Shown here piece after piece: positions 1 through 64,000 of a DNA stretch of 64,000 nt. How positions within the stretch are numbered: position 1 is the first letter of the stretch; every line of letters begins with the position of its first letter. The DNA is from Exiguobacterium sp. 9-2 (GTDB lineage: Bacteria > Bacillota > Bacilli > Exiguobacteriales > Exiguobacteriaceae). The notes under the pieces were generated by a model. The model made no database searches. It was not told the DNA's origin and saw nothing but the letters and a program-made list of their open reading frames with translations. The translations under genes were made by a program, and so were the position numbers. The DNA lies in the NCBI RefSeq assembly GCF_036287235.1, contig NZ_CP142850.1, forward strand, positions 1,443,127 to 1,507,126, in the 5' to 3' direction.

Positions 1-94
1 ACACAGAGAAACTCAATTCGATATTGAATGTATGCTTTGGTCACCCGAATTTATTAGCGGACCAAGCATCGAAACGTTCAATCAAACGTTTTGA
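1..94 (+). CDS. 3' end of an unidentified CDS (cut by left edge)
   Basis: Frame 2 is open from the left edge to a TGA at 92-94, giving the C-terminal 30 residues of a protein (ends ...SIETFNQTF). The composition (acidic and aromatic residues, no low complexity) looks like genuine coding sequence, but too little is visible to name a family. An imperfect hairpin with no T-run follows around 101-146. Confidence 0.4.
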   Translation, partial: HRETQFDIECMLWSPEFISGPSIETFNQTF

Positions 95-258
95 GCAAGA
101 TGTTCTGATCGTTGAAAAGATCGGGTGCATGAAATTGCTTCGAAATGAATAATGAAACTAATTAAATTTAAGATAAGCAATACCGCGTATTCTTTTTGGC
201 ATAATGCACTACAAAGTGAGTATGGAATGGTACAATATGTAAAAAAGGGGTTATTCGA

Positions 259-435
259 TTGTCTCGCTACAAACAAGAAAAGAAACAAACACTCGATCAT
301 CTACGCGATGGTGTTGATCAAGGTCTTGGTAGTGCCGTACCTCGTGGACAAAACGACGGAATGCGCGGACTTGAGATGCTTGCAGTCGTCGTAATCCTTG
401 GTGGAGGATATTTGCTATACCAATGGTTTTTCTAA
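259..435 (+). CDS. small single-pass membrane protein, 58 aa
   Basis: TTG start preceded by AAAAGGGG with about 8 nt spacing. The first 35 residues are charged and soluble (LSRYKQEKKQTLDHLRDG...), followed by one hydrophobic segment near residues 38-55 (MLAVVVILGGGYLLYQWFF) that reaches the C-terminus, so it is probably a tail-anchored membrane protein. It stands alone and is followed directly by a terminator. The family is not recognised. The ATG at 152 on the same strand is in another frame and lacks a ribosome binding site. Confidence 0.55.
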   Translation: MSRYKQEKKQTLDHLRDGVDQGLGSAVPRGQNDGMRGLEMLAVVVILGGGYLLYQWFF

Positions 436-438
436 AGT

Positions 439-475
439 AAGAAGCATCATCCTTTCGAGGACGATGCTTCTTTTT
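439..475. terminator. bidirectional intrinsic terminator
   Basis: A 13-bp stem (441-453 with 458-470, one A-C mismatch) closes a TTCG tetraloop, with a T-run on the plus strand and an A-run giving T's on the minus strand. It ends the 58-aa gene and also contains the last codons of the convergent Rrf2 gene. Confidence 0.85.
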
Positions 476-884
476 GTTCGATTTCATTGACGATATCATC
501 AAGCGTGACATGAGCCAGCACTTTCTCAAGGGCGGATTGCGCGAGCTCGAAGATTGGCGTGACCGCCGATTGGATGTTTCGTCCGACCGGGCAGTCTAGA
601 TTCGGTGCTGCATGGACGCCGAACAATTCCTTGTCCGGTACGACAGCGACAGCGTGATAAACGTCAAGCAGCGTGATGCTAGACAATGGACGGGCGAGCC
701 GTGCACCGGCAACACCCGGACGAACTTCAATCAAATCGGCTTTTTTGAGCATGCTCATGATTTTACGGATGACAACCGGATTCGTATTGACGCTGCCGGC
801 AATCAAGTCGGATGTCATTTTCTCGTCGGTCGCAATCAACGAGAGAATGTGGATGCCGACGGAAAAACGTGTACTGATGGCCAA
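447..884 (-). CDS. ywnA: Rrf2-family transcriptional regulator, YwnA-like
   Basis: A 145-aa winged-helix DNA-binding protein. The start is a TTG preceded by AAGGAGGGG (892-900); the longer ATG-initiated frame has no such site. The N-terminus STRFSVGIHILSLI and the recognition region SVNTNPVVIRKIMSMLKKA are typical of Rrf2 proteins, and the order matches B. subtilis YwnA closely. It has a single cysteine in the motif DCPVG rather than the three of Fe-S Rrf2 proteins such as IscR or NsrR, so a thiol switch is more likely than a cluster (inference). It is divergent from an ywnB-like gene, the same arrangement as in B. subtilis, and probably represses it. Confidence 0.85.
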   Translation of the reverse strand: MAISTRFSVGIHILSLIATDEKMTSDLIAGSVNTNPVVIRKIMSMLKKADLIEVRPGVAGARLARPLSSITLLDVYHAVAVVPDKELFGVHAAPNLDCPVGRNIQSAVTPIFELAQSALEKVLAHVTLDDIVNEIEQKEASSSKG

Positions 885-973
885 CGGATGACCCCTCCTT
901 CTTAAAAACAGTGTTCTCTCATTATACGTCGTATTGTTCATTTGGCAAGAAACGGGGAATAGAGACAATAATG

Positions 974-1028
974 TTGACAAACACTTCAATTGTAACTATA
1001 TTGGTTACATGTAATCGAAGTAGTTACA
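974..1028 (+). promoter_or_regulatory. ywnB promoter with overlapping palindromic operator
   Basis: TTGACA (974-979), a 17-bp spacer and TATATT (997-1002) form a strong SigA promoter. Over and just after it lie TGTAACTA (991-998) and its exact inverted copy TAGTTACA (1021-1028), with the 10-bp palindrome TTACATGTAA (1005-1014) between them. This is the likely binding site of the adjacent Rrf2 regulator. Confidence 0.7.
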
Positions 1029-1048
1029 TATCAAAAGGAGGAATCATC

Positions 1049-1684
1049 ATGAACATTGGAGTTATCGGTGCAACAGGAAAAGCAGGGCAATTGATTCTAC
1101 AAGAAGCAATCGAGCGCGGTCATGACGTCACAGCAATCGTCCGTAATGCGGCAAAAGTGACGGCTAACGTCACGATTCTCGAGCGCGATGTCCTCGCACT
1201 GACGAAAGACGACTTGAACGAGTTTGACGCAATCGTCAATGCGTTTAACGCAGCACCCGGTGAGGAGACGAAACATATCGAAGTCGGGCGTCACTTGATC
1301 AATCTGTTAGCAGGTAGTACGACGCGCCTATTCGTCGTCGGTGGTGCTGGTAGTCTATTCGTTGACGAGAGTCATTCGACACGCGTCATGGAAACACCTG
1401 ATTTCCCGGAAGCGTATTATCCGACAGCCTCGAACATGGGGAAAAATCTGATCGAACTACAAGGACAGCAAGACGTGACGTGGACGTATCTCAGCCCCGC
1501 TGGATTCTTTGATCCGAGCGGTCAACGAACAGGAACGTATTCGGTCGGCGGTGAGCAGATGATTCTAAATGCAAAAGGGGAGAGCTACATCAGTTACGCG
1601 GATTATGCCATTGCTGTAGTGGATGAGCTTGAGAACGGACAACACCTCAACGAACGGTTTTCCGTCGTTGGCGAACAAGGATGA
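1049..1684 (+). CDS. ywnB: NAD(P)-binding oxidoreductase, YwnB-like (atypical SDR)
   Basis: A 211-aa protein with the N-terminal Rossmann motif GVIGATGKAG. Start ATG sits after AAAAGGAGG; an in-frame upstream extension to 911 runs through the promoter and is rejected. The fold is that of NmrA/BVR-B-like atypical short-chain dehydrogenases; substrate unknown. It is expressed from the promoter at 974 and paired with the divergent Rrf2 regulator, so a role in responding to reactive electrophiles or disulfide stress is plausible by analogy only. A terminator follows immediately. Confidence 0.82.
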   Translation: MNIGVIGATGKAGQLILQEAIERGHDVTAIVRNAAKVTANVTILERDVLALTKDDLNEFDAIVNAFNAAPGEETKHIEVGRHLINLLAGSTTRLFVVGGAGSLFVDESHSTRVMETPDFPEAYYPTASNMGKNLIELQGQQDVTWTYLSPAGFFDPSGQRTGTYSVGGEQMILNAKGESYISYADYAIAVVDELENGQHLNERFSVVGEQG

Positions 1685-1690
1685 TGATGT

Positions 1691-1717
1691 CAGACCGACT
1701 CGTGGAGTCGGTCTTTT
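1691..1717 (+). terminator. intrinsic terminator after ywnB-like gene
   Basis: A 9-bp perfect stem (GACCGACTC / GAGTCGGTC) around a GTG loop, followed by TTTT. Confidence 0.85.
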
Positions 1718-1812
1718 ATGATGGGCGGAGTACGAGATACAGCGGAGGACGGATGGCGAAGTGGCGCGGTTTGCTTAAAATGAGAAGAGAAACGACAAAA
1801 GGAGCATACATC

Positions 1813-1995
1813 ATGATGCGACGATATTTTAGTATCATCAGTCTGTTAGCTGTCTTGATCGTCTGTACGACGTCAACGCAACCGTCTCGGTTCGAACGTT
1901 CCGAACCAGTCGCGACGATTGAGGATCATTACGCAGGACAAATCAATTGGCCGAGTGACACCGATCCGTTGCTAGAGCTTCATGCCAAACCGTGA
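1813..1995 (+). CDS. small exported protein, possible lipoprotein, 60 aa
   Basis: ATG preceded by AAAGGAG at about 9 nt (a second ATG follows at once). The N-terminus MMRRYFSIISLLAVLIVC is a short signal peptide; the cysteine could be a lipid-anchored residue, although valine at the -1 position is unusual for a lipobox. The remaining 42 residues are soluble, with no recognised family. It lies between two terminators, so it is monocistronic. Confidence 0.5.
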   Translation: MMRRYFSIISLLAVLIVCTTSTQPSRFERSEPVATIEDHYAGQINWPSDTDPLLELHAKP

Positions 1996-2012
1996 TCTAC
2001 ATATGACCGATC

Positions 2013-2046
2013 AAAACCCGTCTCCTTAAAGAAGACGGGCTTTTTG
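2013..2046. terminator. intrinsic terminator between convergent genes
   Basis: AAAACCCGTCT pairs with AGACGGG followed by CTTTTT; it lies between the 60-aa gene and the convergent 93-aa gene and can serve both directions. Confidence 0.8.
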
Positions 2047-2052
2047 GTGACG

Positions 2053-2334
2053 TTAAATGACAGTCATTGCGCTCAAGAAGACGAAGAAGAACGTGATGCC
2101 GCTCGTCAAAATCAAAAAGGGGAGGACGATCAGTAATTCGAGATGCGGACGAAGACCGTAGTAAAGCAGAAAGAACAGTGTCAAACAGGCGGTCGTGATC
2201 GTCAACGCAAGAGAAGTCATCAAAAGATGAAGGGGTTCGACGAACGGAACGAGAGACGATCCTGTGATCGTATCGAAAGCTAAACCAAAGGACAGAAAAA
2301 TGAGTAAATACAGAAGCGATTTTTGACGAAACAT
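2053..2334 (-). CDS. small integral membrane protein, 93 aa
   Basis: ATG after AAAAGGAG with good spacing. Three hydrophobic segments (about residues 7-23, 35-57, 67-92) make up nearly all of the protein, with only a few charged residues (RQK at the start, RPHLE in the second loop). No family recognised. It is downstream of, but separated from, the two related membrane proteins at 2426-3590. Confidence 0.55.
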   Translation of the reverse strand: MFRQKSLLYLLIFLSFGLAFDTITGSSLVPFVEPLHLLMTSLALTITTACLTLFFLLYYGLRPHLELLIVLPFLILTSGITFFFVFLSAMTVI

Positions 2335-2425
2335 GTGGCATGTCTCCTTTTACTAAACGATACATTTAGTATAAAGTGTAGGTCTTCTTGTTTTACCTAA
2401 CAAAAATGTAAGAAAGTGGCTGATT

Positions 2426-2821
2426 TCAAACAGCTGAATCTTTCTTGTATAACAATGTCAAACGCGTCATCAAAAAGTAGAGGAAAGCGGCGCTACTCGC
2501 GATTGCCTGAAAATAGATCGGTTGAAACAGACCATTGAACACCATTAATAAGATTCCACCGATTAGGAAGGCGATGCCTTGATTCAGGAGGAGGTGTGTT
2601 ATCCAAGGTAGTGGACGTGAGCGAAAGCGGAAGTAACGAATCGCGTCGGTCAGGATGCCACCGACCGTGATGACGATCACAAACGACAGCAAGGTCTCAA
2701 AGACACCTGGATAATAGCCGACGTCCGGATCGGGCATGAGACGTGGTGATGACGGAAGGTGTTGATAAACCATCAGAAAAATCCAGTTACTCATCAGTAG
2801 TCGAAATGACAGACGGATCAT
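2426..2821 (-). CDS. polytopic membrane protein, single-unit paralogue of its upstream neighbour
   Basis: A 131-aa protein with four likely membrane segments and an excellent AAGGAGGAG site. Residues 48-125 contain the motif LPWITHLLLNQG and a following FLMTRLTLLYKK end that match the C-terminal half of the upstream 267-aa protein (LPWTTHLLVHQG, YVMITRLFILMK). Its start overlaps the upstream gene by 35 nt, implying translational coupling. Function unknown; the pair looks like a gene duplication. Confidence 0.6.
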   Translation of the reverse strand: MIRLSFRLLMSNWIFLMVYQHLPSSPRLMPDPDVGYYPGVFETLLSFVIVITVGGILTDAIRYFRFRSRPLPWITHLLLNQGIAFLIGGILLMVFNGLFQPIYFQAIASSAAFLYFLMTRLTLLYKKDSAV

Positions 2822-3590
2822 GGTACTCCTCCTTTCCAGTCTTCATGAGGATGAATAGACGGGTGATCATTACATATAAACAGGTAGCGACTACGTTTCC
2901 GATGAAAAATAGCGCGGGAAGTGAACTGAACAAGATGAACGCACCGGCAAACACGAAGACTGTGCCTTGATGAACGAGGAGATGCGTCGTCCACGGTAGC
3001 GAACGCTTCTTGAAACGGACAGCTAACAGAGCGTCAGCAATCACGGTACCGCTGAAGAATAATAGCATGACAGCATCCAACTGTTCATTGACGAGCTGCA
3101 CCGCGTAAGACAAAAACGGAACCATCATCGTCATCGAGCCAAACAAGTTAAGAAATAAAAAGAAGCTGAAGACGGTCCGACCGAGCCACCCGAACAGATA
3201 GGGGAGGAATGACGGATACTTTCGCGCCGACTCGGAGACGATGTAATAAATCAACGCTACACCAGAACAGAATAAGATGAGAACGAGCGAAAACGAATTT
3301 GGTTGCATGAGCAGATAGAGGACGATGCTTGCGAATAACGCGACGATTTGATTGAGGATGACCCGTTGTGCAAATGAAATATCCGAACGAAATAACAGGC
3401 GCGGAAGCCCTTCTGTTAAGAGTGCACCGATCAGAATGGCGGGACCGGCAAACAATAGACCAATCATAAAAAAGTCAGTGAAGGAAGTGCCGTATATTGC
3501 TGGGTCACCCATCTCAAACCCAGCAATGAGTGCATACAAGAAAGCGAACAATATCGCGGAAATGAAACTGTTCTTTACGATAGATAACAT
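2787..3590 (-). CDS. polytopic membrane protein with internal duplication, 267 aa
   Basis: About seven to eight membrane segments. Residues roughly 50-120 (ALLTEGLPRLLFRS...RVILNQIVALF) and 170-245 (ADALLAVRFKKRSLPWTTHLLVHQG) look like two copies of one unit, with the second copy repeated again in the downstream 131-aa protein. Start supported by GAAAGGGC upstream of ATG. No known family could be assigned; a transporter or sensor accessory role cannot be distinguished from sequence. Confidence 0.6.
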   Translation of the reverse strand: MLSIVKNSFISAILFAFLYALIAGFEMGDPAIYGTSFTDFFMIGLLFAGPAILIGALLTEGLPRLLFRSDISFAQRVILNQIVALFASIVLYLLMQPNSFSLVLILFCSGVALIYYIVSESARKYPSFLPYLFGWLGRTVFSFFLFLNLFGSMTMMVPFLSYAVQLVNEQLDAVMLLFFSGTVIADALLAVRFKKRSLPWTTHLLVHQGTVFVFAGAFILFSSLPALFFIGNVVATCLYVMITRLFILMKTGKEEYHDPSVISTTDE

Positions 3591-3615
3591 GAGATAAGCC
3601 CTTTCCGACTGACGT

Positions 3616-4158
3616 TCAAAATAGTTTATACCAATACAATGTCAGGTCAATATGTGGATTGGCGAATTGTTTTAAACTATCGACACCGCCGAGCACGAAA
3701 CCTTCTCGTTCGTAAAAACGGCAAGCAATCAAGTTATCGTCCTGTGCTTCGAGTGACAGACCACTCAACTCCCGTTGCTGTGCCCATTTTGACGCAGCGA
3801 CAAGCAATTGGTGTCCGACGCCTAGTTTACGAAACGCTTGTTTGACCGCGATGTTTTCGATGTAGGCGAAACGGTTCCAGTCACGAACAAGACGAATCTG
3901 TCCGACACAAGAAGTGCCGGAAAAGGCGAGGAGGACGATTCGATTCTCGTTTTCGATATACGTCGCCCAATCGAGTCGATCGTCAGGAAAACGGGTTTCA
4001 GTAGCGGTTTCATAGAGTTCTTCCGTATAAGACCATGCGGTACCAGAAAACTGCGGAACGATGCGTCCGATGATCGGGAATGAATCGTTGGCATGATTGA
4101 CGAATGGAATGCTCTCGAACGATAGCGGTTGAATCGTCAGCTTTTCAGTCTCTTTCAT
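3616..4158 (-). CDS. satA: GNAT acetyltransferase, streptothricin acetyltransferase SatA-like
   Basis: A 180-aa GNAT. The second ATG is preferred because AGAAGGAGG abuts the first one. The stretch IGRIVPQFSG, RDWNRFAYIENIAVKQAFRKLGVG (acetyl-CoA binding R/Q-x-x-G-x-G variant, here KLGVGHQL) and LEAQDDNLIACRFYEREGF align well by eye with B. subtilis SatA (YyaR), which acetylates the beta-lysine amine of streptothricin. Homologues without resistance activity exist, so the substrate is an inference. It is monocistronic. Confidence 0.78.
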   Translation of the reverse strand: MKETEKLTIQPLSFESIPFVNHANDSFPIIGRIVPQFSGTAWSYTEELYETATETRFPDDRLDWATYIENENRIVLLAFSGTSCVGQIRLVRDWNRFAYIENIAVKQAFRKLGVGHQLLVAASKWAQQRELSGLSLEAQDDNLIACRFYEREGFVLGGVDSLKQFANPHIDLTLYWYKLF

Positions 4159-4372
4159 TGTCATCCTCCTTCTGTCTATAGAGATCTACTTCACTCTATT
4201 CATCATCTCCTACAGACTTAGCATTGTCACGAGGAGAGATGCGAGAACAGGTCAATTTTCGAATGAACCAGGTTTTAATTTTTCTAAAAAAGGAATTGCT
4301 TCAACAGGAACGAATACATAGTCAGAAGACGTTGAAACAGTACAGAAAGACAGCAGTAGAGGACGTGACAAC

Positions 4373-5002
4373 ATGAACATGGATACGGTCAATCAGTATC
4401 TCGATGCCTATGGATATGGCGTTATTTTCATTTTTTTATTTTTTGGCATCGTCGGGATTCCAGCACCGGAAGAATCCTTACTCGTCCTGATCGGCATCTT
4501 AAGTGGTCAAAATGAAGAACGTTTAATCTATTCGATCTTGACTGCGTATGCTGGGACGTTCGTCGGTATGCTGACGGCATATGGAGCGGGGCGCTTCTTC
4601 GGACCGACCGTCCTACGGTACGGTCGATTCCTCGGATTGACGAAGGAACGCTGGGAGCGGGTGTCAAACGGCTACATGGAACGAATCAATCGAACGATCA
4701 TCGGCGGTCTTTACATTCCGGGTGTGCGGCAGATCAATCCGTATTTTGCGGGCATGAAGCGGATTTCGTTCGGTCGGTACTTCTTTGTGTCAGCAATCGG
4801 TTCCGCGCTGTGGGTCGTCCCCTTTGTCTTACTCGGTCACTTTGCAGGAAAGACATTTCATATCAAGCCGGAAGTCGTACCGTATTTCGGACTTGCCTTA
4901 CTCGTATTGTTCCTGCTCGGAGTGCTCGTGAAATGGCTCAAGCGGAAGCGACTTGAGAAACGCGTCGTTTCAGGGAAAAACGAAGCGGGAAAAGAAGACT
5001 AA
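4373..5002 (+). CDS. DedA/SNARE-associated family membrane protein
   Basis: A 209-aa membrane protein with the DedA hallmarks GIPAPEE (residues about 27-33), a glycine-rich re-entrant loop, R-Q-I-N-P-Y-FAGMKR-S and a later G-S-A-L-W. DedA proteins flip or scavenge phospholipids or polyprenyl phosphate carriers in the cytoplasmic membrane. It is the first gene of a three-gene operon with a glycolipid-type glycosyltransferase and a polysaccharide deacetylase, which supports a job in lipid carrier or envelope glycan metabolism. GAGGACG precedes the start. Confidence 0.85.
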   Translation: MNMDTVNQYLDAYGYGVIFIFLFFGIVGIPAPEESLLVLIGILSGQNEERLIYSILTAYAGTFVGMLTAYGAGRFFGPTVLRYGRFLGLTKERWERVSNGYMERINRTIIGGLYIPGVRQINPYFAGMKRISFGRYFFVSAIGSALWVVPFVLLGHFAGKTFHIKPEVVPYFGLALLVLFLLGVLVKWLKRKRLEKRVVSGKNEAGKED

Positions 5003-5056
5003 ACGTTACTTTTTTGTTGAAGGAACGTCGGAACAGTTTGAAGGAGTGGACAAACG

Positions 5057-6184
5057 ATGCAAAAAATAGTGATCTTTCCTTTTTTAAGGATGCGATCCGG
5101 TCATCATCTGGTTGCCGAAGCGATCGCCGAACGACTGCAAGGTCCAGGGGTTGAAGTCAAGGAAGTAGAATTGCTCAGTACGATCAGCCCGTTTGCGGAA
5201 TGGGTGACATCGAAGTTTTACCTGAACTGGATCCGACACTTCTCAAACGGCTATAGCCGTTTTTATCATCAGCATATTGCCGGACGTTCGAGCAATGCCC
5301 GGTCGACAGGGTGGACGTCGCATTATTTCCAACAACAGATGTTACGGATCATCCGGACGGAACAACCGGACGTCATCATCTGTACACATGCGTTTCCCTC
5401 CTATCTCTTGAATCAATTAAAAGAACGAAACCTTTGTGACGTACCGGTCATCAATGCCTATACGGATTTATTCGTCAGCCGCGTCTGGGGAAAGACGCAT
5501 ATCGAGTATCATCTGTTGCCGAATCGTGAGGCAAGGCAAGAATTGCACGAGCATCATGCTGTACCCATTGAGCGCTTGTTCGTGACGGGTATCCCCGTCC
5601 ATCCAGCAATCGCTGGCGGTTCCATTTTTCGCTCGACGCAGTCACGCAAACAAATTCTTGTCGCAGGCGGAAACGGTGGACTAGGTCAACTCGAGACCTT
5701 ACTGACGCAGATCGAACAGTGTCCAGAAGCAGATTTCCATGTCTTATGTGGGAAGAACCAAACATTGTATAAACGACTAGCTTCGCGACGTCATCCACAT
5801 ATCCATCCGCTCACCTATATCGATTCACGGGATGAGATGAATCAGCTGTATGAACGAATGGATGCGATTGTTACGAAACCGGGTGGCGTGACGGTCAGTG
5901 AAGCATTCGAAAAACGTGTACCGTTGTTCATTCAGCACGTCCTACCGGGACAAGAAGAGATCAATCGTACGTATTTGATGGAGAAAGGACTTGCGTTCGC
6001 ATTTCATCAAACGGACACACTCGCGGACGTCATCCGTCGGACGCTTGAGAACCCAGACGTCATGCATGCTTGGCAACAAGCAGTCACGCAGTATCAAAAT
6101 GATCGCGTCACGGCCGATCAGCGGTTCTTCGCGGAACGGATTGCGGGTTGCCTGCAAGACCGTCGCCGAAAAGTAAATGAATAA
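5057..6184 (+). CDS. GT28 / MGDG synthase-like glycosyltransferase
   Basis: A 375-aa GT-B enzyme. The N-terminal acceptor domain begins with SGHHLVAEAIAERL, a variant of the GGGH motif of MGDG synthase-like enzymes; the C-terminal nucleotide-sugar domain has VAGGNGGLGQ and TKPGGVTVSEAF, the donor-binding motif. Relatives (UgtP, YkoN) transfer sugars to diacylglycerol. It starts 55 nt after the DedA gene behind GAAGGAG and ends 16 nt before the deacetylase. The acceptor is likely a lipid, but could be another envelope precursor. Confidence 0.8.
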   Translation: MQKIVIFPFLRMRSGHHLVAEAIAERLQGPGVEVKEVELLSTISPFAEWVTSKFYLNWIRHFSNGYSRFYHQHIAGRSSNARSTGWTSHYFQQQMLRIIRTEQPDVIICTHAFPSYLLNQLKERNLCDVPVINAYTDLFVSRVWGKTHIEYHLLPNREARQELHEHHAVPIERLFVTGIPVHPAIAGGSIFRSTQSRKQILVAGGNGGLGQLETLLTQIEQCPEADFHVLCGKNQTLYKRLASRRHPHIHPLTYIDSRDEMNQLYERMDAIVTKPGGVTVSEAFEKRVPLFIQHVLPGQEEINRTYLMEKGLAFAFHQTDTLADVIRRTLENPDVMHAWQQAVTQYQNDRVTADQRFFAERIAGCLQDRRRKVNE

Positions 6185-6200
6185 AAGGGAGTTAGTTTCT

Positions 6201-6887
6201 ATGCGTTCACGTCTTATCACAGCAGGAATTCTCGCGACACTCGCTTATACGGTCGTCCCGTACGTGGCGTCACGCGTCTTTGGGTGGCGCGTGACAAAAT
6301 CACTGAACTCACGATATGTCGCCTTGACGTTCGATGATGGTCCAGATCCCGTCTATACGGCAGAACTGCTCGATCTCTTAAAACAAGAAGGCATTCAGGC
6401 GACGTTTTTTGTCGTTGGTCATAAAGCAGAAGCACATCCGGACCTCATTCGCCGGATACACGACGAAGGGCATCAACTCGGTATCCACAATTACGTCCAT
6501 CGACCGAACTGGTCGATGCAACCGTCGACGGTCCGGGCAGGAATCGAGCGGACGGCTATGATCATTGAACGGATCATCGGTGAACGTCCGACGGTCTATC
6601 GTCCACCGTGGGGTGCACTCAATGCCGGAGATGTCCTCTGTCCAACCGCTTACAAGATGATTCTCTGGTCGAAGATGGCGGAAGACTGGAAGGTAGAAGG
6701 CGGGACAACAAAAATCAAGAGGCTACTATCGAATGTGTCAGAAGGAGATATCATCTTGCTCCACGATAACGGGGATACGTTTGGTGCGGACCCACAAGCA
6801 CCCGTGCAGACGATTGAAGCGCTTCGTGAACTCTTGCCGAACTGGAAAGCACGCGGCTTACAGTTTCGTCGCATCGATCAAACGTAA
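6201..6887 (+). CDS. polysaccharide deacetylase (NodB domain)
   Basis: A 228-aa carbohydrate esterase 4 enzyme with an N-terminal signal anchor (about residues 4-22). All catalytic motifs are visible: TFDDGPDP (general base and metal Asp), H-N-Y-V-H (metal histidines), YRPPWG and LLHDN. The start at 6201 is chosen because AAAAGGGAG lies 8 nt upstream; an ATG at 6177 overlaps the previous gene. It likely N-deacetylates a cell-wall or secreted glycan outside the membrane. A strong terminator ends the operon. Confidence 0.88.
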   Translation: MRSRLITAGILATLAYTVVPYVASRVFGWRVTKSLNSRYVALTFDDGPDPVYTAELLDLLKQEGIQATFFVVGHKAEAHPDLIRRIHDEGHQLGIHNYVHRPNWSMQPSTVRAGIERTAMIIERIIGERPTVYRPPWGALNAGDVLCPTAYKMILWSKMAEDWKVEGGTTKIKRLLSNVSEGDIILLHDNGDTFGADPQAPVQTIEALRELLPNWKARGLQFRRIDQT

Positions 6888-6925
6888 AAAAGAGGAGCTA
6901 TCCGGTGCCGGATAGCTCCTCTTTT
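6885..6925. terminator. strong bidirectional terminator
   Basis: A stem of about 17 bp with a two-base TG tip and A-run/T-run flanks; ends the deacetylase operon and the convergent 81-aa gene. Confidence 0.9.
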
Positions 6926-6932
6926 GCATGGA

Positions 6933-7178
6933 TTATGCTTCGCGTGACAAGTCCTCATCTTCTTGACTATGATGGAGAATCAAGCGCCGCACGACGAACG
7001 AGCGTAAGAATAGGATGAAGGTGATGACCGGAAGTAGTAACCACCAAGATTGCGTCAAAAATAAGTCGTCGAACGTCGTGATCATGACGAAATGACGACC
7101 AATGTAAAGCCACATGAAAAAGGAACTGACGAATAGAATTGCTTCCGATGTCGTCATGAACTCAAACTCAGTTTTCAT
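6933..7178 (-). CDS. small membrane protein, 81 aa
   Basis: ATG after AAGGAG. Two hydrophobic segments (about residues 11-30 and 42-62) separated by a short acidic loop, then a basic-to-acidic tail (RRLILHHSQEDEDLSREA). No family recognised. It follows the frameshifted DUF1232 gene by 33 nt on the same strand and probably shares its transcript. Confidence 0.55.
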   Translation of the reverse strand: MKTEFEFMTTSEAILFVSSFFMWLYIGRHFVMITTFDDLFLTQSWWLLLPVITFILFLRSFVVRRLILHHSQEDEDLSREA

Positions 7179-7211
7179 TGAACTACTCCTTATGGGTGGA
7201 TTTGTCTGATT

Positions 7212-7587
7212 TTACACTATCCACCATATCACAAGACCGATACCAATACCCCAACAAATTAATACGAAAGCTAGACCATAACGTCGGAGCAATGGAAAGG
7301 AACGCGTTCCTTGTTGTTCAAGTCGTCGTTGTGCTTGTGTCAAGATCTCTTTAGGAATCGAACGGATGATGAAGTAGATACCGAGTGGAACGAGTAAAGA
7401 GATCGTCGAGAAGACCAATAACAGGCAGAAAATCTGGTATCAAGTCGATTGGACTGACAGTATAGGCGATTAAGGCGATGATTCCCCATTTAATATGACG
7501 AGGTAAACGAGGATGTTCGATGGCATAAGAGAGGACTGATAATTGTTGCTTCATCCGTCTAGCGATCTGTTTCATTCGCTCTAACAT
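7212..7587 (-). pseudogene. DUF1232 (YkvA-like) membrane protein, frameshifted
   Basis: The first frame (start 7587, AAAGGAG upstream) encodes the DUF1232 signature YTVSPIDLIPDFLPVIGLLDDL, then runs out of frame and stops near 7351. Homologues continue as DDLxxVPLGI; exactly that continuation (LLVPLGIYFIIRSIPKEIL... to 7212) is present in the +1 frame. Dropping one base in the AAA run at 7396-7398 joins the two parts into one protein of about 124 aa with two or three membrane segments. It is either a real frameshift mutation, a sequencing error, or less likely programmed frameshifting. Confidence 0.8.
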
Positions 7588-7604
7588 AAGCGAGTACTCC
7601 TTTC

Positions 7605-8714
7605 TTATGAGCGAACCGGTTCCCGTTCGTTTGTCGTGACGGCTGCCTCGCCATCCGCTTCATACAGAATGACACGATTTCGTCCTTGTTCCTTTGAGGC
7701 ATATAATGCGTCGTCCGCAAGAATATTCATTCGTTGAATGGCGATATGTTTCCCGTGAGCGATCCCGACGGATGCCGTGATGGCAATCGACGGGGATCCG
7801 TCGAGCTGAAAGTGTGTGTTCGCGATCCGTTCTCGAATCCGGTTAGCGACTTTCGTGACTTTTGGAGGCGTGAGATCATAGATGAGGACCATGAATTCTT
7901 CGCCGCCAATTCGAGCAGTGATATCATGCGGACGTGTCTCTTCCTGCAAGATCCGTGCAAACTGTTGCAAGACGAGATCACCGTTCGCATGACCGTACGT
8001 ATCGTTGACATGCTTGAAATGATCGATATCGAGCGCGAGCACATTGTAGACGCGTCCTTCTGCTTCAAGCAATGTCGTCCGTTCGTCCCAGACACGCCGA
8101 TTGTACAGTCCTGTCAAGTGATCGAGTTCTGCTGATTGTTTATAACGCTGGACCTGTTCGTTGAGCAACTGAAAGTCGATCGTCAAGAGACTCGATAACA
8201 GTCCAATCGCAAGTCCGATCGTCCACGTTGAAGCAAGTAAACGAAGAGCGGCGTCACTGAAGCCGAGATTGATCGAGACAGCGATCGAGATCATGAACAA
8301 TGACCAGACGTTCATGATCAGGTTTTGCAAGAGCGGTCGATGGAGTAACCGCTTATGAATGAAGTACATCCCGGTGCTGATGCCGAGGACTGCGAGAAAG
8401 GCGACGATTGATTGCGGGGTCCAGCCGAAGTAAAATCGAGAACAACCGATGATCAGTGTCGCGATGATGAGAGGCGAACGAACGCCATAAAAAGCGAGCA
8501 GGACGAGCGGTAAATGACGTAAGTCCATCCGTAACGATTCATTGACTGCAATTCCTTTAAACATCAATAGCACACCGAGTAGTCCGGTCGCAAGACCAAC
8601 GATGAGGGACTTCATTCTGCTCGATGCGAGGCGTTGACTATAGATGATTTTAGCGATTAAATAAAAGCCGGTGAAGGCGATACAGGCATTCAATAACAAC
8701 TCGGCAATGAACAT
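7605..8714 (-). CDS. diguanylate cyclase with 5TM-LYT sensor domain
   Basis: N-terminal half has five to six membrane segments like the 5TMR-LYT domain of LytS-type sensors; residues about 205-355 form a GGDEF domain with DHLTGLYNRR, DIDHFKHVNDTYGH and the active-site loop GGEEF. An RxxD inhibitory site (RPHD) lies five residues before GGEEF, so feedback inhibition by c-di-GMP is expected. The ATG at 8714 is preferred to a GTG three codons earlier because of spacing from AAGGA. Predicted to synthesise c-di-GMP in response to a membrane signal. Confidence 0.88.
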   Translation of the reverse strand: MFIAELLLNACIAFTGFYLIAKIIYSQRLASSRMKSLIVGLATGLLGVLLMFKGIAVNESLRMDLRHLPLVLLAFYGVRSPLIIATLIIGCSRFYFGWTPQSIVAFLAVLGISTGMYFIHKRLLHRPLLQNLIMNVWSLFMISIAVSINLGFSDAALRLLASTWTIGLAIGLLSSLLTIDFQLLNEQVQRYKQSAELDHLTGLYNRRVWDERTTLLEAEGRVYNVLALDIDHFKHVNDTYGHANGDLVLQQFARILQEETRPHDITARIGGEEFMVLIYDLTPPKVTKVANRIRERIANTHFQLDGSPSIAITASVGIAHGKHIAIQRMNILADDALYASKEQGRNRVILYEADGEAAVTTNEREPVRS

Positions 8715-8868
8715 GAGTTCCACATCCTTGAGTATGATACTTTCACGATAGCAGTTTGATAAGGGATGTCAACGAGAGAGACTCAAAATTTTAAAGATTC
8801 AGGAAAAGTCTTGCTCGATTGAAAGTATTTGGTAAAATAAGAGAGCTTCAGGAAAAGGGAGGGATGAA

Positions 8869-9402
8869 GTGAAATTAAAACGTCTTATGATTGAGGCACG
8901 GAAACTTGACGGACGTCCGCACTATTCGTGGGACGGATATGTCCTAAAGCAGACAAAAGACTATCTACTCGTCGCGAATATTCCAGGGCGGACGCTTCAT
9001 CATCATCGTCGCGCAACCGTTTATACATACGACAACTATAGTCTCGAATTCTATCCGTTTGAAGCTGATTTCACGGTTGGTCTCGATATAGAACGGACGG
9101 GAGAGATGAGCTATTACTGCAATATCTGTCTTCCGTCAGTCCTTCAAGATGAAACATTATCGTTCATCGATCTGGATCTTGATCTCGTCTATCGAAACGG
9201 AGTGTGGCAAGTCGTCGACGAGGACGAATTTATGGAGAACCAACGGCTCTATCACTATCCGGTCGAATTGATTGAACGAACCCGTGCGTCATTGCTGAAC
9301 CTTCAAGAACGGATCGCGCAGCAACAGTTTCCGTTTGACGGCTATTTAGATGCTTTCATCCCGACCGTCATGAACATGAATGATGGAAAGGATACCCAAT
9401 AA
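8869..9402 (+). CDS. DUF402 protein, nucleoside tri-/diphosphatase-like (Ntdp)
   Basis: A 177-aa protein with GTG start after GGGAGG. It has the DUF402 features: aromatic-rich beta-barrel, the pairing YYCNICLPS and FIDLDLDLVY, then VDEDEF, and acidic metal-binding residues. The family includes B. subtilis YgaC and S. aureus Ntdp, which hydrolyse nucleoside tri- and diphosphates. It is monocistronic. Confidence 0.85.
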   Translation: MKLKRLMIEARKLDGRPHYSWDGYVLKQTKDYLLVANIPGRTLHHHRRATVYTYDNYSLEFYPFEADFTVGLDIERTGEMSYYCNICLPSVLQDETLSFIDLDLDLVYRNGVWQVVDEDEFMENQRLYHYPVELIERTRASLLNLQERIAQQQFPFDGYLDAFIPTVMNMNDGKDTQ

Positions 9403-9625
9403 AAAAACCACGATATCACGCATTTAGTCTGTTCGCTTTTTGTCGCAAGACGTTTGAGTCAGTCTATACGTTGACTCTCTTGATTCTATCATTAAAGCTA
9501 GGGGTCTTCCTGTATGTCTCGTCTTAGTAGAGTAATCCGATGTAGTTCAATGAAACATCCTGTAGTGAGATTAACGTCGTCTACTTAATAATATGGAAGT
9601 CGCTGAACCTTCGTTTGTGATCCAA

Positions 9626-9653
9626 GCGTACTTTAAACAGCGTACTTTAAACA
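9626..9653. repeat. perfect 14-bp tandem duplication
   Basis: GCGTACTTTAAACA occurs twice with no spacer, just upstream of the terminator. Confidence 0.9.
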
Positions 9654-9658
9654 ACGAA

Positions 9659-9703
9659 CAAACGGCTTGAGTCCGGTAAAGTACCGAATTCAAGCCGTTT
9701 TAA
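9659..9703 (-). terminator. intrinsic terminator of the DUF2975 gene
   Basis: AACGGCTTGA (9661-9670) pairs with TCAAGCCGTT (9690-9699), with an inner CGGTAAAGTACCG hairpin. Confidence 0.75.
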
Positions 9704-9733
9704 GGGACATTCGTTCATCTGTTAACGATTCAT

Positions 9734-10198
9734 TCATGAAGTAACAATATGTTTCTTCATCATGTATTGCATGCAATTAAAAAAGGCACTGATGGCTAGT
9801 GGGATGATGACGATACTTATTCCTACAAGCACTAATCCAGGAGCATCATCTATCTGACCTATATAAAAGAATACGGGAAGAATAGAAATCGCTAAAACAG
9901 CAATCACGAGGAATGCCTTTTTAATGCTATTCGACGATGAAGAAATACGAATAGCCGCGTCCTGACTTTTTGTAAAGGCGCTTAAAATACGGAAACCGTG
10001 AAAAATAGAAGCCAATAGCGGTATAAGAGCAATATAAGCAACGATCAATACGACATATCCTGGTTTTTCAAAAATGATTGAACTCTTGATTCCGTTCAGC
10101 AACGTAGGGATTGCATAGCCCGCTAAACCCAGTAGACCAAGAGATAGTACAAATAGGCATGACTTTAGTAAAAAAACACTTAACTTTGGGGGATTCAT
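9734..10198 (-). CDS. DUF2975 membrane protein
   Basis: A 154-aa protein with four membrane segments and the family pattern near the C-terminus (DDAPGLVLVGISIVIIPLAISAFFNCM). The ATG at 10198 has GAAGGA at good spacing; the longer frame to 10231 lacks one. Members are usually encoded next to a small Xre-type regulator (YozG type), which is absent here. Function unknown. Confidence 0.7.
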   Translation of the reverse strand: MNPPKLSVFLLKSCLFVLSLGLLGLAGYAIPTLLNGIKSSIIFEKPGYVVLIVAYIALIPLLASIFHGFRILSAFTKSQDAAIRISSSSNSIKKAFLVIAVLAISILPVFFYIGQIDDAPGLVLVGISIVIIPLAISAFFNCMQYMMKKHIVTS

Positions 10199-10411
10199 GG
10201 TAGTAATCCTTCTTTCCATATGACTTTTCATTTAATGATATATGTAAAGTGTATGATGAAATACGAACTATTACGTAAGCCTTTAGACTGATTTTGTAAC
10301 GATTAATATAAAGCTAACCGCATTACCGCGTTCTTTAGATATCAATATGTTTAAGTGTCATTGTGATAAAAAATAAAAAATGTAAAAGAAAAGTAAAGGG
10401 AGGTATGATGA

Positions 10412-10897
10412 ATGAAAACGATTCGTTGTCATCGTGCATTTGGAGTCTATGGCTTATTAATGAAAGAGGATGCTTTACTCGTCATCGATAAAAATGGTGG
10501 ACCGTACATCAATCGCTATGATTTACCAGGGGGTAGCCTAGAAGAAGGGGAGACGCTCGCTACGGCGATGCGCCGTGAGTTTACGGAAGAGACAGGGCTT
10601 GAGGTAGAGCTCGAACGACAGATCGGCGTCGCTGACTTCAAGCTCCCGTGGGACTGGCGGGAGTTCGATGAAGTCCATCATATCGCCGTCTTTTATCTCG
10701 TTCGACAGACCGGTGGAACGCTTGGCATTCCCGAGCAATTCGTCGGACAAGACTCACTCGGTGCGCGTTGGGTCAAGGCGAGTGAAGTTTCAATCGACAA
10801 TGCGTCACCGCTCGTACTTGAAGCATTCCGCTGGATTGAGGAACAACAACTCGATCTTGAGGCACGACACTTTTCGAATTGGGATGTCTTAAAATGA
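10412..10897 (+). CDS. Nudix hydrolase
   Basis: A 161-aa protein with a full Nudix box GGSLEEGETLATAMRREFTEETGL at residues about 40-63 (G-x5-E-x7-R-E-x2-E-E-x-G). GGGAGG precedes the ATG. It hydrolyses a nucleoside diphosphate linked to another moiety; the substrate is not predictable. Monocistronic with its own terminator. Confidence 0.88.
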   Translation: MKTIRCHRAFGVYGLLMKEDALLVIDKNGGPYINRYDLPGGSLEEGETLATAMRREFTEETGLEVELERQIGVADFKLPWDWREFDEVHHIAVFYLVRQTGGTLGIPEQFVGQDSLGARWVKASEVSIDNASPLVLEAFRWIEEQQLDLEARHFSNWDVLK

Positions 10898-10901
10898 ATC
10901 G

Positions 10902-10932
10902 AAGCGCTCTTCGCATGCGGAGAGCGCTTTTT
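10902..10932. terminator. intrinsic terminator
   Basis: AAGCGCTCT and AGAGCGCTT form the stem with an inner CGCATGCG palindrome and a T-run; lies between convergent Nudix and DinB genes. Confidence 0.88.
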
Positions 10933-10937
10933 CATGT

Positions 10938-11429
10938 TCAATTGGCTAGCGCAGCGTCGAGTCGTCGTTTTTGATGCCGGTGATGCGCGAGATGGTACGA
11001 GACGAGGGCATACCACTCGGCAGCGTTCAACCAGCCCATCCCACCGTGTTGCGTCTTTTGATCAACGGGTGTCGCCTGAGCAATCGTTGCGAGCGTTACG
11101 TGACGATCAATCAGTTGCAACCAACGTGTCCGTATTTGTTCAACCTGATCCGTCTCATCCGGTGGGGCGTTCATCGCATCCGGTAACCGGATCGGTGTCG
11201 ACGGAAATGCACCAGCAGCAAATAACTGTTCGCCGAACGGTGACTTCCCGGACGTGGTCACGGGTGCGAACCGGCACGACTCGACTTCATCCAAATACTC
11301 ATGACTGACGACGATCAAATGATCATACATTTGACTAATCGACCACGTGTCATGGTCGAGATGATGAATCAACGCCTCCGGCTCATAGCGATCAAGTTCT
11401 TGTAGATAATAGGTGAATAGTTCGTTCAT
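10938..11429 (-). CDS. DinB/YfiT-like four-helix protein
   Basis: A 163-aa protein. The start MNELFTYYLQELDRY is set by GAGAGGAG upstream. The DinB-fold metal histidines can be seen in SQMYDHLIVVSHEY and near the C-terminus in YHLAHHRHQ. DinB-superfamily enzymes include bacillithiol and other thiol transferases, so a role in thiol-dependent detoxification is possible; not shown by sequence alone. A second, distant DinB paralogue lies at 30349. Confidence 0.75.
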   Translation of the reverse strand: MNELFTYYLQELDRYEPEALIHHLDHDTWSISQMYDHLIVVSHEYLDEVESCRFAPVTTSGKSPFGEQLFAAGAFPSTPIRLPDAMNAPPDETDQVEQIRTRWLQLIDRHVTLATIAQATPVDQKTQHGGMGWLNAAEWYALVSYHLAHHRHQKRRLDAALAN

Positions 11430-11520
11430 CCTGTCACTCCTCTCAAAAAATATCTTCTTCACTCTTTTCGAACAATCTTCGACTTCTTCCTGTCATATTT
11501 CCTAGAAAGGAGGAATCACC

Positions 11521-12276
11521 ATGCAAGCTCCATATCTTCCGGTTCCCCATACGCTCTTACGGAGCGGGACGGCATTCGCGTCCGTCCATGAAAAAATGAT
11601 CTACCTGATCCTTGAAAGCTTCAGTGGTCAAGATGGTCAAGCATTTCCGTCCTATCAGACGATCGCCGATGCTGTTCCGTGCAGTAAATCGACAGTCAAG
11701 TCGTGTATCCAGTCCTTGATCGCAAGTGGTCGGATCGAGAAAGTCGAACGGTTCACGAAACACGGAGGACAGACCTCGAATGCTTATCGTGTCCTGCCCC
11801 ATGTCGATACGCCATCCCCGGCGAGTCACGAGACGACTGCCCCCGAGACTTCTGCTGACTCCGAAGAAGAAGTCTTGAAGAAGACATCTTTAAAAAAGGA
11901 ACTGGTGCAGCAGTATGAGTCGAATCTCGGAAAGGTGTCACCACGAATCGAACAAGAGTTGCTGTTACTTGCGAACGAACATCCAATCGAGCGAATCCAG
12001 TACGCCATCGAAGAAGCGGGACGAGCGAACAGTCGTCATTTCGGTTACATCGAACAGGTCGTTAAGCGCCTTGCAACCGGATCCGCGTCAGAACGTCCGA
12101 AACAAGTAACCAAACGTTCGAGAAGGAACAATTCATTATTTCAATTACCGAATTGGATAGAACGTGAAAAAGAAGCACAACGCGCTTACGAGGCAAAACA
12201 ACAGGAACGACAAGTCATTCCTGACGATGACGAGATTGCTGCTTTATTACATACATTGACCAGGGAGGGAGCCTGA
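11521..12276 (+). CDS. phage-type replication/regulatory protein (HTH plus DnaD-like tail)
   Basis: A 251-aa protein after a GAAAGGAGG site. Residues about 20-90 form a helix-turn-helix of the HTH_36 type (FPSYQTIADAVPCSKSTVKSCIQSLIASGRIEKVER), a linker rich in Ser/Glu/Thr follows, and residues 125-185 resemble a DnaD/DnaB_2-like helical domain. Such proteins occur in phage replication modules. Its stop overlaps the endolysin start (TGATG), so all three genes of the cassette are translationally coupled. The combination of a replication-like protein with lysis genes and nothing else phage-like is odd. Confidence 0.65.
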   Translation: MQAPYLPVPHTLLRSGTAFASVHEKMIYLILESFSGQDGQAFPSYQTIADAVPCSKSTVKSCIQSLIASGRIEKVERFTKHGGQTSNAYRVLPHVDTPSPASHETTAPETSADSEEEVLKKTSLKKELVQQYESNLGKVSPRIEQELLLLANEHPIERIQYAIEEAGRANSRHFGYIEQVVKRLATGSASERPKQVTKRSRRNNSLFQLPNWIEREKEAQRAYEAKQQERQVIPDDDEIAALLHTLTREGA

Positions 12277-12911
12277 TGCAACTAGAAGAATTACTGCGAC
12301 GCGCGAATCAAAAACTAACCGTTCCCGGCATGCATCCGTCGGTCGTCCGGATTGCCCGTGACGTGATTCAAGAGCTTTATCCGCATGGAATCAAACTCGG
12401 TATAGCCCAAAGTTTTCGGAGCATCGCGGAACAGAACGCGTTATACGCAAAAGGACGGACGACCCAAGGAACGATCGTGACGCAAGCCCGTGGTGGACAA
12501 TCAAACCATAATTTTGGTGTTGCAATTGACGTCTTCCTTTACGAGGATGGTGCATTATTTCTTTCTCCACCGGACGCGCGACTTCGTCGAATCGTTGCGG
12601 CAATGAAACGGCGCGGAATGGACTGGGGAGGCGATTGGTCCCGTTTTCGCGATTATCCACATTTTGAATTGTACGATCATGTCAGTCTTGCGCGGCATCA
12701 CGTGCCAAAACCAGGACACTATCTACGCGAACGAATTCAAGCACCGGAACTCGTCCGAGCGATTGAGAAGCGATTGGGTCTGATGGTGACAGGAATCTTT
12801 GATATACGTTTGACGCGAGCCATCCAAGCGTTCCAGCAGACATCTCGACTTGTGGTTGACGGGATTGTTGGACCGCAAACATGGCGTCGTCTCTTTCCGG
12901 TGTCACCATGA
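12276..12911 (+). CDS. endolysin: M15 L-Ala-D-Glu peptidase with PG-binding domain
   Basis: A 211-aa muralytic enzyme. Residues about 20-145 are a peptidase M15C (CwlK/Ply500-like) domain with the zinc motif SNHNFGVAIDV (S-x-H-x3-G-x-A-x-D) and the second histidine in PHFEL. Residues 155-210 are a PG_binding_1 repeat (TGIFDIRLTRAIQAFQ...VDGIVGPQTW). No signal peptide, as expected for a holin-dependent phage endolysin. AGGGAGGGAG precedes the start; the stop overlaps the holin start. Confidence 0.9.
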   Translation: MQLEELLRRANQKLTVPGMHPSVVRIARDVIQELYPHGIKLGIAQSFRSIAEQNALYAKGRTTQGTIVTQARGGQSNHNFGVAIDVFLYEDGALFLSPPDARLRRIVAAMKRRGMDWGGDWSRFRDYPHFELYDHVSLARHHVPKPGHYLRERIQAPELVRAIEKRLGLMVTGIFDIRLTRAIQAFQQTSRLVVDGIVGPQTWRRLFPVSP

Positions 12912-13153
12912 TTCGTTTTCAAGCATGGCTCCGCCTCATGATACCGCTCTATGTCTTTCTAGAGTTATTTTTACCGACGCTCGGATTTACCGCTTTACCG
13001 GTGTCATCGAATGACGTCGAACGATTCGTGACCGGTCTGGTTGGGGTAATCGGTTTGTTCGTCGCTTGGTGGAAGAATAACGACGTGACCGAGCGGGCAT
13101 TAAGACGACGTCAGTCGCAAGAACAGCTGGAAAACACATCCTTAACCGATTGA
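12908..13153 (+). CDS. holin, SPP1 family
   Basis: An 81-aa protein with two membrane segments (about 10-32 and 44-58), the family motif VGVIGLFVAWWKNNDVTERA and a charged, glutamine-rich tail. The ATG at 12908 overlaps the endolysin stop as ATGA; an upstream in-frame ATG at 12881 would overlap more deeply. It would form membrane pores that release the adjacent endolysin. Confidence 0.85.
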   Translation: MIRFQAWLRLMIPLYVFLELFLPTLGFTALPVSSNDVERFVTGLVGVIGLFVAWWKNNDVTERALRRRQSQEQLENTSLTD

Positions 13154-13287
13154 ACGGTCGGGAAGCGTTTGGATTGTGTCAGCAACGGGCATTATTTCAT
13201 ACAAATGACTAATTGTTTGACTTCAAGATACTGATAGAAGAAATTGACTTTAGTCAAGTAGATAGAGAAAGAAAGGTCGGTCTTCTT

Positions 13288-14424
13288 GTGAAATGGTCAA
13301 CGTTGCAACGGTATTTGTTTTTGGCACTCTGTGCGCTTTTATTTACAAGTGTTTGGAGCTATCAAGCTTTCCTAAAAATCGAACGAGAAAACGCCCGTAT
13401 CTTAAAAGAAGCTATTCCGATCTCGACGGAAGCAGCAGAACTGTTTCCAGCGTTGTTGAATCTAGAACTCAGTGTCCGGAGTTACATCCTTTCACCGAAC
13501 AAAACGGATCTAGCACAGTATGAACGGACGATTAATCAGCTGGATCAAACGATCACGCGGCTGAACCGGCTCGATGCGAACCATCCCATCATGCGAAAAC
13601 TCGTTCGGACGGAGGCAATTCCCCGTATCGAGACGGCGACGCAGTTTTACGACACGCAATTTGAACTCGTCAAGGACGGTGACAGAGCTTCAGCAGAGGC
13701 AAGACGATATCAAGGAATGCAGTTCATCGAAACGTTCCGACCGATTGATGCCCGTTTGCGAACAGACGTCAACCGAATCATTGCGGAAGCAACACAACGC
13801 TCCGAGCAAGCATCGAGTGCTGCGAAATGGGTTATCGTTGTCGTCGCGAGCATCGCTGTTCTTGTTTTGATTGCCTTCATCCAGACGTTTCGAATGGAAC
13901 GCAGCAAACAAGTCTTGATTCATCGTTCCTTGCATGATGCATTGACCGGCATCCCGAATCGGCGAGCGTTCGATGAACGATTAGAGAAGCTTCTCGAAGA
14001 AGCCAAACAAGAGCAGACACCGCTCTCCTTAATACTGATTGATGTCGATGCCTTCAAGTCCTACAATGACACGTATGGTCACTTAAAAGGGGATGAATGT
14101 TTGAAGGAAGTGGCTCGCGTCTTAAAACGGCAGGCTCGGCATGGACAAGTCGCACGATACGGAGGAGAGGAGTTCACGGTTTTACTGACGCGTGGCATAG
14201 AAGAAACCCGTCATATCGCAGAACGGATTCGACAGGACATTCTTGATTTGAACATCACACACGAGCAGTACGAACCCCTTTGCCGGGTCAGCGTCAGTCT
14301 TGGCTTGACGTCACTTGTACCCGAAGAACAGACGACAGAGAAGGAAATCATCGACCAAGCCGATCAAGCACTGTATCGAGCGAAAGAGAACGGACGGAAT
14401 CAGATTGGGGACTTGGCAGGGTGA
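13288..14424 (+). CDS. diguanylate cyclase with extracytoplasmic sensor
   Basis: A 378-aa protein with GTG start after GAAAGGTCGG. Order: membrane segment (about 10-27), helical extracytoplasmic domain of about 165 residues resembling CHASE3/four-helix sensors, second membrane segment (about 197-217), then GGDEF (residues 230-375) with DALTGIPNRRAFD, DVDAFKSYNDTYGH and GGEEF. The RxxD inhibitory site is missing (ARHG at that place), unlike the cyclase at 7605, so product inhibition may be absent. Followed by a terminator. Confidence 0.87.
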   Translation: MKWSTLQRYLFLALCALLFTSVWSYQAFLKIERENARILKEAIPISTEAAELFPALLNLELSVRSYILSPNKTDLAQYERTINQLDQTITRLNRLDANHPIMRKLVRTEAIPRIETATQFYDTQFELVKDGDRASAEARRYQGMQFIETFRPIDARLRTDVNRIIAEATQRSEQASSAAKWVIVVVASIAVLVLIAFIQTFRMERSKQVLIHRSLHDALTGIPNRRAFDERLEKLLEEAKQEQTPLSLILIDVDAFKSYNDTYGHLKGDECLKEVARVLKRQARHGQVARYGGEEFTVLLTRGIEETRHIAERIRQDILDLNITHEQYEPLCRVSVSLGLTSLVPEEQTTEKEIIDQADQALYRAKENGRNQIGDLAG

Positions 14425-14431
14425 ATACGAT

Positions 14432-14475
14432 AAAATCCCCCGCGTGAGTGTTTGCTTCTCACACGGGGGATTTTT
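14432..14475. terminator. intrinsic terminator
   Basis: AAAATCCCCCG...CGGGGGATTTTT with a further GTGAG/CTCAC pairing near the loop. Confidence 0.88.
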
Positions 14476-14479
14476 CATT

Positions 14480-14773
14480 TCATTGTAAGATGACGCAATA
14501 CGATCGATCGGAAATGAGAGGCGCCGATATGACATAAACCGTCCTGACAGGTTCACCACCGACACGCGCATTAAGTTGTGTGAGCTGGGAACGAATCTTA
14601 CGGCTTAAGCCATATCGTAATTCAGTACTGAGCTCATCAACATCTTCCTGTACGTGCAAGAGAAGTTGGAACGGTTCAAGCGAAAAGATTGAAAAATCAC
14701 AGGAAATCCGCGGATCCTCGAATTTTTCATTCAATTCCTTCTTAATGTAATAGGCTTCTTGTGCACTAATCAA
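14480..14773 (-). CDS. hypothetical cytoplasmic protein, 97 aa
   Basis: TTG start after GAGGTG. A soluble mixed alpha/beta protein without membrane segments (starts SAQEAYYIKKELNEKFEDPR). No family recognised; convergent with the cyclase and sharing its terminator. Confidence 0.55.
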   Translation of the reverse strand: MISAQEAYYIKKELNEKFEDPRISCDFSIFSLEPFQLLLHVQEDVDELSTELRYGLSRKIRSQLTQLNARVGGEPVRTVYVISAPLISDRSYCVILQ

Positions 14774-14977
14774 CTTTTCTCACCTCACTCTCCTGATAAA
14801 TCAGCTCTTTCTCTACTATAGTCTATATTACCCATTTTTCTGGCAAATAATCGTCTGATTTTGAAAAAAAGTCAATCCGAATTTTGAAATCATCCAAAAT
14901 CTATTTTCAAGAAATCCTCTTAAACTCCGCCAAAAAAACGCCAAGCTTCAATGAGCAAGGCGGAAGGAGAGAAAAAT

Positions 14978-15661
14978 TCAAGATATCGAAGACTGGACAT
15001 GGCATTTCTTTAAATATTGTTCCATAGCTTGGACGAAAAAGGTCAGTTGATGAGTGGAGATGACGGGTACCTTTCCGTACCGCACTTCAAAATAAAGCGG
15101 ATCAACAGGTGACGGAAAAGCGATTCGCTCGAACCATTCCGTCACGGTCTCATGTGTCCTGCGCTGTAATGAAAACGGAAGTTGCTCATTAAAACGAACG
15201 AGTTGTTTTCGAATCGAGTCAGCAGGTAGGTCTTTTGTCTCGTAAACGAAAATCGGGAAGCGTGGTGGAAGTACATGACCCGATTCATCTAGTCGCGGAC
15301 GACGCAACCACTGGAGATAGTGCCATAAAAACCAGCTACAAAACAGGAGAACGAGACATAAGATGAGAAGATAAGGAGGTGTCGTCACCGAAGAGTCAAA
15401 ACCGGTCCGGAACCAAGGAGTAGGAGGATCGGCTTCACTAATCGTGACAGTACTTCCGTCTCCGCCGTATGAGGTTCCTTCCTCGACTGCACTAAACATC
15501 GATGCTTTCGGACCACAGCGATCAATGCAGTATGTATTTGTTGCTGGATCGATTCGTCCAAGTAGTGACGTGTAGAATGACGGGACGAATTGTTGGATGG
15601 CAAGCAGTAGAAGACAGACGATTGGAATAAGAAGCAACAGGCGAGTGCGGAGCGTTTGCAC
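14978..15661 (-). CDS. two-pass membrane protein, possible DUF4129-like tail
   Basis: A 227-aa protein from a GTG start preceded by AAAGGAGG (a longer frame to 15751 has no site). Membrane segments at about 7-27 and 97-117 bracket an extracytoplasmic loop with two close cysteines (YCIDRCG). The cytoplasmic tail ends with RTHETVTEWFERI...LYFEVRYG, reminiscent of the DUF4129 domain found in transglutaminase-like membrane proteins. That assignment is tentative. Monocistronic. Confidence 0.5.
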   Translation of the reverse strand: MQTLRTRLLLLIPIVCLLLLAIQQFVPSFYTSLLGRIDPATNTYCIDRCGPKASMFSAVEEGTSYGGDGSTVTISEADPPTPWFRTGFDSSVTTPPYLLILCLVLLFCSWFLWHYLQWLRRPRLDESGHVLPPRFPIFVYETKDLPADSIRKQLVRFNEQLPFSLQRRTHETVTEWFERIAFPSPVDPLYFEVRYGKVPVISTHQLTFFVQAMEQYLKKCHVQSSIS

Positions 15662-15785
15662 GATAGGGACACCTCCTTTGACGAGTACGTTTAACAGACG
15701 TTCGCTACACAGTATAGCAAAAGTGGAGATAGAATATTTTGATTTTTTCAAAAAATAGTCATTGATTTAGAAAGGAATGAATAGT

Positions 15786-16859
15786 ATGGATTTACGATTG
15801 AGTTACCAAAAAACGACAAAACGATTGGATGGACACGGAAGTCGAACCATCGGAATATTACAAGAAGCGTTGCAAACCGTTTCTGCCGATCAACCAAGCG
15901 ATATGTATGGAAACGGCGAATTGATTAAAACGTTCGAACGTAAGATAGCAGACTTACTCGGGCACGACGATGCGATCTTTTTTCCGAGCGGTACGATGGC
16001 GCAACAAATTGCGTTACGGATCTGGTCTGATGAACGGAATAATCGTAAGGTTGCCTACCATCCCCTTTGTCACCTCGAGATTCATGAGCAGGATGGGTTG
16101 AAGGAATTACACGGGATTAAACCAGTACTAGTCGGAGAAGTCGATCGCTTAATGACGATAGACGACGTCAAAGCCTTGCCGGACGTCAGCTGCCTGTTAC
16201 TCGAACTGCCACAACGCGAACTCGGCGGACTGCTTCCGTCGCGTGAGGAACTTGAAATCATTTGCGCATATGCACGGGAACAAGGAATTCGTTTGCACTT
16301 GGATGGGGCACGCCTACTTGAAATCTTACCGTACTATGAGGCATCGGCAAAAGAAATCGCAGAGTTATTTGACAGTGTCTATATCTCTTTTTATAAAGGT
16401 CTTGGCGGCGTCGCAGGAGCGATCTTAGCCGGACCGGAAGCATTTTGTCGCGAGGCTCGCATCTGGAAACGTCGCTATGGCGGTGATTTGATTAGTCTCT
16501 ATCCGTATATTCTATCCGCGGATCATTATTATGAACAACGAAAAGACCGGATGGCGGAGTACTATGTAGCCGCAAAAGCACTAGCGAGCAGCTTGAATGC
16601 GATACCAGGCATCTCGACTCGTCCCCTTGAGCCGGTCTCAAACATGTTTCATCTTTACTTTGAGGCAGATAAAGCAGTCGTCGAGGAAAAATTGATTGAA
16701 ATCCAGTTGCACGGAAAAGTTGGTATCGCCGGCTATCTTGTCAAGAAAGAAAAAGGCTGCGCAACGGAAATCAATATCGGCGATAGTTTTCTTGCATTGA
16801 CGACTGACGAACGCGAAAGCGTCTTTCGTCAATTGACGGAGGCGTTCTCAGAGGATTGA
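15786..16859 (+). CDS. threonine aldolase / beta-eliminating lyase family PLP enzyme
   Basis: A 357-aa fold-type I PLP enzyme. The PLP lysine is in SFYKGLGGVAG (about residue 203); FFPSGTMAQQIALRIW and LHLDGARL (PLP-binding Asp) match L-threonine aldolases. The second ATG is chosen since AAAGGA is too close to the first. Expected to cleave L-threonine or L-allo-threonine to glycine and acetaldehyde; other beta-hydroxy amino acids are possible. The last 31 nt overlap the convergent MerR gene. Confidence 0.82.
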   Translation: MDLRLSYQKTTKRLDGHGSRTIGILQEALQTVSADQPSDMYGNGELIKTFERKIADLLGHDDAIFFPSGTMAQQIALRIWSDERNNRKVAYHPLCHLEIHEQDGLKELHGIKPVLVGEVDRLMTIDDVKALPDVSCLLLELPQRELGGLLPSREELEIICAYAREQGIRLHLDGARLLEILPYYEASAKEIAELFDSVYISFYKGLGGVAGAILAGPEAFCREARIWKRRYGGDLISLYPYILSADHYYEQRKDRMAEYYVAAKALASSLNAIPGISTRPLEPVSNMFHLYFEADKAVVEEKLIEIQLHGKVGIAGYLVKKEKGCATEINIGDSFLALTTDERESVFRQLTEAFSED

Positions 16860-17236
16860 ATGACATCAGGAGCGGGAATCGTAGGATGGAGGCGACGATA
16901 GGTGTCGACTTTTTCTGCGATCATTCGCTCCGTTTCTTGTAATGCTGCCAGTTGAGCTAAGACGTTTGCATGGTGTGCTTCAAACAACGCAAGGCGTTCG
17001 CGGGTCGTATCCTGCTCGCCGTGAGCAAGAAACAGTGACACATACGTACGGATTTGCTCGATCGGCATATGCGTTTCACGTAAGCGGAGGACAAATCGAA
17101 GCCACGTCACGTCTTGGTCGTCATAACGTCGTTGACCATTCTGGCGCTTCGGAAAGAGTAATCCTTCTTTCTCATAATAGCGAATCGTATGGGCACTCGT
17201 CATCGTCAGTCGACTGATTTCAGAAATCGTATACAT
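16829..17236 (-). CDS. MerR-family transcriptional regulator (AdhR-like)
   Basis: A 135-aa regulator with the N-terminal MerR wing MYTISEISRLTMTSAHTIRYYEKEGLLFP and a coiled dimer helix (LAALQETERMIAEKVDTYRRL). It has no cysteine in the sensory part, unlike the AdhR cysteine-52 type. Divergent from an SDR gene whose promoter carries the long spacer expected of MerR activators. The 3' end overlaps the threonine aldolase-like gene by 31 nt tail to tail. Confidence 0.85.
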   Translation of the reverse strand: MYTISEISRLTMTSAHTIRYYEKEGLLFPKRQNGQRRYDDQDVTWLRFVLRLRETHMPIEQIRTYVSLFLAHGEQDTTRERLALFEAHHANVLAQLAALQETERMIAEKVDTYRRLHPTIPAPDVIQSSENASVN

Positions 17237-17253
17237 GAATCTCACCTTTCTGC

Positions 17254-17284
17254 TTGACTTAGAGTTCACTCTAAGGATTAGACT
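17254..17284 (+). promoter_or_regulatory. MerR-type promoter with 19-bp spacer and operator
   Basis: TTGACT (17254-17259) and TAGACT (17279-17284) are 19 bp apart. The spacer holds the perfect palindrome TTAGAGTTCACTCTAA (17259-17274). This is the arrangement MerR proteins use to untwist and activate a promoter. Confidence 0.8.
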
Positions 17285-17318
17285 CTGACTATACCAAATC
17301 GAAAAGGGGATATGCTAG

Positions 17319-18068
17319 ATGAAGTACACGGTCATTACAGGAGCAAGTTCAGGAATTGGGTATGAGACGGCAAAACTACTCGCAGGAAAAGGAAAGTCAC
17401 TCGTCCTCGTCGCGCGCCGGACGTCAGAGCTCGAAAAACTTCGGGATGAAGTCAAACAGATTTCACCAGACAGTGATGTCATCCTCAAGTCGATCGACCT
17501 TTCTGATAACCAAAACGTTCATGATCTTTATGAAGGCTTAAAAGAACTTGAAATTGAAACATGGATCAATAATGCTGGGTTTGGTGATTTTGATCTCGTC
17601 CAGGATATCGATCTCGGGAAAATCGAAAAGATGCTCCGCTTGAACATCGAGGCGCTGACGATTCTGTCGAGCCTGTTCGTCCGCGACCATCATGATGTCG
17701 AAGGAACGACGCTCGTCAATATCTCGTCAGCTGGCGGCTACCGGATCGTACCGAATGCCGTCACGTACTGCGCGACGAAGTTCTATGTCAGTGCCTATAC
17801 GGAAGGACTCGCGCAAGAACTGCAAAAAGGCGGCGCAAAACTCCGGGCGAAAGTGCTCGCACCAGCTGCGACTGAGACAGAGTTCGCCGATCGTTCGCGT
17901 GGCGAAGTAGGGTTCGACTACAGCAAGAACGTCAAGAAATATCATACGGCAGCAGAAATGGCAGGCTTCCTGCATCAGTTAATCGAAAGTGATGCAATCG
18001 TCGGGATTGTCGACGGTGAGACGTATGAATTCGAATTGCGTGGTCCATTGTTCAATTACGCAGGATAA
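17319..18068 (+). CDS. short-chain dehydrogenase/reductase
   Basis: A 249-aa classical SDR: cofactor motif TGASSGIG (residues 7-14), NNAGFG, catalytic serine in NISSAGG and the catalytic pair in Y-C-A-T-K. ARR after the second strand suggests NADP preference. It is the only gene downstream of the MerR-controlled promoter, so it is probably induced by a reactive aldehyde or similar electrophile (inference). Confidence 0.88.
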   Translation: MKYTVITGASSGIGYETAKLLAGKGKSLVLVARRTSELEKLRDEVKQISPDSDVILKSIDLSDNQNVHDLYEGLKELEIETWINNAGFGDFDLVQDIDLGKIEKMLRLNIEALTILSSLFVRDHHDVEGTTLVNISSAGGYRIVPNAVTYCATKFYVSAYTEGLAQELQKGGAKLRAKVLAPAATETEFADRSRGEVGFDYSKNVKKYHTAAEMAGFLHQLIESDAIVGIVDGETYEFELRGPLFNYAG

Positions 18069-18076
18069 AAACTAAG

Positions 18077-18115
18077 TAAGGTCCCTTTTTCAAATGAAAA
18101 AGGGACCTTATTTAT
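18077..18115 (+). terminator. intrinsic terminator
   Basis: Sixteen-bp perfect stem (18077-18092 with 18095-18110) with an AA tip. Confidence 0.9.
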
Positions 18116-18161
18116 GTAAGCATAATTTATACGAATTTCATGAATGCATCAAAAAAAGACA

Positions 18162-18272
18162 TCAATTACTTATTTTTTTAAAGATTTTTTTCGCTAACTT
18201 CCATACGACATAGACGACTGCGCCGATGATCAAAAGATTTATCAGAGCGCCGAAAATCATGAATTGTTCCAC
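18162..18272 (-). CDS. 36-aa single-pass membrane peptide
   Basis: GTG start; sequence VEQFMIFGALINLLIIGAVV... then a lysine-rich tail (KLAKKIFKKISN). One membrane helix with a strongly basic C-terminus. Ribosome binding site is weak (AGAAAG). It resembles small membrane-active peptides; no family known. Confidence 0.4.
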   Translation of the reverse strand: MEQFMIFGALINLLIIGAVVYVVWKLAKKIFKKISN

Positions 18273-18314
18273 GATTCAACCAACTTTCTACACTTTTTTA
18301 GAGGCGTAAGCATC

Positions 18315-18485
18315 TTATTTACGTGAGAACCTCAAGCCTATAAAGAATAACGCCATTAGAACTATTGCAATGTTCACGGCTAATGTTAATCGCTCATTAT
18401 CAATCACTCGACCATTTAAGAAGTTCAAAGTAAGAACAATCAACATAAATAACAATAAAAAGTATTTTATGGATTTTTTTATCAT
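18315..18485 (-). CDS. 56-aa membrane protein
   Basis: ATG after AAAGGAAG. Two hydrophobic segments (about 6-22 and 33-52). The longer frame to 18527 has no ribosome binding site. AT-rich relative to neighbours. No family recognised. Confidence 0.5.
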   Translation of the reverse strand: MIKKSIKYFLLLFMLIVLTLNFLNGRVIDNERLTLAVNIAIVLMALFFIGLRFSRK

Positions 18486-18582
18486 AAATGACTTCCTTTT
18501 TTTGTGTTCTTCTATTAGTTTATACATATCGACATTTTAAAAACAGGGGGAATATCTAAAAACGAACCGTTGGAGTGATGAA

Positions 18583-18924
18583 ATGAAACGAACCTTTATA
18601 TCGATTACGTTATTGATGATTCTAGGAGTCGGCATCATCGGTGCTTCAGCCTATAAGTCGTTGTACTATGATGAAAAACAAGAGGTCACTCAGTCAATCA
18701 ATCACTATCTGACGCGACAGAATTATATGACACACGTGAAGAACAAAGAAATTCGCTATGATACGAGCACAGGTGAATTCTTCGCACGCGTCGTGTTCGA
18801 AGATGAACCGAATAATGAATATGAGATTTATCAATCGGGATCGAGTCATATTGACGTCACGGGATATAAAGACGGCGTACAGATTACGAACAAACAAGAA
18901 GGACGGTATATTTCAAAGGATTGA
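18583..18924 (+). CDS. DUF3139-like small membrane-anchored protein
   Basis: A 113-aa protein: signal anchor (about 5-22), then a small extracytoplasmic domain (YDTSTGEFFARVVFEDEPNNEYEIYQ...). This layout and the D-S-x-T-G-x(F/Y) strand are shared with the convergent gene at 19490, which appears to be a paralogue, and fit the DUF3139 family. First of a run of three small plus-strand genes ended by one terminator. Function unknown. Confidence 0.6.
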   Translation: MKRTFISITLLMILGVGIIGASAYKSLYYDEKQEVTQSINHYLTRQNYMTHVKNKEIRYDTSTGEFFARVVFEDEPNNEYEIYQSGSSHIDVTGYKDGVQITNKQEGRYISKD

Positions 18925-18961
18925 CAACACGTTAAATCCATTGAAGAAACGAGGTGATAGA

Positions 18962-19138
18962 ATGAAAAACATGATCTTTTTAGGAAGCGTCGTTGCGCTA
19001 CTAACGGTACTTTTTTCACTTCATTACGGAGTACACCTTATCGATGATACAACGCTTAAAATATCTTTGTTGATTTCGCTAATCGTTGTGTTGATTGCGC
19101 GGAAGAAATGGAAGATTACGTTTACTACAGCGGAATGA
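18962..19138 (+). CDS. 58-aa membrane protein
   Basis: ATG after GAGGTGAT, 37 nt downstream of the DUF3139-like gene. Two hydrophobic segments (about 3-20 and 30-47) and a short basic tail. Probably co-transcribed with both neighbours. Confidence 0.5.
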   Translation: MKNMIFLGSVVALLTVLFSLHYGVHLIDDTTLKISLLISLIVVLIARKKWKITFTTAE

Positions 19139-19174
19139 TCTTGAGAGTGTATGAAGGATTGGGAGAGATAAAGG

Positions 19175-19423
19175 ATGAATGAGAATGAATTCTTTGACTG
19201 GAAAATCAGTTTGGATGATGAACTATATGCCGTCATTGATGAGAAGGCGAGAAAAATGGTAGTCATGGGAAACTTCATCGAACTAACTGCAGTCTTGTGG
19301 TTGGATCAAAAAGACACACTGCAATTAAAGCCGACGTGGGATTGTGTCATATCCATCGATGATGCTGCAAAACAGATTACGATCCGCTCGGCAGAATCAT
19401 TGAACATGAAAGAAGAATGTTAA
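19175..19423 (+). CDS. hypothetical cytoplasmic protein, 82 aa
   Basis: ATG after GGAGAGATAAAGG. Soluble, acidic, predicted mainly beta strand (starts MNENEFFDWKISLDDELYAV). The last gene of the small cluster before a terminator. No family recognised. Confidence 0.5.
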   Translation: MNENEFFDWKISLDDELYAVIDEKARKMVVMGNFIELTAVLWLDQKDTLQLKPTWDCVISIDDAAKQITIRSAESLNMKEEC

Positions 19424-19429
19424 GTTACC

Positions 19430-19474
19430 AAAAACGAGTCCATTCACGAAATTCGTGGAGAGGCCTCGTTTTTG
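19430..19474. terminator. bidirectional terminator
   Basis: AAAACGAG/CTCGTTTT outer stem and CACGAA/TTCGTG inner stem; between convergent clusters. Confidence 0.8.
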
Positions 19475-19489
19475 ATTTGAAAAGACAAG

Positions 19490-19816
19490 TTACTTTAATT
19501 CATGTTGACCAGGGACAGTCACTTCAACATTATGCTGGTCGTATACGGTCGTCAGTACATGCCCCTCAATGATTTCATAGTAGTATGTATGATCCAGTTC
19601 ATTCGTATATGTGATTTTCATCTCATATCTTCCAGTTTTTGAATCATAGACCGTTTCTTTTTTAGAGATATCCTGATCGTATCCTGTTTCAGCCAACAAA
19701 CGTTCAATCTTGATTTCCGTAATCACCTTAGATCCTAATCGATATGTTGGATAGGCGACAATTAGCATGACGAGAACGACAAGGGTATAGACTAGTGGAC
19801 GTACTTCTTTTTTCAT
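19490..19816 (-). CDS. DUF3139-like small membrane-anchored protein
   Basis: A 108-aa protein with N-terminal anchor (about 7-24) and an extracytoplasmic domain with YDSKTGRYEMKITYTNELDHTYYYE, parallel to the domain of the gene at 18583. ATG at 19816 sits behind a weak GGGATGTG; a TTG six codons upstream has none. The two paralogues point toward each other. Confidence 0.6.
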   Translation of the reverse strand: MKKEVRPLVYTLVVLVMLIVAYPTYRLGSKVITEIKIERLLAETGYDQDISKKETVYDSKTGRYEMKITYTNELDHTYYYEIIEGHVLTTVYDQHNVEVTVPGQHELK

Positions 19817-19887
19817 GCGATCACATCCCGTCAATTTGATGGTATAGATATAAAAGTCGTTCGAAAAAGGTCGCTCGTCTGCGTCAT

Positions 19888-20397
19888 TTAACGAAATCGA
19901 ATTATTTGTATCAAACGAATCATGGTAGAAAGAAGAAGATACAAAGCGGACGCGGTCATTAATACCAAACAGATATATATCAGAAATGTGTTCAGATTAA
20001 AAAATTGTGAGTTTAGATAAATGGAGAATCCGACTAAAACATCATCGATGTAATCTAAAGCTAATCTGGCATCAATCATTTGTTGTCTTTTGAGATGCTG
20101 ATATGTAACGTAGCTTTCCCGCTGATGAAAATAACCGATGTAAGTATAGATAGCGGCTAAAATGATCGTAGTCATCAAAGAGAGGGGACGAGCGTCAATC
20201 AAATAAAAAAGAACGATGATTCCTAATACGATAAGTGGAAACAGGAAAACGATGATGTAAGCAAATAAAATTCCTGGATTGCCGTTTCCGCTGATCTGAT
20301 GAGAACTTACTTCAAATCCATGTCCTGCCCAGAAGAAAAAAGCACAAATCGTTATTAACACTAACAAGACAATCTGTAACTGTTTCAAACGGTTCAT
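19888..20397 (-). CDS. polytopic membrane protein, 169 aa
   Basis: GGAGGGAG precedes the ATG. Four membrane segments (about 7-24, 45-66, 73-90, 138-160) and a central loop with conserved-looking HQRESYVTYQ. No family recognised. Upstream of, and perhaps co-transcribed with, the DUF3139-like gene. Confidence 0.55.
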   Translation of the reverse strand: MNRLKQLQIVLLVLITICAFFFWAGHGFEVSSHQISGNGNPGILFAYIIVFLFPLIVLGIIVLFYLIDARPLSLMTTIILAAIYTYIGYFHQRESYVTYQHLKRQQMIDARLALDYIDDVLVGFSIYLNSQFFNLNTFLIYICLVLMTASALYLLLSTMIRLIQIIRFR

Positions 20398-20426
20398 TTG
20401 CTGACTCCCTCCATAAAAAAACGTCT

Positions 20427-20939
20427 ATGTATAGTATTACATGTTTCTCTGATTTCATAGTGTTAGGTTTCAGTGATAAGGGATATCGGAAATTTACTTT
20501 TCAATCATTCTCCTTTCGCAAACGGACGCAACGCATGTTACGGGACTTGATCTCTTCGAAAACAATGGTTCGTTCTGCGACGCTTCGTAATCGACAAGCC
20601 ATTCAAGCAAACCGAGCGACGATTCAGCGAGCCAATCTGAATCACTTGAAGTTAGTGCATGAGACGGTCAATGGTATTTATAGTATTTATACGATCTATT
20701 TTTGGAAATCCGTCGATCGAACGCTTCAAGAAATGTATCGAGCCTTACGACCAGACGGACGATTCGTTTTAACATACTGTGATGGAAAAGCAGGGGAAGA
20801 GGGGGAAGAACTACATGAGCGGATCGAACGGGAATTCATCCCGCTTGCAAACAAAATGGGATTCGAATCAGTCATTTTGAAACGTGGACCAGTCATTCGT
20901 TCGTTTCATACGGTAGCGCTTGTGGGATATAAAGGATGA
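20427..20939 (+). pseudogene. decayed class I SAM methyltransferase
   Basis: The C-terminal half reads as a methyltransferase (NRQAIQANRATIQ, GIYSIYTIYFWKSVDRTLQEMYRALRPDGRFVLTYCDG), as in UbiE/YcgJ-type enzymes. The N-terminal third, which should carry the E/D-x-G-x-G SAM-binding loop, is missing or scrambled (only a faint VLGFSDKG remains), and no ribosome binding site precedes any start. Best read as a remnant after internal deletion. Confidence 0.7.
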
Positions 20940-20944
20940 GCCCG

Positions 20945-20991
20945 TTGACCAAAGAACAGTGGCACGTTATAATTCAAATAGACGTTTGAAT
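20945..20991 (+). promoter_or_regulatory. czcD promoter with CadC/ArsR-type operator
   Basis: TTGACC (20945-20950), 17-bp spacer, TATAAT (20968-20973). The inverted repeat ATTCAAA-6-TTTGAAT (20972-20991) overlaps the -10 box and start point. It closely resembles the CadC operator (TCAAATAAATATTTGA type). No ArsR-family gene is adjacent, so the repressor acts in trans. Confidence 0.75.
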
Positions 20992-21015
20992 GAAAGGTAA
21001 AAGGGGGGCAATGTC

Positions 21016-21951
21016 ATGGCACATGATCATCATCATCACCATCATCATACGGACAATAAAAAGGTACTCGGCCTGTCGTTCCTGATCATTACTGTGTTCA
21101 TGATCGTCGAGGTCATCGGCGGGATTTGGACGAACAGTTTGGCATTGTTATCAGACGCCGGGCACATGTTAAGTGATTCGATTTCACTTGCGATTGCCCT
21201 GTTAGCCTTCCAGTTCTCGAGTCAAGCACCGGATGCGAACAAGACGTTCGGTTCAAAACGCTTTGAAATCTTAGCCGCAATCCTAAATGGCGTGACGCTG
21301 ATTGTCATCGCTCTCTATATTTTCATTGAAGCCATTCAACGCTTCATCGATCCACCCGCTGTCGCAACGACGGGGATGCTGATCATTAGTGTCCTCGGGT
21401 TGCTCGTCAACATTTTAGTTGCCTGGATCATGACACGCGGCGGTGGGCACGAACATAACCTCAACATGCGCGGTGCGTATCTGCACGTCTTAAGCGACAT
21501 GCTCGGATCGGTCGGTGCGATTGTAGCCGCCTTGCTGATCCTATTCTTCGGTTGGGGATGGGCGGATCCACTTGCGAGTATCATCGTAGCGATCCTCGTC
21601 TTACGGAGCGGTTATTACGTGACGAAGGCGTCCGTTCACGTCTTGATGGAAGGAACGCCGAGTGATGTCGACATTGATGAGGTCGTTTCGACGATTCAGA
21701 CGAACGAAGCCGTTCTCGGACTACATGATCTACACATCTGGTCGATCACGAGTGGTTATAATGCGTTATCGTGTCACGTCGTCGTCAAGGAGAACATGAC
21801 CGTCCGGGAGTCGGAGTCGATTCGCGAACAGATTGATCACGACTTAAAACATGTCGGCATTACCCACGCGACCATCCAGGTCGAGACGGATCAACACGCA
21901 CATGGCAATACGTTGTATTGTGACGGCAAACACGAATCGCATACGCATTAA
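21016..21951 (+). CDS. czcD: cation diffusion facilitator, zinc/cadmium/cobalt efflux (CzcD)
   Basis: A 311-aa CDF transporter. It starts with a poly-histidine stretch, has six membrane segments, the metal-site pairs in SDAGHMLSDS (helix 2) and HVLSDMLGSVG (helix 5), and a cytoplasmic metal-binding domain ending in a histidine-rich tail (DQHAHGNTLYCDGKHESHTH). It exports divalent metals in exchange for protons. Regulation by an ArsR-type repressor is supported by the operator just upstream. Confidence 0.92.
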   Translation: MAHDHHHHHHHTDNKKVLGLSFLIITVFMIVEVIGGIWTNSLALLSDAGHMLSDSISLAIALLAFQFSSQAPDANKTFGSKRFEILAAILNGVTLIVIALYIFIEAIQRFIDPPAVATTGMLIISVLGLLVNILVAWIMTRGGGHEHNLNMRGAYLHVLSDMLGSVGAIVAALLILFFGWGWADPLASIIVAILVLRSGYYVTKASVHVLMEGTPSDVDIDEVVSTIQTNEAVLGLHDLHIWSITSGYNALSCHVVVKENMTVRESESIREQIDHDLKHVGITHATIQVETDQHAHGNTLYCDGKHESHTH

Positions 21952-21952
21952 A

Positions 21953-21990
21953 AAACGAGCACTCGTCCAAAGTCGGACATGTGCTCGTTT
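21953..21990. terminator. intrinsic terminator
   Basis: AAACGAGCAC (21953-21962) with GTGCTCGTTT (21981-21990) and an inner GTCC/GGAC stem. Confidence 0.88.
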
Positions 21991-21998
21991 GCTTATGC

Positions 21999-22316
21999 TC
22001 AAATGATCGGCACCGTTGGTAGAAACAGCGTCGCGAACAGACTGATACTCAAGAACATCGAGTATCCGAAAAAGGTCGTTTTGGCATTTCCAGCAGCTCG
22101 GTTACCTAAGTACATGAAAAAGACGATGGATAAGAACGTCAAACCCGTCAATACGGACGAGTGGTGTTGATCCGGCGAAGGAGCAAGCGACTGGACAAGA
22201 TGCGCGAGACCAAGCGGCAGGACAATCAAAAGAAAGTAGTAGCCTAGACGTGCCTCAGACGGGACGTCGACCTGTTCCTGTTCGGTTTCATAGTCATAAC
22301 GCGTTTGCGTTTTCAT
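21999..22316 (-). CDS. membrane protein, 105 aa
   Basis: GGAGGTGAAGATCC precedes the ATG. A soluble acidic N-terminus of about 22 residues, then three membrane segments (about 24-42, 56-72, 82-104). No family recognised. Confidence 0.55.
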   Translation of the reverse strand: MKTQTRYDYETEQEQVDVPSEARLGYYFLLIVLPLGLAHLVQSLAPSPDQHHSSVLTGLTFLSIVFFMYLGNRAAGNAKTTFFGYSMFLSISLFATLFLPTVPII

Positions 22317-22491
22317 GGATCTTCACCTCCCTATGCGTTTTAGTATAGCGAATGAACATGTCGGCTCTGTTACAGACGGGTAAGAATGCCTTAACAGACG
22401 ATGACGATGTGATGACGAAAAAAGAATGGGCAGCAATTGAGAAAAATTGTAAGATGAACAAGAAGTCGTTTTAGGAAAGGAATAAAGCATC

Positions 22492-23691
22492 ATGTCACGT
22501 GCGTTTCGTTTTATGTATGTCTCCGATTTGTTATCGACTGTCGGGACGAGTTTTGTTTATATTGCGATTTACTGGTTGAGCGCGGAACAGATTAGTGCTT
22601 CAGGTGTCGCCTTGCTTGCAACAGGTGTGTTTTTGATTCGTTTTCTCGTCTCAACGTTCGTTGGACCGTGGATTGACCGTTTCGTCAGCGCATCGTTGTA
22701 TCAAACGTCCTTACTCATTCGCTTGCTAGCGCTTGGTATTACGTTAGTGGGAATCGGTCTGACAGACGTCGTCTTACCGTGGTTACTCGGCTTGCTCGTC
22801 GTTCAGACGATCTTACAAATCGTCGGCGGTAATGCTGTCTTCACGTGGGTCGTTGATTTAGTCGAAGATGACCAATTGCCGCAAGCGAATGCTTATCTCG
22901 CAACAATCGAACGGATCGGGACGTTAAGTGGATTCTTACTTGGTGGGATGATGATTGCCCACTTCTCGATTGCGAGTATCTTGTGGCTCGATCTAGGACT
23001 GCATCTCGTTGCTTGGTTACTCGTCCGACACATGACGGGACAAGTCGCAGAAGGAGCGCGTGTCGGATCGTACCGCGAAGCGTTGCTCGAAGGGGTTCAT
23101 TACGTCGCGCGTGACGGTCGCTTAAAATGGATCCTTGGTTGTGCGATCCTTGCGAACTGGATGATCACACCGATGAATACCTTACTTGCGCCATATGCCA
23201 AGAACGTCTTATCGGGGAATGCCCAAACATTTTCCGCACTTGAGCTAGCGACGGTGATCGGGGGGATCACGATGTCGCTCCTTTACGGGAAGTGGGTCGT
23301 CTCGATCAGACAGGATAAGCTGTTTCGGATCGCAGTCGTGCTGCAAGGACTCGCGATTGCAATCGTTGCTTATATGTCGTCCGTGCCCCTTGCGATTGGC
23401 GGATTCGTTTTACTCGGCATGGCGCTGACATTGTTCGGGATTCCGTTTGCGACCTTGTTACAACGCTCGACGCCTGCGCACTTGCTCGGACGGGTTCGAA
23501 CAGCGATGGTCGCAGCATCAACGGCGTGTTCTGCACTCTGTTACGGATTATCATCGTACTTGACGTCGCTCTTTAACATCTCGTTTGTTTTCCTACTGTT
23601 TTCCTTAAGTGGTCTCGTGTTGACAGCTATCTGGTTACTCATTCATCGTAACGTTTCCTTTACCGAGGCACGACAGGACAAGGTCGGATGA
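22492..23691 (+). CDS. MFS transporter (MFS_3 / macrolide-efflux-like)
   Basis: A 399-aa transporter with 12 membrane segments, start RFMYVSDLLSTVGTSFVYIAIYW and the cytoplasmic loop PWIDRF typical of MFS_3 (MefA-like) proteins; DLVEDDQLPQANAYLATIERIG matches the DLVPKEELxxANAL region. GGAAAGGAAT precedes the ATG. Likely a drug or peptide exporter; substrate unknown. Confidence 0.82.
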   Translation: MSRAFRFMYVSDLLSTVGTSFVYIAIYWLSAEQISASGVALLATGVFLIRFLVSTFVGPWIDRFVSASLYQTSLLIRLLALGITLVGIGLTDVVLPWLLGLLVVQTILQIVGGNAVFTWVVDLVEDDQLPQANAYLATIERIGTLSGFLLGGMMIAHFSIASILWLDLGLHLVAWLLVRHMTGQVAEGARVGSYREALLEGVHYVARDGRLKWILGCAILANWMITPMNTLLAPYAKNVLSGNAQTFSALELATVIGGITMSLLYGKWVVSIRQDKLFRIAVVLQGLAIAIVAYMSSVPLAIGGFVLLGMALTLFGIPFATLLQRSTPAHLLGRVRTAMVAASTACSALCYGLSSYLTSLFNISFVFLLFSLSGLVLTAIWLLIHRNVSFTEARQDKVG

Positions 23692-23772
23692 AATATCCGC
23701 CTTGAGGTGGAGGTAAGCGGTTTCGCGCTTATGTACACTAGAGATAGAAATGAACGATGAGGAGTGGAGTCG

Positions 23773-23883
23773 ATGGAGAGTTTATGGATCACGGCATTAT
23801 TGTTTTTGATTCCGATCAGTGGGATGACGGTCTTCTTGAATGTACTGTGGCGCCGAATGGCAACGGAAGGTGTTTCGGAGTAA
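23773..23883 (+). CDS. 36-aa single-pass membrane peptide
   Basis: ATG with a strong GAGGAGTGG site; MESLWITALLFLIPISGM... followed by LWRRMATEGVSE. One membrane helix with a basic then acidic end. It has its own terminator at 23902. No family known. Confidence 0.5.
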   Translation: MESLWITALLFLIPISGMTVFLNVLWRRMATEGVSE

Positions 23884-23901
23884 AATTAGGATGAAAGTAA
23901 C

Positions 23902-23935
23902 AAGAACTTGAACACCTTGTTCAGGTTCTTTTTTT
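23902..23935 (+). terminator. intrinsic terminator
   Basis: AAGAACTTGAACA pairs with TGTTCAGGTTCTT (one G-T pair), loop CCT, long T-run. Confidence 0.85.
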
Positions 23936-23977
23936 AGTGAAGTGAGTATGATGTCTTGATTATGGGGAATGAACAAC

Positions 23978-24616
23978 ATGAAGAAAATGAGTCCGCTACA
24001 AATCGATCAATTGGATATCTTCTTTTATTGGATCGTCGAACAAAGAAGAGAAACAATCGAGCAATTTTACATACGTAGCAACGAAAACTTTTTAGAACAC
24101 GAATTACTGAAAGAGCGTTTACCGGATAAGGTAGTATTTCGTGCCTGAACGGCTGACAAAACCATGTTTCGCTCGTTTGATTTTGTCTGGAGTCACTGGG
24201 ATACAAACTATGAGTATTTTTTCATGCTGAGACAAAATTGGCAGATCATTTGGGAATGGTTTTACCAGAAGCATTTATATGACGAAACCCCTTTTCAAGT
24301 GTATCCTTCCTCGATTGACGAGACACGAAATCGATATGGTGAAGCGAGTGAACAATTCCAGACCGAAATGAGGCAGTTGCCTGCCGTCAAAGAAGAAGAA
24401 TATCTGTATTGGGAAGTAAACGATTTTTCAAGCAATCACTATGATTTGATGAGTCTTGTCTTAGATTTTGAGGAGGATCGTCATAACACTGAGGAAGTCA
24501 TGCGAAACGATGGATTATACTATGAAGAGGTACTGAATACATGGATCGATCTCGCTTATTCGTTACCAGCGATAGGTCGAGCGATTCAAAGTTTAGACAT
24601 CAATCAAAATGAGTAG
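23978..24616 (+). pseudogene. hypothetical protein interrupted by an in-frame TGA
   Basis: An ORF starting at ATG 23978 (GGGGA at 9 nt) encodes an aromatic-rich soluble protein and stops at TGA 24146-24148. The very same frame continues without any other stop to 24616 and encodes 150+ residues of the same character. The downstream part has no ribosome binding site at its first ATG (24164). Reading through TGA gives one protein of about 212 aa, the likely ancestral product. Function unknown; no family recognised. Confidence 0.65.
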
Positions 24617-24639
24617 ATGACAAGAGAGGATGGATCATC

Positions 24640-25380
24640 ATGAAAGCGATTATTACAGGCATGAATGGTACGGTAGCGCCTGTCGTTGCGGACGTCTTAG
24701 CAAAGCACGATATCGAGACAGTCGCGTGGGATCGGACGAAAGTCTCAACGACTGACGAGTCTCAGATGCGGACGTTTTTAGAAACGGAACGACCGGATTA
24801 TTTCCTACATATTGGGATGGGGTCCGTCAGTTGGACGGAAGCGCTCGTCCGTTTGTGCCAGGAATATCAGATTCCGTTCTTTTTCACGAGTACAGTATCT
24901 GTTTTTTCGGACGACGTACCAGCACCGATTGAAAAGGACGCTGTACCGGATGCGACCGATGAGTATGGTGCCTATAAGATTGCTTGCGAGCAAGCGATTC
25001 AAGCAATTGATCCTCAAGCAAAAATCGTCCGAATCGGCTGGCAGATCGGGACGGAGGCAGGTTCGAACAACATGGTCGACTTCTTCACGAACGAGATGAA
25101 GCAACACGGTGTCATTCAAGCAAGTCGAAACTGGTATCCGTCGAGTTCGTTGCTTGAAGATACAGCAGAAGCGCTCGTTACGATTTTACTTGAACGCGAA
25201 GCGGGGCTTTATCAGTTGAACGGAAACGATCGTTATTCGATGTACGATTTAGCACATGCCTTAAATACACTCCACGCGAAAAACTGGACGATTGAACCAG
25301 TCGATGAACCGCGCCGGGATAACCGGATGGCGACAGATGTCGTTTTGGTCCGTTCGTTGTCAGAACGATTGCCACTCTAA
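24640..25380 (+). CDS. NAD-dependent epimerase / RmlD-like sugar reductase family protein
   Basis: A 246-aa extended SDR. N-terminal GMNGTVAPVVA is a variant Rossmann loop; TSTVSVFSDD and the catalytic Y-G-A-Y-K motif resemble RmlD (dTDP-4-dehydrorhamnose reductase) and related epimerases. No other nucleotide-sugar genes are nearby, so the substrate is open. Strong GAGAGGATGG upstream region and a terminator downstream. Confidence 0.75.
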   Translation: MKAIITGMNGTVAPVVADVLAKHDIETVAWDRTKVSTTDESQMRTFLETERPDYFLHIGMGSVSWTEALVRLCQEYQIPFFFTSTVSVFSDDVPAPIEKDAVPDATDEYGAYKIACEQAIQAIDPQAKIVRIGWQIGTEAGSNNMVDFFTNEMKQHGVIQASRNWYPSSSLLEDTAEALVTILLEREAGLYQLNGNDRYSMYDLAHALNTLHAKNWTIEPVDEPRRDNRMATDVVLVRSLSERLPL

Positions 25381-25384
25381 TCAA

Positions 25385-25428
25385 ACATCCCGCTCTCCTT
25401 GACGTGTATCAAAGAGAGCGGGATGTTT
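25385..25428. terminator. bidirectional terminator
   Basis: ACATCCCGCTCTC (25385-25397) pairs perfectly with 25414-25426, with T-runs in both directions; separates convergent genes. Confidence 0.9.
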
Positions 25429-25429
25429 T

Positions 25430-26569
25430 TTACTGCGTGACTGGCGTTTCCGCGGCAAAAGCGAGTGCCGGTCCAAAGATTTCGTAATGCAGTTTGTCCG
25501 AAGACGCCGTGAAGTGTTTAATGACGTATTGAATCATCGCTTCCGGCCCACAGACGTATGTCGGATCCGTGATGCCTGCGATAACGTCTTTCGGCAGGCG
25601 ACCTACTTGATCCGTCGCCTGATGCTCTGCGTAGCGAATGACGCGTGCGCCACGCTGCTCAAGCAAGGCAAGTTGCTCGTTAAATGGACGATTGCGTTCG
25701 TCTTGGACGGCGTGATGTAACGTTACCTGTCGACCAGCAGCTAAAGATTCGTCTGCCATCGCAAGCATCGGTGTGATGCCGATTCCACCAGCAATCAGAA
25801 CGACGGGTTCACCTGATGCATCAAGCGTGAAGGCCCCAGCTGGCGCACTGATTAACACCGTGTCACCGATTCGAGCTGCATGTAAGTAGTTCGAGACGAT
25901 GCCTTCTCGTTTGACACCAATCGTATAAGTCGTCGTGTTTGATGCCGTCGTCAGACTGTACTGACGATTGTGCCATAAGCCGTCGCTATCTTGAATCCGT
26001 ATCGTGATGTATTGCCCTGCTCGATAATCAGGGAGCGGATTGTCCGTTTTGAAAGTCAGCGAGCGGATGCCGTCTGCTTGTTCCTGGATATCCGAAATCT
26101 TGACGGACTGATAACCGGAAAAGTCTTTCGCCTGTTCGTCCTGCGTGTATAGTTCGGCTTCGAGTGTGATGAACAAATCGGCAATCTCCCCGTACGCTTC
26201 ACCCCACGCTTGCAGGATTGCAGGCGTTGCGGCTTCCCCTAAGACGTCTTGCATCGCTCCGAGTAATTCTTGACCGACGAGTGGATACATCTCCGGCTTG
26301 ATTTGTAGACTCCGGTGTTTATGCAGCACTGGTAATAAGACTGGTTTTAACGTCTCGAGTCGATCGATGTGAGCAGCAGCGGCATAAACGGCTGTAGCGA
26401 GTGCTTGCGATTGTCGGTCACTCCGTTGATTCGATTGATTGAAGACATGTTTGAGTTCTGGATGAGCTTGAAATAAACGTTGATAAAAGACTTTCGTAAT
26501 TGCGGCGCCATGCGATGCAAGGACCGGGACGGTTGATTGAACGATTTGAATGGTAGAGGTTGATAACAT
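25430..26569 (-). CDS. hmp: flavohemoglobin (nitric oxide dioxygenase)
   Basis: A 379-aa Hmp protein, slightly shorter than the usual ~400. Globin domain 1-140 with the proximal histidine region HKHRSLQIKPEMYPLVGQELL; FAD domain with RQYSLT (about residue 200); NAD(P)H domain with GGIGITPMLAM and the C-terminal HYEIFGP. Converts NO plus O2 to nitrate using NAD(P)H. AAAGGAAG precedes the ATG. Monocistronic, with an inverted repeat upstream that may be a regulator site. Confidence 0.92.
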   Translation of the reverse strand: MLSTSTIQIVQSTVPVLASHGAAITKVFYQRLFQAHPELKHVFNQSNQRSDRQSQALATAVYAAAAHIDRLETLKPVLLPVLHKHRSLQIKPEMYPLVGQELLGAMQDVLGEAATPAILQAWGEAYGEIADLFITLEAELYTQDEQAKDFSGYQSVKISDIQEQADGIRSLTFKTDNPLPDYRAGQYITIRIQDSDGLWHNRQYSLTTASNTTTYTIGVKREGIVSNYLHAARIGDTVLISAPAGAFTLDASGEPVVLIAGGIGITPMLAMADESLAAGRQVTLHHAVQDERNRPFNEQLALLEQRGARVIRYAEHQATDQVGRLPKDVIAGITDPTYVCGPEAMIQYVIKHFTASSDKLHYEIFGPALAFAAETPVTQ

Positions 26570-26607
26570 AAGACCACTTCCTTTTCACTAAGTAATGAAC
26601 ACAGTCT

Positions 26608-26651
26608 TAGTATTTCGTAGCCTCGTCATTAATACAACATTTAAAATACTA
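26608..26651 (-). promoter_or_regulatory. inverted repeat upstream of hmp
   Basis: TAGTATTT (26608-26615) and AAATACTA (26644-26651) are exact inverted copies separated by 28 bp in the AT-rich hmp upstream region. It does not read as a clear NsrR or Fnr box, so the regulator is unknown. Confidence 0.4.
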
Positions 26652-26708
26652 GATTAAAGAACTTCGTGCGTTTTGTCACAAGCAAGTCAAAATATCGACA
26701 AGGATTCG

Positions 26709-28340
26709 TCACGATTGATTGGATATCCAGAGCTTTGAGAAATCAAAATAACCGAATGAATCAATTGTGATATTTTGCAGCTCGATCGGATACGGAATTA
26801 GTCGTGTATCGTGATAGAACGGGATGAAATACGATTCGTTAATCAAGTAGCGTTCGATTGCTTGATGAATCGGAAGCCAGTCTTCGAACGGTGTTGTATC
26901 GTATTGTTCAATCCATGTCAGCATCTCGGGCATCTGCTGAAATAGCCGGATCGGTGGTGAAAAAGTATTCGTCATGAACTGATAGAAGGCGTACTGGACA
27001 TTCCGCTCGAACACTTCGGCATGAATGGCGAGATCGATCGTATCGTAGACATGAAAATCCGTAATACTCTCTTCGAATCCGACTTCGACGAACTCATACG
27101 GAATCCCGTCCTGATCAAATCGCTGACAGAGCCAACGTGTTATTTTGTCCGTAAAATCAGTCAACTTGATCCGGATCGGTTGCGTGAACAAAACAGCAGG
27201 ACCGTCCGGGACGGTATACGATGGACTATAGGACTCAAGAAAACCAGAGTCGTTCGGTTGTGTCCGTTCATGGAAGTCATGAATGCCATCACGGACTTCC
27301 GTGATGAGCCGGTGGATATAATGTCGCGCTGCTTTTGATTCAAACGGACCACCGGCGCGTGGATGGAGAAAGACGAGACCAAATCCGGACTGCGTCGCGA
27401 TCGTATCAATCGGACTGGAGTCAGATGCTGATGTCCGGTAGACCGGGTCATATTGCTCCGGCATCTGGATGAACTCAATTCGGTCGAGCAGGGCGCGGAT
27501 GCCAAAGTAATTCGGAAATGCCGTCAGAACGGTTTTCTTATCGTCATGTTGCGTGAGTTGAAATGGTCCCGTTCCAATGCCATCTTTGATGATGCTCGTA
27601 TGTATCGAGGCGAGCTGCGGCAAAATCGAACTCCTGCGCTGATCGAGTGTGAGATCGACCCGGTACGGACCGTTTGAGACGATATGTTTGACGTGCCGAT
27701 AAGAAGAGGCATAAGCCGGATAGTTGATCAGAGCACGGAGACTCTTCGTCACTTCCTTACTCGACAGGAGGGAACCATCATGAAAGCGGACGTCCTTACG
27801 TAAGAAGAGACTGAGCATCGGACCATTCCAGGCATAGTGATGTGCCAGTTCGCCTTGGATGTTGCCGTCGACGTCAATCGTAAACAAACGGTTGAAGACG
27901 TTTTGGACGAGGTGAGCACTATGAATGTCAGCTGCTTCTAACGGGTGTGTCGTCAAGAAGTTGCGTTTCCGAGGAATCAGCAAGGCGTCCGATGTCGTTT
28001 GCGTATAGCCGAACTTTCGCTCGAGTTGGCGCATGAAGCGTCCTGCTTGGGCCGGTGACCAGTCCCACGACAGTTCTTCCGTCACTGATTCGATCGAATC
28101 ACGGTCGATCCGCTCGAGCATCCGTTTCGCATACTCCCGTTCGACGTGGCGTAACCAGACGAGTTCACTTAAGTTGCCCCGTCCGCGACCACTCGTGTAA
28201 TTCATCCAGCCGTCTTCCTGCCATTTATTAAGATATCGTTTCGTTTGTTTAGGACTTAAATGGATCGCTTCCGCGAGTGTCGTGATCGGATAATGTCCAT
28301 TTCGGCAAGTCTTCCATAACATAAAAAGATAAGCATCCAT
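26709..28340 (-). CDS. SgrR-like regulator: HTH plus solute-binding (SBP_bac_5) domain
   Basis: A 543-aa protein. N-terminal winged helix (YPITTLAEAIHLSPKQTKRYLNKWQEDGW, residues about 15-50) in the SgrR_N style, then a family 5 solute-binding domain (HSAHLVQNVFNRLFTID, DVRFHDGSLLSSKEVTKSLRALI). No signal peptide, so it senses a cytoplasmic ligand. Divergent from an MFS exporter by about 100 bp and likely controls it, as SgrR controls its neighbouring transporter in enterobacteria (inference). Confidence 0.82.
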   Translation of the reverse strand: MDAYLFMLWKTCRNGHYPITTLAEAIHLSPKQTKRYLNKWQEDGWMNYTSGRGRGNLSELVWLRHVEREYAKRMLERIDRDSIESVTEELSWDWSPAQAGRFMRQLERKFGYTQTTSDALLIPRKRNFLTTHPLEAADIHSAHLVQNVFNRLFTIDVDGNIQGELAHHYAWNGPMLSLFLRKDVRFHDGSLLSSKEVTKSLRALINYPAYASSYRHVKHIVSNGPYRVDLTLDQRRSSILPQLASIHTSIIKDGIGTGPFQLTQHDDKKTVLTAFPNYFGIRALLDRIEFIQMPEQYDPVYRTSASDSSPIDTIATQSGFGLVFLHPRAGGPFESKAARHYIHRLITEVRDGIHDFHERTQPNDSGFLESYSPSYTVPDGPAVLFTQPIRIKLTDFTDKITRWLCQRFDQDGIPYEFVEVGFEESITDFHVYDTIDLAIHAEVFERNVQYAFYQFMTNTFSPPIRLFQQMPEMLTWIEQYDTTPFEDWLPIHQAIERYLINESYFIPFYHDTRLIPYPIELQNITIDSFGYFDFSKLWISNQS

Positions 28341-28442
28341 CGTACTTCTCCTCCTTAAAAGGGGACATCTTTTTTATATGACGTCCATTTTTCTTATGTA
28401 TTGTCTTGTTTATGATACAGGTAGAGAATGGAAGGTGACAAT

Positions 28443-29678
28443 ATGAAATGGAAAGAAATACCGAAACCAATTAAAGTACGTCTCATCACATCGTTTTTCA
28501 ACCGCGCTGTCTCGTTTTCGATCATGCCGTTCATGGCTCTCTTGTTCGTCAAGGCATTCAACGAAGTCATCGCCGGTGCGTTTTTGATCGCGATGGTCTT
28601 CGTCAGCTTCATCACCAATCTACTCGGCGGATATCTCGCCGACCGCTTCTCTCGTAAACGCCTACTCGTCACGACATCTGCGCTCACGGCGTTGACGTTC
28701 ATCACGATGGCGATCTCGTTGACGCTCGACTGGATGCTGTTGTTCATGGTCATTTACGCCGTCTTCTCGGTGACGAGTAATCTTGGTCGTCCGGCAATGG
28801 GGGCGATCATCATCGATGCGACGACGAAGGAGAACCGCCAAGCGGTCTATGCGCTCGACTACTGGTTGGTCAATCTCTCGATCGCCATCGGAACAGCGCT
28901 CGGGGGCTGGCTCTACGTCAGCAATCAATTGCTGTTGTTTTGGATCTTGAGCTTTACGTCGTCCGTTTTACCGATCGCGTACTACCTGTTTCTCGACGAC
29001 ACACCGCGAACGTGGCAACGTCAGAAACTACGTGGTGTCATCACGGATATCTTTACAAGCTATCAACTCGCTTGGCGGGACCGTCCGTTCGTTAAGGTCG
29101 TCTTTGGTTCGATGTGTATCTTAGCGGCTGAGTTTTCGATGGGGAGTTACGTCGCCGTCCGCCTCGCTGATTCGTTTGAACCACTATCGTTTGCCGGGTG
29201 GTCGATCAACGGGGTTCGGATGATGAGTATCATCAACATCGAAAATACGTTGCTCGTCGTCACGTTGACGTTCGTCGTCCAGCGGCTTGCGAAGCGTCTT
29301 TCTCCGCGCCGGACGCTCGCTGCAGGTCTGATGCTGTACACGATCGGTTACGTTGTCGTGACGAGTGCCAACAGTATGACGGCACTGATGCTTTTTATCT
29401 TCATTGCAACGATCGGCGAGTTGCTCTACTCCCCGGTCTTAAACACACAAAAAGCGAACATGATGCCGGCGGATCAACGCGGGGCGTACTCAGCCTTCGC
29501 CGGAACGTCATTCGCAGGAGCTGATTTGCTTTCTCGGTCGACGATTTTAGTTGGGACATTTTTAATCCCGTCGATGATGAGTGTTTACCTCGGATTGATT
29601 CTTTTGACGGGCTTTGGTTTAGTCTATACAAGTCTGTTCGTGAAGGAATCGGTCGAACGACAGCGAAACGTATCATAA
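28443..29678 (+). CDS. MFS exporter (MdtH/YttB-like)
   Basis: A 411-aa transporter with 12 membrane segments; loop 2-3 motif GGYLADRFSRKR is the classic MFS motif A. The ATG at 28443 has GGAAGGTGA upstream. Immediately divergent from the SgrR-like regulator and followed at 16 nt by a GNAT gene, so it may form an export-plus-acetylation resistance unit. Confidence 0.85.
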   Translation: MKWKEIPKPIKVRLITSFFNRAVSFSIMPFMALLFVKAFNEVIAGAFLIAMVFVSFITNLLGGYLADRFSRKRLLVTTSALTALTFITMAISLTLDWMLLFMVIYAVFSVTSNLGRPAMGAIIIDATTKENRQAVYALDYWLVNLSIAIGTALGGWLYVSNQLLLFWILSFTSSVLPIAYYLFLDDTPRTWQRQKLRGVITDIFTSYQLAWRDRPFVKVVFGSMCILAAEFSMGSYVAVRLADSFEPLSFAGWSINGVRMMSIINIENTLLVVTLTFVVQRLAKRLSPRRTLAAGLMLYTIGYVVVTSANSMTALMLFIFIATIGELLYSPVLNTQKANMMPADQRGAYSAFAGTSFAGADLLSRSTILVGTFLIPSMMSVYLGLILLTGFGLVYTSLFVKESVERQRNVS

Positions 29679-29693
29679 TAAGGGGGAATACAG

Positions 29694-30257
29694 ATGCACT
29701 TACCAGATACGATAGAAACACCACGGCACGTGTTGCGTCGTTGGCAAGAAGACGATGCAGCAGCACTTTACGCTTACGCGAAGGATCCGAATGTCGGACC
29801 GAAGGCAGGCTGGGCACCGCATGCGTCGCTTGGCGAAAGCCGCGAAGTGATCGGGATATTTCAAGCGTCGCCCGGCGAGTATGCCGTGACCGATAAGGAG
29901 ACGGGGGCAGTCATCGGGAGCTTCGGATTTCACTTTAATCGTCGGCCGGACGATTCAATCACCCATGACCGTCAAGTCGAGATCGGCTATGTCCTCGCGC
30001 CTAACTACTGGGGAGAAGGGCGGATGCCGGAAATCGTTGAAGCAATGATTGATTTCATCTTCCGGGAACTGCCGATCGATGTCGTTTGGTGTGGTCACTT
30101 TGATTTTAATGACCAGTCACGCCGTGTCGTTGAGAAACTCGGTTTTACACCTGTTCTTGACCGACCATTCGTATTAGAGCGAATTGACGGACGGACCGTG
30201 ACGAGCCATGTCTACAACTGGACGCGTGAGCGGTATGAAGCAATACAAGGGAATTGA
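29694..30257 (+). CDS. GNAT acetyltransferase, RimJ/RimL type
   Basis: A 187-aa GNAT with ETPRHVLRRWQEDDAAALYAYAKDPNVGPKAGW at the N-terminus, EIGYVLAPNYWGEGRMPEIV (acetyl-CoA loop) and FDFNDQSRRVVEKLGF. GGGGGA precedes the ATG. Shares the transcript with the MFS gene; substrate could be a ribosomal or small-molecule amine. Confidence 0.83.
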   Translation: MHLPDTIETPRHVLRRWQEDDAAALYAYAKDPNVGPKAGWAPHASLGESREVIGIFQASPGEYAVTDKETGAVIGSFGFHFNRRPDDSITHDRQVEIGYVLAPNYWGEGRMPEIVEAMIDFIFRELPIDVVWCGHFDFNDQSRRVVEKLGFTPVLDRPFVLERIDGRTVTSHVYNWTRERYEAIQGN

Positions 30258-30270
30258 TAAATAGATAAAA

Positions 30271-30306
30271 TAAGATGGCGTGCACCGGTGCACGCCATCT
30301 TATTTT
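30271..30306. terminator. perfect-palindrome terminator
   Basis: A 32-bp perfect palindrome (30271-30302) centred on CCGG, followed by TTTTAT. Confidence 0.88.
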
Positions 30307-30348
30307 ATATAGTGATTTCTGAATAGACATAAAAACGAACACATTCTG

Positions 30349-30864
30349 TTATGGCTTGACTTTCATATCTTCGTACCAAAAAAGAGAATAATCCATCATC
30401 AATGAGGATTCATTTTGTTGCCTTAACATGGTAGTAATGTTCCCTAGGTGATACGTACCGTGATTGGCTACATGTAAAAGAATTTCTTCAAAAGTCGTTT
30501 CCCGTGGACCAGACCAAGGATTATCCACATGTATCGCCATAGTAAGATTTGATTTCTGATTTATAAATAGTTGATACTTTGATGCTATATTTTTGAATGC
30601 TGTTTTGAATTCTTCAATTGTATATGCATCAGTTAATGGTAATTGACTCATCGCATCTTGTAGCGCTTGTTGAAATTCTACTTTTTCTAAAACATGAATC
30701 CACATAGTATCAACTGCAAGAATATGACTAAGCGTTTTAGCAATTGTCGGATAAGAGCTTTTCACCTCTTTATTTAATAGATTTTCAGGTAATGCATCCA
30801 TATGATCTAACATCAACTGCATCGCCCAGTTGTGATATTCATACATCGTTTTTCCGGCATTCAT
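30349..30864 (-). CDS. DinB family protein
   Basis: A 171-aa DinB-fold protein. Metal histidines fit TLSHILAVDTMWIHVL and LHVANHGTYHLGNI near the C-terminus (H-x3-H). AAAGGAGCG precedes the ATG. It lies 76 nt downstream of a WYL regulator on the same strand. Lower GC than the surrounding core genes. Probable thiol-dependent transferase or hydrolase. Confidence 0.8.
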   Translation of the reverse strand: MNAGKTMYEYHNWAMQLMLDHMDALPENLLNKEVKSSYPTIAKTLSHILAVDTMWIHVLEKVEFQQALQDAMSQLPLTDAYTIEEFKTAFKNIASKYQLFINQKSNLTMAIHVDNPWSGPRETTFEEILLHVANHGTYHLGNITTMLRQQNESSLMMDYSLFWYEDMKVKP

Positions 30865-30940
30865 CCAAATCGCTCCTTTAATTGTAGTAAGAACTGTCTA
30901 ACTACGTTCATTATAAAAAAGGATATATGACATCTGAGTG

Positions 30941-31846
30941 TCATATATCCTCATATAGATTAACTATTTTTTTGGCTTCATTTCTTAATATGTCTTGTAA
31001 GTAAAAGGGATGAATAACAACTACACCTGATCTGAAGCTTAATAAAATGTTGATTAACCATTCCGCATGTAAAGGTGAAGGTAACAATAAAGTCATCGTA
31101 ACACTACCATCTTCTTCAAAAACCATCGATTGATGCTGAAAATGGTTTAAGACTACATGAATGGATTCAGGATGAACTCTTAACGTGATACTTTCCCGTG
31201 CGGGCTTCACGACAGCTCTGTCTCCAGGAATGGGATGGTTATCCTGAATAGATGTTGAAAGTCTTTGAAGGTTGAGCATATGTGACACTTTGAATTCGCG
31301 GTAATCATTTCTTAAATAACAATAAGCATAAAGGTACCATGTACGAAATTTATATCGTAGAAAAATAGGATCTACTTCTCGAATGGTCTGTTCCTTTTGA
31401 GCACTGATGTATTGAAACAGAACTCTTTTTGATTCTTTGATACTCTTTTGAAGATCAATTAAGAAAGTAGGCTCAATGGATTGATCAGCTAAATCAATGT
31501 GTAAATGGTTATTTTGTTCTTCTGTCGTAAGAATCGATAGCCGTTCTAGCGTATTTTTTAAATCTTGATCATGTAATTGCGCTGATAAACTTTTCATTAA
31601 AGATAGAACATCGACCATAGAAGACGCATTTAAAAAGGTCTTATCCCATTTATAATTCTCAATAATACCGAAACCTCCATTAGTTCCATGATAAGAAGTA
31701 ACGGGAATTCCAGCTGCACTAATGGTTTCGATATCTCGATAAATCGTTCTCTGAGAGACATTTAATTCACTAGCTAATTGAGCGGCCGAGATCGTAGAGC
31801 GATTCAGTAACTTAAATATGATAGTCAGTAATCGTTCGAGTTTCAA
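30941..31846 (-). CDS. WYL-domain transcriptional regulator (YafY/DeoR-type HTH)
   Basis: A 301-aa regulator from a TTG start after AAAGGAG; the longer frame adds an unlikely hydrophobic leader. N-terminal HTH_11 (LERLLTIIFKLLNRSTISAAQLASELNVSQRTIYRDIETI), then the WYL domain (FRTWYLYAYCYLRNDYREFKVSHM). WYL domains bind nucleic acid or nucleotide ligands. Likely controls itself and the DinB gene downstream. Confidence 0.85.
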   Translation of the reverse strand: MKLERLLTIIFKLLNRSTISAAQLASELNVSQRTIYRDIETISAAGIPVTSYHGTNGGFGIIENYKWDKTFLNASSMVDVLSLMKSLSAQLHDQDLKNTLERLSILTTEEQNNHLHIDLADQSIEPTFLIDLQKSIKESKRVLFQYISAQKEQTIREVDPIFLRYKFRTWYLYAYCYLRNDYREFKVSHMLNLQRLSTSIQDNHPIPGDRAVVKPARESITLRVHPESIHVVLNHFQHQSMVFEEDGSVTMTLLLPSPLHAEWLINILLSFRSGVVVIHPFYLQDILRNEAKKIVNLYEDI

Positions 31847-32271
31847 AAAATTCTCCTTTGTATTAAGCACGACTATAGTGTGAACCGTCATTCCATACAA
31901 ATAATTACGTTTAGTATAATTGATTTGTTCGTTCTATGGAGAGATTAAAAAGTACTTCGTAATGAATTGAATCAAAATCCAAAGAAAAAAGTATGCATCG
32001 CGCATACTTTTTGTGGTTTTCCTTATCTTATTAGATATGTTTGAGTTGTGAATCTAATTCAATATGTAATTTTGACCTATTTCTTTAAGAATTTATTCGG
32101 CGATAAGACAGCTACCACTTTGAAGTCGGGAAGCTAACACCAAAAAAATGAAAATTACTTATGAATCATAAAAATGTAAAATCAAGGGTTACGTATGGAA
32201 AAGGAAGTATGTTAAAATTCGGTTCAATTCAAATAAAGTCCTTATCTAAATAAGAAGGAGAGTGGGAAAAA
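31847..32271. other. 425-bp AT-rich intergenic region
   Basis: No convincing gene. It contains the GTATGC hairpin at 31985-32012, and on the minus strand a short reading frame ending ...VVAVLSPNKFLKK that may be a decayed gene end, with a stop just upstream. A possible extended -10 (TATGTTAAAAT) lies ahead of the 33-aa ORF at 32272. Confidence 0.4.
31985..32012. terminator. intrinsic terminator (GTATGC stem)
   Basis: AAAAAAGTATGC pairs with GCATACTTTTT across a five-base loop. Nearly the same stem recurs at 32469. Confidence 0.7.
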
Positions 32272-32373
32272 ATGAATCAGGTTGCAGCCATAAGTATGCT
32301 AGGAAACGTCTTTATTTTTATAGTCGTTTTATACTTTATTTACAAAATGATTCAATACATTCGACTGAAATGA
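32272..32373 (+). CDS. 33-aa single-pass membrane peptide
   Basis: ATG preceded by AGAAGGAGAGTGG, one of the strongest sites in the window. The peptide (MNQVAAISMLGNVFIFIVVL... YKMIQYIRLK) is one membrane helix with a basic tail. It is framed by two hairpins with the same GTATGC stem. Similar size and design to small toxins of type I systems or to small membrane regulators, but no antisense RNA could be identified. Confidence 0.5.
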   Translation: MNQVAAISMLGNVFIFIVVLYFIYKMIQYIRLK

Positions 32374-32468
32374 TCCGTCATCCTATAAAATGAACAATGG
32401 ATGGTTCGATAAAAAAATAATGAGATACATTTTAATGAAACATAGTTGAAAGTGAACGCTAAAGAGCA

Positions 32469-32498
32469 AAAAAAGTATGCGCCGGCGCATACTTTTTT
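32469..32498. terminator. 30-bp perfect palindrome, terminator
   Basis: A-run, GTATGCGCC, GGCGCATAC, T-run; stems pair over 15 bp with no loop bases. Ends the 33-aa gene. Confidence 0.75.
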
Positions 32499-32559
32499 GT
32501 AGAGGATGACAAGAGATCTCTGCTAAAAATATATTATGGAGATACGGGACGCTTGAGCG

Positions 32560-32775
32560 TTAACAATTCATCGTCGAGTGACGCGAATGACTTAACACAG
32601 CCGCATGAGCGTCTTGAATTCCAATATTATAAAAGTGAATAGCAACTGACTCTTTGATGAAATCAAAAACACGTTCTGCGGCGAACTCAGACAGCTCTTC
32701 GTTGCGCTCTTCTAAGAAAAAATCTTAAATAGACTGGATAATTTGTTATTGTTCTTTACTAAATCGATTGAACAT
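32560..32775 (-). pseudogene. DUF2164 protein with two in-frame stops
   Basis: From ATG 32775 (AAAGGGAG upstream) one frame runs 71 codons to TAA at 32560, broken by two TAA codons at codons 10 and 17. The rest fits DUF2164: DFFLEERNEELSEFAAERVFDFIKESVAIHFYNIGIQDAHAAVL. The two stops stand where the family has K/Q residues (AAA or CAA to TAA single changes). Confidence 0.75.
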
Positions 32776-32889
32776 AACGACACTCCCTTTATCTTTGTTG
32801 ATCTCTGAATGATCTAAAAAAAACTACAAGAGAATGTATTTTAAAATCACAGTCTATATTTTGTCGTAAAAAAATGTACATGCCTTCCT

Positions 32890-33303
32890 TTAAAATGTTG
32901 CTTTCAATTTCTGAAGCATCCCATCCCAACCTTGGTCCATAAAGTTACGGACACGACCTTGTGGCTGATTTGCTTTCGGCACAAGGTCATCAGCGTTTTT
33001 CCATCCGCTGTGTGTCACAGTGAAAAGGGTAAGGTCGTTCAATGGAGTTAGGGAGAAGGTCACGATCCATCCATCTTCATCCCAACTAAACGATAATTCT
33101 CTTTCTGGTTGTACGTTTAATACCGTGCAAGGAGATGGACCAAAAGGAGATTGAATATGAAACACACATCCTGTTTGTGCGACAAGGTCGTTTGGCATAA
33201 ACCATTTAGATAAAGAGCGAGCCGTCGAGACATTCGCCCATACCTGTTCAATGGGATTGTTGATCTTAATGGAATGTTGAATATCTTTCACAGATTGATT
33301 CAT
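32890..33303 (-). CDS. SRPBCC (AHSA1-like) domain protein
   Basis: A 137-aa START-fold protein: INNPIEQVWANVSTARSLSKWFMP at the start, SFSWDEDGWIVTFSLTPLNDLTLFTVTHSGW in the middle and a C-terminal helix with GWDGMLQKLK. These bind hydrophobic ligands or Hsp90-like partners; ligand unknown. AGGTGG precedes the ATG. Confidence 0.82.
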   Translation of the reverse strand: MNQSVKDIQHSIKINNPIEQVWANVSTARSLSKWFMPNDLVAQTGCVFHIQSPFGPSPCTVLNVQPERELSFSWDEDGWIVTFSLTPLNDLTLFTVTHSGWKNADDLVPKANQPQGRVRNFMDQGWDGMLQKLKATF

Positions 33304-33425
33304 CGTTTACAACCACCTATTTTTTTTTTAATATATTCTAATTCTATCCTCAATTTTTTCTCAATGATATACAAAAATGATCTTAGCGCTGAGGTCATTT
33401 TAAGTATCAGAACCAAATCGTTGCT

Positions 33426-34184
33426 TCAGTGCTTTGAGACGTTTGACTGATCTTGTTTAGATTCGCGAATAAAAGCGACTGTCATTGTAATGGCAGCAAC
33501 AGCATATCCGACGAGTACAGAGGTCAATTCCGACCAATCAAATACAGAACGGAGAATGATTTGGGGAACAAAATAGACGAGCAATGCACTCGGCAAAATC
33601 CATGTCTTCGTCTTCCATGCCGTGACGAGAATCCAGAGAATCAATAGGGCACCAATCATCCAGCTGACGCTTGGGGATAACGTGATCTTTGGTGAATCGA
33701 CAAGTCCGTTGACGATCAATAGTCCGATGATTAACAGAAAATGAATACTACCATGAATGCCGTAACGCATGATAAGAGGGCGCGCTCCATCACGTAAAGC
33801 ATCTTGACGGAAGAGAAACGCCAAGGTGGTCAGGTAAACGGCACTAATCAACAGGAAACCGCCAACGAGCAAGATACTGAACGTCGTTGTACCATTCAAG
33901 AGGTTTTGAAGATAGAGAAAACTGGATGCGCCGAGAAAAACTTGCAAGACGATCCAAAACGCTTCTTTTGGATCAAATGCCATCTCTTTAGAAATCGATT
34001 GGATGTAATCGGCGGGACTATCACCCGTGATCGCGCGAACGGATTTTCCGTCTGCTTCCGCTTCGATCAGGTGATCTTCGAGTTCTTTGACAATCTCGTT
34101 CGTCGCCAATTCATTTTTACCCGAAGCAAGTAGGTATACCTTTAAGTCTTCCAAAAATCGTGTTGATTCCGTCGATAGGGTCAT
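33426..34184 (-). CDS. HAAS-domain membrane protein (PadR partner)
   Basis: A 252-aa protein. N-terminal HAAS-type helical domain (FLEDLKVYLLASGKNELATNEIVKELEDHLIEAEADGKS, with SPADYIQSISKE), then six membrane segments. Such proteins are encoded after PadR regulators and are thought to work with them. It begins one base after the PadR stop, with its ribosome binding site inside the PadR gene. Confidence 0.8.
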   Translation of the reverse strand: MTLSTESTRFLEDLKVYLLASGKNELATNEIVKELEDHLIEAEADGKSVRAITGDSPADYIQSISKEMAFDPKEAFWIVLQVFLGASSFLYLQNLLNGTTTFSILLVGGFLLISAVYLTTLAFLFRQDALRDGARPLIMRYGIHGSIHFLLIIGLLIVNGLVDSPKITLSPSVSWMIGALLILWILVTAWKTKTWILPSALLVYFVPQIILRSVFDWSELTSVLVGYAVAAITMTVAFIRESKQDQSNVSKH

Positions 34185-34185
34185 C

Positions 34186-34509
34186 TCATTCGTCCTCCTT
34201 TAAAATGCTTTCGACACTCGTTGAAAGGTGATGCCATCTTTGTTTGAAAGCGGCGAGTTCTTCAACACCGCTCGTCGTGATCGAATAATACTTTCGTTTT
34301 GGACCGGACGGGGAGACGCGAGAGGTTGCTTCGATCCAGTCCAGTTTTTGCATCCGAATCAATAGAGGATAGATCGTTCCCTCACTGATGTCGGCGAATC
34401 CGTACGCTTTCAGTTTCGTCGCCAGTTCATAGCCATAAATCTCTTCTTCCGCAATCAGTGCGAGTAAGCAACCGTCGAGAATTCCTTTTAACATTTGCGT
34501 CGATGACAT
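34186..34509 (-). CDS. PadR-family transcriptional regulator
   Basis: A 107-aa PadR protein: QMLKGILDGCLLALIAEEEIYGYELATKLKAYGF and EGTIYPLLIRMQKLDWIEA...GPKRKYYSITTSG. The second ATG is chosen because AAAGGAAG touches the first. Probably autorepresses through the direct repeats upstream and, together with the HAAS protein, senses an envelope signal. Confidence 0.88.
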   Translation of the reverse strand: MSSTQMLKGILDGCLLALIAEEEIYGYELATKLKAYGFADISEGTIYPLLIRMQKLDWIEATSRVSPSGPKRKYYSITTSGVEELAAFKQRWHHLSTSVESILKEDE

Positions 34510-34529
34510 CCGCATCTTCCTTTCGCTAC

Positions 34530-34578
34530 TTGGTATTACAAGGTAATGATACGCTATGCTATTTTGTATTGCAAGGTA
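34530..34578 (-). promoter_or_regulatory. 16-bp direct repeats upstream of padR
   Basis: TTGGTATTACAAGGTA (34530-34545) and TTTGTATTGCAAGGTA (34563-34578) match at 14 of 16 positions with a 33-bp period, about three helical turns. Likely the PadR operator region. Confidence 0.6.
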
Positions 34579-34634
34579 GTGAGTAAAATAAATCCAATGA
34601 ATTTTAGGATGGTGCTTTCGCGATGAATTGATAT

Positions 34635-34646
34635 GTAATATATTAC
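34635..34646 (+). promoter_or_regulatory. palindromic operator at the GntR start
   Basis: GTAATATATTAC is a perfect 12-bp palindrome ending 4 nt before the GntR ATG, as expected for autoregulation. No Shine-Dalgarno sequence is present. Confidence 0.6.
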
Positions 34647-34650
34647 TTGT

Positions 34651-35316
34651 ATGAAACCTACAAATGATTTAGCCATTGCACGACTTCCTTTAAGTGAGGA
34701 AGTGTATCGACGCTTGCAACACCACATCATCACCTTACGTCTTGCCCCAGGAGAAAAGGTGAACGATCAAGCACTCGCGGAAGCGTTCGGTGTCAGTCGG
34801 ACACCGGTCCGCGAAGCCTTGAAACGACTCGAAGAGGAGGGATTGATTTTAGCAAAACGGGGTTCACGGACGATCGTGACGGAACTCGATGCCGAACAGG
34901 CACAGCAAACCTATCCAATCATTGCGACACTGCATGGGTTAGCGGCGCGTTTAGCAGGACCAATGCTGACGGATGACGATCTAACGAGTCTAAAGTCGAT
35001 TCATCAACAATTCACGACGGCAATTGATCAGCAGGATACAGAGGCGGCACTAGCACTTGACGATGCCTTTCACGATGTCTTCGTGCAGCGCAGTCAAAAC
35101 GATCAACTACGAGAGACAATCCGTCGGTTGACCCCGTTGATCCGCCGGCTCGAATATGCTCAGTTTGATCGTCTCGGACGCCAGTCGATTGCCGATCATG
35201 CAACGATTTTAGATGCATGTCAACAACAGGATGTCGAGCAGCTCGTCCAGGCGACGGAGCATAATTGGAACGGGCTCGGGCGTCTACTCGTCTCGACACT
35301 AAAGGAGGAGAGCTGA
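34651..35316 (+). CDS. GntR-family regulator, FadR/VanR subfamily
   Basis: A 221-aa regulator: HTH with GEKVNDQALAEAFGVSRTPVREALKRLEEEGLI, then an all-helical FCD ligand domain with metal-binding residues (DDAFHDVF, H in the C-terminal helices). The start ATG has no visible ribosome binding site, so the transcript may be leaderless or start further on. The stop overlaps the next gene (TGATG). Confidence 0.85.
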   Translation: MKPTNDLAIARLPLSEEVYRRLQHHIITLRLAPGEKVNDQALAEAFGVSRTPVREALKRLEEEGLILAKRGSRTIVTELDAEQAQQTYPIIATLHGLAARLAGPMLTDDDLTSLKSIHQQFTTAIDQQDTEAALALDDAFHDVFVQRSQNDQLRETIRRLTPLIRRLEYAQFDRLGRQSIADHATILDACQQQDVEQLVQATEHNWNGLGRLLVSTLKEES

Positions 35317-36248
35317 TGCGACCGATCATTTATGGAATTTTAGCGGCAATGTTTTTTGCCGTCACCTTCATCTTGAATCAATCGATGCAAGGGGCAGGCG
35401 GTCACTGGATTTATAGTGCGTCGCTCCGCTTTTTCCTGATGTTGCCGTTCTTTATCGTCATCGTCATGATGCGACGGGGGATCGGGCGCGTCTTCCAGGC
35501 GCTTCGAGCCGATATCGGCTTTTGGTTACTGTATGGAACGATCGGCTTCGGACTGTTCTACGGCAGCATCTGTTTTGCTGCTGACTACGCACCAGGCTGG
35601 TTGATTGCCGGGACATGGCAGTTGACGATTTTAGCGGGACCGTTGCTTGCCCCCTTGTTCAACCAACGGATCCCGTGGTCAGCACTGAAGTATTCCGTCC
35701 TGATTGTCCTCGGGGTCGTCGTCATGCAACTATCGGTCGCGGAAAGCCTATCGCTACAGTCACTGTTGTTCGGTGCCTTACCGGTCCTCGTCGCGGCAAT
35801 TGCCTATCCACTCGGGAACCGGAAGATGATGGAACGCTATGGGAACGAGCTCGATGTGTTTGAACGGATTCTCGGAATGACACTTGCCAGTCTACCGTTT
35901 TGGATCGTTCTTTCTGTGATTGCCTACATACAGGTCGGCTTGCCGAGTGTCAATCAAGTGACCCAGTCCGGATTCGTCGCGTTGTTCTCCGGCGTCATCG
36001 CAACGTCGCTTTTCTTCTACGCGACGTCGCTCGTTCGGACAGATCCGGTTCGGTTAGCAGCGATTGAAGCAACGCAATCGTTCGAGATCGTCTTTACTGT
36101 TCTCGGTGAGATTCTTTTCCTTCACGCGGCACTACCAACGGGACTCGCAACACTCGGGATCATCCTCGTCATGCTCGGGATGACGTTGCATAGTTTGAAT
36201 CAGGCAGAGCGAACCGTCGTTCGTTCCGCTAAACGAAAAATCAATTGA
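35316..36248 (+). CDS. DMT-superfamily exporter (multidrug efflux-like)
   Basis: A 310-aa transporter with ten membrane segments and two EamA-like halves (AAMFFAVTFILNQSMQGAGGHW; ATSLFFYATSLVRTDPVRLAAIEATQ). AAAGGAGGAG precedes the overlapping start. Coupled to the GntR regulator, which probably controls its expression in response to the substrate. Confidence 0.82.
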   Translation: MRPIIYGILAAMFFAVTFILNQSMQGAGGHWIYSASLRFFLMLPFFIVIVMMRRGIGRVFQALRADIGFWLLYGTIGFGLFYGSICFAADYAPGWLIAGTWQLTILAGPLLAPLFNQRIPWSALKYSVLIVLGVVVMQLSVAESLSLQSLLFGALPVLVAAIAYPLGNRKMMERYGNELDVFERILGMTLASLPFWIVLSVIAYIQVGLPSVNQVTQSGFVALFSGVIATSLFFYATSLVRTDPVRLAAIEATQSFEIVFTVLGEILFLHAALPTGLATLGIILVMLGMTLHSLNQAERTVVRSAKRKIN

Positions 36249-36264
36249 GAAAGTAGGCTGTCAG

Positions 36265-36969
36265 ATGGTTTTAACAGGTACACTCGTCAATACCGTCCTG
36301 ATCATCATCGGGACGTTGCTTGGATTAATGTTCCACCGGATTCCGGAACGAATGAAGGAGACCGTCCTGCAGGCGATTGGACTTGCTGTCGTCGTGCTCG
36401 GAATGCAGATGGGGATGAAAAGCACGAACTTCTTGATCGTCATCGGTAGTCTTGTTCTCGGTGGTGCAATCGGCGAGTGGTTCCGGCTCGATGAGAAACT
36501 CGACCGGATGGGAGCGTGGCTCGAACGTAAGATCAGTCGCGGTCGTCCGTCGAACATCGCGGAAGGATTCGTGACAGCGACGTTAATTTTCGTCATTGGC
36601 GCGATGGGTGTGTTAGGAGCCCTCGACGGTGGACTACGCCAGGATCACGACGTCCTTTATACGAAAGGATTGATTGACGGTTTTACGGCACTCGTCCTTA
36701 GTTCAACGCTCGGGATCGGTGTCATGTTCTCAGCGATTCCCGTCTTTCTCTATCAAGGGGCGATTGCATTAAGTGCCGTTGCGATCACGAAATTCATTCC
36801 CGACGCCGCACTGCAGGAATTTATTCTTGAGATGACAGCGACTGGTGGGGTGATGATTGCGGCAATCGGTCTTAATCTCGCTGGCATCACGAAGATTCGT
36901 GTTGCGAACTTGTTACCGGGTATCGTCATCGTCGCAGTTATCGTCACCGGTCTCCATCTGTTCTCATGA
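36265..36969 (+). CDS. DUF554 membrane protein (YdfK-like)
   Basis: A 234-aa protein with six to seven membrane segments and the DUF554 features GTLVNTVLIIIGTLLG, GGAIGEWF and GFVTATLIFVIGAMGVLGALDGGL. Transport function suspected, substrate unknown. Starts 16 nt after the DMT gene and ends at a terminator, forming a three-gene operon. Confidence 0.85.
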   Translation: MVLTGTLVNTVLIIIGTLLGLMFHRIPERMKETVLQAIGLAVVVLGMQMGMKSTNFLIVIGSLVLGGAIGEWFRLDEKLDRMGAWLERKISRGRPSNIAEGFVTATLIFVIGAMGVLGALDGGLRQDHDVLYTKGLIDGFTALVLSSTLGIGVMFSAIPVFLYQGAIALSAVAITKFIPDAALQEFILEMTATGGVMIAAIGLNLAGITKIRVANLLPGIVIVAVIVTGLHLFS

Positions 36970-37009
36970 AAAATCCCCACTTGTCCGATAACGGACGAGT
37001 GGGGATTTT
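36969..37009. terminator. bidirectional terminator
   Basis: AAAATCCCCACT/AGTGGGGATTTT with inner GTCCG/CGGAC; between convergent genes. Confidence 0.9.
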
Positions 37010-37013
37010 CTGT

Positions 37014-37490
37014 TTATGTCTCGATCAATTCGTGTGTCTCGTAAGCAGTAATTGTATGTCCATCGTAATAAAAGTCATGCAACAACGGTTGATCCGTTGA
37101 CAAAGCGACCGGTAAGTAGTGCCGGAGATTGCTGATGATACCCATGTTTTCATCGTTTACAATCCAGTCGAGTGTTTTCCAATCAAGAATTCCTTCGACC
37201 GTCATGACTGGTGTCGCAAACGGGCACTCTGTTAACTCAGCGAGATAGAGATACATACCAGATGTCTCTTCCCCGTGTAGACGGACGATTCCTTTTGCTG
37301 TCACTTTGTTGAGCGTGATGCCCGTCTCTTCGAACGTCTCGCGGATCACGGCAGCTTCCGGTGTCTCGCCCGGTTCGATCTTGCCACCGACACCATTCCA
37401 CATGCCCATCGCCGGACGTTTTTGGCGGTTGACGAGTAAAAAACTATCCGCGTGGCGAATTAAACAAAGCGTATATCGATCCATGTTCAT
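37014..37490 (-). CDS. Nudix hydrolase, MutT/8-oxo-dGTPase-like
   Basis: A 158-aa protein with an early Nudix box (GGKIEPGETPEAAVIRETFEETGI) following NRQKRPAMGMWNGVGG, the arrangement of YtkD/MutT-type sanitising enzymes. Start overlaps the upstream NAT stop as TAATG. Expected to cleave oxidised nucleotides. Confidence 0.83.
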   Translation of the reverse strand: MNMDRYTLCLIRHADSFLLVNRQKRPAMGMWNGVGGKIEPGETPEAAVIRETFEETGITLNKVTAKGIVRLHGEETSGMYLYLAELTECPFATPVMTVEGILDWKTLDWIVNDENMGIISNLRHYLPVALSTDQPLLHDFYYDGHTITAYETHELIET

Positions 37491-38233
37491 TACTCCTGTC
37501 CTAAAAAGTGAGACTGATACAGCATCTCGAATTGAGCGGGACCTGCGACCGGCAATTCGGTCGTCGTCGTGTCTTCGATTCGTAACGTCCGCTCGGTCAA
37601 CGTCTTTTGACCGCTTGGAGTCCGCTTTGCGATGAGACGACCTTTGTTGAACGGTGAAGCTTCGCTCTGCTGGATGATCTGTTCCATTTTCGATAAGTCA
37701 TCTGTATTAATAGATGTCTCTCGGTCGAACTTGTAACCGGTCACAAACTCCGCTTGTCCCGTTCGCTTCATCTCAAGTGTGTCATTATTGATGATCCGGT
37801 AACTGCCGCTAGCGGAATGAACGGTCTCCCCATTCAACGGAACCGGAACGAGCGGTAAATTGACGCCGAAGCCGGTATCAAGTAGGTGTGTCTCATTCCA
37901 AATGATTGCAACGTGTGTCGGTCCCGTCGCTGACCAGGCTGCTGATTTCTGATCATAGACGGTCGCTTGTACGAGGCGAACGGGACAATTCAGTTCTTGT
38001 AGGACACGATGCAGCAGTCCGTTCAAGTCATAACAGACACCACCACGTCGCTCCGTCAGAAACGTTTCAATGAAGCGCTCGTCGTTAAACGGACGGATTC
38101 GTTTCTCGAGCACAGTCGTATTCTCAAACGGTAACTGGTAGGCAAAGGCTTCGAGTAAGCGAGGTAACTGATCAAACGTGATCGTCTCAAGCGGAAATCC
38201 GAGCCGTTGTTCCAAGTCTTTCATCCAATCCAT
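37490..38233 (-). CDS. arylamine N-acetyltransferase (NAT)
   Basis: A 247-aa enzyme with the catalytic triad visible: Cys in ERRGGVCYDLN (RGGxC), His in GPTHVAI and Asp in LLDTGFG. LPFENTTV matches the NAT N-terminus. Transfers acetyl from acetyl-CoA to arylamines or hydrazines. First gene of a two-gene operon with the Nudix hydrolase. Confidence 0.88.
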   Translation of the reverse strand: MDWMKDLEQRLGFPLETITFDQLPRLLEAFAYQLPFENTTVLEKRIRPFNDERFIETFLTERRGGVCYDLNGLLHRVLQELNCPVRLVQATVYDQKSAAWSATGPTHVAIIWNETHLLDTGFGVNLPLVPVPLNGETVHSASGSYRIINNDTLEMKRTGQAEFVTGYKFDRETSINTDDLSKMEQIIQQSEASPFNKGRLIAKRTPSGQKTLTERTLRIEDTTTTELPVAGPAQFEMLYQSHFLGQE

Positions 38234-38345
38234 CTGTAATCCCTCCTTTATATACTACCTGATTATCCCATATTGCTTCAGAAAATGTGAATTTGAGCAT
38301 ATATTATCTGAAAATAAGGATAACCCTTTTGTTCGATGGGAATCT

Positions 38346-38384
38346 TTGATATGCTGAAACAGGATTAATTAAGAATGATTCTCA
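38346..38384 (+). promoter_or_regulatory. promoter with Fur box
   Basis: TAAGAATGATTCTCA (38370-38384) fits the 7-1-7 Fur consensus (TGATAATNATTATCA on the other strand). It overlaps a likely -10 (38369-38374), 17 bp from TTGATA (38346-38351). Confidence 0.8.
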
Positions 38385-38416
38385 ATGTCGAATCACGAAC
38401 TAAAGGAGGTCTCATC

Positions 38417-39337
38417 ATGAGACGGAAAACTTGGATGACAGCGTTGACGCTCCTCGTGTTGAGCAGTTTGATGCTTGCGGCCTGTTCAGGTCAAGCAGAA
38501 CAAACAAACGAAAAGACGCGGACGATTACGCATGAGGCAGGAAAAACGAAAGTGCCGGAGCACCCGAAGAAGATTGTCGCACTTGAATACTCATTCGTTG
38601 ATGCGTTAGACGAACTTGGGATTACACCAGTCGGAATCGCACAAGAAAATAAGACCGATGTCTCCGGATTACTCGGAAAAGACATCGCGTTCACGGAAGT
38701 CGGTACACGTCAACAACCGAATCTTGAAGTAATCAGTTCCTTGCAGCCGGATTTAATCATCGGCGACTTCAACCGACATAAAGGAATCTACAAGCAACTG
38801 CAAAAAATCGCACCGACGATCATCTTGAAGAGTCGGAATGCGACGTACGAAGAGAACATCGAATCGTTCAAGACGATTGCTGAAGCAGTCGGGAAAACTA
38901 AACAGATGGATGACCGACTTGCCCTGCATGAAGAACGATTGAATGCAGCGAAGAAAAAGGTGGATCCAAACGACAATCGAAAAGTGATGGTTGGTGTCTT
39001 CCGCGCCGATTCACTGACGGCACATGGTGAGACGTCGTTTGATGGTGAATTACTCGAGAAGATCGGTATCGAGAACGCTGTTACGAAAACAGCGGAACCT
39101 ACCGTTACGATTACGTTAGAGCAGATGGTCAAATGGGATCCGGACGTCATCTTCATGGCGGAAGCCGATCCGAAACTGCTGAAGGAGTGGAAAAACAACC
39201 CGCTCTGGAATCAGATCACAGCGGTTAAGAACAAAGAAGTTTATGAAGTCAATCGTGACCTTTGGACACGCTATCGAGGACTTGACGCTGCAGAACAGAT
39301 CGTTGACGAAGCGATTCAATTGTTACAACAGAAATAA
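38417..39337 (+). CDS. yfiY: Fe(III)-siderophore ABC transporter, binding lipoprotein (YfiY-like)
   Basis: A 306-aa lipoprotein with lipobox LMLAAC (Cys about residue 22). The FecB/BtuF-type periplasmic binding fold is seen in HPKKIVALEYSFVDALDELGITPVGIA and LEVISSLQPDLIIGDF. The family binds hydroxamate/carboxylate siderophores such as schizokinen. AAAGGAGG precedes the ATG. Under a Fur box, so expressed on iron starvation. Confidence 0.88.
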   Translation: MRRKTWMTALTLLVLSSLMLAACSGQAEQTNEKTRTITHEAGKTKVPEHPKKIVALEYSFVDALDELGITPVGIAQENKTDVSGLLGKDIAFTEVGTRQQPNLEVISSLQPDLIIGDFNRHKGIYKQLQKIAPTIILKSRNATYEENIESFKTIAEAVGKTKQMDDRLALHEERLNAAKKKVDPNDNRKVMVGVFRADSLTAHGETSFDGELLEKIGIENAVTKTAEPTVTITLEQMVKWDPDVIFMAEADPKLLKEWKNNPLWNQITAVKNKEVYEVNRDLWTRYRGLDAAEQIVDEAIQLLQQK

Positions 39338-39345
39338 TGAACGAC

Positions 39346-39371
39346 AAAAGCCGGAGCAATCTGGCTTTTCG
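39346..39371 (+). terminator. weak attenuating hairpin between binding protein and permeases
   Basis: AAAAGCC/GGCTTTT stem with GGA/TCT near the loop. A leaky terminator here would give more binding protein than permease, as is common in such operons. Confidence 0.55.
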
Positions 39372-39395
39372 TCTTGATGAAAGGGGAACCATCCG

Positions 39396-40379
39396 GTGCA
39401 GCGGAAACGTCTGATTTTTGTACTCATATTACTCGGTTGCTTGGCGGTTTATAGTAGCCTGTTCTTTGGCATCACACAGATGAATCCGATTCACTTAGTC
39501 CAGGAGTGGATCAGTGGCACGACATCAAAAGCAGGGCTCGTCCTGACAAATCTGCGCTTACCGCGGCTCTTACTCGGATTGTTGCTCGGAGCGAATCTTG
39601 CCGTTGCAGGGGCAATCATGCAAGCCGTGACACGAAATCCGCTCGCTTCACCGCAAGTCTTTGGTGTCAATGCCGGTGCGTCATTTCTCGTCGTCTTAAG
39701 CCTGCTCGTCTTTCCGTCGCTCGGAACGGCAAATTTGATCTACTTCGCCTTTGCCGGTGCCTTAGTCGGTGGAGTGCTTGTCTTTTCGTTCGCCTCCGTT
39801 CGCGGGATGACAGCATTAAAACTTGCCCTCGTCGGGATGGCGATTCATCTCTTGTTAACGTCGCTGACGAAAGGCTTGATTCTCTTTAACGACCGGATCA
39901 CGAACGTCTTGTACTGGTTGTCCGGTTCGCTCAGTGACGCGAGCTGGCTTGAACTACGGATCGTCCTCCCATGGTCGATTGCTGGTTTGCTTCTTGCGGC
40001 GAGTCTCGCGAAATCGCTCGCTGTCTTCCAACTGGGGCAAGACGTCGCGGTCGGTCTCGGGCAAAAAGTGACGCGAATCCGTTTGCTTGCCGGCATCAGT
40101 GTCGTCTTACTCGCAGGCGTCACCGTTGCCGTCGCCGGAGCGATCGGTTTCATTGGATTAATGGTTCCGCACATCACGCGGCGCCTCGTCGGGGAAGATT
40201 ACCGGATCGTTCTGCCGGTCGCTGCCGTCATCGGTGGACTTCTGCTGACGTATGCCGATGTCCTCGCGCGGTTCATCGCCTATCCGTATGAGTCACCGGT
40301 CGGCATCGTGACGTCATTGCTCGGTGCACCATTCTTCCTTGTTCTGGCACGTCGTCAGATGAAAGGGGGATTACGATGA
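39396..40379 (+). CDS. yfiZ: FecCD-family siderophore permease
   Basis: A 327-aa permease with about nine membrane segments; LRLPRLLLGLLLGANLAVAGAIMQAVTRNPLASPQVFGVNAGA is the FecCD signature, with the coupling helix near GFIGLMVPHITRRLVG. GTG start after AAAGGGGA. Its stop overlaps the next permease start (ATGA). Confidence 0.9.
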   Translation: MQRKRLIFVLILLGCLAVYSSLFFGITQMNPIHLVQEWISGTTSKAGLVLTNLRLPRLLLGLLLGANLAVAGAIMQAVTRNPLASPQVFGVNAGASFLVVLSLLVFPSLGTANLIYFAFAGALVGGVLVFSFASVRGMTALKLALVGMAIHLLLTSLTKGLILFNDRITNVLYWLSGSLSDASWLELRIVLPWSIAGLLLAASLAKSLAVFQLGQDVAVGLGQKVTRIRLLAGISVVLLAGVTVAVAGAIGFIGLMVPHITRRLVGEDYRIVLPVAAVIGGLLLTYADVLARFIAYPYESPVGIVTSLLGAPFFLVLARRQMKGGLR

Positions 40380-41344
40380 AAGACATGCGTCGGATTTTGA
40401 TTGTTGCGGTGCTCGTGTTCTTCGCGAGTTTTGCCTTACTGTCGGTCGGCTCGATTCAGTTATCGTTATCGGAACTATGGCAGTCGTTCTTTGGTGGAAA
40501 GAATGCCTTCATCGTCCAAAATTACCGTCTGCCGCGAACTGTCCTTGCTTTCTTAGCAGGTGCGAGTTTCTCACTTGCCGGAGTCATCTTACAAAGTGTC
40601 ATCCGTAATCCATTGATTTCGCCTGACGTGATCGGTGTGACGAATGGTGCGTCACTGTTCGCCGTCTTAACGATTGCCCTCGTGCCGGATGGTCCGCTCT
40701 TGTTAACACCAATCGCTGCTTTCATCGGAGCAGCACTCGTCATGCTGGCATTGATGATGCTTGAGCGGGGTGGGAATGTATCCCGCAGTTCGTTTGCGTT
40801 ACTTGGTATCGCGGTCAGTGCGATTTGTGCTTCAGGGACGGAATACTTGTTGATCAAGTTTCCACTTCAGACAAACGATTCACTCGTCTGGCTCGCTGGG
40901 AGTCTGTTCGGGAAAGGGTGGCAGGAAGTGATGATCTTAGCGCCCGTGCTCGTCGTGATTGGTGCAATCATCTTCTATCGCCATCGTCAACTCGATGTCT
41001 TATCACTCAGTGAAGAAGTCAGTATCGGTCTCGGATTACCAATTCAGCGGACGCGGCACATCTTCTTGGCGCTCGCGGTCATTCTAGCTGGTGTTGCCGT
41101 CGCGACGGTCGGTGCGATTGGTTTCATCGGACTGATTGCGCCACATATGGCACGGCGTCTCGTTGGTCATAAGCATCTTGCTGTGTTGCCGATGGCGCTG
41201 TTGCTCGGCGGAGGGTTACTCGTCGTCGCGGATGCACTCGGTCGAGGGATACATCCACCACTTGAAGTACCAGCCGGATTGATCACAGCGATCATCGGTG
41301 TGCCGTATTTCCTGTATCTTTTACGGAGAGAACGGACGGCATGA
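40376..41344 (+). CDS. yfhA: FecCD-family siderophore permease
   Basis: A 322-aa permease with the same motifs (NYRLPRTVLAFLAGASFSLAGVILQSVIRNPLISPDVIGVTNGAS; GFIGLIAPHMARRLVG). It forms a heterodimer with the previous gene product. No ATP-binding protein follows; in B. subtilis the YfiYZ-YfhA system uses the separately encoded YusV ATPase, and the same is likely here. Confidence 0.9.
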   Translation: MKDMRRILIVAVLVFFASFALLSVGSIQLSLSELWQSFFGGKNAFIVQNYRLPRTVLAFLAGASFSLAGVILQSVIRNPLISPDVIGVTNGASLFAVLTIALVPDGPLLLTPIAAFIGAALVMLALMMLERGGNVSRSSFALLGIAVSAICASGTEYLLIKFPLQTNDSLVWLAGSLFGKGWQEVMILAPVLVVIGAIIFYRHRQLDVLSLSEEVSIGLGLPIQRTRHIFLALAVILAGVAVATVGAIGFIGLIAPHMARRLVGHKHLAVLPMALLLGGGLLVVADALGRGIHPPLEVPAGLITAIIGVPYFLYLLRRERTA

Positions 41345-41357
41345 TGTTCGATCTACC

Positions 41358-41397
41358 AAAATGGAGTCCTAGCGCTTACGCGAAGGACTCCATTTTT
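41358..41397 (+). terminator. intrinsic terminator of siderophore operon
   Basis: AAAATGGAGTCCT/AGGACTCCATTTTT with inner GCG/CGC pairing. Confidence 0.88.
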
Positions 41398-41449
41398 ATG
41401 AAAGGAAAGAAGTACGCACTTGACGAATCATGGCGACATCTTTCTATAT

Positions 41450-42025
41450 TTATTTGGCTTCAAGTTGGTTTGATTTTTCTACTTCCTCTTTATACTTTTC
41501 TAAAAATTCATCAACTGAAACGTTATTAGCGTTTGGATTCGATTCAATGGTTAATTTACTCGAAGAAACCGATGTGCTTTGATCGTCTACATGTGATGGA
41601 ATTTCAAGTACCAATTGATCACCTAAACCCGTTTCAAGACCACTTTTTCCGAAGTTAAAAGTTCGTGTGACATACGCTTCAGCATAATTTTTTTGATTCT
41701 CTGAATAGACTTTAACATCAGAAATGTTGTATTTGAATGAATTCAGCTGAATTTTATCGACTTCCGTAGTGGATAGAAAAATCAATACAGCCTCGTCCCC
41801 TTCAGATAACTTTGAAAGGTTAGTATGCGCTAATGGAGTATTGTTCAAGAAATCTGCTTTTTGTTGCTCAAGCACTGTAGTGAAAAAATCGAAAGCTTGT
41901 TCCTCTGTGATGCTACTCTTAGATTTTTCTTGTGCAACATTAGAATCGGCAATCGCATTACTCCATAAGAAACCAGCATATAGGATGACACCTAAAGTGA
42001 GGGATGAAAAAATAGTTTTTTTCAC
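41450..42025 (-). CDS. secreted or membrane-anchored hypothetical protein
   Basis: A 191-aa protein, GTG start after AAAGAGGT. Signal peptide KKTIFSSLTLGVILYAGFLWSNAIADS with a possible cleavage after ADS; the rest is hydrophilic, rich in Ser, Glu, Lys and Asn, with a C-terminal charged helix. AT-rich compared with the operon before it. No family recognised. Confidence 0.6.
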   Translation of the reverse strand: MKKTIFSSLTLGVILYAGFLWSNAIADSNVAQEKSKSSITEEQAFDFFTTVLEQQKADFLNNTPLAHTNLSKLSEGDEAVLIFLSTTEVDKIQLNSFKYNISDVKVYSENQKNYAEAYVTRTFNFGKSGLETGLGDQLVLEIPSHVDDQSTSVSSSKLTIESNPNANNVSVDEFLEKYKEEVEKSNQLEAK

Positions 42026-42100
42026 GATCGCGACCTCTTTCTATTGTTTGATTCATGTTATTATATAACAAAAAAAACCAAAAAAGGAAAGGGTATAAAA

Positions 42101-42433
42101 ATGAGTAAATCGAATTTTAAGAAAAAAAGGAAAAAGAAATTTTTGGCACTATTTTTAGGAGTTATAGCCCTCATTGTATTACTCATGCCGGTACTATCAC
42201 CTATTCTGTTTACGGATGCTACGCCTAAAGGTGCTCTTAGACACGAACTATACAAACAAGGCTATTACTATCAAAATTACTTTGCGGTCATTACGGAACA
42301 AGATCCTGTTGCAGAACGGTACCATATGTTTTGATATGATTGGAAAAGTGAAACGGGAGGAACACCTTTTATCTGTTATTCAAAGAAGGTAAACGCGGAA
42401 AAGTATGCTGTTTCCTGCGGTACGGGTCCTTAA
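42101..42433 (+). pseudogene. small membrane-anchored protein interrupted by in-frame TGA
   Basis: ATG after AAAGGAAAGGG. A lysine-rich start (KKKRKKKF), one membrane segment (about 14-34) and an extracytoplasmic domain end at TGA 42332-42334. The same frame continues for 32 more codons (YDWKSETGGTPFICYSK ... CGTGP) to TAA at 42431-42433 with normal coding character. Two cysteines in the read-through part could form a disulfide outside the cell. Likely a single ~110-aa protein broken by one nonsense change. Confidence 0.6.
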
Positions 42434-42470
42434 AGTGGTATCTTATATAAAATAGAATTGAGCTACATAA

Positions 42471-42520
42471 ATCAGGCTTCCTGACATCGTATATTCACGA
42501 TGCTAGGAAGCCTGATTTTT
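42471..42520. terminator. bidirectional terminator
   Basis: ATCAGGCTTCCT/AGGAAGCCTGAT with inner CATCGT/ACGATG; T-run on the plus strand. Confidence 0.88.
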
Positions 42521-42551
42521 AATTCATAATGTATCGATTTAAAACGAGTGT

Positions 42552-43481
42552 TTAAGCCGAGCGACTTTCTGTGCCTAGATTCAAGAAGATTTCTTCTAAG
42601 GACGCTTCTTCTACTTCGAGTCGATAGACATGGATCTGTTGTGAGACAAGATAAGAATTGATCGTCGCAATATCCTGTTCACTTTGGACGATGAACGTTG
42701 ACTGAGTCGGGGAGACATTGACGTCTTTCGCAAGCGTCGACAACTTGGACTGCAAGTGTAGTTGCATCTCATTGTCGAGCAACGCATGTTTGACATGAAC
42801 AGTGATGTTTTTCTCATATTGTTCCCGTAACTCCTCCATCGTACCTTGTGTTTGGATTGATCCAGCCTGCATGATTGCAATCTCCGTACATAGTTTTTCG
42901 ACCTCGTCCAAGTTGTGGGACGTTAGAAATATCGTCGTTCCGTCTGCTGCAATCTTGCGAATCAAAGAGTGAATTCCGAGAATCGAGTTGGCATCAACGC
43001 CAGATGTCGGTTCATCTAAAAATAAGATATCCGGTCGATTGATTAAAGCTTGGGCAATGCCAAGCTTTTTTTTCATCCCGAACGAGTAGTTCTTCGTTTT
43101 CATATCGATCGCGTCTTCGAGTTGTACATCACGCAGAAGTTGCTTCAACTCGTCGATCGTCGTCTTCAGACCAAGGACTTTACTGAAATACTTCAAGTGA
43201 TCGAGCGCCGTGAAGTTTTCGTAAAAGGTCGAGTAATCCGGTAGAACACCAATCCGTGTCCGGACATCTTTCAAGGAATCGTTCGGCGCTCCGAGTAACT
43301 CGAATGTTCCGGACGTCGGGCGGACCAGTCCAGTGATCATATTGATGAACGTTGATTTACCGGCGCCATTTTGACCAAGGAATCCGAAGATGGCCCCTTG
43401 CTCGATCTCGAGATTCAACTGGTTGACGACGGTCTTATTGCCGTATTGTTTCGTTAAATTGGTTGCACGAAGGGCTAACAT
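42552..43481 (-). CDS. ABC-2 type exporter, ATP-binding protein
   Basis: A 309-aa ATPase: Walker A GQNGAGKST, signature YSFGMKKKLGIA (a variant of LSGGQ with SFGM), Walker B ILFLDEPTSGVD and the H-loop TSHNLDEVEKL. The C-terminal 85 residues are a DUF4162-like regulatory domain. Its start coincides with the end of the permease gene. Confidence 0.92.
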   Translation of the reverse strand: MLALRATNLTKQYGNKTVVNQLNLEIEQGAIFGFLGQNGAGKSTFINMITGLVRPTSGTFELLGAPNDSLKDVRTRIGVLPDYSTFYENFTALDHLKYFSKVLGLKTTIDELKQLLRDVQLEDAIDMKTKNYSFGMKKKLGIAQALINRPDILFLDEPTSGVDANSILGIHSLIRKIAADGTTIFLTSHNLDEVEKLCTEIAIMQAGSIQTQGTMEELREQYEKNITVHVKHALLDNEMQLHLQSKLSTLAKDVNVSPTQSTFIVQSEQDIATINSYLVSQQIHVYRLEVEEASLEEIFLNLGTESRSA

Positions 43482-44182
43482 CAGAGATCTCTCCTTTTAA
43501 AGATAATCAGAGTCGTCAAGACGAAAACAGCGATATGAATCAAAACAAGGTAAGTATAAGCAGTGTTTTCTTGCGTATAGTAATAATACGGCGTTAAGTA
43601 AGACAACGTATCAACGATGACATTCTTCGAAATAAGACTCCACATCCCGATGACCGGAAGCGCGATCGAGATGAAGATTCCGACGAACATCGTCATCGAG
43701 GAATTATTGACGACTGTTGAAAGAAACAACGACAATCCAATGAAATAAGACACGAAGATGATGCTTTGAATCAAATCGACGAAATGAAACGACTTTGAAA
43801 ATGGAACGATTAATATGAGGGCAACTGTCAGGCAGAGGACCCAAAACGATACGTTGCCTAAAAACTTCCCGAAAATGATGTTTTCACGGGACGTTTTTGT
43901 TGCAAGAAAACGAATCGTCTTCGACTCGATCTCTTTATTGACACTACTATGAGAAATACTTGTCACGAATAAAGGAGCAGCTAAAAACAGAAGTAACATC
44001 AATCCGATGATATACGCATTGTTACCTAGACCAAGATCACTGAGTTGCCCTTTGAACTGGCTGACGAGTTTAGCAGAACCAGTCGTCACGCCGAACAAGA
44101 CGACGATGATCAGGATGGCGCGGATGCTTTGAAAAAGTGATTTGAATTCGCGAAGCGTAATGGCAAACATATGTAGACGCAC
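43481..44182 (-). CDS. ABC-2 type exporter, membrane subunit
   Basis: A 233-aa permease with six membrane segments; SHSSVNKEIESKTIRFLATKTSRENIIFGKFLGN is the cytoplasmic coupling region typical of ABC-2 exporters of the NosY/YhaP kind. Partner of the downstream ATPase. Substrate unknown; bacitracin-like peptides or lipids are candidates. Confidence 0.87.
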   Translation of the reverse strand: MRLHMFAITLREFKSLFQSIRAILIIVVLFGVTTGSAKLVSQFKGQLSDLGLGNNAYIIGLMLLLFLAAPLFVTSISHSSVNKEIESKTIRFLATKTSRENIIFGKFLGNVSFWVLCLTVALILIVPFSKSFHFVDLIQSIIFVSYFIGLSLFLSTVVNNSSMTMFVGIFISIALPVIGMWSLISKNVIVDTLSYLTPYYYYTQENTAYTYLVLIHIAVFVLTTLIIFKRRDL

Positions 44183-44198
44183 CTTTCTCTAAGTAAGA

Positions 44199-44612
44199 TT
44201 AATATTGTCGCGCTAGCTTCTTATTCTTCGATACATTCGTGATACCGGCAATCAAGTAAGCGATTGAACCGAAGGCGCCGGCGAGTAACGTAAAGATTCC
44301 CCCGAGAATCGCTGTAATGATCAATAGCTTTCCAGCAGAACCATTTTTGCGAATCCGGACGATTGAGAAGATGCCTCCTAATGTACATAAGAGCGAGACG
44401 GCACCAAGGTACAAGAAGAATTGTTGAAAGGATGTGAGGATTTGATTAGCCGTGACATCCGTGATGTTCTCATCGCGAATGAATTGATCAACCAAATCTT
44501 TCATGCCAGCGTGATCCGCAATCGAGCCAGACAATAGAAAACCGCCTAAGCACAATGATCCAAACAAAACGATACCGATGACTGCAAATATGTACTCTGT
44601 TGTTCTTTTCAA
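44199..44612 (-). CDS. DUF4064-like membrane protein
   Basis: A 137-aa protein from a TTG start nine nt after AAAAGGA. Three to four membrane segments with KRTTEYIFAVIGIVLFG at the start and GSIAYLIAGITNVSKNKK at the end, in the manner of DUF4064 proteins. First gene of the exporter operon, 17 nt ahead of the permease. Confidence 0.7.
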   Translation of the reverse strand: MKRTTEYIFAVIGIVLFGSLCLGGFLLSGSIADHAGMKDLVDQFIRDENITDVTANQILTSFQQFFLYLGAVSLLCTLGGIFSIVRIRKNGSAGKLLIITAILGGIFTLLAGAFGSIAYLIAGITNVSKNKKLARQY

Positions 44613-44799
44613 GTAAAACACTCCTTTTCCTTATTTTTCCGATTTGACATTCCTAAACTACCATGACTTGAATCTCTATGACAAGTGGGAAAATGAATAT
44701 ATTTTAATTTTTTATTGGTTAAATGTTTAATTAATATCAAAAATACTTTAACTTTATTTAAATAAATGCTATTGTGAATACATAGGAGGGAAATGGTAA

Positions 44800-45102
44800 A
44801 TGAAGAAAGATGATGTTCCCGATTGGATTTTATCTCTAGAATTGGAAGAAGTGGAATTCGTGAAAAAATTCATCGTAAGCTCAGGTTCCTTGAAGGAACT
44901 AGCAAAACATTATGATGTGTCCTATCCGACCGTCCGAATTCGTGTCGATCGTATCATTCAGAAAATCGAAGTGAATGAGAAAATCGAGAATGAACCGTTC
45001 ATCACATATATTAAACAAATGGCAATCGAGGATCGCATCACGATTGAGGATGCAAAAAAAATAATTGAAAAATATCGACTTGAGAGGGGTAACAATCAAT
45101 GA
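44800..45102 (+). CDS. DUF2089-like HTH protein
   Basis: A 100-aa protein with DWILSLELEEVEFVKKFIVSSGSLKELAKHYDVSYPTVRIRVDRII, the sigma-70 region 4-like helix-turn-helix of DUF2089. GGAGGG precedes the ATG. Divergent from the ABC exporter operon and coupled (ATGA) to a small membrane protein; the pair probably regulates a nearby promoter. Confidence 0.8.
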   Translation: MKKDDVPDWILSLELEEVEFVKKFIVSSGSLKELAKHYDVSYPTVRIRVDRIIQKIEVNEKIENEPFITYIKQMAIEDRITIEDAKKIIEKYRLERGNNQ

Positions 45103-45383
45103 ATTTCTTCGTTTCTGCTCTACTTATCAGTATCTGTTTAGGAATACAGTATTTCTTATCGAGTCGTCACAATCCATATCTCGGCATCATCATGCCGATC
45201 ATTTTAGTGATCGTGATGACGTGGCGTTACTTTGATGGTAGATATAATAGCCTATTAGCCTACGTGTTGATTTTAGGAATCGGGTTGATTTCACTTTGGG
45301 AACAATGGTCGCGTGGTCGAAAAGCTTTAAAAAAGAATCAAGAAAAAGAACTAGAACGAATGCGCGTGCACGATACGCTGTAA
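45099..45383 (+). CDS. small membrane protein, DUF2089 partner, 94 aa
   Basis: Two to three membrane segments (about 3-20, 27-44, 51-66) followed by a basic amphipathic tail (WEQWSRGRKALKKNQEKELERM). Start overlaps the DUF2089 stop. May hold the regulator at the membrane, as in other regulator-membrane pairs (inference). Confidence 0.65.
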   Translation: MNFFVSALLISICLGIQYFLSSRHNPYLGIIMPIILVIVMTWRYFDGRYNSLLAYVLILGIGLISLWEQWSRGRKALKKNQEKELERMRVHDTL

Positions 45384-45408
45384 AGTCGTACATATAGTTT
45401 CACATACA

Positions 45409-45436
45409 GACGATCTTGAAAGAGATCGTTTTTTTC
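45409..45436 (+). terminator. intrinsic terminator
   Basis: GACGATCT...AGATCGTTTTTTT; ends the DUF2089 operon. Confidence 0.75.
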
Positions 45437-45441
45437 ATGAA

Positions 45442-45491
45442 AAATGAGAGTCGCCTCGGTTTCGATGATGAAACCGAGGCGACTCTCATTT
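45442..45491 (-). terminator. very stable terminator for the FtsX-like gene
   Basis: A 22-bp perfect stem (45442-45463 with 45470-45491) with a GATGAT loop, followed on the minus strand by a T-run. The longest perfect stem of the window. Confidence 0.88.
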
Positions 45492-45524
45492 ACATGTTCC
45501 GTGCTAGATTCATATTACGGCATA

Positions 45525-48500
45525 TTAATCGAGTTCAATCTTCACTGTCGTATCCTTTGGAAACGCATCATCCGCAGCAAAGAGAACGAATACCTTCTGG
45601 TCATCAGGAACTTGATAGACTAAATCAACGGTTGACTTATATGGTGAGAGATACTGATAACTGTTTCTGAATGCTTTCTTATTATGATTAACGTAATCAA
45701 CGGTTTCATATTCTTTTCCGTCGAGCGACGTCAATGTAAAGGTGCCAGGTCGGTAAATAGCATAAGCGCCTTTTACTCTATTATCGGGATCGTACATGAC
45801 AACAGGAACCGTAACGAACCGATAACCGCTCTTTTCCTTTAAATCGAGTTCTTTCGGTGTTGGAATGAGTGATTTAGCATAGAACAGTTCAGAAGTTGCT
45901 TCCGGATCGCCCGGATACGTTTGGATGACTCCTTTCTTCATCAGTTTTTTAAGTGCTTTTTGATCGTCTGTTTTCTTGTCAGCGGATGTTTTTGTTTCCG
46001 AAGCCAAGTCTCTTAATTTTTGTCCGCTCGTCTGTTGTTTCGGCGGCGCACTCTGTGGTGTAGTCGTCGAGGATTCGGTTGAGGCGAACAAGAACAGGCT
46101 CGCAACCCCGATACACAAGGAAGCAGCAATCGATCCGAGAACCCATTTGAAACGTCGTTCTGTCGCCTGTGTATTTTCAACGACACTACCGAGTGCCGCA
46201 TTCGGTGTAATCCGGACAGCGCGCTCGGCAGGAAGTAAGGCACCTAATACGCCAGTGATCACAGGAATCAAGAGCATGATGCTAAGGAAACCGAGCTCTT
46301 GAACCGGGAATTGTCCGTAAACGAAGCCGATCATCCCAAGTGCTGTCAAGAGACCGATCACACCAGCACAGAGTCCTGTCATCATCCCTTCACTCAATAC
46401 AAGTAAACGGATTTGCACGTCTTGCCAGCCCGTCGCTTTAAGAACAGCAAGCTGACTCTTGCGTTCATTAACGTTTTGCCACATGATTTCGGTCGTCGTT
46501 AGAATAGCGATTAATAGAGCGACGCCCATCGCGACGTAATGCATCGTGCCGACTTCGAGCGCGACATATTCGCCGAGCCACGTTGCGTACAAGACGCCTT
46601 TTAAGCGGAACGTGATGAAGAGAAAGAAGATGAACAGACTCGTCGGTAAGGCAATCGCGACGACCGATAGCAATGTTCGTTGCCAGTAGGTGACAAGCTG
46701 ATTGCTACTCATCCCAAGCACGCTACGCGCGCGGACGAAACGACGACCTTTTGAGACTTCACCAGAACGCATGCTTTCATACGGTTTGATGCGTCGGATG
46801 AGCGTCATCGGTACGAGCGTTCCACCCCAGTAAATGAGTAAACCAGCAAGACCGATCAATAGAATCCGATTGATTGCGATCGGGTTGTCCGTCGTGACCC
46901 AGAACGAACCGAGAATCGTCCAAGCAATCAAGACGACAAGTGTACCAAGTATTGTTGCTTCGAGGAACAGCAGTTTCGAGAGTTGACGCGGGCGCCAACC
47001 GAGCGATAGTAAAATCGCGAACTCTTTCTTTCGAGCGTAGAGCAAGATGATATTTGAGCTGAAGACATAGACGAGTGCGACGGCGATGACACTGGCGATG
47101 ATGCCGCTCATCCCAACTTTTGCTTCCTGAAAGATCGCAATCGACGAGCCGAGCTTAATCCACGGTTGCTGAACCCAGCCAAGCGCTGATTCGTCTTTTA
47201 GTCCCGGTAAATAGGTCAAAGCGAGTTGCGGCGAGGAACCAAGTGTCACATCCGTGATTAGACCTGTCTTCTGTTCGATTTCTGTCGCCACCTGTTGGAG
47301 CTTTTTCTCGCTAGCAGCGTTCATTGTCTCGACACCTTTGACGTTGACGCGGATGGCAGAGATTGCTTTGTCGCCACGAATTTTAAACGCAGCATCGAGC
47401 GTCGTCAGCATCGATGGTGGTTTCGTCAGGAAATCATATGGATCATTTGTCGGTTTGACGTCTCGGACCGGATTGACGGGACGTTCATTCTTGTCCATCA
47501 CCCACTGGGCTTTCGACGGGAAGTACGTCTCCATCGGCAGTTCTGTCAGCGGGTCTTTCGAGATATTCAATTTCTTCGGATCGAAGACCCCAATATAGTT
47601 CAAGTTGACTTTGGGCCAATCCACGCTATCTTTTCCGAACATCCTCGCTTCCCGGTACATGCTGCGTTTAGCGAGCAAGGAATCTTGGTCGACTTGTTTT
47701 GGTTGGACTTGATAGGTGAACGGCCAACGTGAAGCGTAAGGACTTTTGATCGAACGGTAGTCGATCGGAGACGGTTTTAAGGCAATCCATGTAAAGGAAT
47801 TGCTGTTCGTCTCTTCAGCGGTCGGTAACGTGTGTTTCAAAATATCATTGACGAGCTTCTTCTGGACATCTTGTGTCGTGATCGTATAACGTTTCGCATC
47901 GCTTGTCGGTAAGGAGTCTAAGTATTCTTTTCCGCCTTTTTGTTCGACTTGTTGTACCATGTCGTTGATGGATTTCTTTTTAGACGGAAGCTCGACTTTT
48001 TCGTACGTGTAGATGCGTGACGCATCGACATATTCACGATTGTTCAACAAGATTGGGATTTGAACACCGTCTTCCCCGAACGAGATGACCTGATCATCTT
48101 TTGAAAAATAGTTACTATAGGTTCCTTTTGTCGTCGCTTGGTCCAAGCCGACGAGTGCGGCTTCCGCTTCGGGATCAACCCCTGCAATCATGACTTGGCT
48201 CCCATACTCAAAAAGTGGCTGCTTTCCAAGGAGGAGGGGAGACACCCCTGATTTTTTTGCATCCCCTGTGGGTTCCCATCCTGCTGCTAAGTAGGTGACC
48301 CCACTCGATGATTCGTTTTGTAATCCGGTATCTTGCGTATCTTTGATCGTCAGTTTATAAATCCCTTCTTGATCGATCGTGTGCGTACCGACACTCGAAA
48401 CTGTTTGATTGTAGCCGATCATCGCGATCGGGGCAGCGACCTCGACGTCAGTGACTTTTTTGATCGTCTCGTATTGTTTGCGGGTGATCCCACCATCGAG

Positions 48501-48746
48501 ACCACTCATATAGTTGGGCTCAAGTAACTTCAAGTCTTCCGTTACGCTCCGGCTGCCTTCCGGGCGGACGACGAGGTCGTAAGAAGATCCCCAACGCTTT
48601 TGTAGCTCATCGACGACAGTCCCGTTATTGGCTTGCGTCGTACCGATCAAATAACTCAGTCCGGTACTGACGATCAGGACACCGACGAGCAGCAGGATGA
48701 AGCGCTCTTTATTGCGCCACCAGGAATTCCAGATGAACTTAAGCAT
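45525..48746 (-). CDS. giant FtsX/MacB-type ABC transporter permease, 1073 aa
   Basis: One membrane segment near residue 17-35, an extracytoplasmic region of about 500 residues, three membrane segments with AIVYVFSSNIILLYARKKEFAILLSLGWRPRQ (FtsX motif, about 560-600), a second set of four with QNVNERKSQLAVLKATGWQDVQIRLL (about 780-880), and a C-terminal extracytoplasmic domain. Start MLKFIWNSWWRNKERF is set by CAGGAGG. No ATPase gene is adjacent. Such permeases act in antimicrobial peptide resistance or lipoprotein release. Confidence 0.85.
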   Translation of the reverse strand: MLKFIWNSWWRNKERFILLLVGVLIVSTGLSYLIGTTQANNGTVVDELQKRWGSSYDLVVRPEGSRSVTEDLKLLEPNYMSGLDGGITRKQYETIKKVTDVEVAAPIAMIGYNQTVSSVGTHTIDQEGIYKLTIKDTQDTGLQNESSSGVTYLAAGWEPTGDAKKSGVSPLLLGKQPLFEYGSQVMIAGVDPEAEAALVGLDQATTKGTYSNYFSKDDQVISFGEDGVQIPILLNNREYVDASRIYTYEKVELPSKKKSINDMVQQVEQKGGKEYLDSLPTSDAKRYTITTQDVQKKLVNDILKHTLPTAEETNSNSFTWIALKPSPIDYRSIKSPYASRWPFTYQVQPKQVDQDSLLAKRSMYREARMFGKDSVDWPKVNLNYIGVFDPKKLNISKDPLTELPMETYFPSKAQWVMDKNERPVNPVRDVKPTNDPYDFLTKPPSMLTTLDAAFKIRGDKAISAIRVNVKGVETMNAASEKKLQQVATEIEQKTGLITDVTLGSSPQLALTYLPGLKDESALGWVQQPWIKLGSSIAIFQEAKVGMSGIIASVIAVALVYVFSSNIILLYARKKEFAILLSLGWRPRQLSKLLFLEATILGTLVVLIAWTILGSFWVTTDNPIAINRILLIGLAGLLIYWGGTLVPMTLIRRIKPYESMRSGEVSKGRRFVRARSVLGMSSNQLVTYWQRTLLSVVAIALPTSLFIFFLFITFRLKGVLYATWLGEYVALEVGTMHYVAMGVALLIAILTTTEIMWQNVNERKSQLAVLKATGWQDVQIRLLVLSEGMMTGLCAGVIGLLTALGMIGFVYGQFPVQELGFLSIMLLIPVITGVLGALLPAERAVRITPNAALGSVVENTQATERRFKWVLGSIAASLCIGVASLFLFASTESSTTTPQSAPPKQQTSGQKLRDLASETKTSADKKTDDQKALKKLMKKGVIQTYPGDPEATSELFYAKSLIPTPKELDLKEKSGYRFVTVPVVMYDPDNRVKGAYAIYRPGTFTLTSLDGKEYETVDYVNHNKKAFRNSYQYLSPYKSTVDLVYQVPDDQKVFVLFAADDAFPKDTTVKIELD

Positions 48747-48867
48747 CGGCAAAAACCTCCTGCGTTTGAATGTACGGTCTCGTTATTAACGGATTTCGAT
48801 GAGTCGATCTTGCGTTAAGCATCGACTGAAGTGAAGTATGACTGAATGCGTGTAACGAATTGGTCAT
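48739..48867 (-). CDS. possible 42-aa leader ORF of the FtsX-like gene
   Basis: ATG after a near-perfect AAGGAGG. The 42-codon frame (MTNSLHAFSHTSLQSMLNAR...) contains the ribosome binding site of the permease and ends 8 nt inside it, so translation could be coupled. The peptide is Ser/Thr/Arg-rich, without a membrane segment. It may be a leader peptide or the remnant of a longer gene. Confidence 0.4.
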   Translation of the reverse strand: MTNSLHAFSHTSLQSMLNARSTHRNPLITRPYIQTQEVFADA

Positions 48868-49191
48868 ACGTAAAACCTCCTTAATGACGATTTAAATTCC
48901 ATATGTAAGTAAATAAATCCAATACCTACCTAATTATAACCATAGATAAAATGAAAAGAGAAAGTTAATAACTGAAAAATTAGTCAATTTACATATTTAC
49001 CAAATAAATGGACTAGTATGAGCGACTGTTTTTCTGAAATGTAATGGATGAATTATTAAACGAACGTTGTCAATGTTTTACAGAACTATACGTTATGTTA
49101 AGATAGGTGAATCGAACGATAAAGACAGTAGGAACCTCAGTTCATAGAGGCTTTTACTGTCTTTTACTATTTTCGAAAGGGGGAGGCATCT
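48868..49191. other. 324-bp intergenic region with an attenuator-like hairpin
   Basis: Very AT-rich from 48900 to 49100; no gene seen. It has a possible promoter (TTTACA near 49077, TAAGAT near 49100) and the hairpin at 49122-49163 that precedes the next gene. Confidence 0.4.
49122..49163 (+). promoter_or_regulatory. hairpin ahead of membrane gene (attenuator candidate)
   Basis: AAGACAGTA (49122-49130) pairs with ACTGTCTT (49156-49163), inner CCTC/GAGG, followed by TTACTATTTTC. It sits between a likely promoter and the gene's ribosome binding site. Confidence 0.45.
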
Positions 49192-49223
49192 ATGAAAAAG
49201 CGAGTATTGCAGAAAATCTGTTC

Positions 49224-49580
49224 ATGACGATATTCGTTCTGATCGAGGTCTATGTCGTGACGGTCTTTTATACGAGTTTGATTTTTTTAGGGAGCGGGAC
49301 ACCGCTATCATTAGGGATTGAATATATCGTGAGTCAGCAAAAGCATAAGCGTAGTTGGTCGATCGTCCTGCACCTGCTGTTAGGAGGAGTTCTGACATTA
49401 TTAATTCTTCTTCTATTTGGCATCTTGCCACCATTTTCAGCGTGGATGGATACGGAGATTCTATTGAAAGTAATCTTCTTATTGTTCTACCCAGTAGGGT
49501 CTCTTCTCGTATTTGCACGAATGATCAATCGTCGGAAGTCTGCTCGTCAAGAGAAATACCAACAAGCAGGAAACCGTTGA
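49224..49580 (+). CDS. membrane protein, 118 aa; true start or frame uncertain
   Basis: Three membrane segments (about 1-21, 45-68, 79-98) and a basic tail (RRKSARQEKYQQ). The frame's first ATG at 49224 has no ribosome binding site. A very strong site (AAAGGGGGAGG) instead serves ATG 49192, which reads 11 codons and stops at TGA 49225-49227, overlapping the 49224 ATG. Either an 11-aa leader is coupled to this gene or one A was lost from the AAAAA run at 49195-49199. No family recognised. Confidence 0.5.
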   Translation: MTIFVLIEVYVVTVFYTSLIFLGSGTPLSLGIEYIVSQQKHKRSWSIVLHLLLGGVLTLLILLLFGILPPFSAWMDTEILLKVIFLLFYPVGSLLVFARMINRRKSARQEKYQQAGNR

Positions 49581-49598
49581 GCAGTCATCGACCGACAA

Positions 49599-49634
49599 AC
49601 AATCCCTCACTCTAATCAGAATGAGGGATTGTTT
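49599..49634. terminator. bidirectional terminator
   Basis: ACAATCCCTCA pairs with TGAGGGATTGT; between convergent genes. Confidence 0.85.
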
Positions 49635-49645
49635 CGTTTCATCTA

Positions 49646-50023
49646 TTAGACCGTCAACTCGATCACATTACCTTCCGGGTCCGCGATCGTACTTTCATAA
49701 TACCCGTCACCCGTCGTCCGGGGACCGTCAAGATGTTGTACACCTGCGTCCTGTAACCGAGCTGTCCAGTCGTCGACCGCTTGTTTACTGCCGAGCGAAA
49801 AGGCGAGGTGGGCATAACCGAGCGCATTCGTCGTCCGTTCCGTGATGTCCGTCCGTTGCATCAATTCAAGACGCGCACCACTCGAGAACGTCAGGAAATA
49901 TGACGTGAACCCTTTCATCGGATTATGATATCGCTCGCCTGTCGTAGCATCAAAATGTGTTTCGTAGAATTGACGCATCCCTTCCAGGTCTGCCACCCAA
50001 AGGGCGATATGTTCAATCTTCAT
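49646..50023 (-). CDS. VOC-family protein (glyoxalase/bleomycin resistance fold)
   Basis: A 125-aa protein with two beta-alpha-beta-beta-beta units: MKIEHIALWVADLEGMRQFYETHF and LGYAHLAFSLGSKQAVDDWTARL, ending TIADPEGNVIELTV (metal Glu). The second ATG is used since AAAGGAGG is too near the first. Last gene of a three-gene run with an MFS transporter and ROK regulator. Confidence 0.87.
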   Translation of the reverse strand: MKIEHIALWVADLEGMRQFYETHFDATTGERYHNPMKGFTSYFLTFSSGARLELMQRTDITERTTNALGYAHLAFSLGSKQAVDDWTARLQDAGVQHLDGPRTTGDGYYESTIADPEGNVIELTV

Positions 50024-50040
50024 CTCCATTCCTCCTTTTT

Positions 50041-51204
50041 TCAAGACGCTTTTGCCAATCGCTGTCTGAATAACATCCGGTTCAATCCTTCCGTAGCGAT
50101 CAGCATCAAGAAGATGAGACTGATCGTGAACCAATGGAACAACGATAAGGAGTAGGACGTCGCCAGCCATCCGAACAATGGCGGCATGAAGGTACTACCG
50201 GTATAGGCGAATGCCATTTGTACCCCCATCAGCCGTTGCGCCGCGGCCTCCCCGAAGCGAACCGGCGTCTCATGGAGCATTGCCGGATAAATCGGTGCGA
50301 GACCAAACCCGACAAGTACGAAACCAAGCGGCATCCAGGCAGCAGGTGCGAGGATGAAACAGGTGGCTCCGACGAATGCCGTCCATTGACCGACACGAAT
50401 CAAACGACGATTCGACCAGCGCAGCGATAGAAAACCACTGATGAAGCGCCCCGCGGTGATACTTCCGTAGTAGACGGAAATCCACGTCGCTGCTGATGTT
50501 ACGGAAAAGGATCGGACTTGGACAAGATAACTGCTGCCCCACAGCCCGACGACCGCTTCGGCTCCACAATAAAAGCAGAAGGCAGCGAGAGCGGCAATCA
50601 ATCCGCGTGGTTTTCCGGACGACGTATTTACGGTCTGAACCTGTTCAGACACGTGTTTCGGAGCCCGCTTCCAGAGGGGTAAGCTGACGATTAAGACAAT
50701 CATCAAGACGAGTTGCAATGCGCCGACGACGAGGTAACCAAAACGCCAGCCGGAATCGAGCAATACGCCAGCCATGATGAGCGGACCAGCCGTCGCACCG
50801 ATGCCCCAGAAGCAATGGAGCCAGTTCATGTGATGCGCTTGATAATGCGTGGCGACGAAATGATTCAACGCCGCGTCGACGACTCCAGCGCCCAGTCCGA
50901 GCGGAATCGCAAGGACGAAGAGCCAAATCAAGGACGGAGCAACGTAAAAACCAATCAATGCCAGAGCCGTCAAACCGGCAGAAGCTGCCGTGATCGGACC
51001 TGTTGAATAACGTTCGATCAGTCGACCGCTAAACAGACTCGAGACGATCGTTCCGGCAGCGATCGTCATGAAGAGCCAACCTGCCATGTCGAGCGGGGCG
51101 TCGAGATCGAGCCGCATCACAGGCCACGCCGTACCGAGTAACGCATCTGGAAGACCAAGACTGATAAAAGCGAGATAAATCAAAGGTAATAGTAGACGGG
51201 TCAT
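50041..51204 (-). CDS. MFS transporter, sugar-type
   Basis: A 387-aa transporter with 12 membrane segments; starts LPLIYLAFISLGLPDALLGTAWPVM, with GAGVVDAALNHFVATHY and GFGLAPIYPAMLHETP, similar to FucP/YbjJ-type carriers. Overlaps the ROK gene by 4 nt (ATGA). Probably moves a sugar or sugar derivative governed by the ROK regulator. Confidence 0.83.
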   Translation of the reverse strand: MTRLLLPLIYLAFISLGLPDALLGTAWPVMRLDLDAPLDMAGWLFMTIAAGTIVSSLFSGRLIERYSTGPITAASAGLTALALIGFYVAPSLIWLFVLAIPLGLGAGVVDAALNHFVATHYQAHHMNWLHCFWGIGATAGPLIMAGVLLDSGWRFGYLVVGALQLVLMIVLIVSLPLWKRAPKHVSEQVQTVNTSSGKPRGLIAALAAFCFYCGAEAVVGLWGSSYLVQVRSFSVTSAATWISVYYGSITAGRFISGFLSLRWSNRRLIRVGQWTAFVGATCFILAPAAWMPLGFVLVGFGLAPIYPAMLHETPVRFGEAAAQRLMGVQMAFAYTGSTFMPPLFGWLATSYSLSLFHWFTISLIFLMLIATEGLNRMLFRQRLAKAS

Positions 51205-52184
51205 CGGGCGAGACCTCCTAACGGAATTTGTTCAATGAATGACTGGATGCTGAGTTGCATCAAACCATCTAAATAATCGGTTTCCCAGTCGCCTTTTCGC
51301 AACTGAGGTAATTTGCTGAGCGGAAAGCGCTTGGCGCATCGATCCGTCAATCGAGCTAACCCGTCATCCGAGACATCTGACGCTGCGAACAAGATGACAT
51401 CCGGATTTAAGGTGGCGCTAAACGAAAGGATGATTCGACTTAACGCCTCATACCAGTCGTCAGAGTGTGGTGTAGTCGTCGCGAGGGCTTGTCCGACATT
51501 TCGCTTGTCGTCAAACGGGATGAACGAGATCTCTCCAGCGAAGTGATGCGCTCCGTGGACGACATGACCTGAAACGGCGACACCGGCTCCCGGTCCGTTC
51601 ATTCCGAGATACATATAGACGGTCGTCTCGTTATCAGAAGCTTGCGCACGGACCGCAGCGTTCATATCATTTTCGACGATGACGGGTCGCCCGAACCGTT
51701 CAGTCAGTTCTTGTTGTAAGGGGCGACCGTCTAGCGTCGGATAATCCGGGGCGAATAGGATTGTGCCGGTCGTATCAACGGCACCGGCGACACCAATCGC
51801 AAGCGTCTGAATACGTGGATGATCGTTAAGTAATGCTGTCAGCGTGCTCAATAAAACAGATCCATGATCCGTCGAATCGAAGTTCAGGCGATCCGTTGCG
51901 ATCACATGTCCACCGACGTCGTGGATGCGATACTGCAGATACGTCCGTTCGAGATAAAGAGCGAGTCCGTGAAAGTGATTCACGCGATAGCGATACCGTT
52001 TTGCCGGACGACCACCGCGAACCAATTCAAGTGGTGTCTCTTCAATTTCCCGAGCAGTGATCATCTGATCAATCTGTTTGCTCGCAGTCGGAAAACTGAC
52101 GTCTAGGACGTTCCGAATCACCGGAATCGTATCGAGATGGTCGATCAAAAAAGCGTGACGCGTACGAGAGAGGACTTCAGTCAA
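51201..52184 (-). CDS. ROK-family transcriptional regulator (XylR-like)
   Basis: A 327-aa protein: N-terminal winged helix (RNVLDVSFPTASKQIDQMITAREI), then a ROK sugar-kinase fold with GVAGAVDTTG and ENDMNAAVRAQ. The usual ROK zinc motif (CxCGxxGC after GEIxH) is missing: HHFAGEISFIPFDDKRN has no cysteine. The TTG start is eight nt after GGAGG. Likely represses the operon by binding the palindrome at 52208. Confidence 0.83.
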   Translation of the reverse strand: MTEVLSRTRHAFLIDHLDTIPVIRNVLDVSFPTASKQIDQMITAREIEETPLELVRGGRPAKRYRYRVNHFHGLALYLERTYLQYRIHDVGGHVIATDRLNFDSTDHGSVLLSTLTALLNDHPRIQTLAIGVAGAVDTTGTILFAPDYPTLDGRPLQQELTERFGRPVIVENDMNAAVRAQASDNETTVYMYLGMNGPGAGVAVSGHVVHGAHHFAGEISFIPFDDKRNVGQALATTTPHSDDWYEALSRIILSFSATLNPDVILFAASDVSDDGLARLTDRCAKRFPLSKLPQLRKGDWETDYLDGLMQLSIQSFIEQIPLGGLAR

Positions 52185-52207
52185 AGGATAAACCTCCAAT
52201 TTGGATT

Positions 52208-52231
52208 ACTTATTAAAATATTTTAATAAGT
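52208..52231 (-). promoter_or_regulatory. 24-bp perfect palindrome, ROK operator
   Basis: A perfect AT-rich palindrome centred between 52219 and 52220 (half site ACTTATTAAAAT), 24 nt upstream of the ROK start codon. Confidence 0.75.
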
Positions 52232-52444
52232 TTTGATTTAAGTATAGCAGGTCGGGAAATATAGACAACAAAAAAGAGGAAAGAAATAAATCTACTGAAA
52301 ATCATGTTTCATTCTTACTCTCTCTGGATAATAATAAAAGAAGTGAAAAAATTTTAGTCATATATCTTTAATTCATACTATTCCAATTTGTAATATCTTG
52401 GATAGCCTGTAACGGGAGGTAGATGGCGAGAGGAGCTTGTAATC

Positions 52445-53350
52445 ATGACCACACAACTATCAACCGACCTAGGATCCCAAGATATTGTAGCCTCCCTGCG
52501 CGATAACGTCGCGATGATTCGATTCGATCGGCAACGTCGTGTCGTTGATGTCAATGGCTTGTTCGCGAAGACGATGAAATATAAACGAGAAGAGATGATT
52601 GGGATGCAACATCATCTATTCTGTACGACGGAGTTCGCAATGAGCGATAATTATCAAGCATTTTGGCAGAAGCTTTTCAGCGGCTTCAGTACGGCGGATA
52701 AAATTGAACGGATCGATGCGTATGGTCAATCGATTTGGCTAGAAGCGACCTATATGCCGATATACGATGGAACAGAAGTGACCGGTGTCTTGAAGATCGC
52801 CTCTGATATCACCGATCGTCAGCAGACGATTCAACAATTCGCGACTTCGTTTGATGCGATCGCCAGTGATCTGAACACGCGGTCGACGCATGGCGAGCGG
52901 GAGAGCAAAGCGTTACGGCAAACAATCGAGCAGATGGCTGAGACGACCCGTGATAACCATCAGACGATTGAACGCTTGCAGCGCCAGGCGCAAGATATCG
53001 CCCAAGTGACCGAGACGATTAAAACGATCGCGTCCCAGACGAATCTCTTGTCACTCAATGCCTCGATTGAAGCAGCACGAGCCGGTGAACACGGGAAAGG
53101 GTTCAATGTCGTCGCGACAGAGGTCCGCAATCTCTCGAAACTCGTCGAGCAAGCCGTCGTTGATGTCCGGCAAACGACACAGCGAATGAACGATGAACTA
53201 CAGCGGATTGCCCGTGCGATGACGCAAGCAACGACCGATGCACAAGCAAGCGTCATCGTCGTTGCGGAAACGGTTGATCGTTTCCATGACGTGCAGAGTG
53301 CAGCATCGTCGTTAACGGAGACAGCGCGAGATTTTACAAAAGCAATTTAA
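52445..53350 (+). CDS. soluble PAS-domain methyl-accepting chemotaxis-like protein
   Basis: A 301-aa cytoplasmic protein. PAS domain at about 15-130 ([47 protein letters not shown]); coiled coil; short MCP signalling tip [35 protein letters not shown] (about 200-240). No membrane segment. Likely binds a cofactor such as FAD or haem and signals redox or energy state to CheA. GAGGAG precedes the ATG. Confidence 0.85.
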
Positions 53351-53356
53351 GTGAGA

Positions 53357-53388
53357 GACGGCATTCCGATAAACGGAGTGCCGTTTTG
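53357..53388 (+). terminator. intrinsic terminator
   Basis: ACGGCATTCCG/CGGAGTGCCGT stem and TTTTG. Confidence 0.82.
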
Positions 53389-53459
53389 TATAAAAAGTAT
53401 CCCTACACTTTGGAATAATATGTTAATATACTACAAAACGAAAAGGGAGCGAACTTCTG

Positions 53460-53948
53460 ATGAATATCCGTACTGCCCGCCCTGACGATTTTCAGGCGTT
53501 GATTCCGCTATTCCAACAAATTCATGAGCAGCATGTAGCTTTACGCCCCGATCACTACCGTCCGCACGAGATGCCGGTTTCGGAAGACTTATTTTTGTCG
53601 CAACTCGACCGATCAGATTTCGAAATCCTCGTCGCGGAATACAAAGGACTTGCCGGTGTGATCGTCTTAAAGGAAGATATCATCGAAGGGAGCGGCTTCG
53701 TCTTTGATAAACATTACTTACGGGTCATCAGTCTCGTCGTTGCGGATACGCATCAGAAGCAAGGCGTAGGCAAGCGATTGATGCAAGCCGCTTACGCGCA
53801 TGCGAAAACAATTGGTTGCGACCGGATCGAACTCGGCGTCGATGACGCCAATCAAGAAGCGATCGCCTTTTACGAGGCACTCGGAATGTCTGTCCGCTCA
53901 AGACGGATGGAATGGAACGTGACGTCTAGCAGGGAAACGACGTCGTGA
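53460..53948 (+). CDS. GNAT acetyltransferase
   Basis: A 162-aa GNAT: IRTARPDDFQALIPLF, acetyl-CoA loop VVADTHQKQGVGKRLMQAA (Q-x-x-G-V-G) and LGVDDANQEAIAFYEALGM. GGGAGCG precedes the ATG. First of three different GNAT genes in tandem. Confidence 0.85.
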   Translation: MNIRTARPDDFQALIPLFQQIHEQHVALRPDHYRPHEMPVSEDLFLSQLDRSDFEILVAEYKGLAGVIVLKEDIIEGSGFVFDKHYLRVISLVVADTHQKQGVGKRLMQAAYAHAKTIGCDRIELGVDDANQEAIAFYEALGMSVRSRRMEWNVTSSRETTS

Positions 53949-53982
53949 CGTCAAACAACAGTTACTAGAAAGGGGAGAGGTC

Positions 53983-54561
53983 ATGTTCAGGTTACAAGTG
54001 TCCGATCACGTATCGCTTCAATTGTTCGAACGGCACCATGCGGAGACATTATTCGCCCTTGTCGATGCCAATCGCGCACATCTTCGCGAATGGCTCGGTT
54101 GGGTTGATGGTACAACAGATGCCATTACATATCAGGAAGTAGTCATCCCAGCATGGTTGCAACAGTTTGCCGATGGTAACGGGTTTACGTGTGGCATCTA
54201 TCTTCAGGAGGAGCTCGTCGGAACGATCGGTTTGCATGCAATCGATCGGCACCTCGGACAAACGTCGATCGGCTATTACTTAGGAGAAAAGGGACTCGGG
54301 AAAGGTGTCATGACGGACGTCGTCCGGTTCGTCACGCATTATTGTTTCGAGACGCTCGGCTTGAACCGCGTCGTCATCGAGTGTGCGACTGGAAACGTCC
54401 GGAGCAGACGGATCCCGGAACGACTCGGGTTCACGGAAGAAGGCGTCTTACGGGACGCTGAGAAATTGTACGGGACTTATCACGACCTCCAGGTCTATGC
54501 GATGTTACGACGGGACTGGACGAAAACGCAGGAGGTAGCAGCATGCGCATCGAGCCAATGA
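53983..54561 (+). CDS. GNAT acetyltransferase, RimL/YdaF type
   Basis: A 192-aa protein: LQLFERHHAETLFALVDANRAHLREWLGWVDGT, then GYYLGEKGLGKGVMTDVVR and ECATGNVRSRRIPERLGFTEEG, strongly like B. subtilis YdaF and E. coli RimL, which acetylate ribosomal or other proteins. Its last 19 nt overlap the next gene. Confidence 0.85.
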   Translation: MFRLQVSDHVSLQLFERHHAETLFALVDANRAHLREWLGWVDGTTDAITYQEVVIPAWLQQFADGNGFTCGIYLQEELVGTIGLHAIDRHLGQTSIGYYLGEKGLGKGVMTDVVRFVTHYCFETLGLNRVVIECATGNVRSRRIPERLGFTEEGVLRDAEKLYGTYHDLQVYAMLRRDWTKTQEVAACASSQ

Positions 54562-55019
54562 AACAAGCGACCTATGAGGTGTATCTACCCGTGGCAATCG
54601 AGGAGTATGCGGCAGATAAGTGTCGCGCCGGTACGTGGTCAGAGAACGAGGCGCATAATAAGTCGACAGATGAGTTTGCGACGTTGTTGCCTGAAGGTCT
54701 GAAAACGAAGGATCATTATTTGTTTACGTTTCGTGACGAGACAGACAGCGACATTGGAATGGTCTGGGTTCACGTAAAAGAAGAATCACGCGGACGTTCC
54801 GCTTTCATCTTCGATGTCAAGATTACGTCCGATAAACAAAACCAAGGGTACGGCAAAGAAGCACTCCGATTACTGGAAGTGATGTTAAAACGGATGAACG
54901 TCAAAAAGATTTCGTTACACGTCTTCGCGCATAACGAACGGGCGATTCATGTCTATGACTCGCTTGGGTATGAGAAAACGGATTATCATATGTCGAAACG
55001 ACTAGACGTTTCCCAGTAA
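54543..55019 (+). CDS. GNAT acetyltransferase
   Basis: A 158-aa GNAT with KITSDKQNQGYGKEALRLLE (acetyl-CoA loop) and HVFAHNERAIHVYDSLGYEKTDYHM. CAGGAGG lies inside the preceding gene. Translation of genes two and three is coupled. Confidence 0.83.
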   Translation: MRIEPMKQATYEVYLPVAIEEYAADKCRAGTWSENEAHNKSTDEFATLLPEGLKTKDHYLFTFRDETDSDIGMVWVHVKEESRGRSAFIFDVKITSDKQNQGYGKEALRLLEVMLKRMNVKKISLHVFAHNERAIHVYDSLGYEKTDYHMSKRLDVSQ

Positions 55020-55056
55020 AAAGATGCCTCTTGCGCAAGCAGGAGGCATCTTTTTC
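55018..55056. terminator. bidirectional terminator
   Basis: AAAAGATGCCTC/GAGGCATCTTTTT with inner TTGCGCAA palindrome. Confidence 0.88.
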
Positions 55057-55058
55057 GT

Positions 55059-56111
55059 TTAACGCCATGTCTGAAGTGTATTTGCAAACTGGATGGTCGT
55101 CTCAAGTTCTCCTGTGATTTCACTTGCTGTGAAGTCATTGCCGGCGAGCCAGTCAGCAAAGTCGAACGTGACCGGTTCCTGATCACCACCGAGCGCGAAC
55201 CATACCTTTAACTCTTCCGGGAAGTAGGCAGACGTATGGATCGTTCCTGCCCACTGCGCATATAAATCAGCGAAAACGCCTTTATCAGTATCGTTCAAGA
55301 GTCGGAAAGCGGATTCCGCATCTTGAATCATATGTTGATGTGTCTTTAGCTCCATCATCCGACGTTTTGAGTCATCCAGGTGATAGCGGTTTTCGTGCTG
55401 TAGCAAATCGAAGTGATTGGTACACATGTTCGATTCCCGCACTTGGACGTCGCGTGCCGTCGTCTCGATGACAAACGAACGCGCGGATTTATCGTGGACG
55501 ACGTACGTGAACGATCCGCGATGTGGAATCTCTTTGACGAGTGAGATCGCATCGTCGACCGACGTACACATCTCGAGGATGATCCGTCCGATCATGAAGC
55601 TGACGAATCCATCTCCCGGCCGCCGACGATTGATAAAGTTATAACCCATCGCAAGACCATGTTCGTTCATCCCATCCATCCGGCCTGTCACCCGTGAAGC
55701 CGGACCGATGATCGCTGAACCACCATCGTTCGGTTGGAAGACGGAAAATCGTCCGTCATATGTCATCGGATGATAGTCATAGTTTCGAACGAGGAAATTA
55801 TCACCGGTCATGATTGAACAACCGCTTTTCGGTCCTTCGACCCGGTAATGTCCGAAATGGAGTAATGTGTCTGGCAATGATAGTTCGAGTTCATCTTGCA
55901 ATCCGAGCAACTCGTCCCAGATGTGCGGAGCATACCGAAGGAACATCTCCTTCGTCTCGACCGGATCGACTTGAAAGCGAGGAACACGGATTTTCCAGTT
56001 GTCCTCTCGGTTATGGAGCAACTGATTTCGTTTGACGTAACGCCCTTGTTCGCGACCGAACTCATAATGACTGCCGCGGAATTGCGTGATTTCATTGGCT
56101 ACTCGTTGCAT
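55059..56111 (-). CDS. C45-type Ntn hydrolase (acyltransferase/penicillin amidase-like)
   Basis: A 350-aa protein. [17 protein letters not shown] is the typical C45 N-terminus; the likely nucleophile is the cysteine in [22 protein letters not shown], which would be exposed by self-cleavage; [12 protein letters not shown] and the later [22 protein letters not shown] match the choloylglycine hydrolase/C45 superfamily. Hydrolyses linear amides; substrate could be N-acyl amino acids or beta-lactam side chains. Start chosen by spacing from AGAAAGG. Confidence 0.82.
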
Positions 56112-56226
56112 GGGACTCATCCTTTCTTCAACTGCTGTATGCTGATTATATCGAACGCAAGGGAGAAAGTCGTATGGCAAGCCTTTACTAAAGCACATCT
56201 AAAGTATGGGAATATTGAAAAAATAG

Positions 56227-56253
56227 TCAACTTTTTCAATCCTGAACCGATAA
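56227..56253 (+). promoter_or_regulatory. SigD-like (flagellar/chemotaxis) promoter
   Basis: TCAA (56227-56230), 15-bp spacer, ACCGATAA (56246-56253), close to the SigD consensus TAAA-N15-GCCGATAT, 20 nt ahead of the chemoreceptor gene. Confidence 0.6.
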
Positions 56254-56273
56254 CAAAAACGGGAGGGGATGGA

Positions 56274-57980
56274 ATGAAACATATGTCAGTCAGACGGAAG
56301 ATACAAGCTTTGATCGCAACAGCCGTCGTTGCGATGCTACTCATTGCGGGAGCAGGACTCTATTTCTTGAACCAGATGTCAAACGCTTCCCGAGCGATGT
56401 ATCAGGAGAACTTGATTCCGATCCAAGAAGTGGCACAGATTCGGATCGATACACGGGCTCTCGATTCCTTTTTAGTGGAGATGATCCTAACGAAGGATGA
56501 AGCACGAATCACGGAACTCCAAGCCGATATCGATACGCGACAGGCTCAGATTCGGTCGTCGGTCACGAAGGTTGAAAAAACGGGACAATTTGATGCGCGA
56601 GAAAAGAAACAACTCGAGGAGTTGAAGGATAATGTCCTCGCCTACGACAACTCGATGACGCTCGTTCAAGATGCGGCGACACGAAATGAAGAGGAAGAAG
56701 CCTACACGGCGTATTCCGATGGTTTGGAACAAGTCCGGGATAACGTCGCGAACTCGGCAAAAGCATTAATGGCTTCAATGACGAAACAAGCGAAGATGTT
56801 AGATGCCCAGAATCAAGCGGAAAAACAAACCGCCTTTTACTTAATGCTCGGTATCTTTTTACTGGCGGTCCTCTTGTTTGCAGGACTTGCCTTATACATC
56901 ACACGTCTCATCACACGTCCGATTCGTCAACTGCAGGGTTGGATGAATCAGTCAGGTAAAGGTGACTTGACTGTCCGAGGTCACTATGATTCGAAAGACG
57001 AACTTGGTCAATTGACGACATCGTTTAATGAAATGATCGCCTCACAACAACAAGTCGTCCTTGAACTTACGGGAACGGCAGACCGCGTCGCCGTTGCGTC
57101 GGATGAGCTTAGCGTCAATGCGGAATCAACGACGAAAGCAACAGAGATGGTCGCTGTGACGATGGAAGAGATGGCAAGCGGTGCAAGTCAACAGCTGCAT
57201 CAAGTGTCCGATGCTTCACGGACGATTGAAGAGTTGACGACGTCCGTCCGCTACGTCGCCGGCAATGCGCAACAGATGACGGAACGGACGGCGGACGCGA
57301 TGGAAAAAGTCGCGCTCGGGGGGAAGGTCGTCGGATCACTCGGAACGCAGATGGGACGTATTCAAGAAGACGTGTCGCGTCTCAGCCAAGTCATTGATGG
57401 TCTTGGCAACCGATCACAGGAAATCGGTCAAATCACGGATTCGATCAAAGGTGTCGCGGCACAGACGAACCTCCTCGCTTTAAACGCAGCAATCGAGGCA
57501 GCACGCGCTGGTGAACAAGGACGCGGATTTGCCGTCGTCGCAGCGGAAGTCAAGACGCTTGCGGAACAATCGGCGGTCTCGGCAAAACAGATCGAGTCCT
57601 TGATTCGGGTCATCCAACAAGAGACAGAAGCATCGGTCGCCTCGATGGAGAAAGTCTCGACCGAGATGACGAGCGGGATTGCCGTCGTCGATCAGGCAGG
57701 AACATCCTTCTCGGAAATCGAGACAGCGATCACCGACGTGACAGGGCACGTCGAAGATGTGTCCGGCGCTGTTCAGGAAATGGCGGCAGCGAGTGAACAA
57801 ATCGCTTCTGTCATGCGGACGATTCAAGCGGTGACGGAAGGAACCGCTGCTGGGACACAAAACATCTCCGCTTCGACCGAGGAGCAGATGGCGTCGATGG
57901 AAGAAATTTCGTCTGCATCGCAATCGCTCGCGACGATGGCGGATGATTTAAAACAAGTCACAGGCAGATTCAGCGTGTAA
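56274..57980 (+). CDS. transmembrane methyl-accepting chemotaxis protein
   Basis: A 568-aa chemoreceptor: membrane segments at about 12-32 and 187-207, a four-helix-bundle (4HB_MCP) sensor between them, HAMP ([22 protein letters not shown]), and the MCP signalling domain with the tip [43 protein letters not shown] precedes the ATG. Longer frames reaching 55896 are upstream open sequence. Signals to CheA/CheW. Confidence 0.93.
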
Positions 57981-57991
57981 GATATTGCACT

Positions 57992-58026
57992 ACGACCATG
58001 AGGGGTAACCGTCATGGTCGTTTTTT
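57992..58026 (+). terminator. intrinsic terminator
   Basis: ACGACCATGA/TCATGGTCGTTTTTTT. Confidence 0.88.
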
Positions 58027-58122
58027 TATTTGTGGTAATGACTGGAAAATGGGCAGGAGAGTAAATTTGTTTCGTCGTATGTACATCACTAAGGATGACG
58101 AAAGGTAACAGATGGACGGATG

Positions 58123-58626
58123 TTATGAAAGTGATTGAAGAAACTGTTTGACAGCGCGGCGGGACCGCAAATGAACGATTTGTTTATCGGACGTCGCTTT
58201 AAGCGTTGAAAGGATACTCGGTCGCTTATCGATCGGAAACCGCCAAATCCATTTCAGAAAATCAAGCGACAGTTTCTCGGGACAGCCTGCCGCCATATCC
58301 GGTCGGCCGGTCTTACGATAGCGCAAGGTCCGTTTCAGCGCACGGTACAGACAAAGCGTCCGCGGCAAATCAAGGAAGATGACCGTATCAGCGGCATCGA
58401 TTCGTAAGTCAAGCGTTCCACCGTAATTACCGTCGATGATCCATGTATCACGCGATATGAGTGTTTGTTGAATCTGGCGTTGTTCCTCACGCGAAACCGC
58501 CTCCCAGTTCGGACGCCACAATAAGCTGTCGAGGTGATCAACGGGATAACTTAGTTTTTTGCCCATCTCGCGGGCAAGAGTCGATTTACCGGACCCACCA
58601 GAACCAATCAGGATGATTTTTCGCAT
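58123..58626 (-). CDS. P-loop kinase-like protein (FlaR/topology-modulation family)
   Basis: A 167-aa protein with Walker A GSGGSGKSTLAR, then HLDSLLWRPNW and IIDGNYGGTLDLRIDAADTVIFLDLPRTLCLYR, the arrangement in adenylate-kinase-like proteins annotated as DNA topology modulation protein FlaR. True substrate unknown; a small-molecule kinase is likely. TAGGAGG precedes the start. Confidence 0.83.
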   Translation of the reverse strand: MRKIILIGSGGSGKSTLAREMGKKLSYPVDHLDSLLWRPNWEAVSREEQRQIQQTLISRDTWIIDGNYGGTLDLRIDAADTVIFLDLPRTLCLYRALKRTLRYRKTGRPDMAAGCPEKLSLDFLKWIWRFPIDKRPSILSTLKATSDKQIVHLRSRRAVKQFLQSLS

Positions 58627-58707
58627 CATAGACCTCCTATTTTTTGTCATAGGATTTGATCATATCACGGTTTTCTAGTCGAGGATAGAACGAAAGGAGT
58701 GAATGAG

Positions 58708-59130
58708 ATGGTACCAAATTTCATAATCGAAGGGATGACGATCGTTTTTACACTACTCGTAATCAGCTGCGGCGTGATATTCCTGCCGCAGCGGTGGAAG
58801 CGATATGGCTTAATTTTACTTGGTTTGGTGGCAATCGGGTGCAGTTCCTTTTGGTACATCCGACCGACGCTCATCAATCAACAGATTGCTGAGAATGAGA
58901 AATTGCTTAAGGTGGAACTAGCACGTCGATTTCCTAATGAAGTCTACACTACAAAAACACAAAAATTTTCGTATGAGTCTTCGGCGAATCCGGCTTCAAT
59001 CGAAGTCGAATTTGCAAATGAACCTAACGTAACTTATTTTCTAGATATGGATGGGAACCGGATTAGGTTGTCAAGTTTTATCTTTAAAAACGGAGGATTT
59101 CCACAGGATTTACAGCATGAATTCAAATAA
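58708..59130 (+). CDS. membrane-anchored protein, DUF3139-like
   Basis: A 140-aa protein with two hydrophobic segments (about 6-24 and 33-50) and an extracytoplasmic domain (FSYESSANPASIEVEFANEPNVTYFLD) that resembles the domains at 18583 and 19490. ATG 58708 lies eight nt after AAAGGAG; the GTG at 58699 overlaps the site. Function unknown. Confidence 0.55.
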   Translation: MVPNFIIEGMTIVFTLLVISCGVIFLPQRWKRYGLILLGLVAIGCSSFWYIRPTLINQQIAENEKLLKVELARRFPNEVYTTKTQKFSYESSANPASIEVEFANEPNVTYFLDMDGNRIRLSSFIFKNGGFPQDLQHEFK

Positions 59131-59160
59131 AGACCGGATGCTCAAAACATCCGGTCTTTT
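59129..59160. terminator. intrinsic terminator
   Basis: AAAGACCGGATG/CATCCGGTCTTTT, seven-base loop. Confidence 0.9.
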
Positions 59161-59162
59161 GA

Positions 59163-59282
59163 TTAAGTGGATTTCAATTTTTTCGTTGCGGACATCGTTT
59201 TGACGGCAGAGAAGGTAATCAGACCGAATCTGACCCAAAATATGTTCTAGGTCGCAAGGACGAGAAGGTTGACGTCTTCCAT
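59163..59282 (-). pseudogene. 39-codon small ORF with in-frame TAG
   Basis: ATG 59282 follows AAAAGGAGT. After MEDVNLLVLAT comes TAG, then the same frame continues (NIFWVRFGLITFSAVKT... KKLKST) to TAA at 59163. Together they would make one small hydrophobic protein with a basic tail. Could also be chance; the strong ribosome binding site argues for a former gene. Confidence 0.4.
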
Positions 59283-59433
59283 GTTATTTCGACTCCTTTT
59301 CGTAAGTGGACACGATCTTTCATACTTATATTTTAATGACGATACAAACTGCAGACACCACGTCGAAACGCTCTAGATGTGCTTTCTAGCAACGGTTTGA
59401 CAACATTCTGACACACTTGAGGGGAAATAAAGG

Positions 59434-59874
59434 ATGCCGATTAAACGAACGGATCATATCAGTCTGAACGTCGTGAATTTAGAAGAAGCGATTCACTTTT
59501 TTTCGCTGTGCGGGCTCGAAGTACGTGGACGATGGGAAATGGAAGGGAAGTTGCTCGATCGTTTGTTGGATCTAGACGGTGCAAAGACGGAATGTGTCGC
59601 TCTTGGGTTACCAGGTGAAGCAATCTGGCTCGAACTGGTTCGGTTCAAACGACCAGTTGAGACGTCCACTGTCGTCCAGTCCGTTTATTCCAGTGGATTG
59701 CGTCATCTCTGTTTTGAAGTGACAGGACTCGATACACTCCTCAAGCGGTTAGCGAATCATCGATATCAACCGATTGGGGACGTCGCGAATTACGAAAATG
59801 AGTATCGCCTATGTTACATAAGAGGACCAGAAGGTGTGATCATAGAGCTAGCAGAAAAAATCGGACCTGTCTAA
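59434..59874 (+). CDS. VOC-family protein
   Basis: A 146-aa glyoxalase-fold protein: RTDHISLNVVNLEEAIHFFSLCGLEVRGRWEMEG, LRHLCFEVTGLDTLLKRL and YIRGPEGVIIELAEKI. Metal ligands (His, Glu) are present, as in methylmalonyl-CoA epimerase or ring-cleaving and fosfomycin-type enzymes. Convergent with the FAD enzyme; whether it belongs to the arsenic region (ArsI-type C-As lyases are VOC proteins) is unclear, because the ArsI cysteine pair is not seen. Confidence 0.82.
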   Translation: MPIKRTDHISLNVVNLEEAIHFFSLCGLEVRGRWEMEGKLLDRLLDLDGAKTECVALGLPGEAIWLELVRFKRPVETSTVVQSVYSSGLRHLCFEVTGLDTLLKRLANHRYQPIGDVANYENEYRLCYIRGPEGVIIELAEKIGPV

Positions 59875-59894
59875 GACTGATCCGATGTATATTT

Positions 59895-61163
59895 TTAAGA
59901 GCAACAGGAAGTCGATGATTGTGGCAGAGAAACATTGCACACACCCGTCTCTGGTAATGATAAATTGACCTGCTTGGCACGTGCCTCGTCTCCTACAAGA
60001 AAAGCAACGATTGATCGAACTTGTTCATAACCGGTAGCAAGCAGGAAGGTCGGAGCACGACCGTAACTCTTCGCACCGACCAGATAAAGTCCGTGATCTG
60101 GATGACGTAACTCCGCTTCCCCATGTGGACGGACAGTTCCGCAACTATGAAAGTTCGGATCAATCAGAGGAGCAAGTACTCGACTACTCTCGGTGACAGG
60201 ATCGATATCAAGCCGTACTTCCTCGAGGAACGAAAAGTCGGGTCGACTTCCTGCGTTGACGATTAGCTGATCGATGTGATGGAGGGATCGACCATCTTGC
60301 GCAGTGATGCCAAACGACTGTCCTTTCGATTCAATGGATTGTGTCTTGAAGTTGGAGTGAATCCTAATCTGATCTCCTTCAACGAGCTGACGGATACGTG
60401 AACCGAGTGCCCCGCGACCTTCCAGTGCATCCTTATCTTCGCCGCCGTAAGCTTGAACGGGGTCCGATTTGCGAAGGATCCAATGAATCTCCGTTTCAGG
60501 GTGTTGCGCTTTAATGGAGACGAGTTCAAGAAGCGAGTTCAAAGCCGAGTGCCCGCTACCGATGACAGCGACGGATTGATTCGCGAAAACAACAGTATCA
60601 CGTTTCGCATTTACGATCGAATACCGGACAGGTAAGTTCTGCTCGATTTCGACTCGATGACCAGAACTGATTGCAGGGTTTGGTCGCCGGAGGACGCCAG
60701 ATGCATCGATGACCGCGCGAGCGAGAATATGTTTACGTCCATTCGGCGTGTCCATGACTAATTCAAACGGCGTCACTTCGCGTGAGGCATTCGTCATCTT
60801 GTCTAGACCTGCCCGTGAGATCGAGAGAATCTCATGTTGGAAATGTAGGAAAGGGGCAATTTCCGGTAAAGCAGCAAGTGGGGCAAGATATTGATTGATT
60901 AATTCAGTACCGGTCGGCACAGCATCGTCCGTTGGGGCGCTCCAGTCCGTCAACTCGAGCAAATGACGTGCTGCATCACTGATATTGTATTGCCATGTTG
61001 AAAACATCCGAACGTGTTCCCATTGTTTGACCTGATGCGCAATCGAAGGACCTCTCTCAAATAATAAAAACGATTGACCTTCCACTACAAGTTGAGCTGC
61101 AGCTGCAAGACCGATCGGTCCGGCACCGATGATGACGATTGGGTGGGAAGAACCGTATGGCAT
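59895..61163 (-). CDS. FAD/NAD(P)-binding monooxygenase-like protein (ArsO-like)
   Basis: A 422-aa flavoprotein. FAD motif VIIGAGPIGLAAAAQL at about 8-23, NADPH motif VAVIGSGHSALNSLLEL near 190, and ATGYEQ/GAKSYGRAPTFLLATG near the C-terminus, as in flavin monooxygenases and ArsO of arsenic loci. No redox-active CxxC in the body, but the tail carries cysteines (GVCN...SCCS). AGGAGG precedes the ATG. It starts 37 nt after a cysteine-rich MarR regulator on the same strand, so it is probably metalloid-induced. Confidence 0.75.
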   Translation of the reverse strand: MPYGSSHPIVIIGAGPIGLAAAAQLVVEGQSFLLFERGPSIAHQVKQWEHVRMFSTWQYNISDAARHLLELTDWSAPTDDAVPTGTELINQYLAPLAALPEIAPFLHFQHEILSISRAGLDKMTNASREVTPFELVMDTPNGRKHILARAVIDASGVLRRPNPAISSGHRVEIEQNLPVRYSIVNAKRDTVVFANQSVAVIGSGHSALNSLLELVSIKAQHPETEIHWILRKSDPVQAYGGEDKDALEGRGALGSRIRQLVEGDQIRIHSNFKTQSIESKGQSFGITAQDGRSLHHIDQLIVNAGSRPDFSFLEEVRLDIDPVTESSRVLAPLIDPNFHSCGTVRPHGEAELRHPDHGLYLVGAKSYGRAPTFLLATGYEQVRSIVAFLVGDEARAKQVNLSLPETGVCNVSLPQSSTSCCS

Positions 61164-61199
61164 GCATAAAACCTCCTTTTTGTTTGTAAATCGCAAGTA

Positions 61200-61646
61200 T
61201 TAGAGACATGGTTTACAACAGACGTCACTCTCGCCCATCTTCGTATTCAGCAAGTCGATTGCCTGGAGGACATGTGCTTTTTCGAAGGAAGTCATTGATG
61301 AGAAGATGGCATCCAGATACGTGTTCATCTCTTCGTCGATGGCTTGAGCAACACGCAATCCTTTTTCGGACAGGCGAAGTAGGTGAATTCGCCGATCGTT
61401 GATCGCGGGACGCTTTACTAGTAGGTCTCGTTTAATCAATGTTTGTACTTGTCGACTGAATGTAGTGATATCAAGAGCGAGTTGATCAGCAATTTCTTGC
61501 ATCGAGGAATCTGGGTGTTTCGCGACTTGATATAATAAATGGCTTTGGACAAGTGAAATATCTTCATCCAGAAAGGCGCAGCAATTCTTGTTAAGCAAAC
61601 CAAAGCGGCGGGTGAACGTTTGAAACAACTCACGTGTCTCAGTCAT
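61200..61646 (-). CDS. cysteine-rich MarR-family regulator, probable metalloid sensor
   Basis: A 148-aa MarR protein with winged helix STQ-type core DSSMQEIADQLALDITTFSRQVQTLIKRDLLVKRPAINDRRIHLLRLSEKG. Five cysteines sit only at the ends: C22-C23 in the first helix (NKNCCAF) and C143, C144, C147 at the C-terminus (VCCKPCL). The ends of MarR proteins pack together at the dimer interface, so these could form a soft-metal or As(III) site (inference). Upstream gene of the FAD enzyme. Confidence 0.82.
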   Translation of the reverse strand: MTETRELFQTFTRRFGLLNKNCCAFLDEDISLVQSHLLYQVAKHPDSSMQEIADQLALDITTFSRQVQTLIKRDLLVKRPAINDRRIHLLRLSEKGLRVAQAIDEEMNTYLDAIFSSMTSFEKAHVLQAIDLLNTKMGESDVCCKPCL

Positions 61647-61697
61647 GTAAAGTCTCCTTTCAAAATATCGTTGATGAGTCAGTTATACGATAAATAT

Positions 61698-61710
61698 TTG
61701 CATTTTGCAA
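61698..61710 (-). promoter_or_regulatory. MarR operator candidate
   Basis: TTGCA-TTT-TGCAA (61698-61710) is a perfect inverted repeat in the 112-bp region between the divergent marR and acetyltransferase genes; it could control both. Confidence 0.55.
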
Positions 61711-61758
61711 GTAAATAGATGATGATTTTAATTAATCAGACGAAAAGGAGGATTTTGG

Positions 61759-62238
61759 ATGTACGTTCGATGGATGAAAGAAGAGGATCGTCTTCAAGTG
61801 ATTGAGATTTATCGTCAAGGGATTGAAGATCGAAATGCGACATTCGAGATGACGATTGATTCGGATGCATTTTGGAATGCGATCACCCAATGTGAACGAT
61901 TCGTATTGATAAAGGAAGACTCTATTGTCGGTTGGGGAAAGTTGAGTCGGATATCTGAACGAACCGTTTACAGTGGGATTCGAGAAGTCAGTATCTATGT
62001 AGAACGCTCCGTCCGTGGTAAAGGCGGTGGTCGACTTTTGTTAGAGACGATGGTTCATTTTGCGGACACTCAAGGCATCTGGACGCTTCAGTCTCAACTG
62101 TTTCCTGAAAACGAGGCAAGCAGACGCTTGCATGAGCGACTCGGATTCGAACTTGTCGGTCGACGGCGTGCGCTTGCAAGACATCATGGAGTATGGCGCG
62201 ATGTGTTGTTGTTGGAACGACGAAACGATTTACGTTGA
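61759..62238 (+). CDS. arsN1: PAT-type GNAT, arsinothricin N-acetyltransferase ArsN1-like
   Basis: A 159-aa GNAT of the phosphinothricin acetyltransferase group: YRQGIEDRNATFEM, VGWGKLS, REVSIYVERSVRGKGGGRLLLE (acetyl-CoA loop), LQSQLFPENEASRRLHERLGFELVGRRRALARHHGVWRDVLLLERR. ArsN1 proteins from ars operons acetylate the amine of arsinothricin or phosphinothricin. AAAAGGAGG precedes the ATG. It stands between a MarR module and arsR-arsB. Confidence 0.82.
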   Translation: MYVRWMKEEDRLQVIEIYRQGIEDRNATFEMTIDSDAFWNAITQCERFVLIKEDSIVGWGKLSRISERTVYSGIREVSIYVERSVRGKGGGRLLLETMVHFADTQGIWTLQSQLFPENEASRRLHERLGFELVGRRRALARHHGVWRDVLLLERRNDLR

Positions 62239-62248
62239 AAGGACATTG

Positions 62249-62282
62249 CATAACTATCATGTTATATAATAATATGGTTATG
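62249..62282 (+). promoter_or_regulatory. arsR promoter/operator region
   Basis: CATAAC (62249-62254) and GTTATG (62277-62282) form an inverted repeat around TATAAT (62265-62270). A good -35 box is not obvious. Position just ahead of arsR fits autorepression. Confidence 0.5.
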
Positions 62283-62316
62283 TCATCGAACGAAATCGAG
62301 AAAGGGGGAAACCGAT

Positions 62317-62640
62317 ATGTCATCCATCACCGCCAATCATTCGACCATAGAAGTCAGTCAGTTTCTGAAGTTGCTCTCAGATCCGACCCGACTTGAAATC
62401 ATCCGACGTCTTGCGGTGCGAGAGCATTGTGTCTGTGACTTCGTTGATTTGTTTGGCATCTCACAACCGGCAGTCAGTCGTCATCTCAAAATACTTCGGT
62501 CAGCTGGTGTCATCTTGGAAAGACGGGAGCGCCAATGGAACTACTTTCGACTAAATTCAGAGCATGGGCAGCATGACCTGTTGCGACGAATCCTCGAACA
62601 AGTGGGCGTAGCAGACGTTCCTAATACAATAACATGTTAA
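62317..62640 (+). CDS. arsR: ArsR arsenite-responsive repressor
   Basis: A 107-aa ArsR/SmtB repressor. LLSDPTRLEIIRRL then REHCVCDFVDLFGISQPAVSRHLKILRSAGV: the C-x-C in the first half of the DNA-binding helix matches the As(III)-binding box ELCVCDL of classical ArsR. An extra cysteine is the last residue. GAAAGGGGGA precedes the ATG. Releases DNA on As(III) or Sb(III) binding. Confidence 0.93.
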   Translation: MSSITANHSTIEVSQFLKLLSDPTRLEIIRRLAVREHCVCDFVDLFGISQPAVSRHLKILRSAGVILERRERQWNYFRLNSEHGQHDLLRRILEQVGVADVPNTITC

Positions 62641-62689
62641 TCGCAGTCCTCATGCGACTGCTATCAAATGAAGAAATGAAGTGAATTAA

Positions 62690-63985
62690 TTGACAGCATC
62701 ACAATGGCTTGCGATCGGAATATTTCTGATCACCTTATTTTTGATCATCAAACAACCGAAAGGGCTCAGCATCGGGTACTCAGCGATCGGAATGGCGATT
62801 GTCGCACTTTTAACGGGCGTTGTCGAACTGGGAGACGTCGCGACCGTCTGGGGGATCATCTGGAACGCGACGTTCACCTTCATCGCCTTGATCGTCATCT
62901 CATTGATCTTAGATGAGATCGGCTTCTTTGAATGGGCCGCGTTACATATGGCCCGAATCGCCCGCGGTGGCGGTCTTAAACTATTCATCTACATGACGTT
63001 ACTCGGTGCCCTTGTCTCGGCCTTGTTCGCGAATGATGGGGCTGCCTTGATTCTGACACCGATCGTCCTCGCGATGGTCCGTCACTTGAAGTTACCGGAT
63101 GCGGTCGTCCTGGCATATGTCTTCGCCTCCGGCTTTATCGCCGACACGGCAAGTCTTCCGTTCGTCATCTCGAACCTCGTCAACATCGTTTCGGCGGACT
63201 TCTTTCACATCGGTTTTACAGAGTATGCGGCACGGATGGTCTTCGTCAACGTCTTTTCGGTCGTTGGTAGTCTGCTTGTCTTGTACTTCTATTTCAAGAA
63301 GCAGATCCCGAAAGTCTATGCCGTCGAGGATTTGGCGAAACCGACGTCTGCGATTCGCGATATGCGGATGTTCCGTGCTTCATGGATCGTCCTTTGCTTG
63401 TTGCTCGTCGGATACTTTACGAGTGATGCGATTGGCATTCCGGTCAGTCTCGTTGCTGGCATCATCGCTGTCTTTTTCTTATTCCTGGCGCAAAAATCAC
63501 CGAGTGTTCCGACGAAGAAGGTCCTTGCCGGTGCCCCGTGGGCGATCGTCTTCTTCTCGCTCGGTATGTATATCGTCGTCTACGGTCTGCGCAATGCGGG
63601 ACTGACGCAAGTCCTTGCGGAGTTGATCGAGTGGATGGCGACGAACCTCGCATCGGCGACGTTTGGAATGGGATTCCTTGCCGCTCTGTTGTCTTCTGTC
63701 ATGAACAATATGCCGACCGTCATGATCAATGCGTTGTCGATCGAGCATACGGCAACGACGGGAGCGATTCGTGACGCCTTAATCTACGCGAATGTCATCG
63801 GTAGCGATCTCGGTCCAAAGATCACGCCGATCGGAAGTCTTGCAACCTTACTGTGGCTCCATGTCTTGCGCTCGAAAGGGGTCCGGATTGGGTGGGGACA
63901 ATATTTCAAAATTGGTACCGTTTTGACGATTCCGACGCTCGCCATCGCGTTGCTCGGACTCTACATCAGTTTATTACTCTATTAA
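62690..63985 (+). CDS. arsB: ArsB arsenite/antimonite efflux permease
   Basis: A 431-aa transporter with 11-12 membrane segments. Recognisable ArsB stretches: FALIVISLILDEIGFFEWAALHMAR, ALFANDGAALILTPIVLAMV, ASGFIADTASLPFVISNLVNIVSADFF and SSVMNNMPTVMINALSI. TTG start 49 nt after arsR with only a weak GAAGTGA site. Exports As(III) and Sb(III). Confidence 0.93.
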   Translation: MTASQWLAIGIFLITLFLIIKQPKGLSIGYSAIGMAIVALLTGVVELGDVATVWGIIWNATFTFIALIVISLILDEIGFFEWAALHMARIARGGGLKLFIYMTLLGALVSALFANDGAALILTPIVLAMVRHLKLPDAVVLAYVFASGFIADTASLPFVISNLVNIVSADFFHIGFTEYAARMVFVNVFSVVGSLLVLYFYFKKQIPKVYAVEDLAKPTSAIRDMRMFRASWIVLCLLLVGYFTSDAIGIPVSLVAGIIAVFFLFLAQKSPSVPTKKVLAGAPWAIVFFSLGMYIVVYGLRNAGLTQVLAELIEWMATNLASATFGMGFLAALLSSVMNNMPTVMINALSIEHTATTGAIRDALIYANVIGSDLGPKITPIGSLATLLWLHVLRSKGVRIGWGQYFKIGTVLTIPTLAIALLGLYISLLLY

Positions 63986-63994
63986 GAGGAGGAC

Positions 63995-64000
63995 ATGAAT
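63995..64000 (+). CDS. start of a further gene, cut by right edge
   Basis: ATG AAT preceded by AGAGGAGG at 7 nt, nine nt after arsB. Position suggests the next ars gene (an arsC reductase would be usual), but only two codons are visible. Confidence 0.35.

Follow-up and report, generated by a model that had tools for sequence, protein, structure and literature searches.

Within the MarR family, OhrR, MexR and MosR share the fold of the protein described here and carry their reactive cysteine in or near α1, MexR being a cysteine-based oxidation sensor; we know of no conserved CC...CC arrangement in any of the three. OhrR and MosR differ from the regulator proposed below in that they sense oxidation (PMC5823404), and a disulphide between the N- and C-terminal parts of MosR was rejected as a precedent, that source giving Cys10-Cys12 within one chain. 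AdcR and ZitR bind Zn(II), which activates DNA binding, and in AdcR the α1-α2 linker donates the zinc ligand E24; according to the same 2018 paper, MarR metallosensors were known for zinc only (PMC6224198). The ArsR family has several arsenic sites, a three-thiolate As(III) site among them: the type-3 site of Corynebacterium glutamicum ArsR combines Cys15 and Cys16 of one chain with Cys55 of the partner chain, and SpArsR, with two cysteines, is selective for methylarsenite (PMC11868830).

The locus analysed here lies in a 64-kb stretch of DNA from Exiguobacterium sp. 9-2 (64,000 nucleotides, hereafter the window), for which the original prediction, made from the letters alone, had pointed to a MarR protein with cysteines only at residues 22, 23, 143, 144 and 147. 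The open reading frame is confirmed, on the minus strand, a detail that the prediction did not give (Table 1). Its gene is separated by 112 bp from a divergent ArsN1-like gene and followed on the same strand by a flavoprotein gene, and from its ArsN1-like, ArsR/SmtB and ArsB neighbours it follows that the MarR gene sits in an arsenic-resistance cluster, which had also gone unmentioned. Our best explanation, to which we give a probability of about 0.77, is that the protein is an autoregulated repressor of a MarR subfamily that acts on a 23-bp palindrome and is released by a trivalent arsenical captured by its cysteine pairs. The proposal that it is an As(III) sensor unrelated to ArsR survives in the conservation of four of the five cysteines, in the MarR fold and in the ars genes that surround the protein and the majority of its relatives, but these neighbours are not specific to inorganic As(III). 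The probable logic is that of ArsR repressors, with autoregulation in ars operons, a vicinal CC plus further cysteine, possibly across the subunit interface, and arsM as a target, whereas the family and the cysteine positions differ from those of ArsR/SmtB proteins, one of which coexists with the MarR protein in the same cluster.

Table 1. Coordinates in the window of the MarR gene, its cysteine codons, the neighbouring genes and the predicted regulatory sites.
Feature	Position	Strand	Evidence or remark
FAD/NAD(P)-dependent oxidoreductase, 422 aa from chosen ATG, tail SSTSCCS; predicted regulon member	59895..61163	minus	Pyr_redox_3 68.3 bits (cut-off 30)
Predicted operator 2, MarR/flavoprotein junction	61179..61201		18.1 bits, second best in window; third best 8.5
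Predicted MarR-family repressor, CC...CC cysteine pairs	61200..61646	minus	148 aa, ATG start, Pfam
Cys147 codon	61206..61208	minus	Kept in close Exiguobacterium relatives only
Cys143-Cys144 codons	61215..61220	minus	Tail past last helix (model); C-terminal motif in 39/39 best core-only matches
Cys22-Cys23 codons	61578..61583	minus	α1-α2 linker (model); N-terminal CC in 39/39 best core-only matches
Putative MarR promoter TTGCAA - 17 nt - TATAAC, -35 box inside operator 1	61682..61710	minus	Read from sequence
Predicted operator 1, between MarR and divergent ArsN1-like gene; minus strand TTTACTTGCAAAATGCAAATATT	61693..61715		26.0 bits, best in 64-kb window (matrix with the window left out and its Exiguobacterium relatives kept in)
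GNAT acetyltransferase, ArsN1-like, divergent from MarR; predicted regulon member	61759..62238	plus	NF040503 ArsN1 family A 128.2 bits, below cut-off 170
ArsR/SmtB-family regulator, CVC motif	62317..62640	plus	NF033788 90.3 bits (cut-off 55)
ArsB arsenite efflux pump	62690..63985	plus	TIGR00935 670.9 bits (cut-off 415)

The protein matches the Pfam models MarR_2 (40.2 bits; cut-off 27) and MarR (35.3 bits; cut-off 24.6), and the ArsR-type helix-turn-helix (HTH_5, PF01022), which is present in the neighbouring ArsR/SmtB protein, gave no match to it up to E 0.001. None of the NCBIfam models listed for it passed, its scores lying far below all 10 cut-offs listed, including those of the AdcR/ZitR zinc model NF038251 (26.4 bits; cut-off 175) and of NF052638 (22.1 bits; cut-off 200), the sole OhrR model among the matches listed; BilQ, considered as a named identity, was rejected at 46.1 bits against a cut-off of 125. 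For the 52 members of alignment A1 the commonest models, among the matches listed (25 of 38 families), were distant ones (BilQ, Saro_0803, HpaR, FabT). In the same 3.06-Mb genome, 16 further proteins exceed the MarR_2 cut-off; all of them lack a CC dipeptide, 15 containing 0-3 cysteines and one, a 426-aa frame, four. As CC near both ends also persists in homologues down to about 25% identity, the cysteine pattern of the protein is more than chance.

The gene was found in 8 of the 38 genomes of its own family, all within its own genus (8 of 19), and the full-length query gave a match at E 1e-12 or better in 34 of the 398 genomes of the phylum; a scan of genome contigs returned one relative only. 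Among 47 collected ORFs, with the window's own counted twice, the N-terminal CC is present in all 47 and the C-terminal CC in 46, the exception being a CGC in Deinococcus. Because the full-length query contained the cysteines, the search was repeated with residues 27-139 only, and this core-only query returned 99 places at E 1e-6 or better in the 398 genomes. In 48 of them CC near the first helices is combined with CC or CxC at the C terminus (the both-ends class), 44 lack both motifs, five have just the C-terminal motif and two just the N-terminal pair; all of the best 39 belong to the both-ends class. The whole frames of four of the five 'C-terminal only' proteins (L143, L147, L155 and L156) contain a CC earlier, before α1, and with these counted the both-ends motif is found in 52 of the 99. 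This core-only count is the unbiased figure, alignments A1-A3 having been picked to hold CC/CC members, so that their invariant cysteines are partly a matter of choice.

In a tree of the cysteine-free core, 58 rows cluster with a support of 84/86 (all 48 both-ends proteins, seven one-ended and three others), and four label changes account for the 48 against a shuffled mean of 33, which argues for a subfamily mostly of one descent rather than a scattered coincidence; the rows are related, and counts across them are therefore not independent. This unnamed MarR subfamily is marked by CC...CC (Cys 22, 23, 143 and 144). Conservation of the cysteines, by which the original prediction was to be judged, thus holds for four of the five and fails for C147, and the 'CCxPC' tail has to be dropped from any general site, since C147 occurs only in Exiguobacterium proteins of more than 90% identity, those at 66-67% ending in SCCKTLS.

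Several relatives deserve separate mention. L143, L147, L155 and L156 form a MarR sister group that combines a CC before α1 and a C-terminal CC with an ArsP_1-type permease next door and the same operator type; the permease (PF03773) follows relatives that include these four of the five 'C-terminal only' proteins and was checked in three, L155 and L143 among them. L155 had been considered as a two-cysteine protein like the methylarsenite-selective SpArsR and was rejected as such when its full open frame showed the CC before α1; with this pair present in all four, the two-cysteine argument for methylarsenite falls. A pair before α1 does not fit one fixed cysteine site, which makes our best explanation slightly less likely. 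Two distinct CC/CC MarR genes lie about 5 kb apart in locus L056 of G148 (2146-2586 and 7840-8283), with operators before both. A Stenotrophomonas rhizophila plasmid (L044, CP031730.1) carries a copy that is 49% identical and has a Bacillota-like operator, as a result of either lateral transfer or a mixed assembly. More distant relatives with ars neighbours are found on a Pseudomonas conjugative plasmid (L213, NZ_CP026333.1; N-terminal CC, tail CC, upstream site of 9.3 bits) and on a Deinococcus plasmid (L209, NZ_CP083457.1; N-terminal CC, one tail cysteine, upstream site of 8.0 bits). A Sulfitobacter MarR protein was rejected as a member, since it lacks cysteines altogether and has no ars neighbour.

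The monomer predicted from a 47-row alignment has the MarR fold, helical elements flanking the winged helix on either side, with a mean pLDDT of 87.1 and MexR as its best structural match by VIA-align (1lnw_D; Z 14.2, rmsd 2.0 over 115 residues). Its helices span residues 4-14, 32-43, 49-55, 60-72, 94-115 and 120-139, with CC22-23 in the α1-α2 linker (block 21-30, pLDDT 68) and CC143-144 after the last helix (block 141-148, pLDDT 52). The model of a clostridial relative agrees, with helices 6-20 and 35-47 around CC30-31 and a last helix 123-142 before CC145-146 (pLDDT 55 and 75 for the N- and C-terminal cysteine blocks, respectively). The cysteines had been expected inside the first and last helices, which make up the dimerisation domain; the models instead place the pairs in linker and tail, with low confidence there. 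By structural ranges, the N-terminal pair corresponds in position to the ligand-bearing α1-α2 linker of AdcR/ZitR, proteins of the same fold from which the present one differs in its four conserved cysteines, two of them in the C-terminal tail, and in the DNA release that would be expected on binding.

Arsenic genes (ArsM, ArsN1, ArsP, ArsB, Acr3, ArsA and ArsD) were counted by similarity to references taken from subfamily neighbourhoods, so that the tally favours families found beside subfamily loci. At least one lies within 4 kb of 40 of the 48 both-ends MarR genes (arsM in 31) versus 4 of the 44 with neither motif (Fisher p = 1.4e-13, kinship ignored). The neither-motif loci had shorter flanks (median about 2.9 kb), hence a comparison at an equal 1.5 kb, which gave 36 of 48 versus 4 of 44 (p = 6e-11, kinship ignored); three of the four ars-positive neither-motif cases are ArsA-like ATPase matches. 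Eight both-ends loci have no listed ars gene, three of them (L063, L065 and L066) with complete downstream flanks of 4 kb; the L065 protein shares 92% identity with that of L084, where arsM is present. In 29 arsM cases the next long frame begins between -19 and +218 nt from the MarR stop, an operon-like spacing. The next gene is arsM in 19 of the 43 loci drawn (47 minus L046, L058, L060 and L075, where the gene caller missed the regulator), Bacilli having a flavoprotein, ArsN1, ArsR, ArsB or ArsC instead; the identity of arsM was tested on one representative (NF008823, 316.6 bits; cut-off 263). Among annotated plasmid stretches, 11 of 15 contain a named ars gene near the regulator, one of them being the Paenibacillus bovis plasmid copy, which is followed by an 'arsenite methyltransferase' and ArsN1. 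Of the other four, two are Priestia plasmid records in which a permease gene adjoins the regulator and an ArsR/SmtB gene lies at a distance of about 2 kb, one is a Kurthia plasmid stretch, cut by the end of its record, with the flavoprotein next door only, and one is the Sulfitobacter non-member. An ArsN1-flavoprotein-ArsR-arsenic transporter cluster also surrounds two Niallia proteins that are annotated with no more than three cysteines (CC and a single one in the tail). At L059 and L061 (G134, G223), the genes next to the regulator and arsM encode a corrinoid protein, a thioredoxin-like protein and a selenoprotein-like protein rich in cysteine, and methylated arsenic may be handled there by way of a corrinoid.

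With the ArsO model, the flavoprotein encoded beside the MarR gene in the window scores 29.1 bits (cut-off 425), and comparison with solved structures gave two marginal matches only. A C-terminal CC is present in 11 of 12 long flavoprotein-type neighbours, several of which have an N-terminal CC too; relatives of the window's flavoprotein lie in L002, L041-L043, L048-L052 and L054. The window's flavoprotein may be an arsenical oxidase of an unnamed type.

A 23-bp palindrome, AATAGTTGCATnATGCAACTATT, is shared upstream of the regulator. It was sought in the 130 bp upstream in 66 loci (59 both-ends and 7 one-ended), seeded with the window's own site, in a set that includes near relatives and only one of the two G148 genes. 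With a leave-one-out matrix, the upstream site is the best of the whole locus (3-16 kb) in 56 of the 66 and ranks second or third in the other 10; eight of these have a better site at +445 to +611 from the regulator start, mostly before the next gene, and the other two before the flavoprotein (L044) or beside the second CC/CC gene (L056). When the procedure was repeated 30 times at random anchors, each trial yielded between 0 and 5 of 66. Upstream scores in the 66 loci, which are in-sample, have a median of 20.6 bits and a minimum of 8.1, with 64 above 12; the best score upstream of the 44 neither-motif MarR genes is 7.7 bits. The palindrome is missing at the two Niallia three-cysteine proteins, which speaks against a single DNA specificity.

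Only two sites above 10 bits exist in the 64-kb window, operators 1 and 2, which flank the MarR gene; a counterpart of operator 2 is found at +445 in four wider Exiguobacterium loci (L048-L051). Since neither stands before arsR-arsB, ArsR and the CC...CC MarR protein probably control separate gene sets, with possible read-through from the ArsN1-like gene into arsR-arsB. A generic scan of 61100-61800 found no sigma-70 site and no terminator. A -35 box overlapping the operator, as read in the window, is likely in 48 of the 66 loci, where a hexamer matching TATAAT in at least five of six positions lies 16-18 nt past the operator's TTGnnn (9% in shifted controls). Across the whole genome the operator pattern occurs without mismatch at operator 2 only, and with one mismatch at operator 1 (both strands) and at 347947, 1582646 and 2101958; the reversed pattern, used as a control, gave 4 + 11 matches, and these last three sites may therefore be chance.

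We propose that, without arsenic, a MarR dimer would sit on the palindrome overlapping its own -35 box and beside its targets, blocking RNA polymerase and keeping the genes off. The linker pair would capture a trivalent arsenical with the help of one tail cysteine or two, either from its own subunit or from the partner; capture would lock the linker and DNA would be released. Predicted targets in the window are the MarR gene, the flavoprotein gene downstream of it and the divergent ArsN1-like gene, with arsB left to ArsR; for Clostridia, arsM is the predicted chief target.

The conserved pairs could provide two or three thiolates for trivalent arsenic. The three cysteines of the Niallia proteins would be enough for the three-thiolate As(III) site that PMC11868830 describes for ArsR proteins. 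The effector is most likely As(III) and/or methylarsenite: the ArsM, ArsP-type permease and ArsN1 neighbours would fit methylarsenite or other trivalent organoarsenicals as well as As(III). An organoarsenical is favoured by the presence of ArsR in the same cluster and by targets whose substrates are methylated arsenicals or arsenical antibiotics; As(III), too, would be compatible with arsM as a target, and we make no choice between the two. The choice of effector may be set by the position of the N-terminal pair, which lies in the linker in the arsM- and arsN1-linked branches and before α1 in the ArsP-linked sister branch. A broader scheme is tentative and, in our estimate, rather unlikely as a whole: a second, ArsR-independent arsenic regulon, run by a MarR subfamily that is widespread and specialised for trivalent organoarsenicals (methylarsenite, arsenical antibiotics). 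It would switch on arsM in anaerobes and, on plasmids and in Bacilli, the acetylation, oxidation or export of such compounds.

Vicinal thiols would also suit redox or Hg/Cd/Cu sensing, and three other readings have to be weighed against capture of an arsenical. Like OhrR or MexR, the protein might sense thiol redox state or electrophiles, its CC pairs forming disulphides under oxidative stress and ars operons recruiting it for the oxidative stress that arsenic causes; MexR entries are among the best structural matches, a flavoprotein gene adjoins the MarR gene, and many MarR proteins are thiol switches, according to PMC6224198. We hold this to be improbable, because those neighbours that could be named (ArsM, ArsN1, ArsB and the ArsP-type permease) are arsenic-specific, although many clusters are nameless, and because the CC plus one tail cysteine of the Niallia proteins suits a three-thiolate arsenic site. 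Still harder to credit is a response to a different soft metal, such as Sb(III), Bi(III), Cu(I), Hg(II) or Cd(II), by a protein tied to ars operons through shared mobile elements: the arsM gene found directly downstream in 19 of the 43 loci drawn tells against it, even though many soft metals are bound by cysteine clusters, cadA, encoding a P-type ATPase, is located near the plasmid copy in Stenotrophomonas, and gene context alone does not separate Sb(III) from arsenic.

Most characterised MarR proteins bind organic ligands, and the ArsN1-type acetyltransferases are named for the organoarsenical arsinothricin. The cysteines could then be structural, for instance a Zn-thiolate clamp, with an organic ligand (for example a natural arsenical antibiotic or an aromatic compound) as effector in the usual MarR pocket. 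The pairs, however, lie in low-confidence segments of the models, unlike a structural clamp, and the AdcR zinc-family model scores only 26.4 bits against its cut-off of 175, so that we give this reading as little credence as the soft-metal one. The cysteine pattern itself is confirmed, with a stronger case than the original prediction made for it, and the arsenic reading is, as a prediction, well supported by gene context and conservation.

A literature search on arsenic and MarR proteins found no MarR arsenic sensor among the matches listed, subscription papers being mostly outside its reach, and a description elsewhere is possible. Where individual papers were searched for the name, MarR turned up in their reference lists, in connection with antibiotics or as a chance string within other words, or did not turn up. 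As far as the literature found goes, the CC...CC proteins are new: a MarR subfamily that probably consists of arsenic-responsive repressors unrelated to ArsR. With a 23-bp target site and four conserved cysteines, the claim is directly testable. If it is true, the MarR family, in which the 2018 paper knew just one kind of metallosensor (PMC6224198), would gain one that does not sense zinc, many arsenic-methylation genes of bacteria would have a known regulator, which would be useful for predicting the production of toxic methylarsenite in flooded soils and for new arsenic biosensors, and arsenic sensing would have arisen on a second DNA-binding scaffold.
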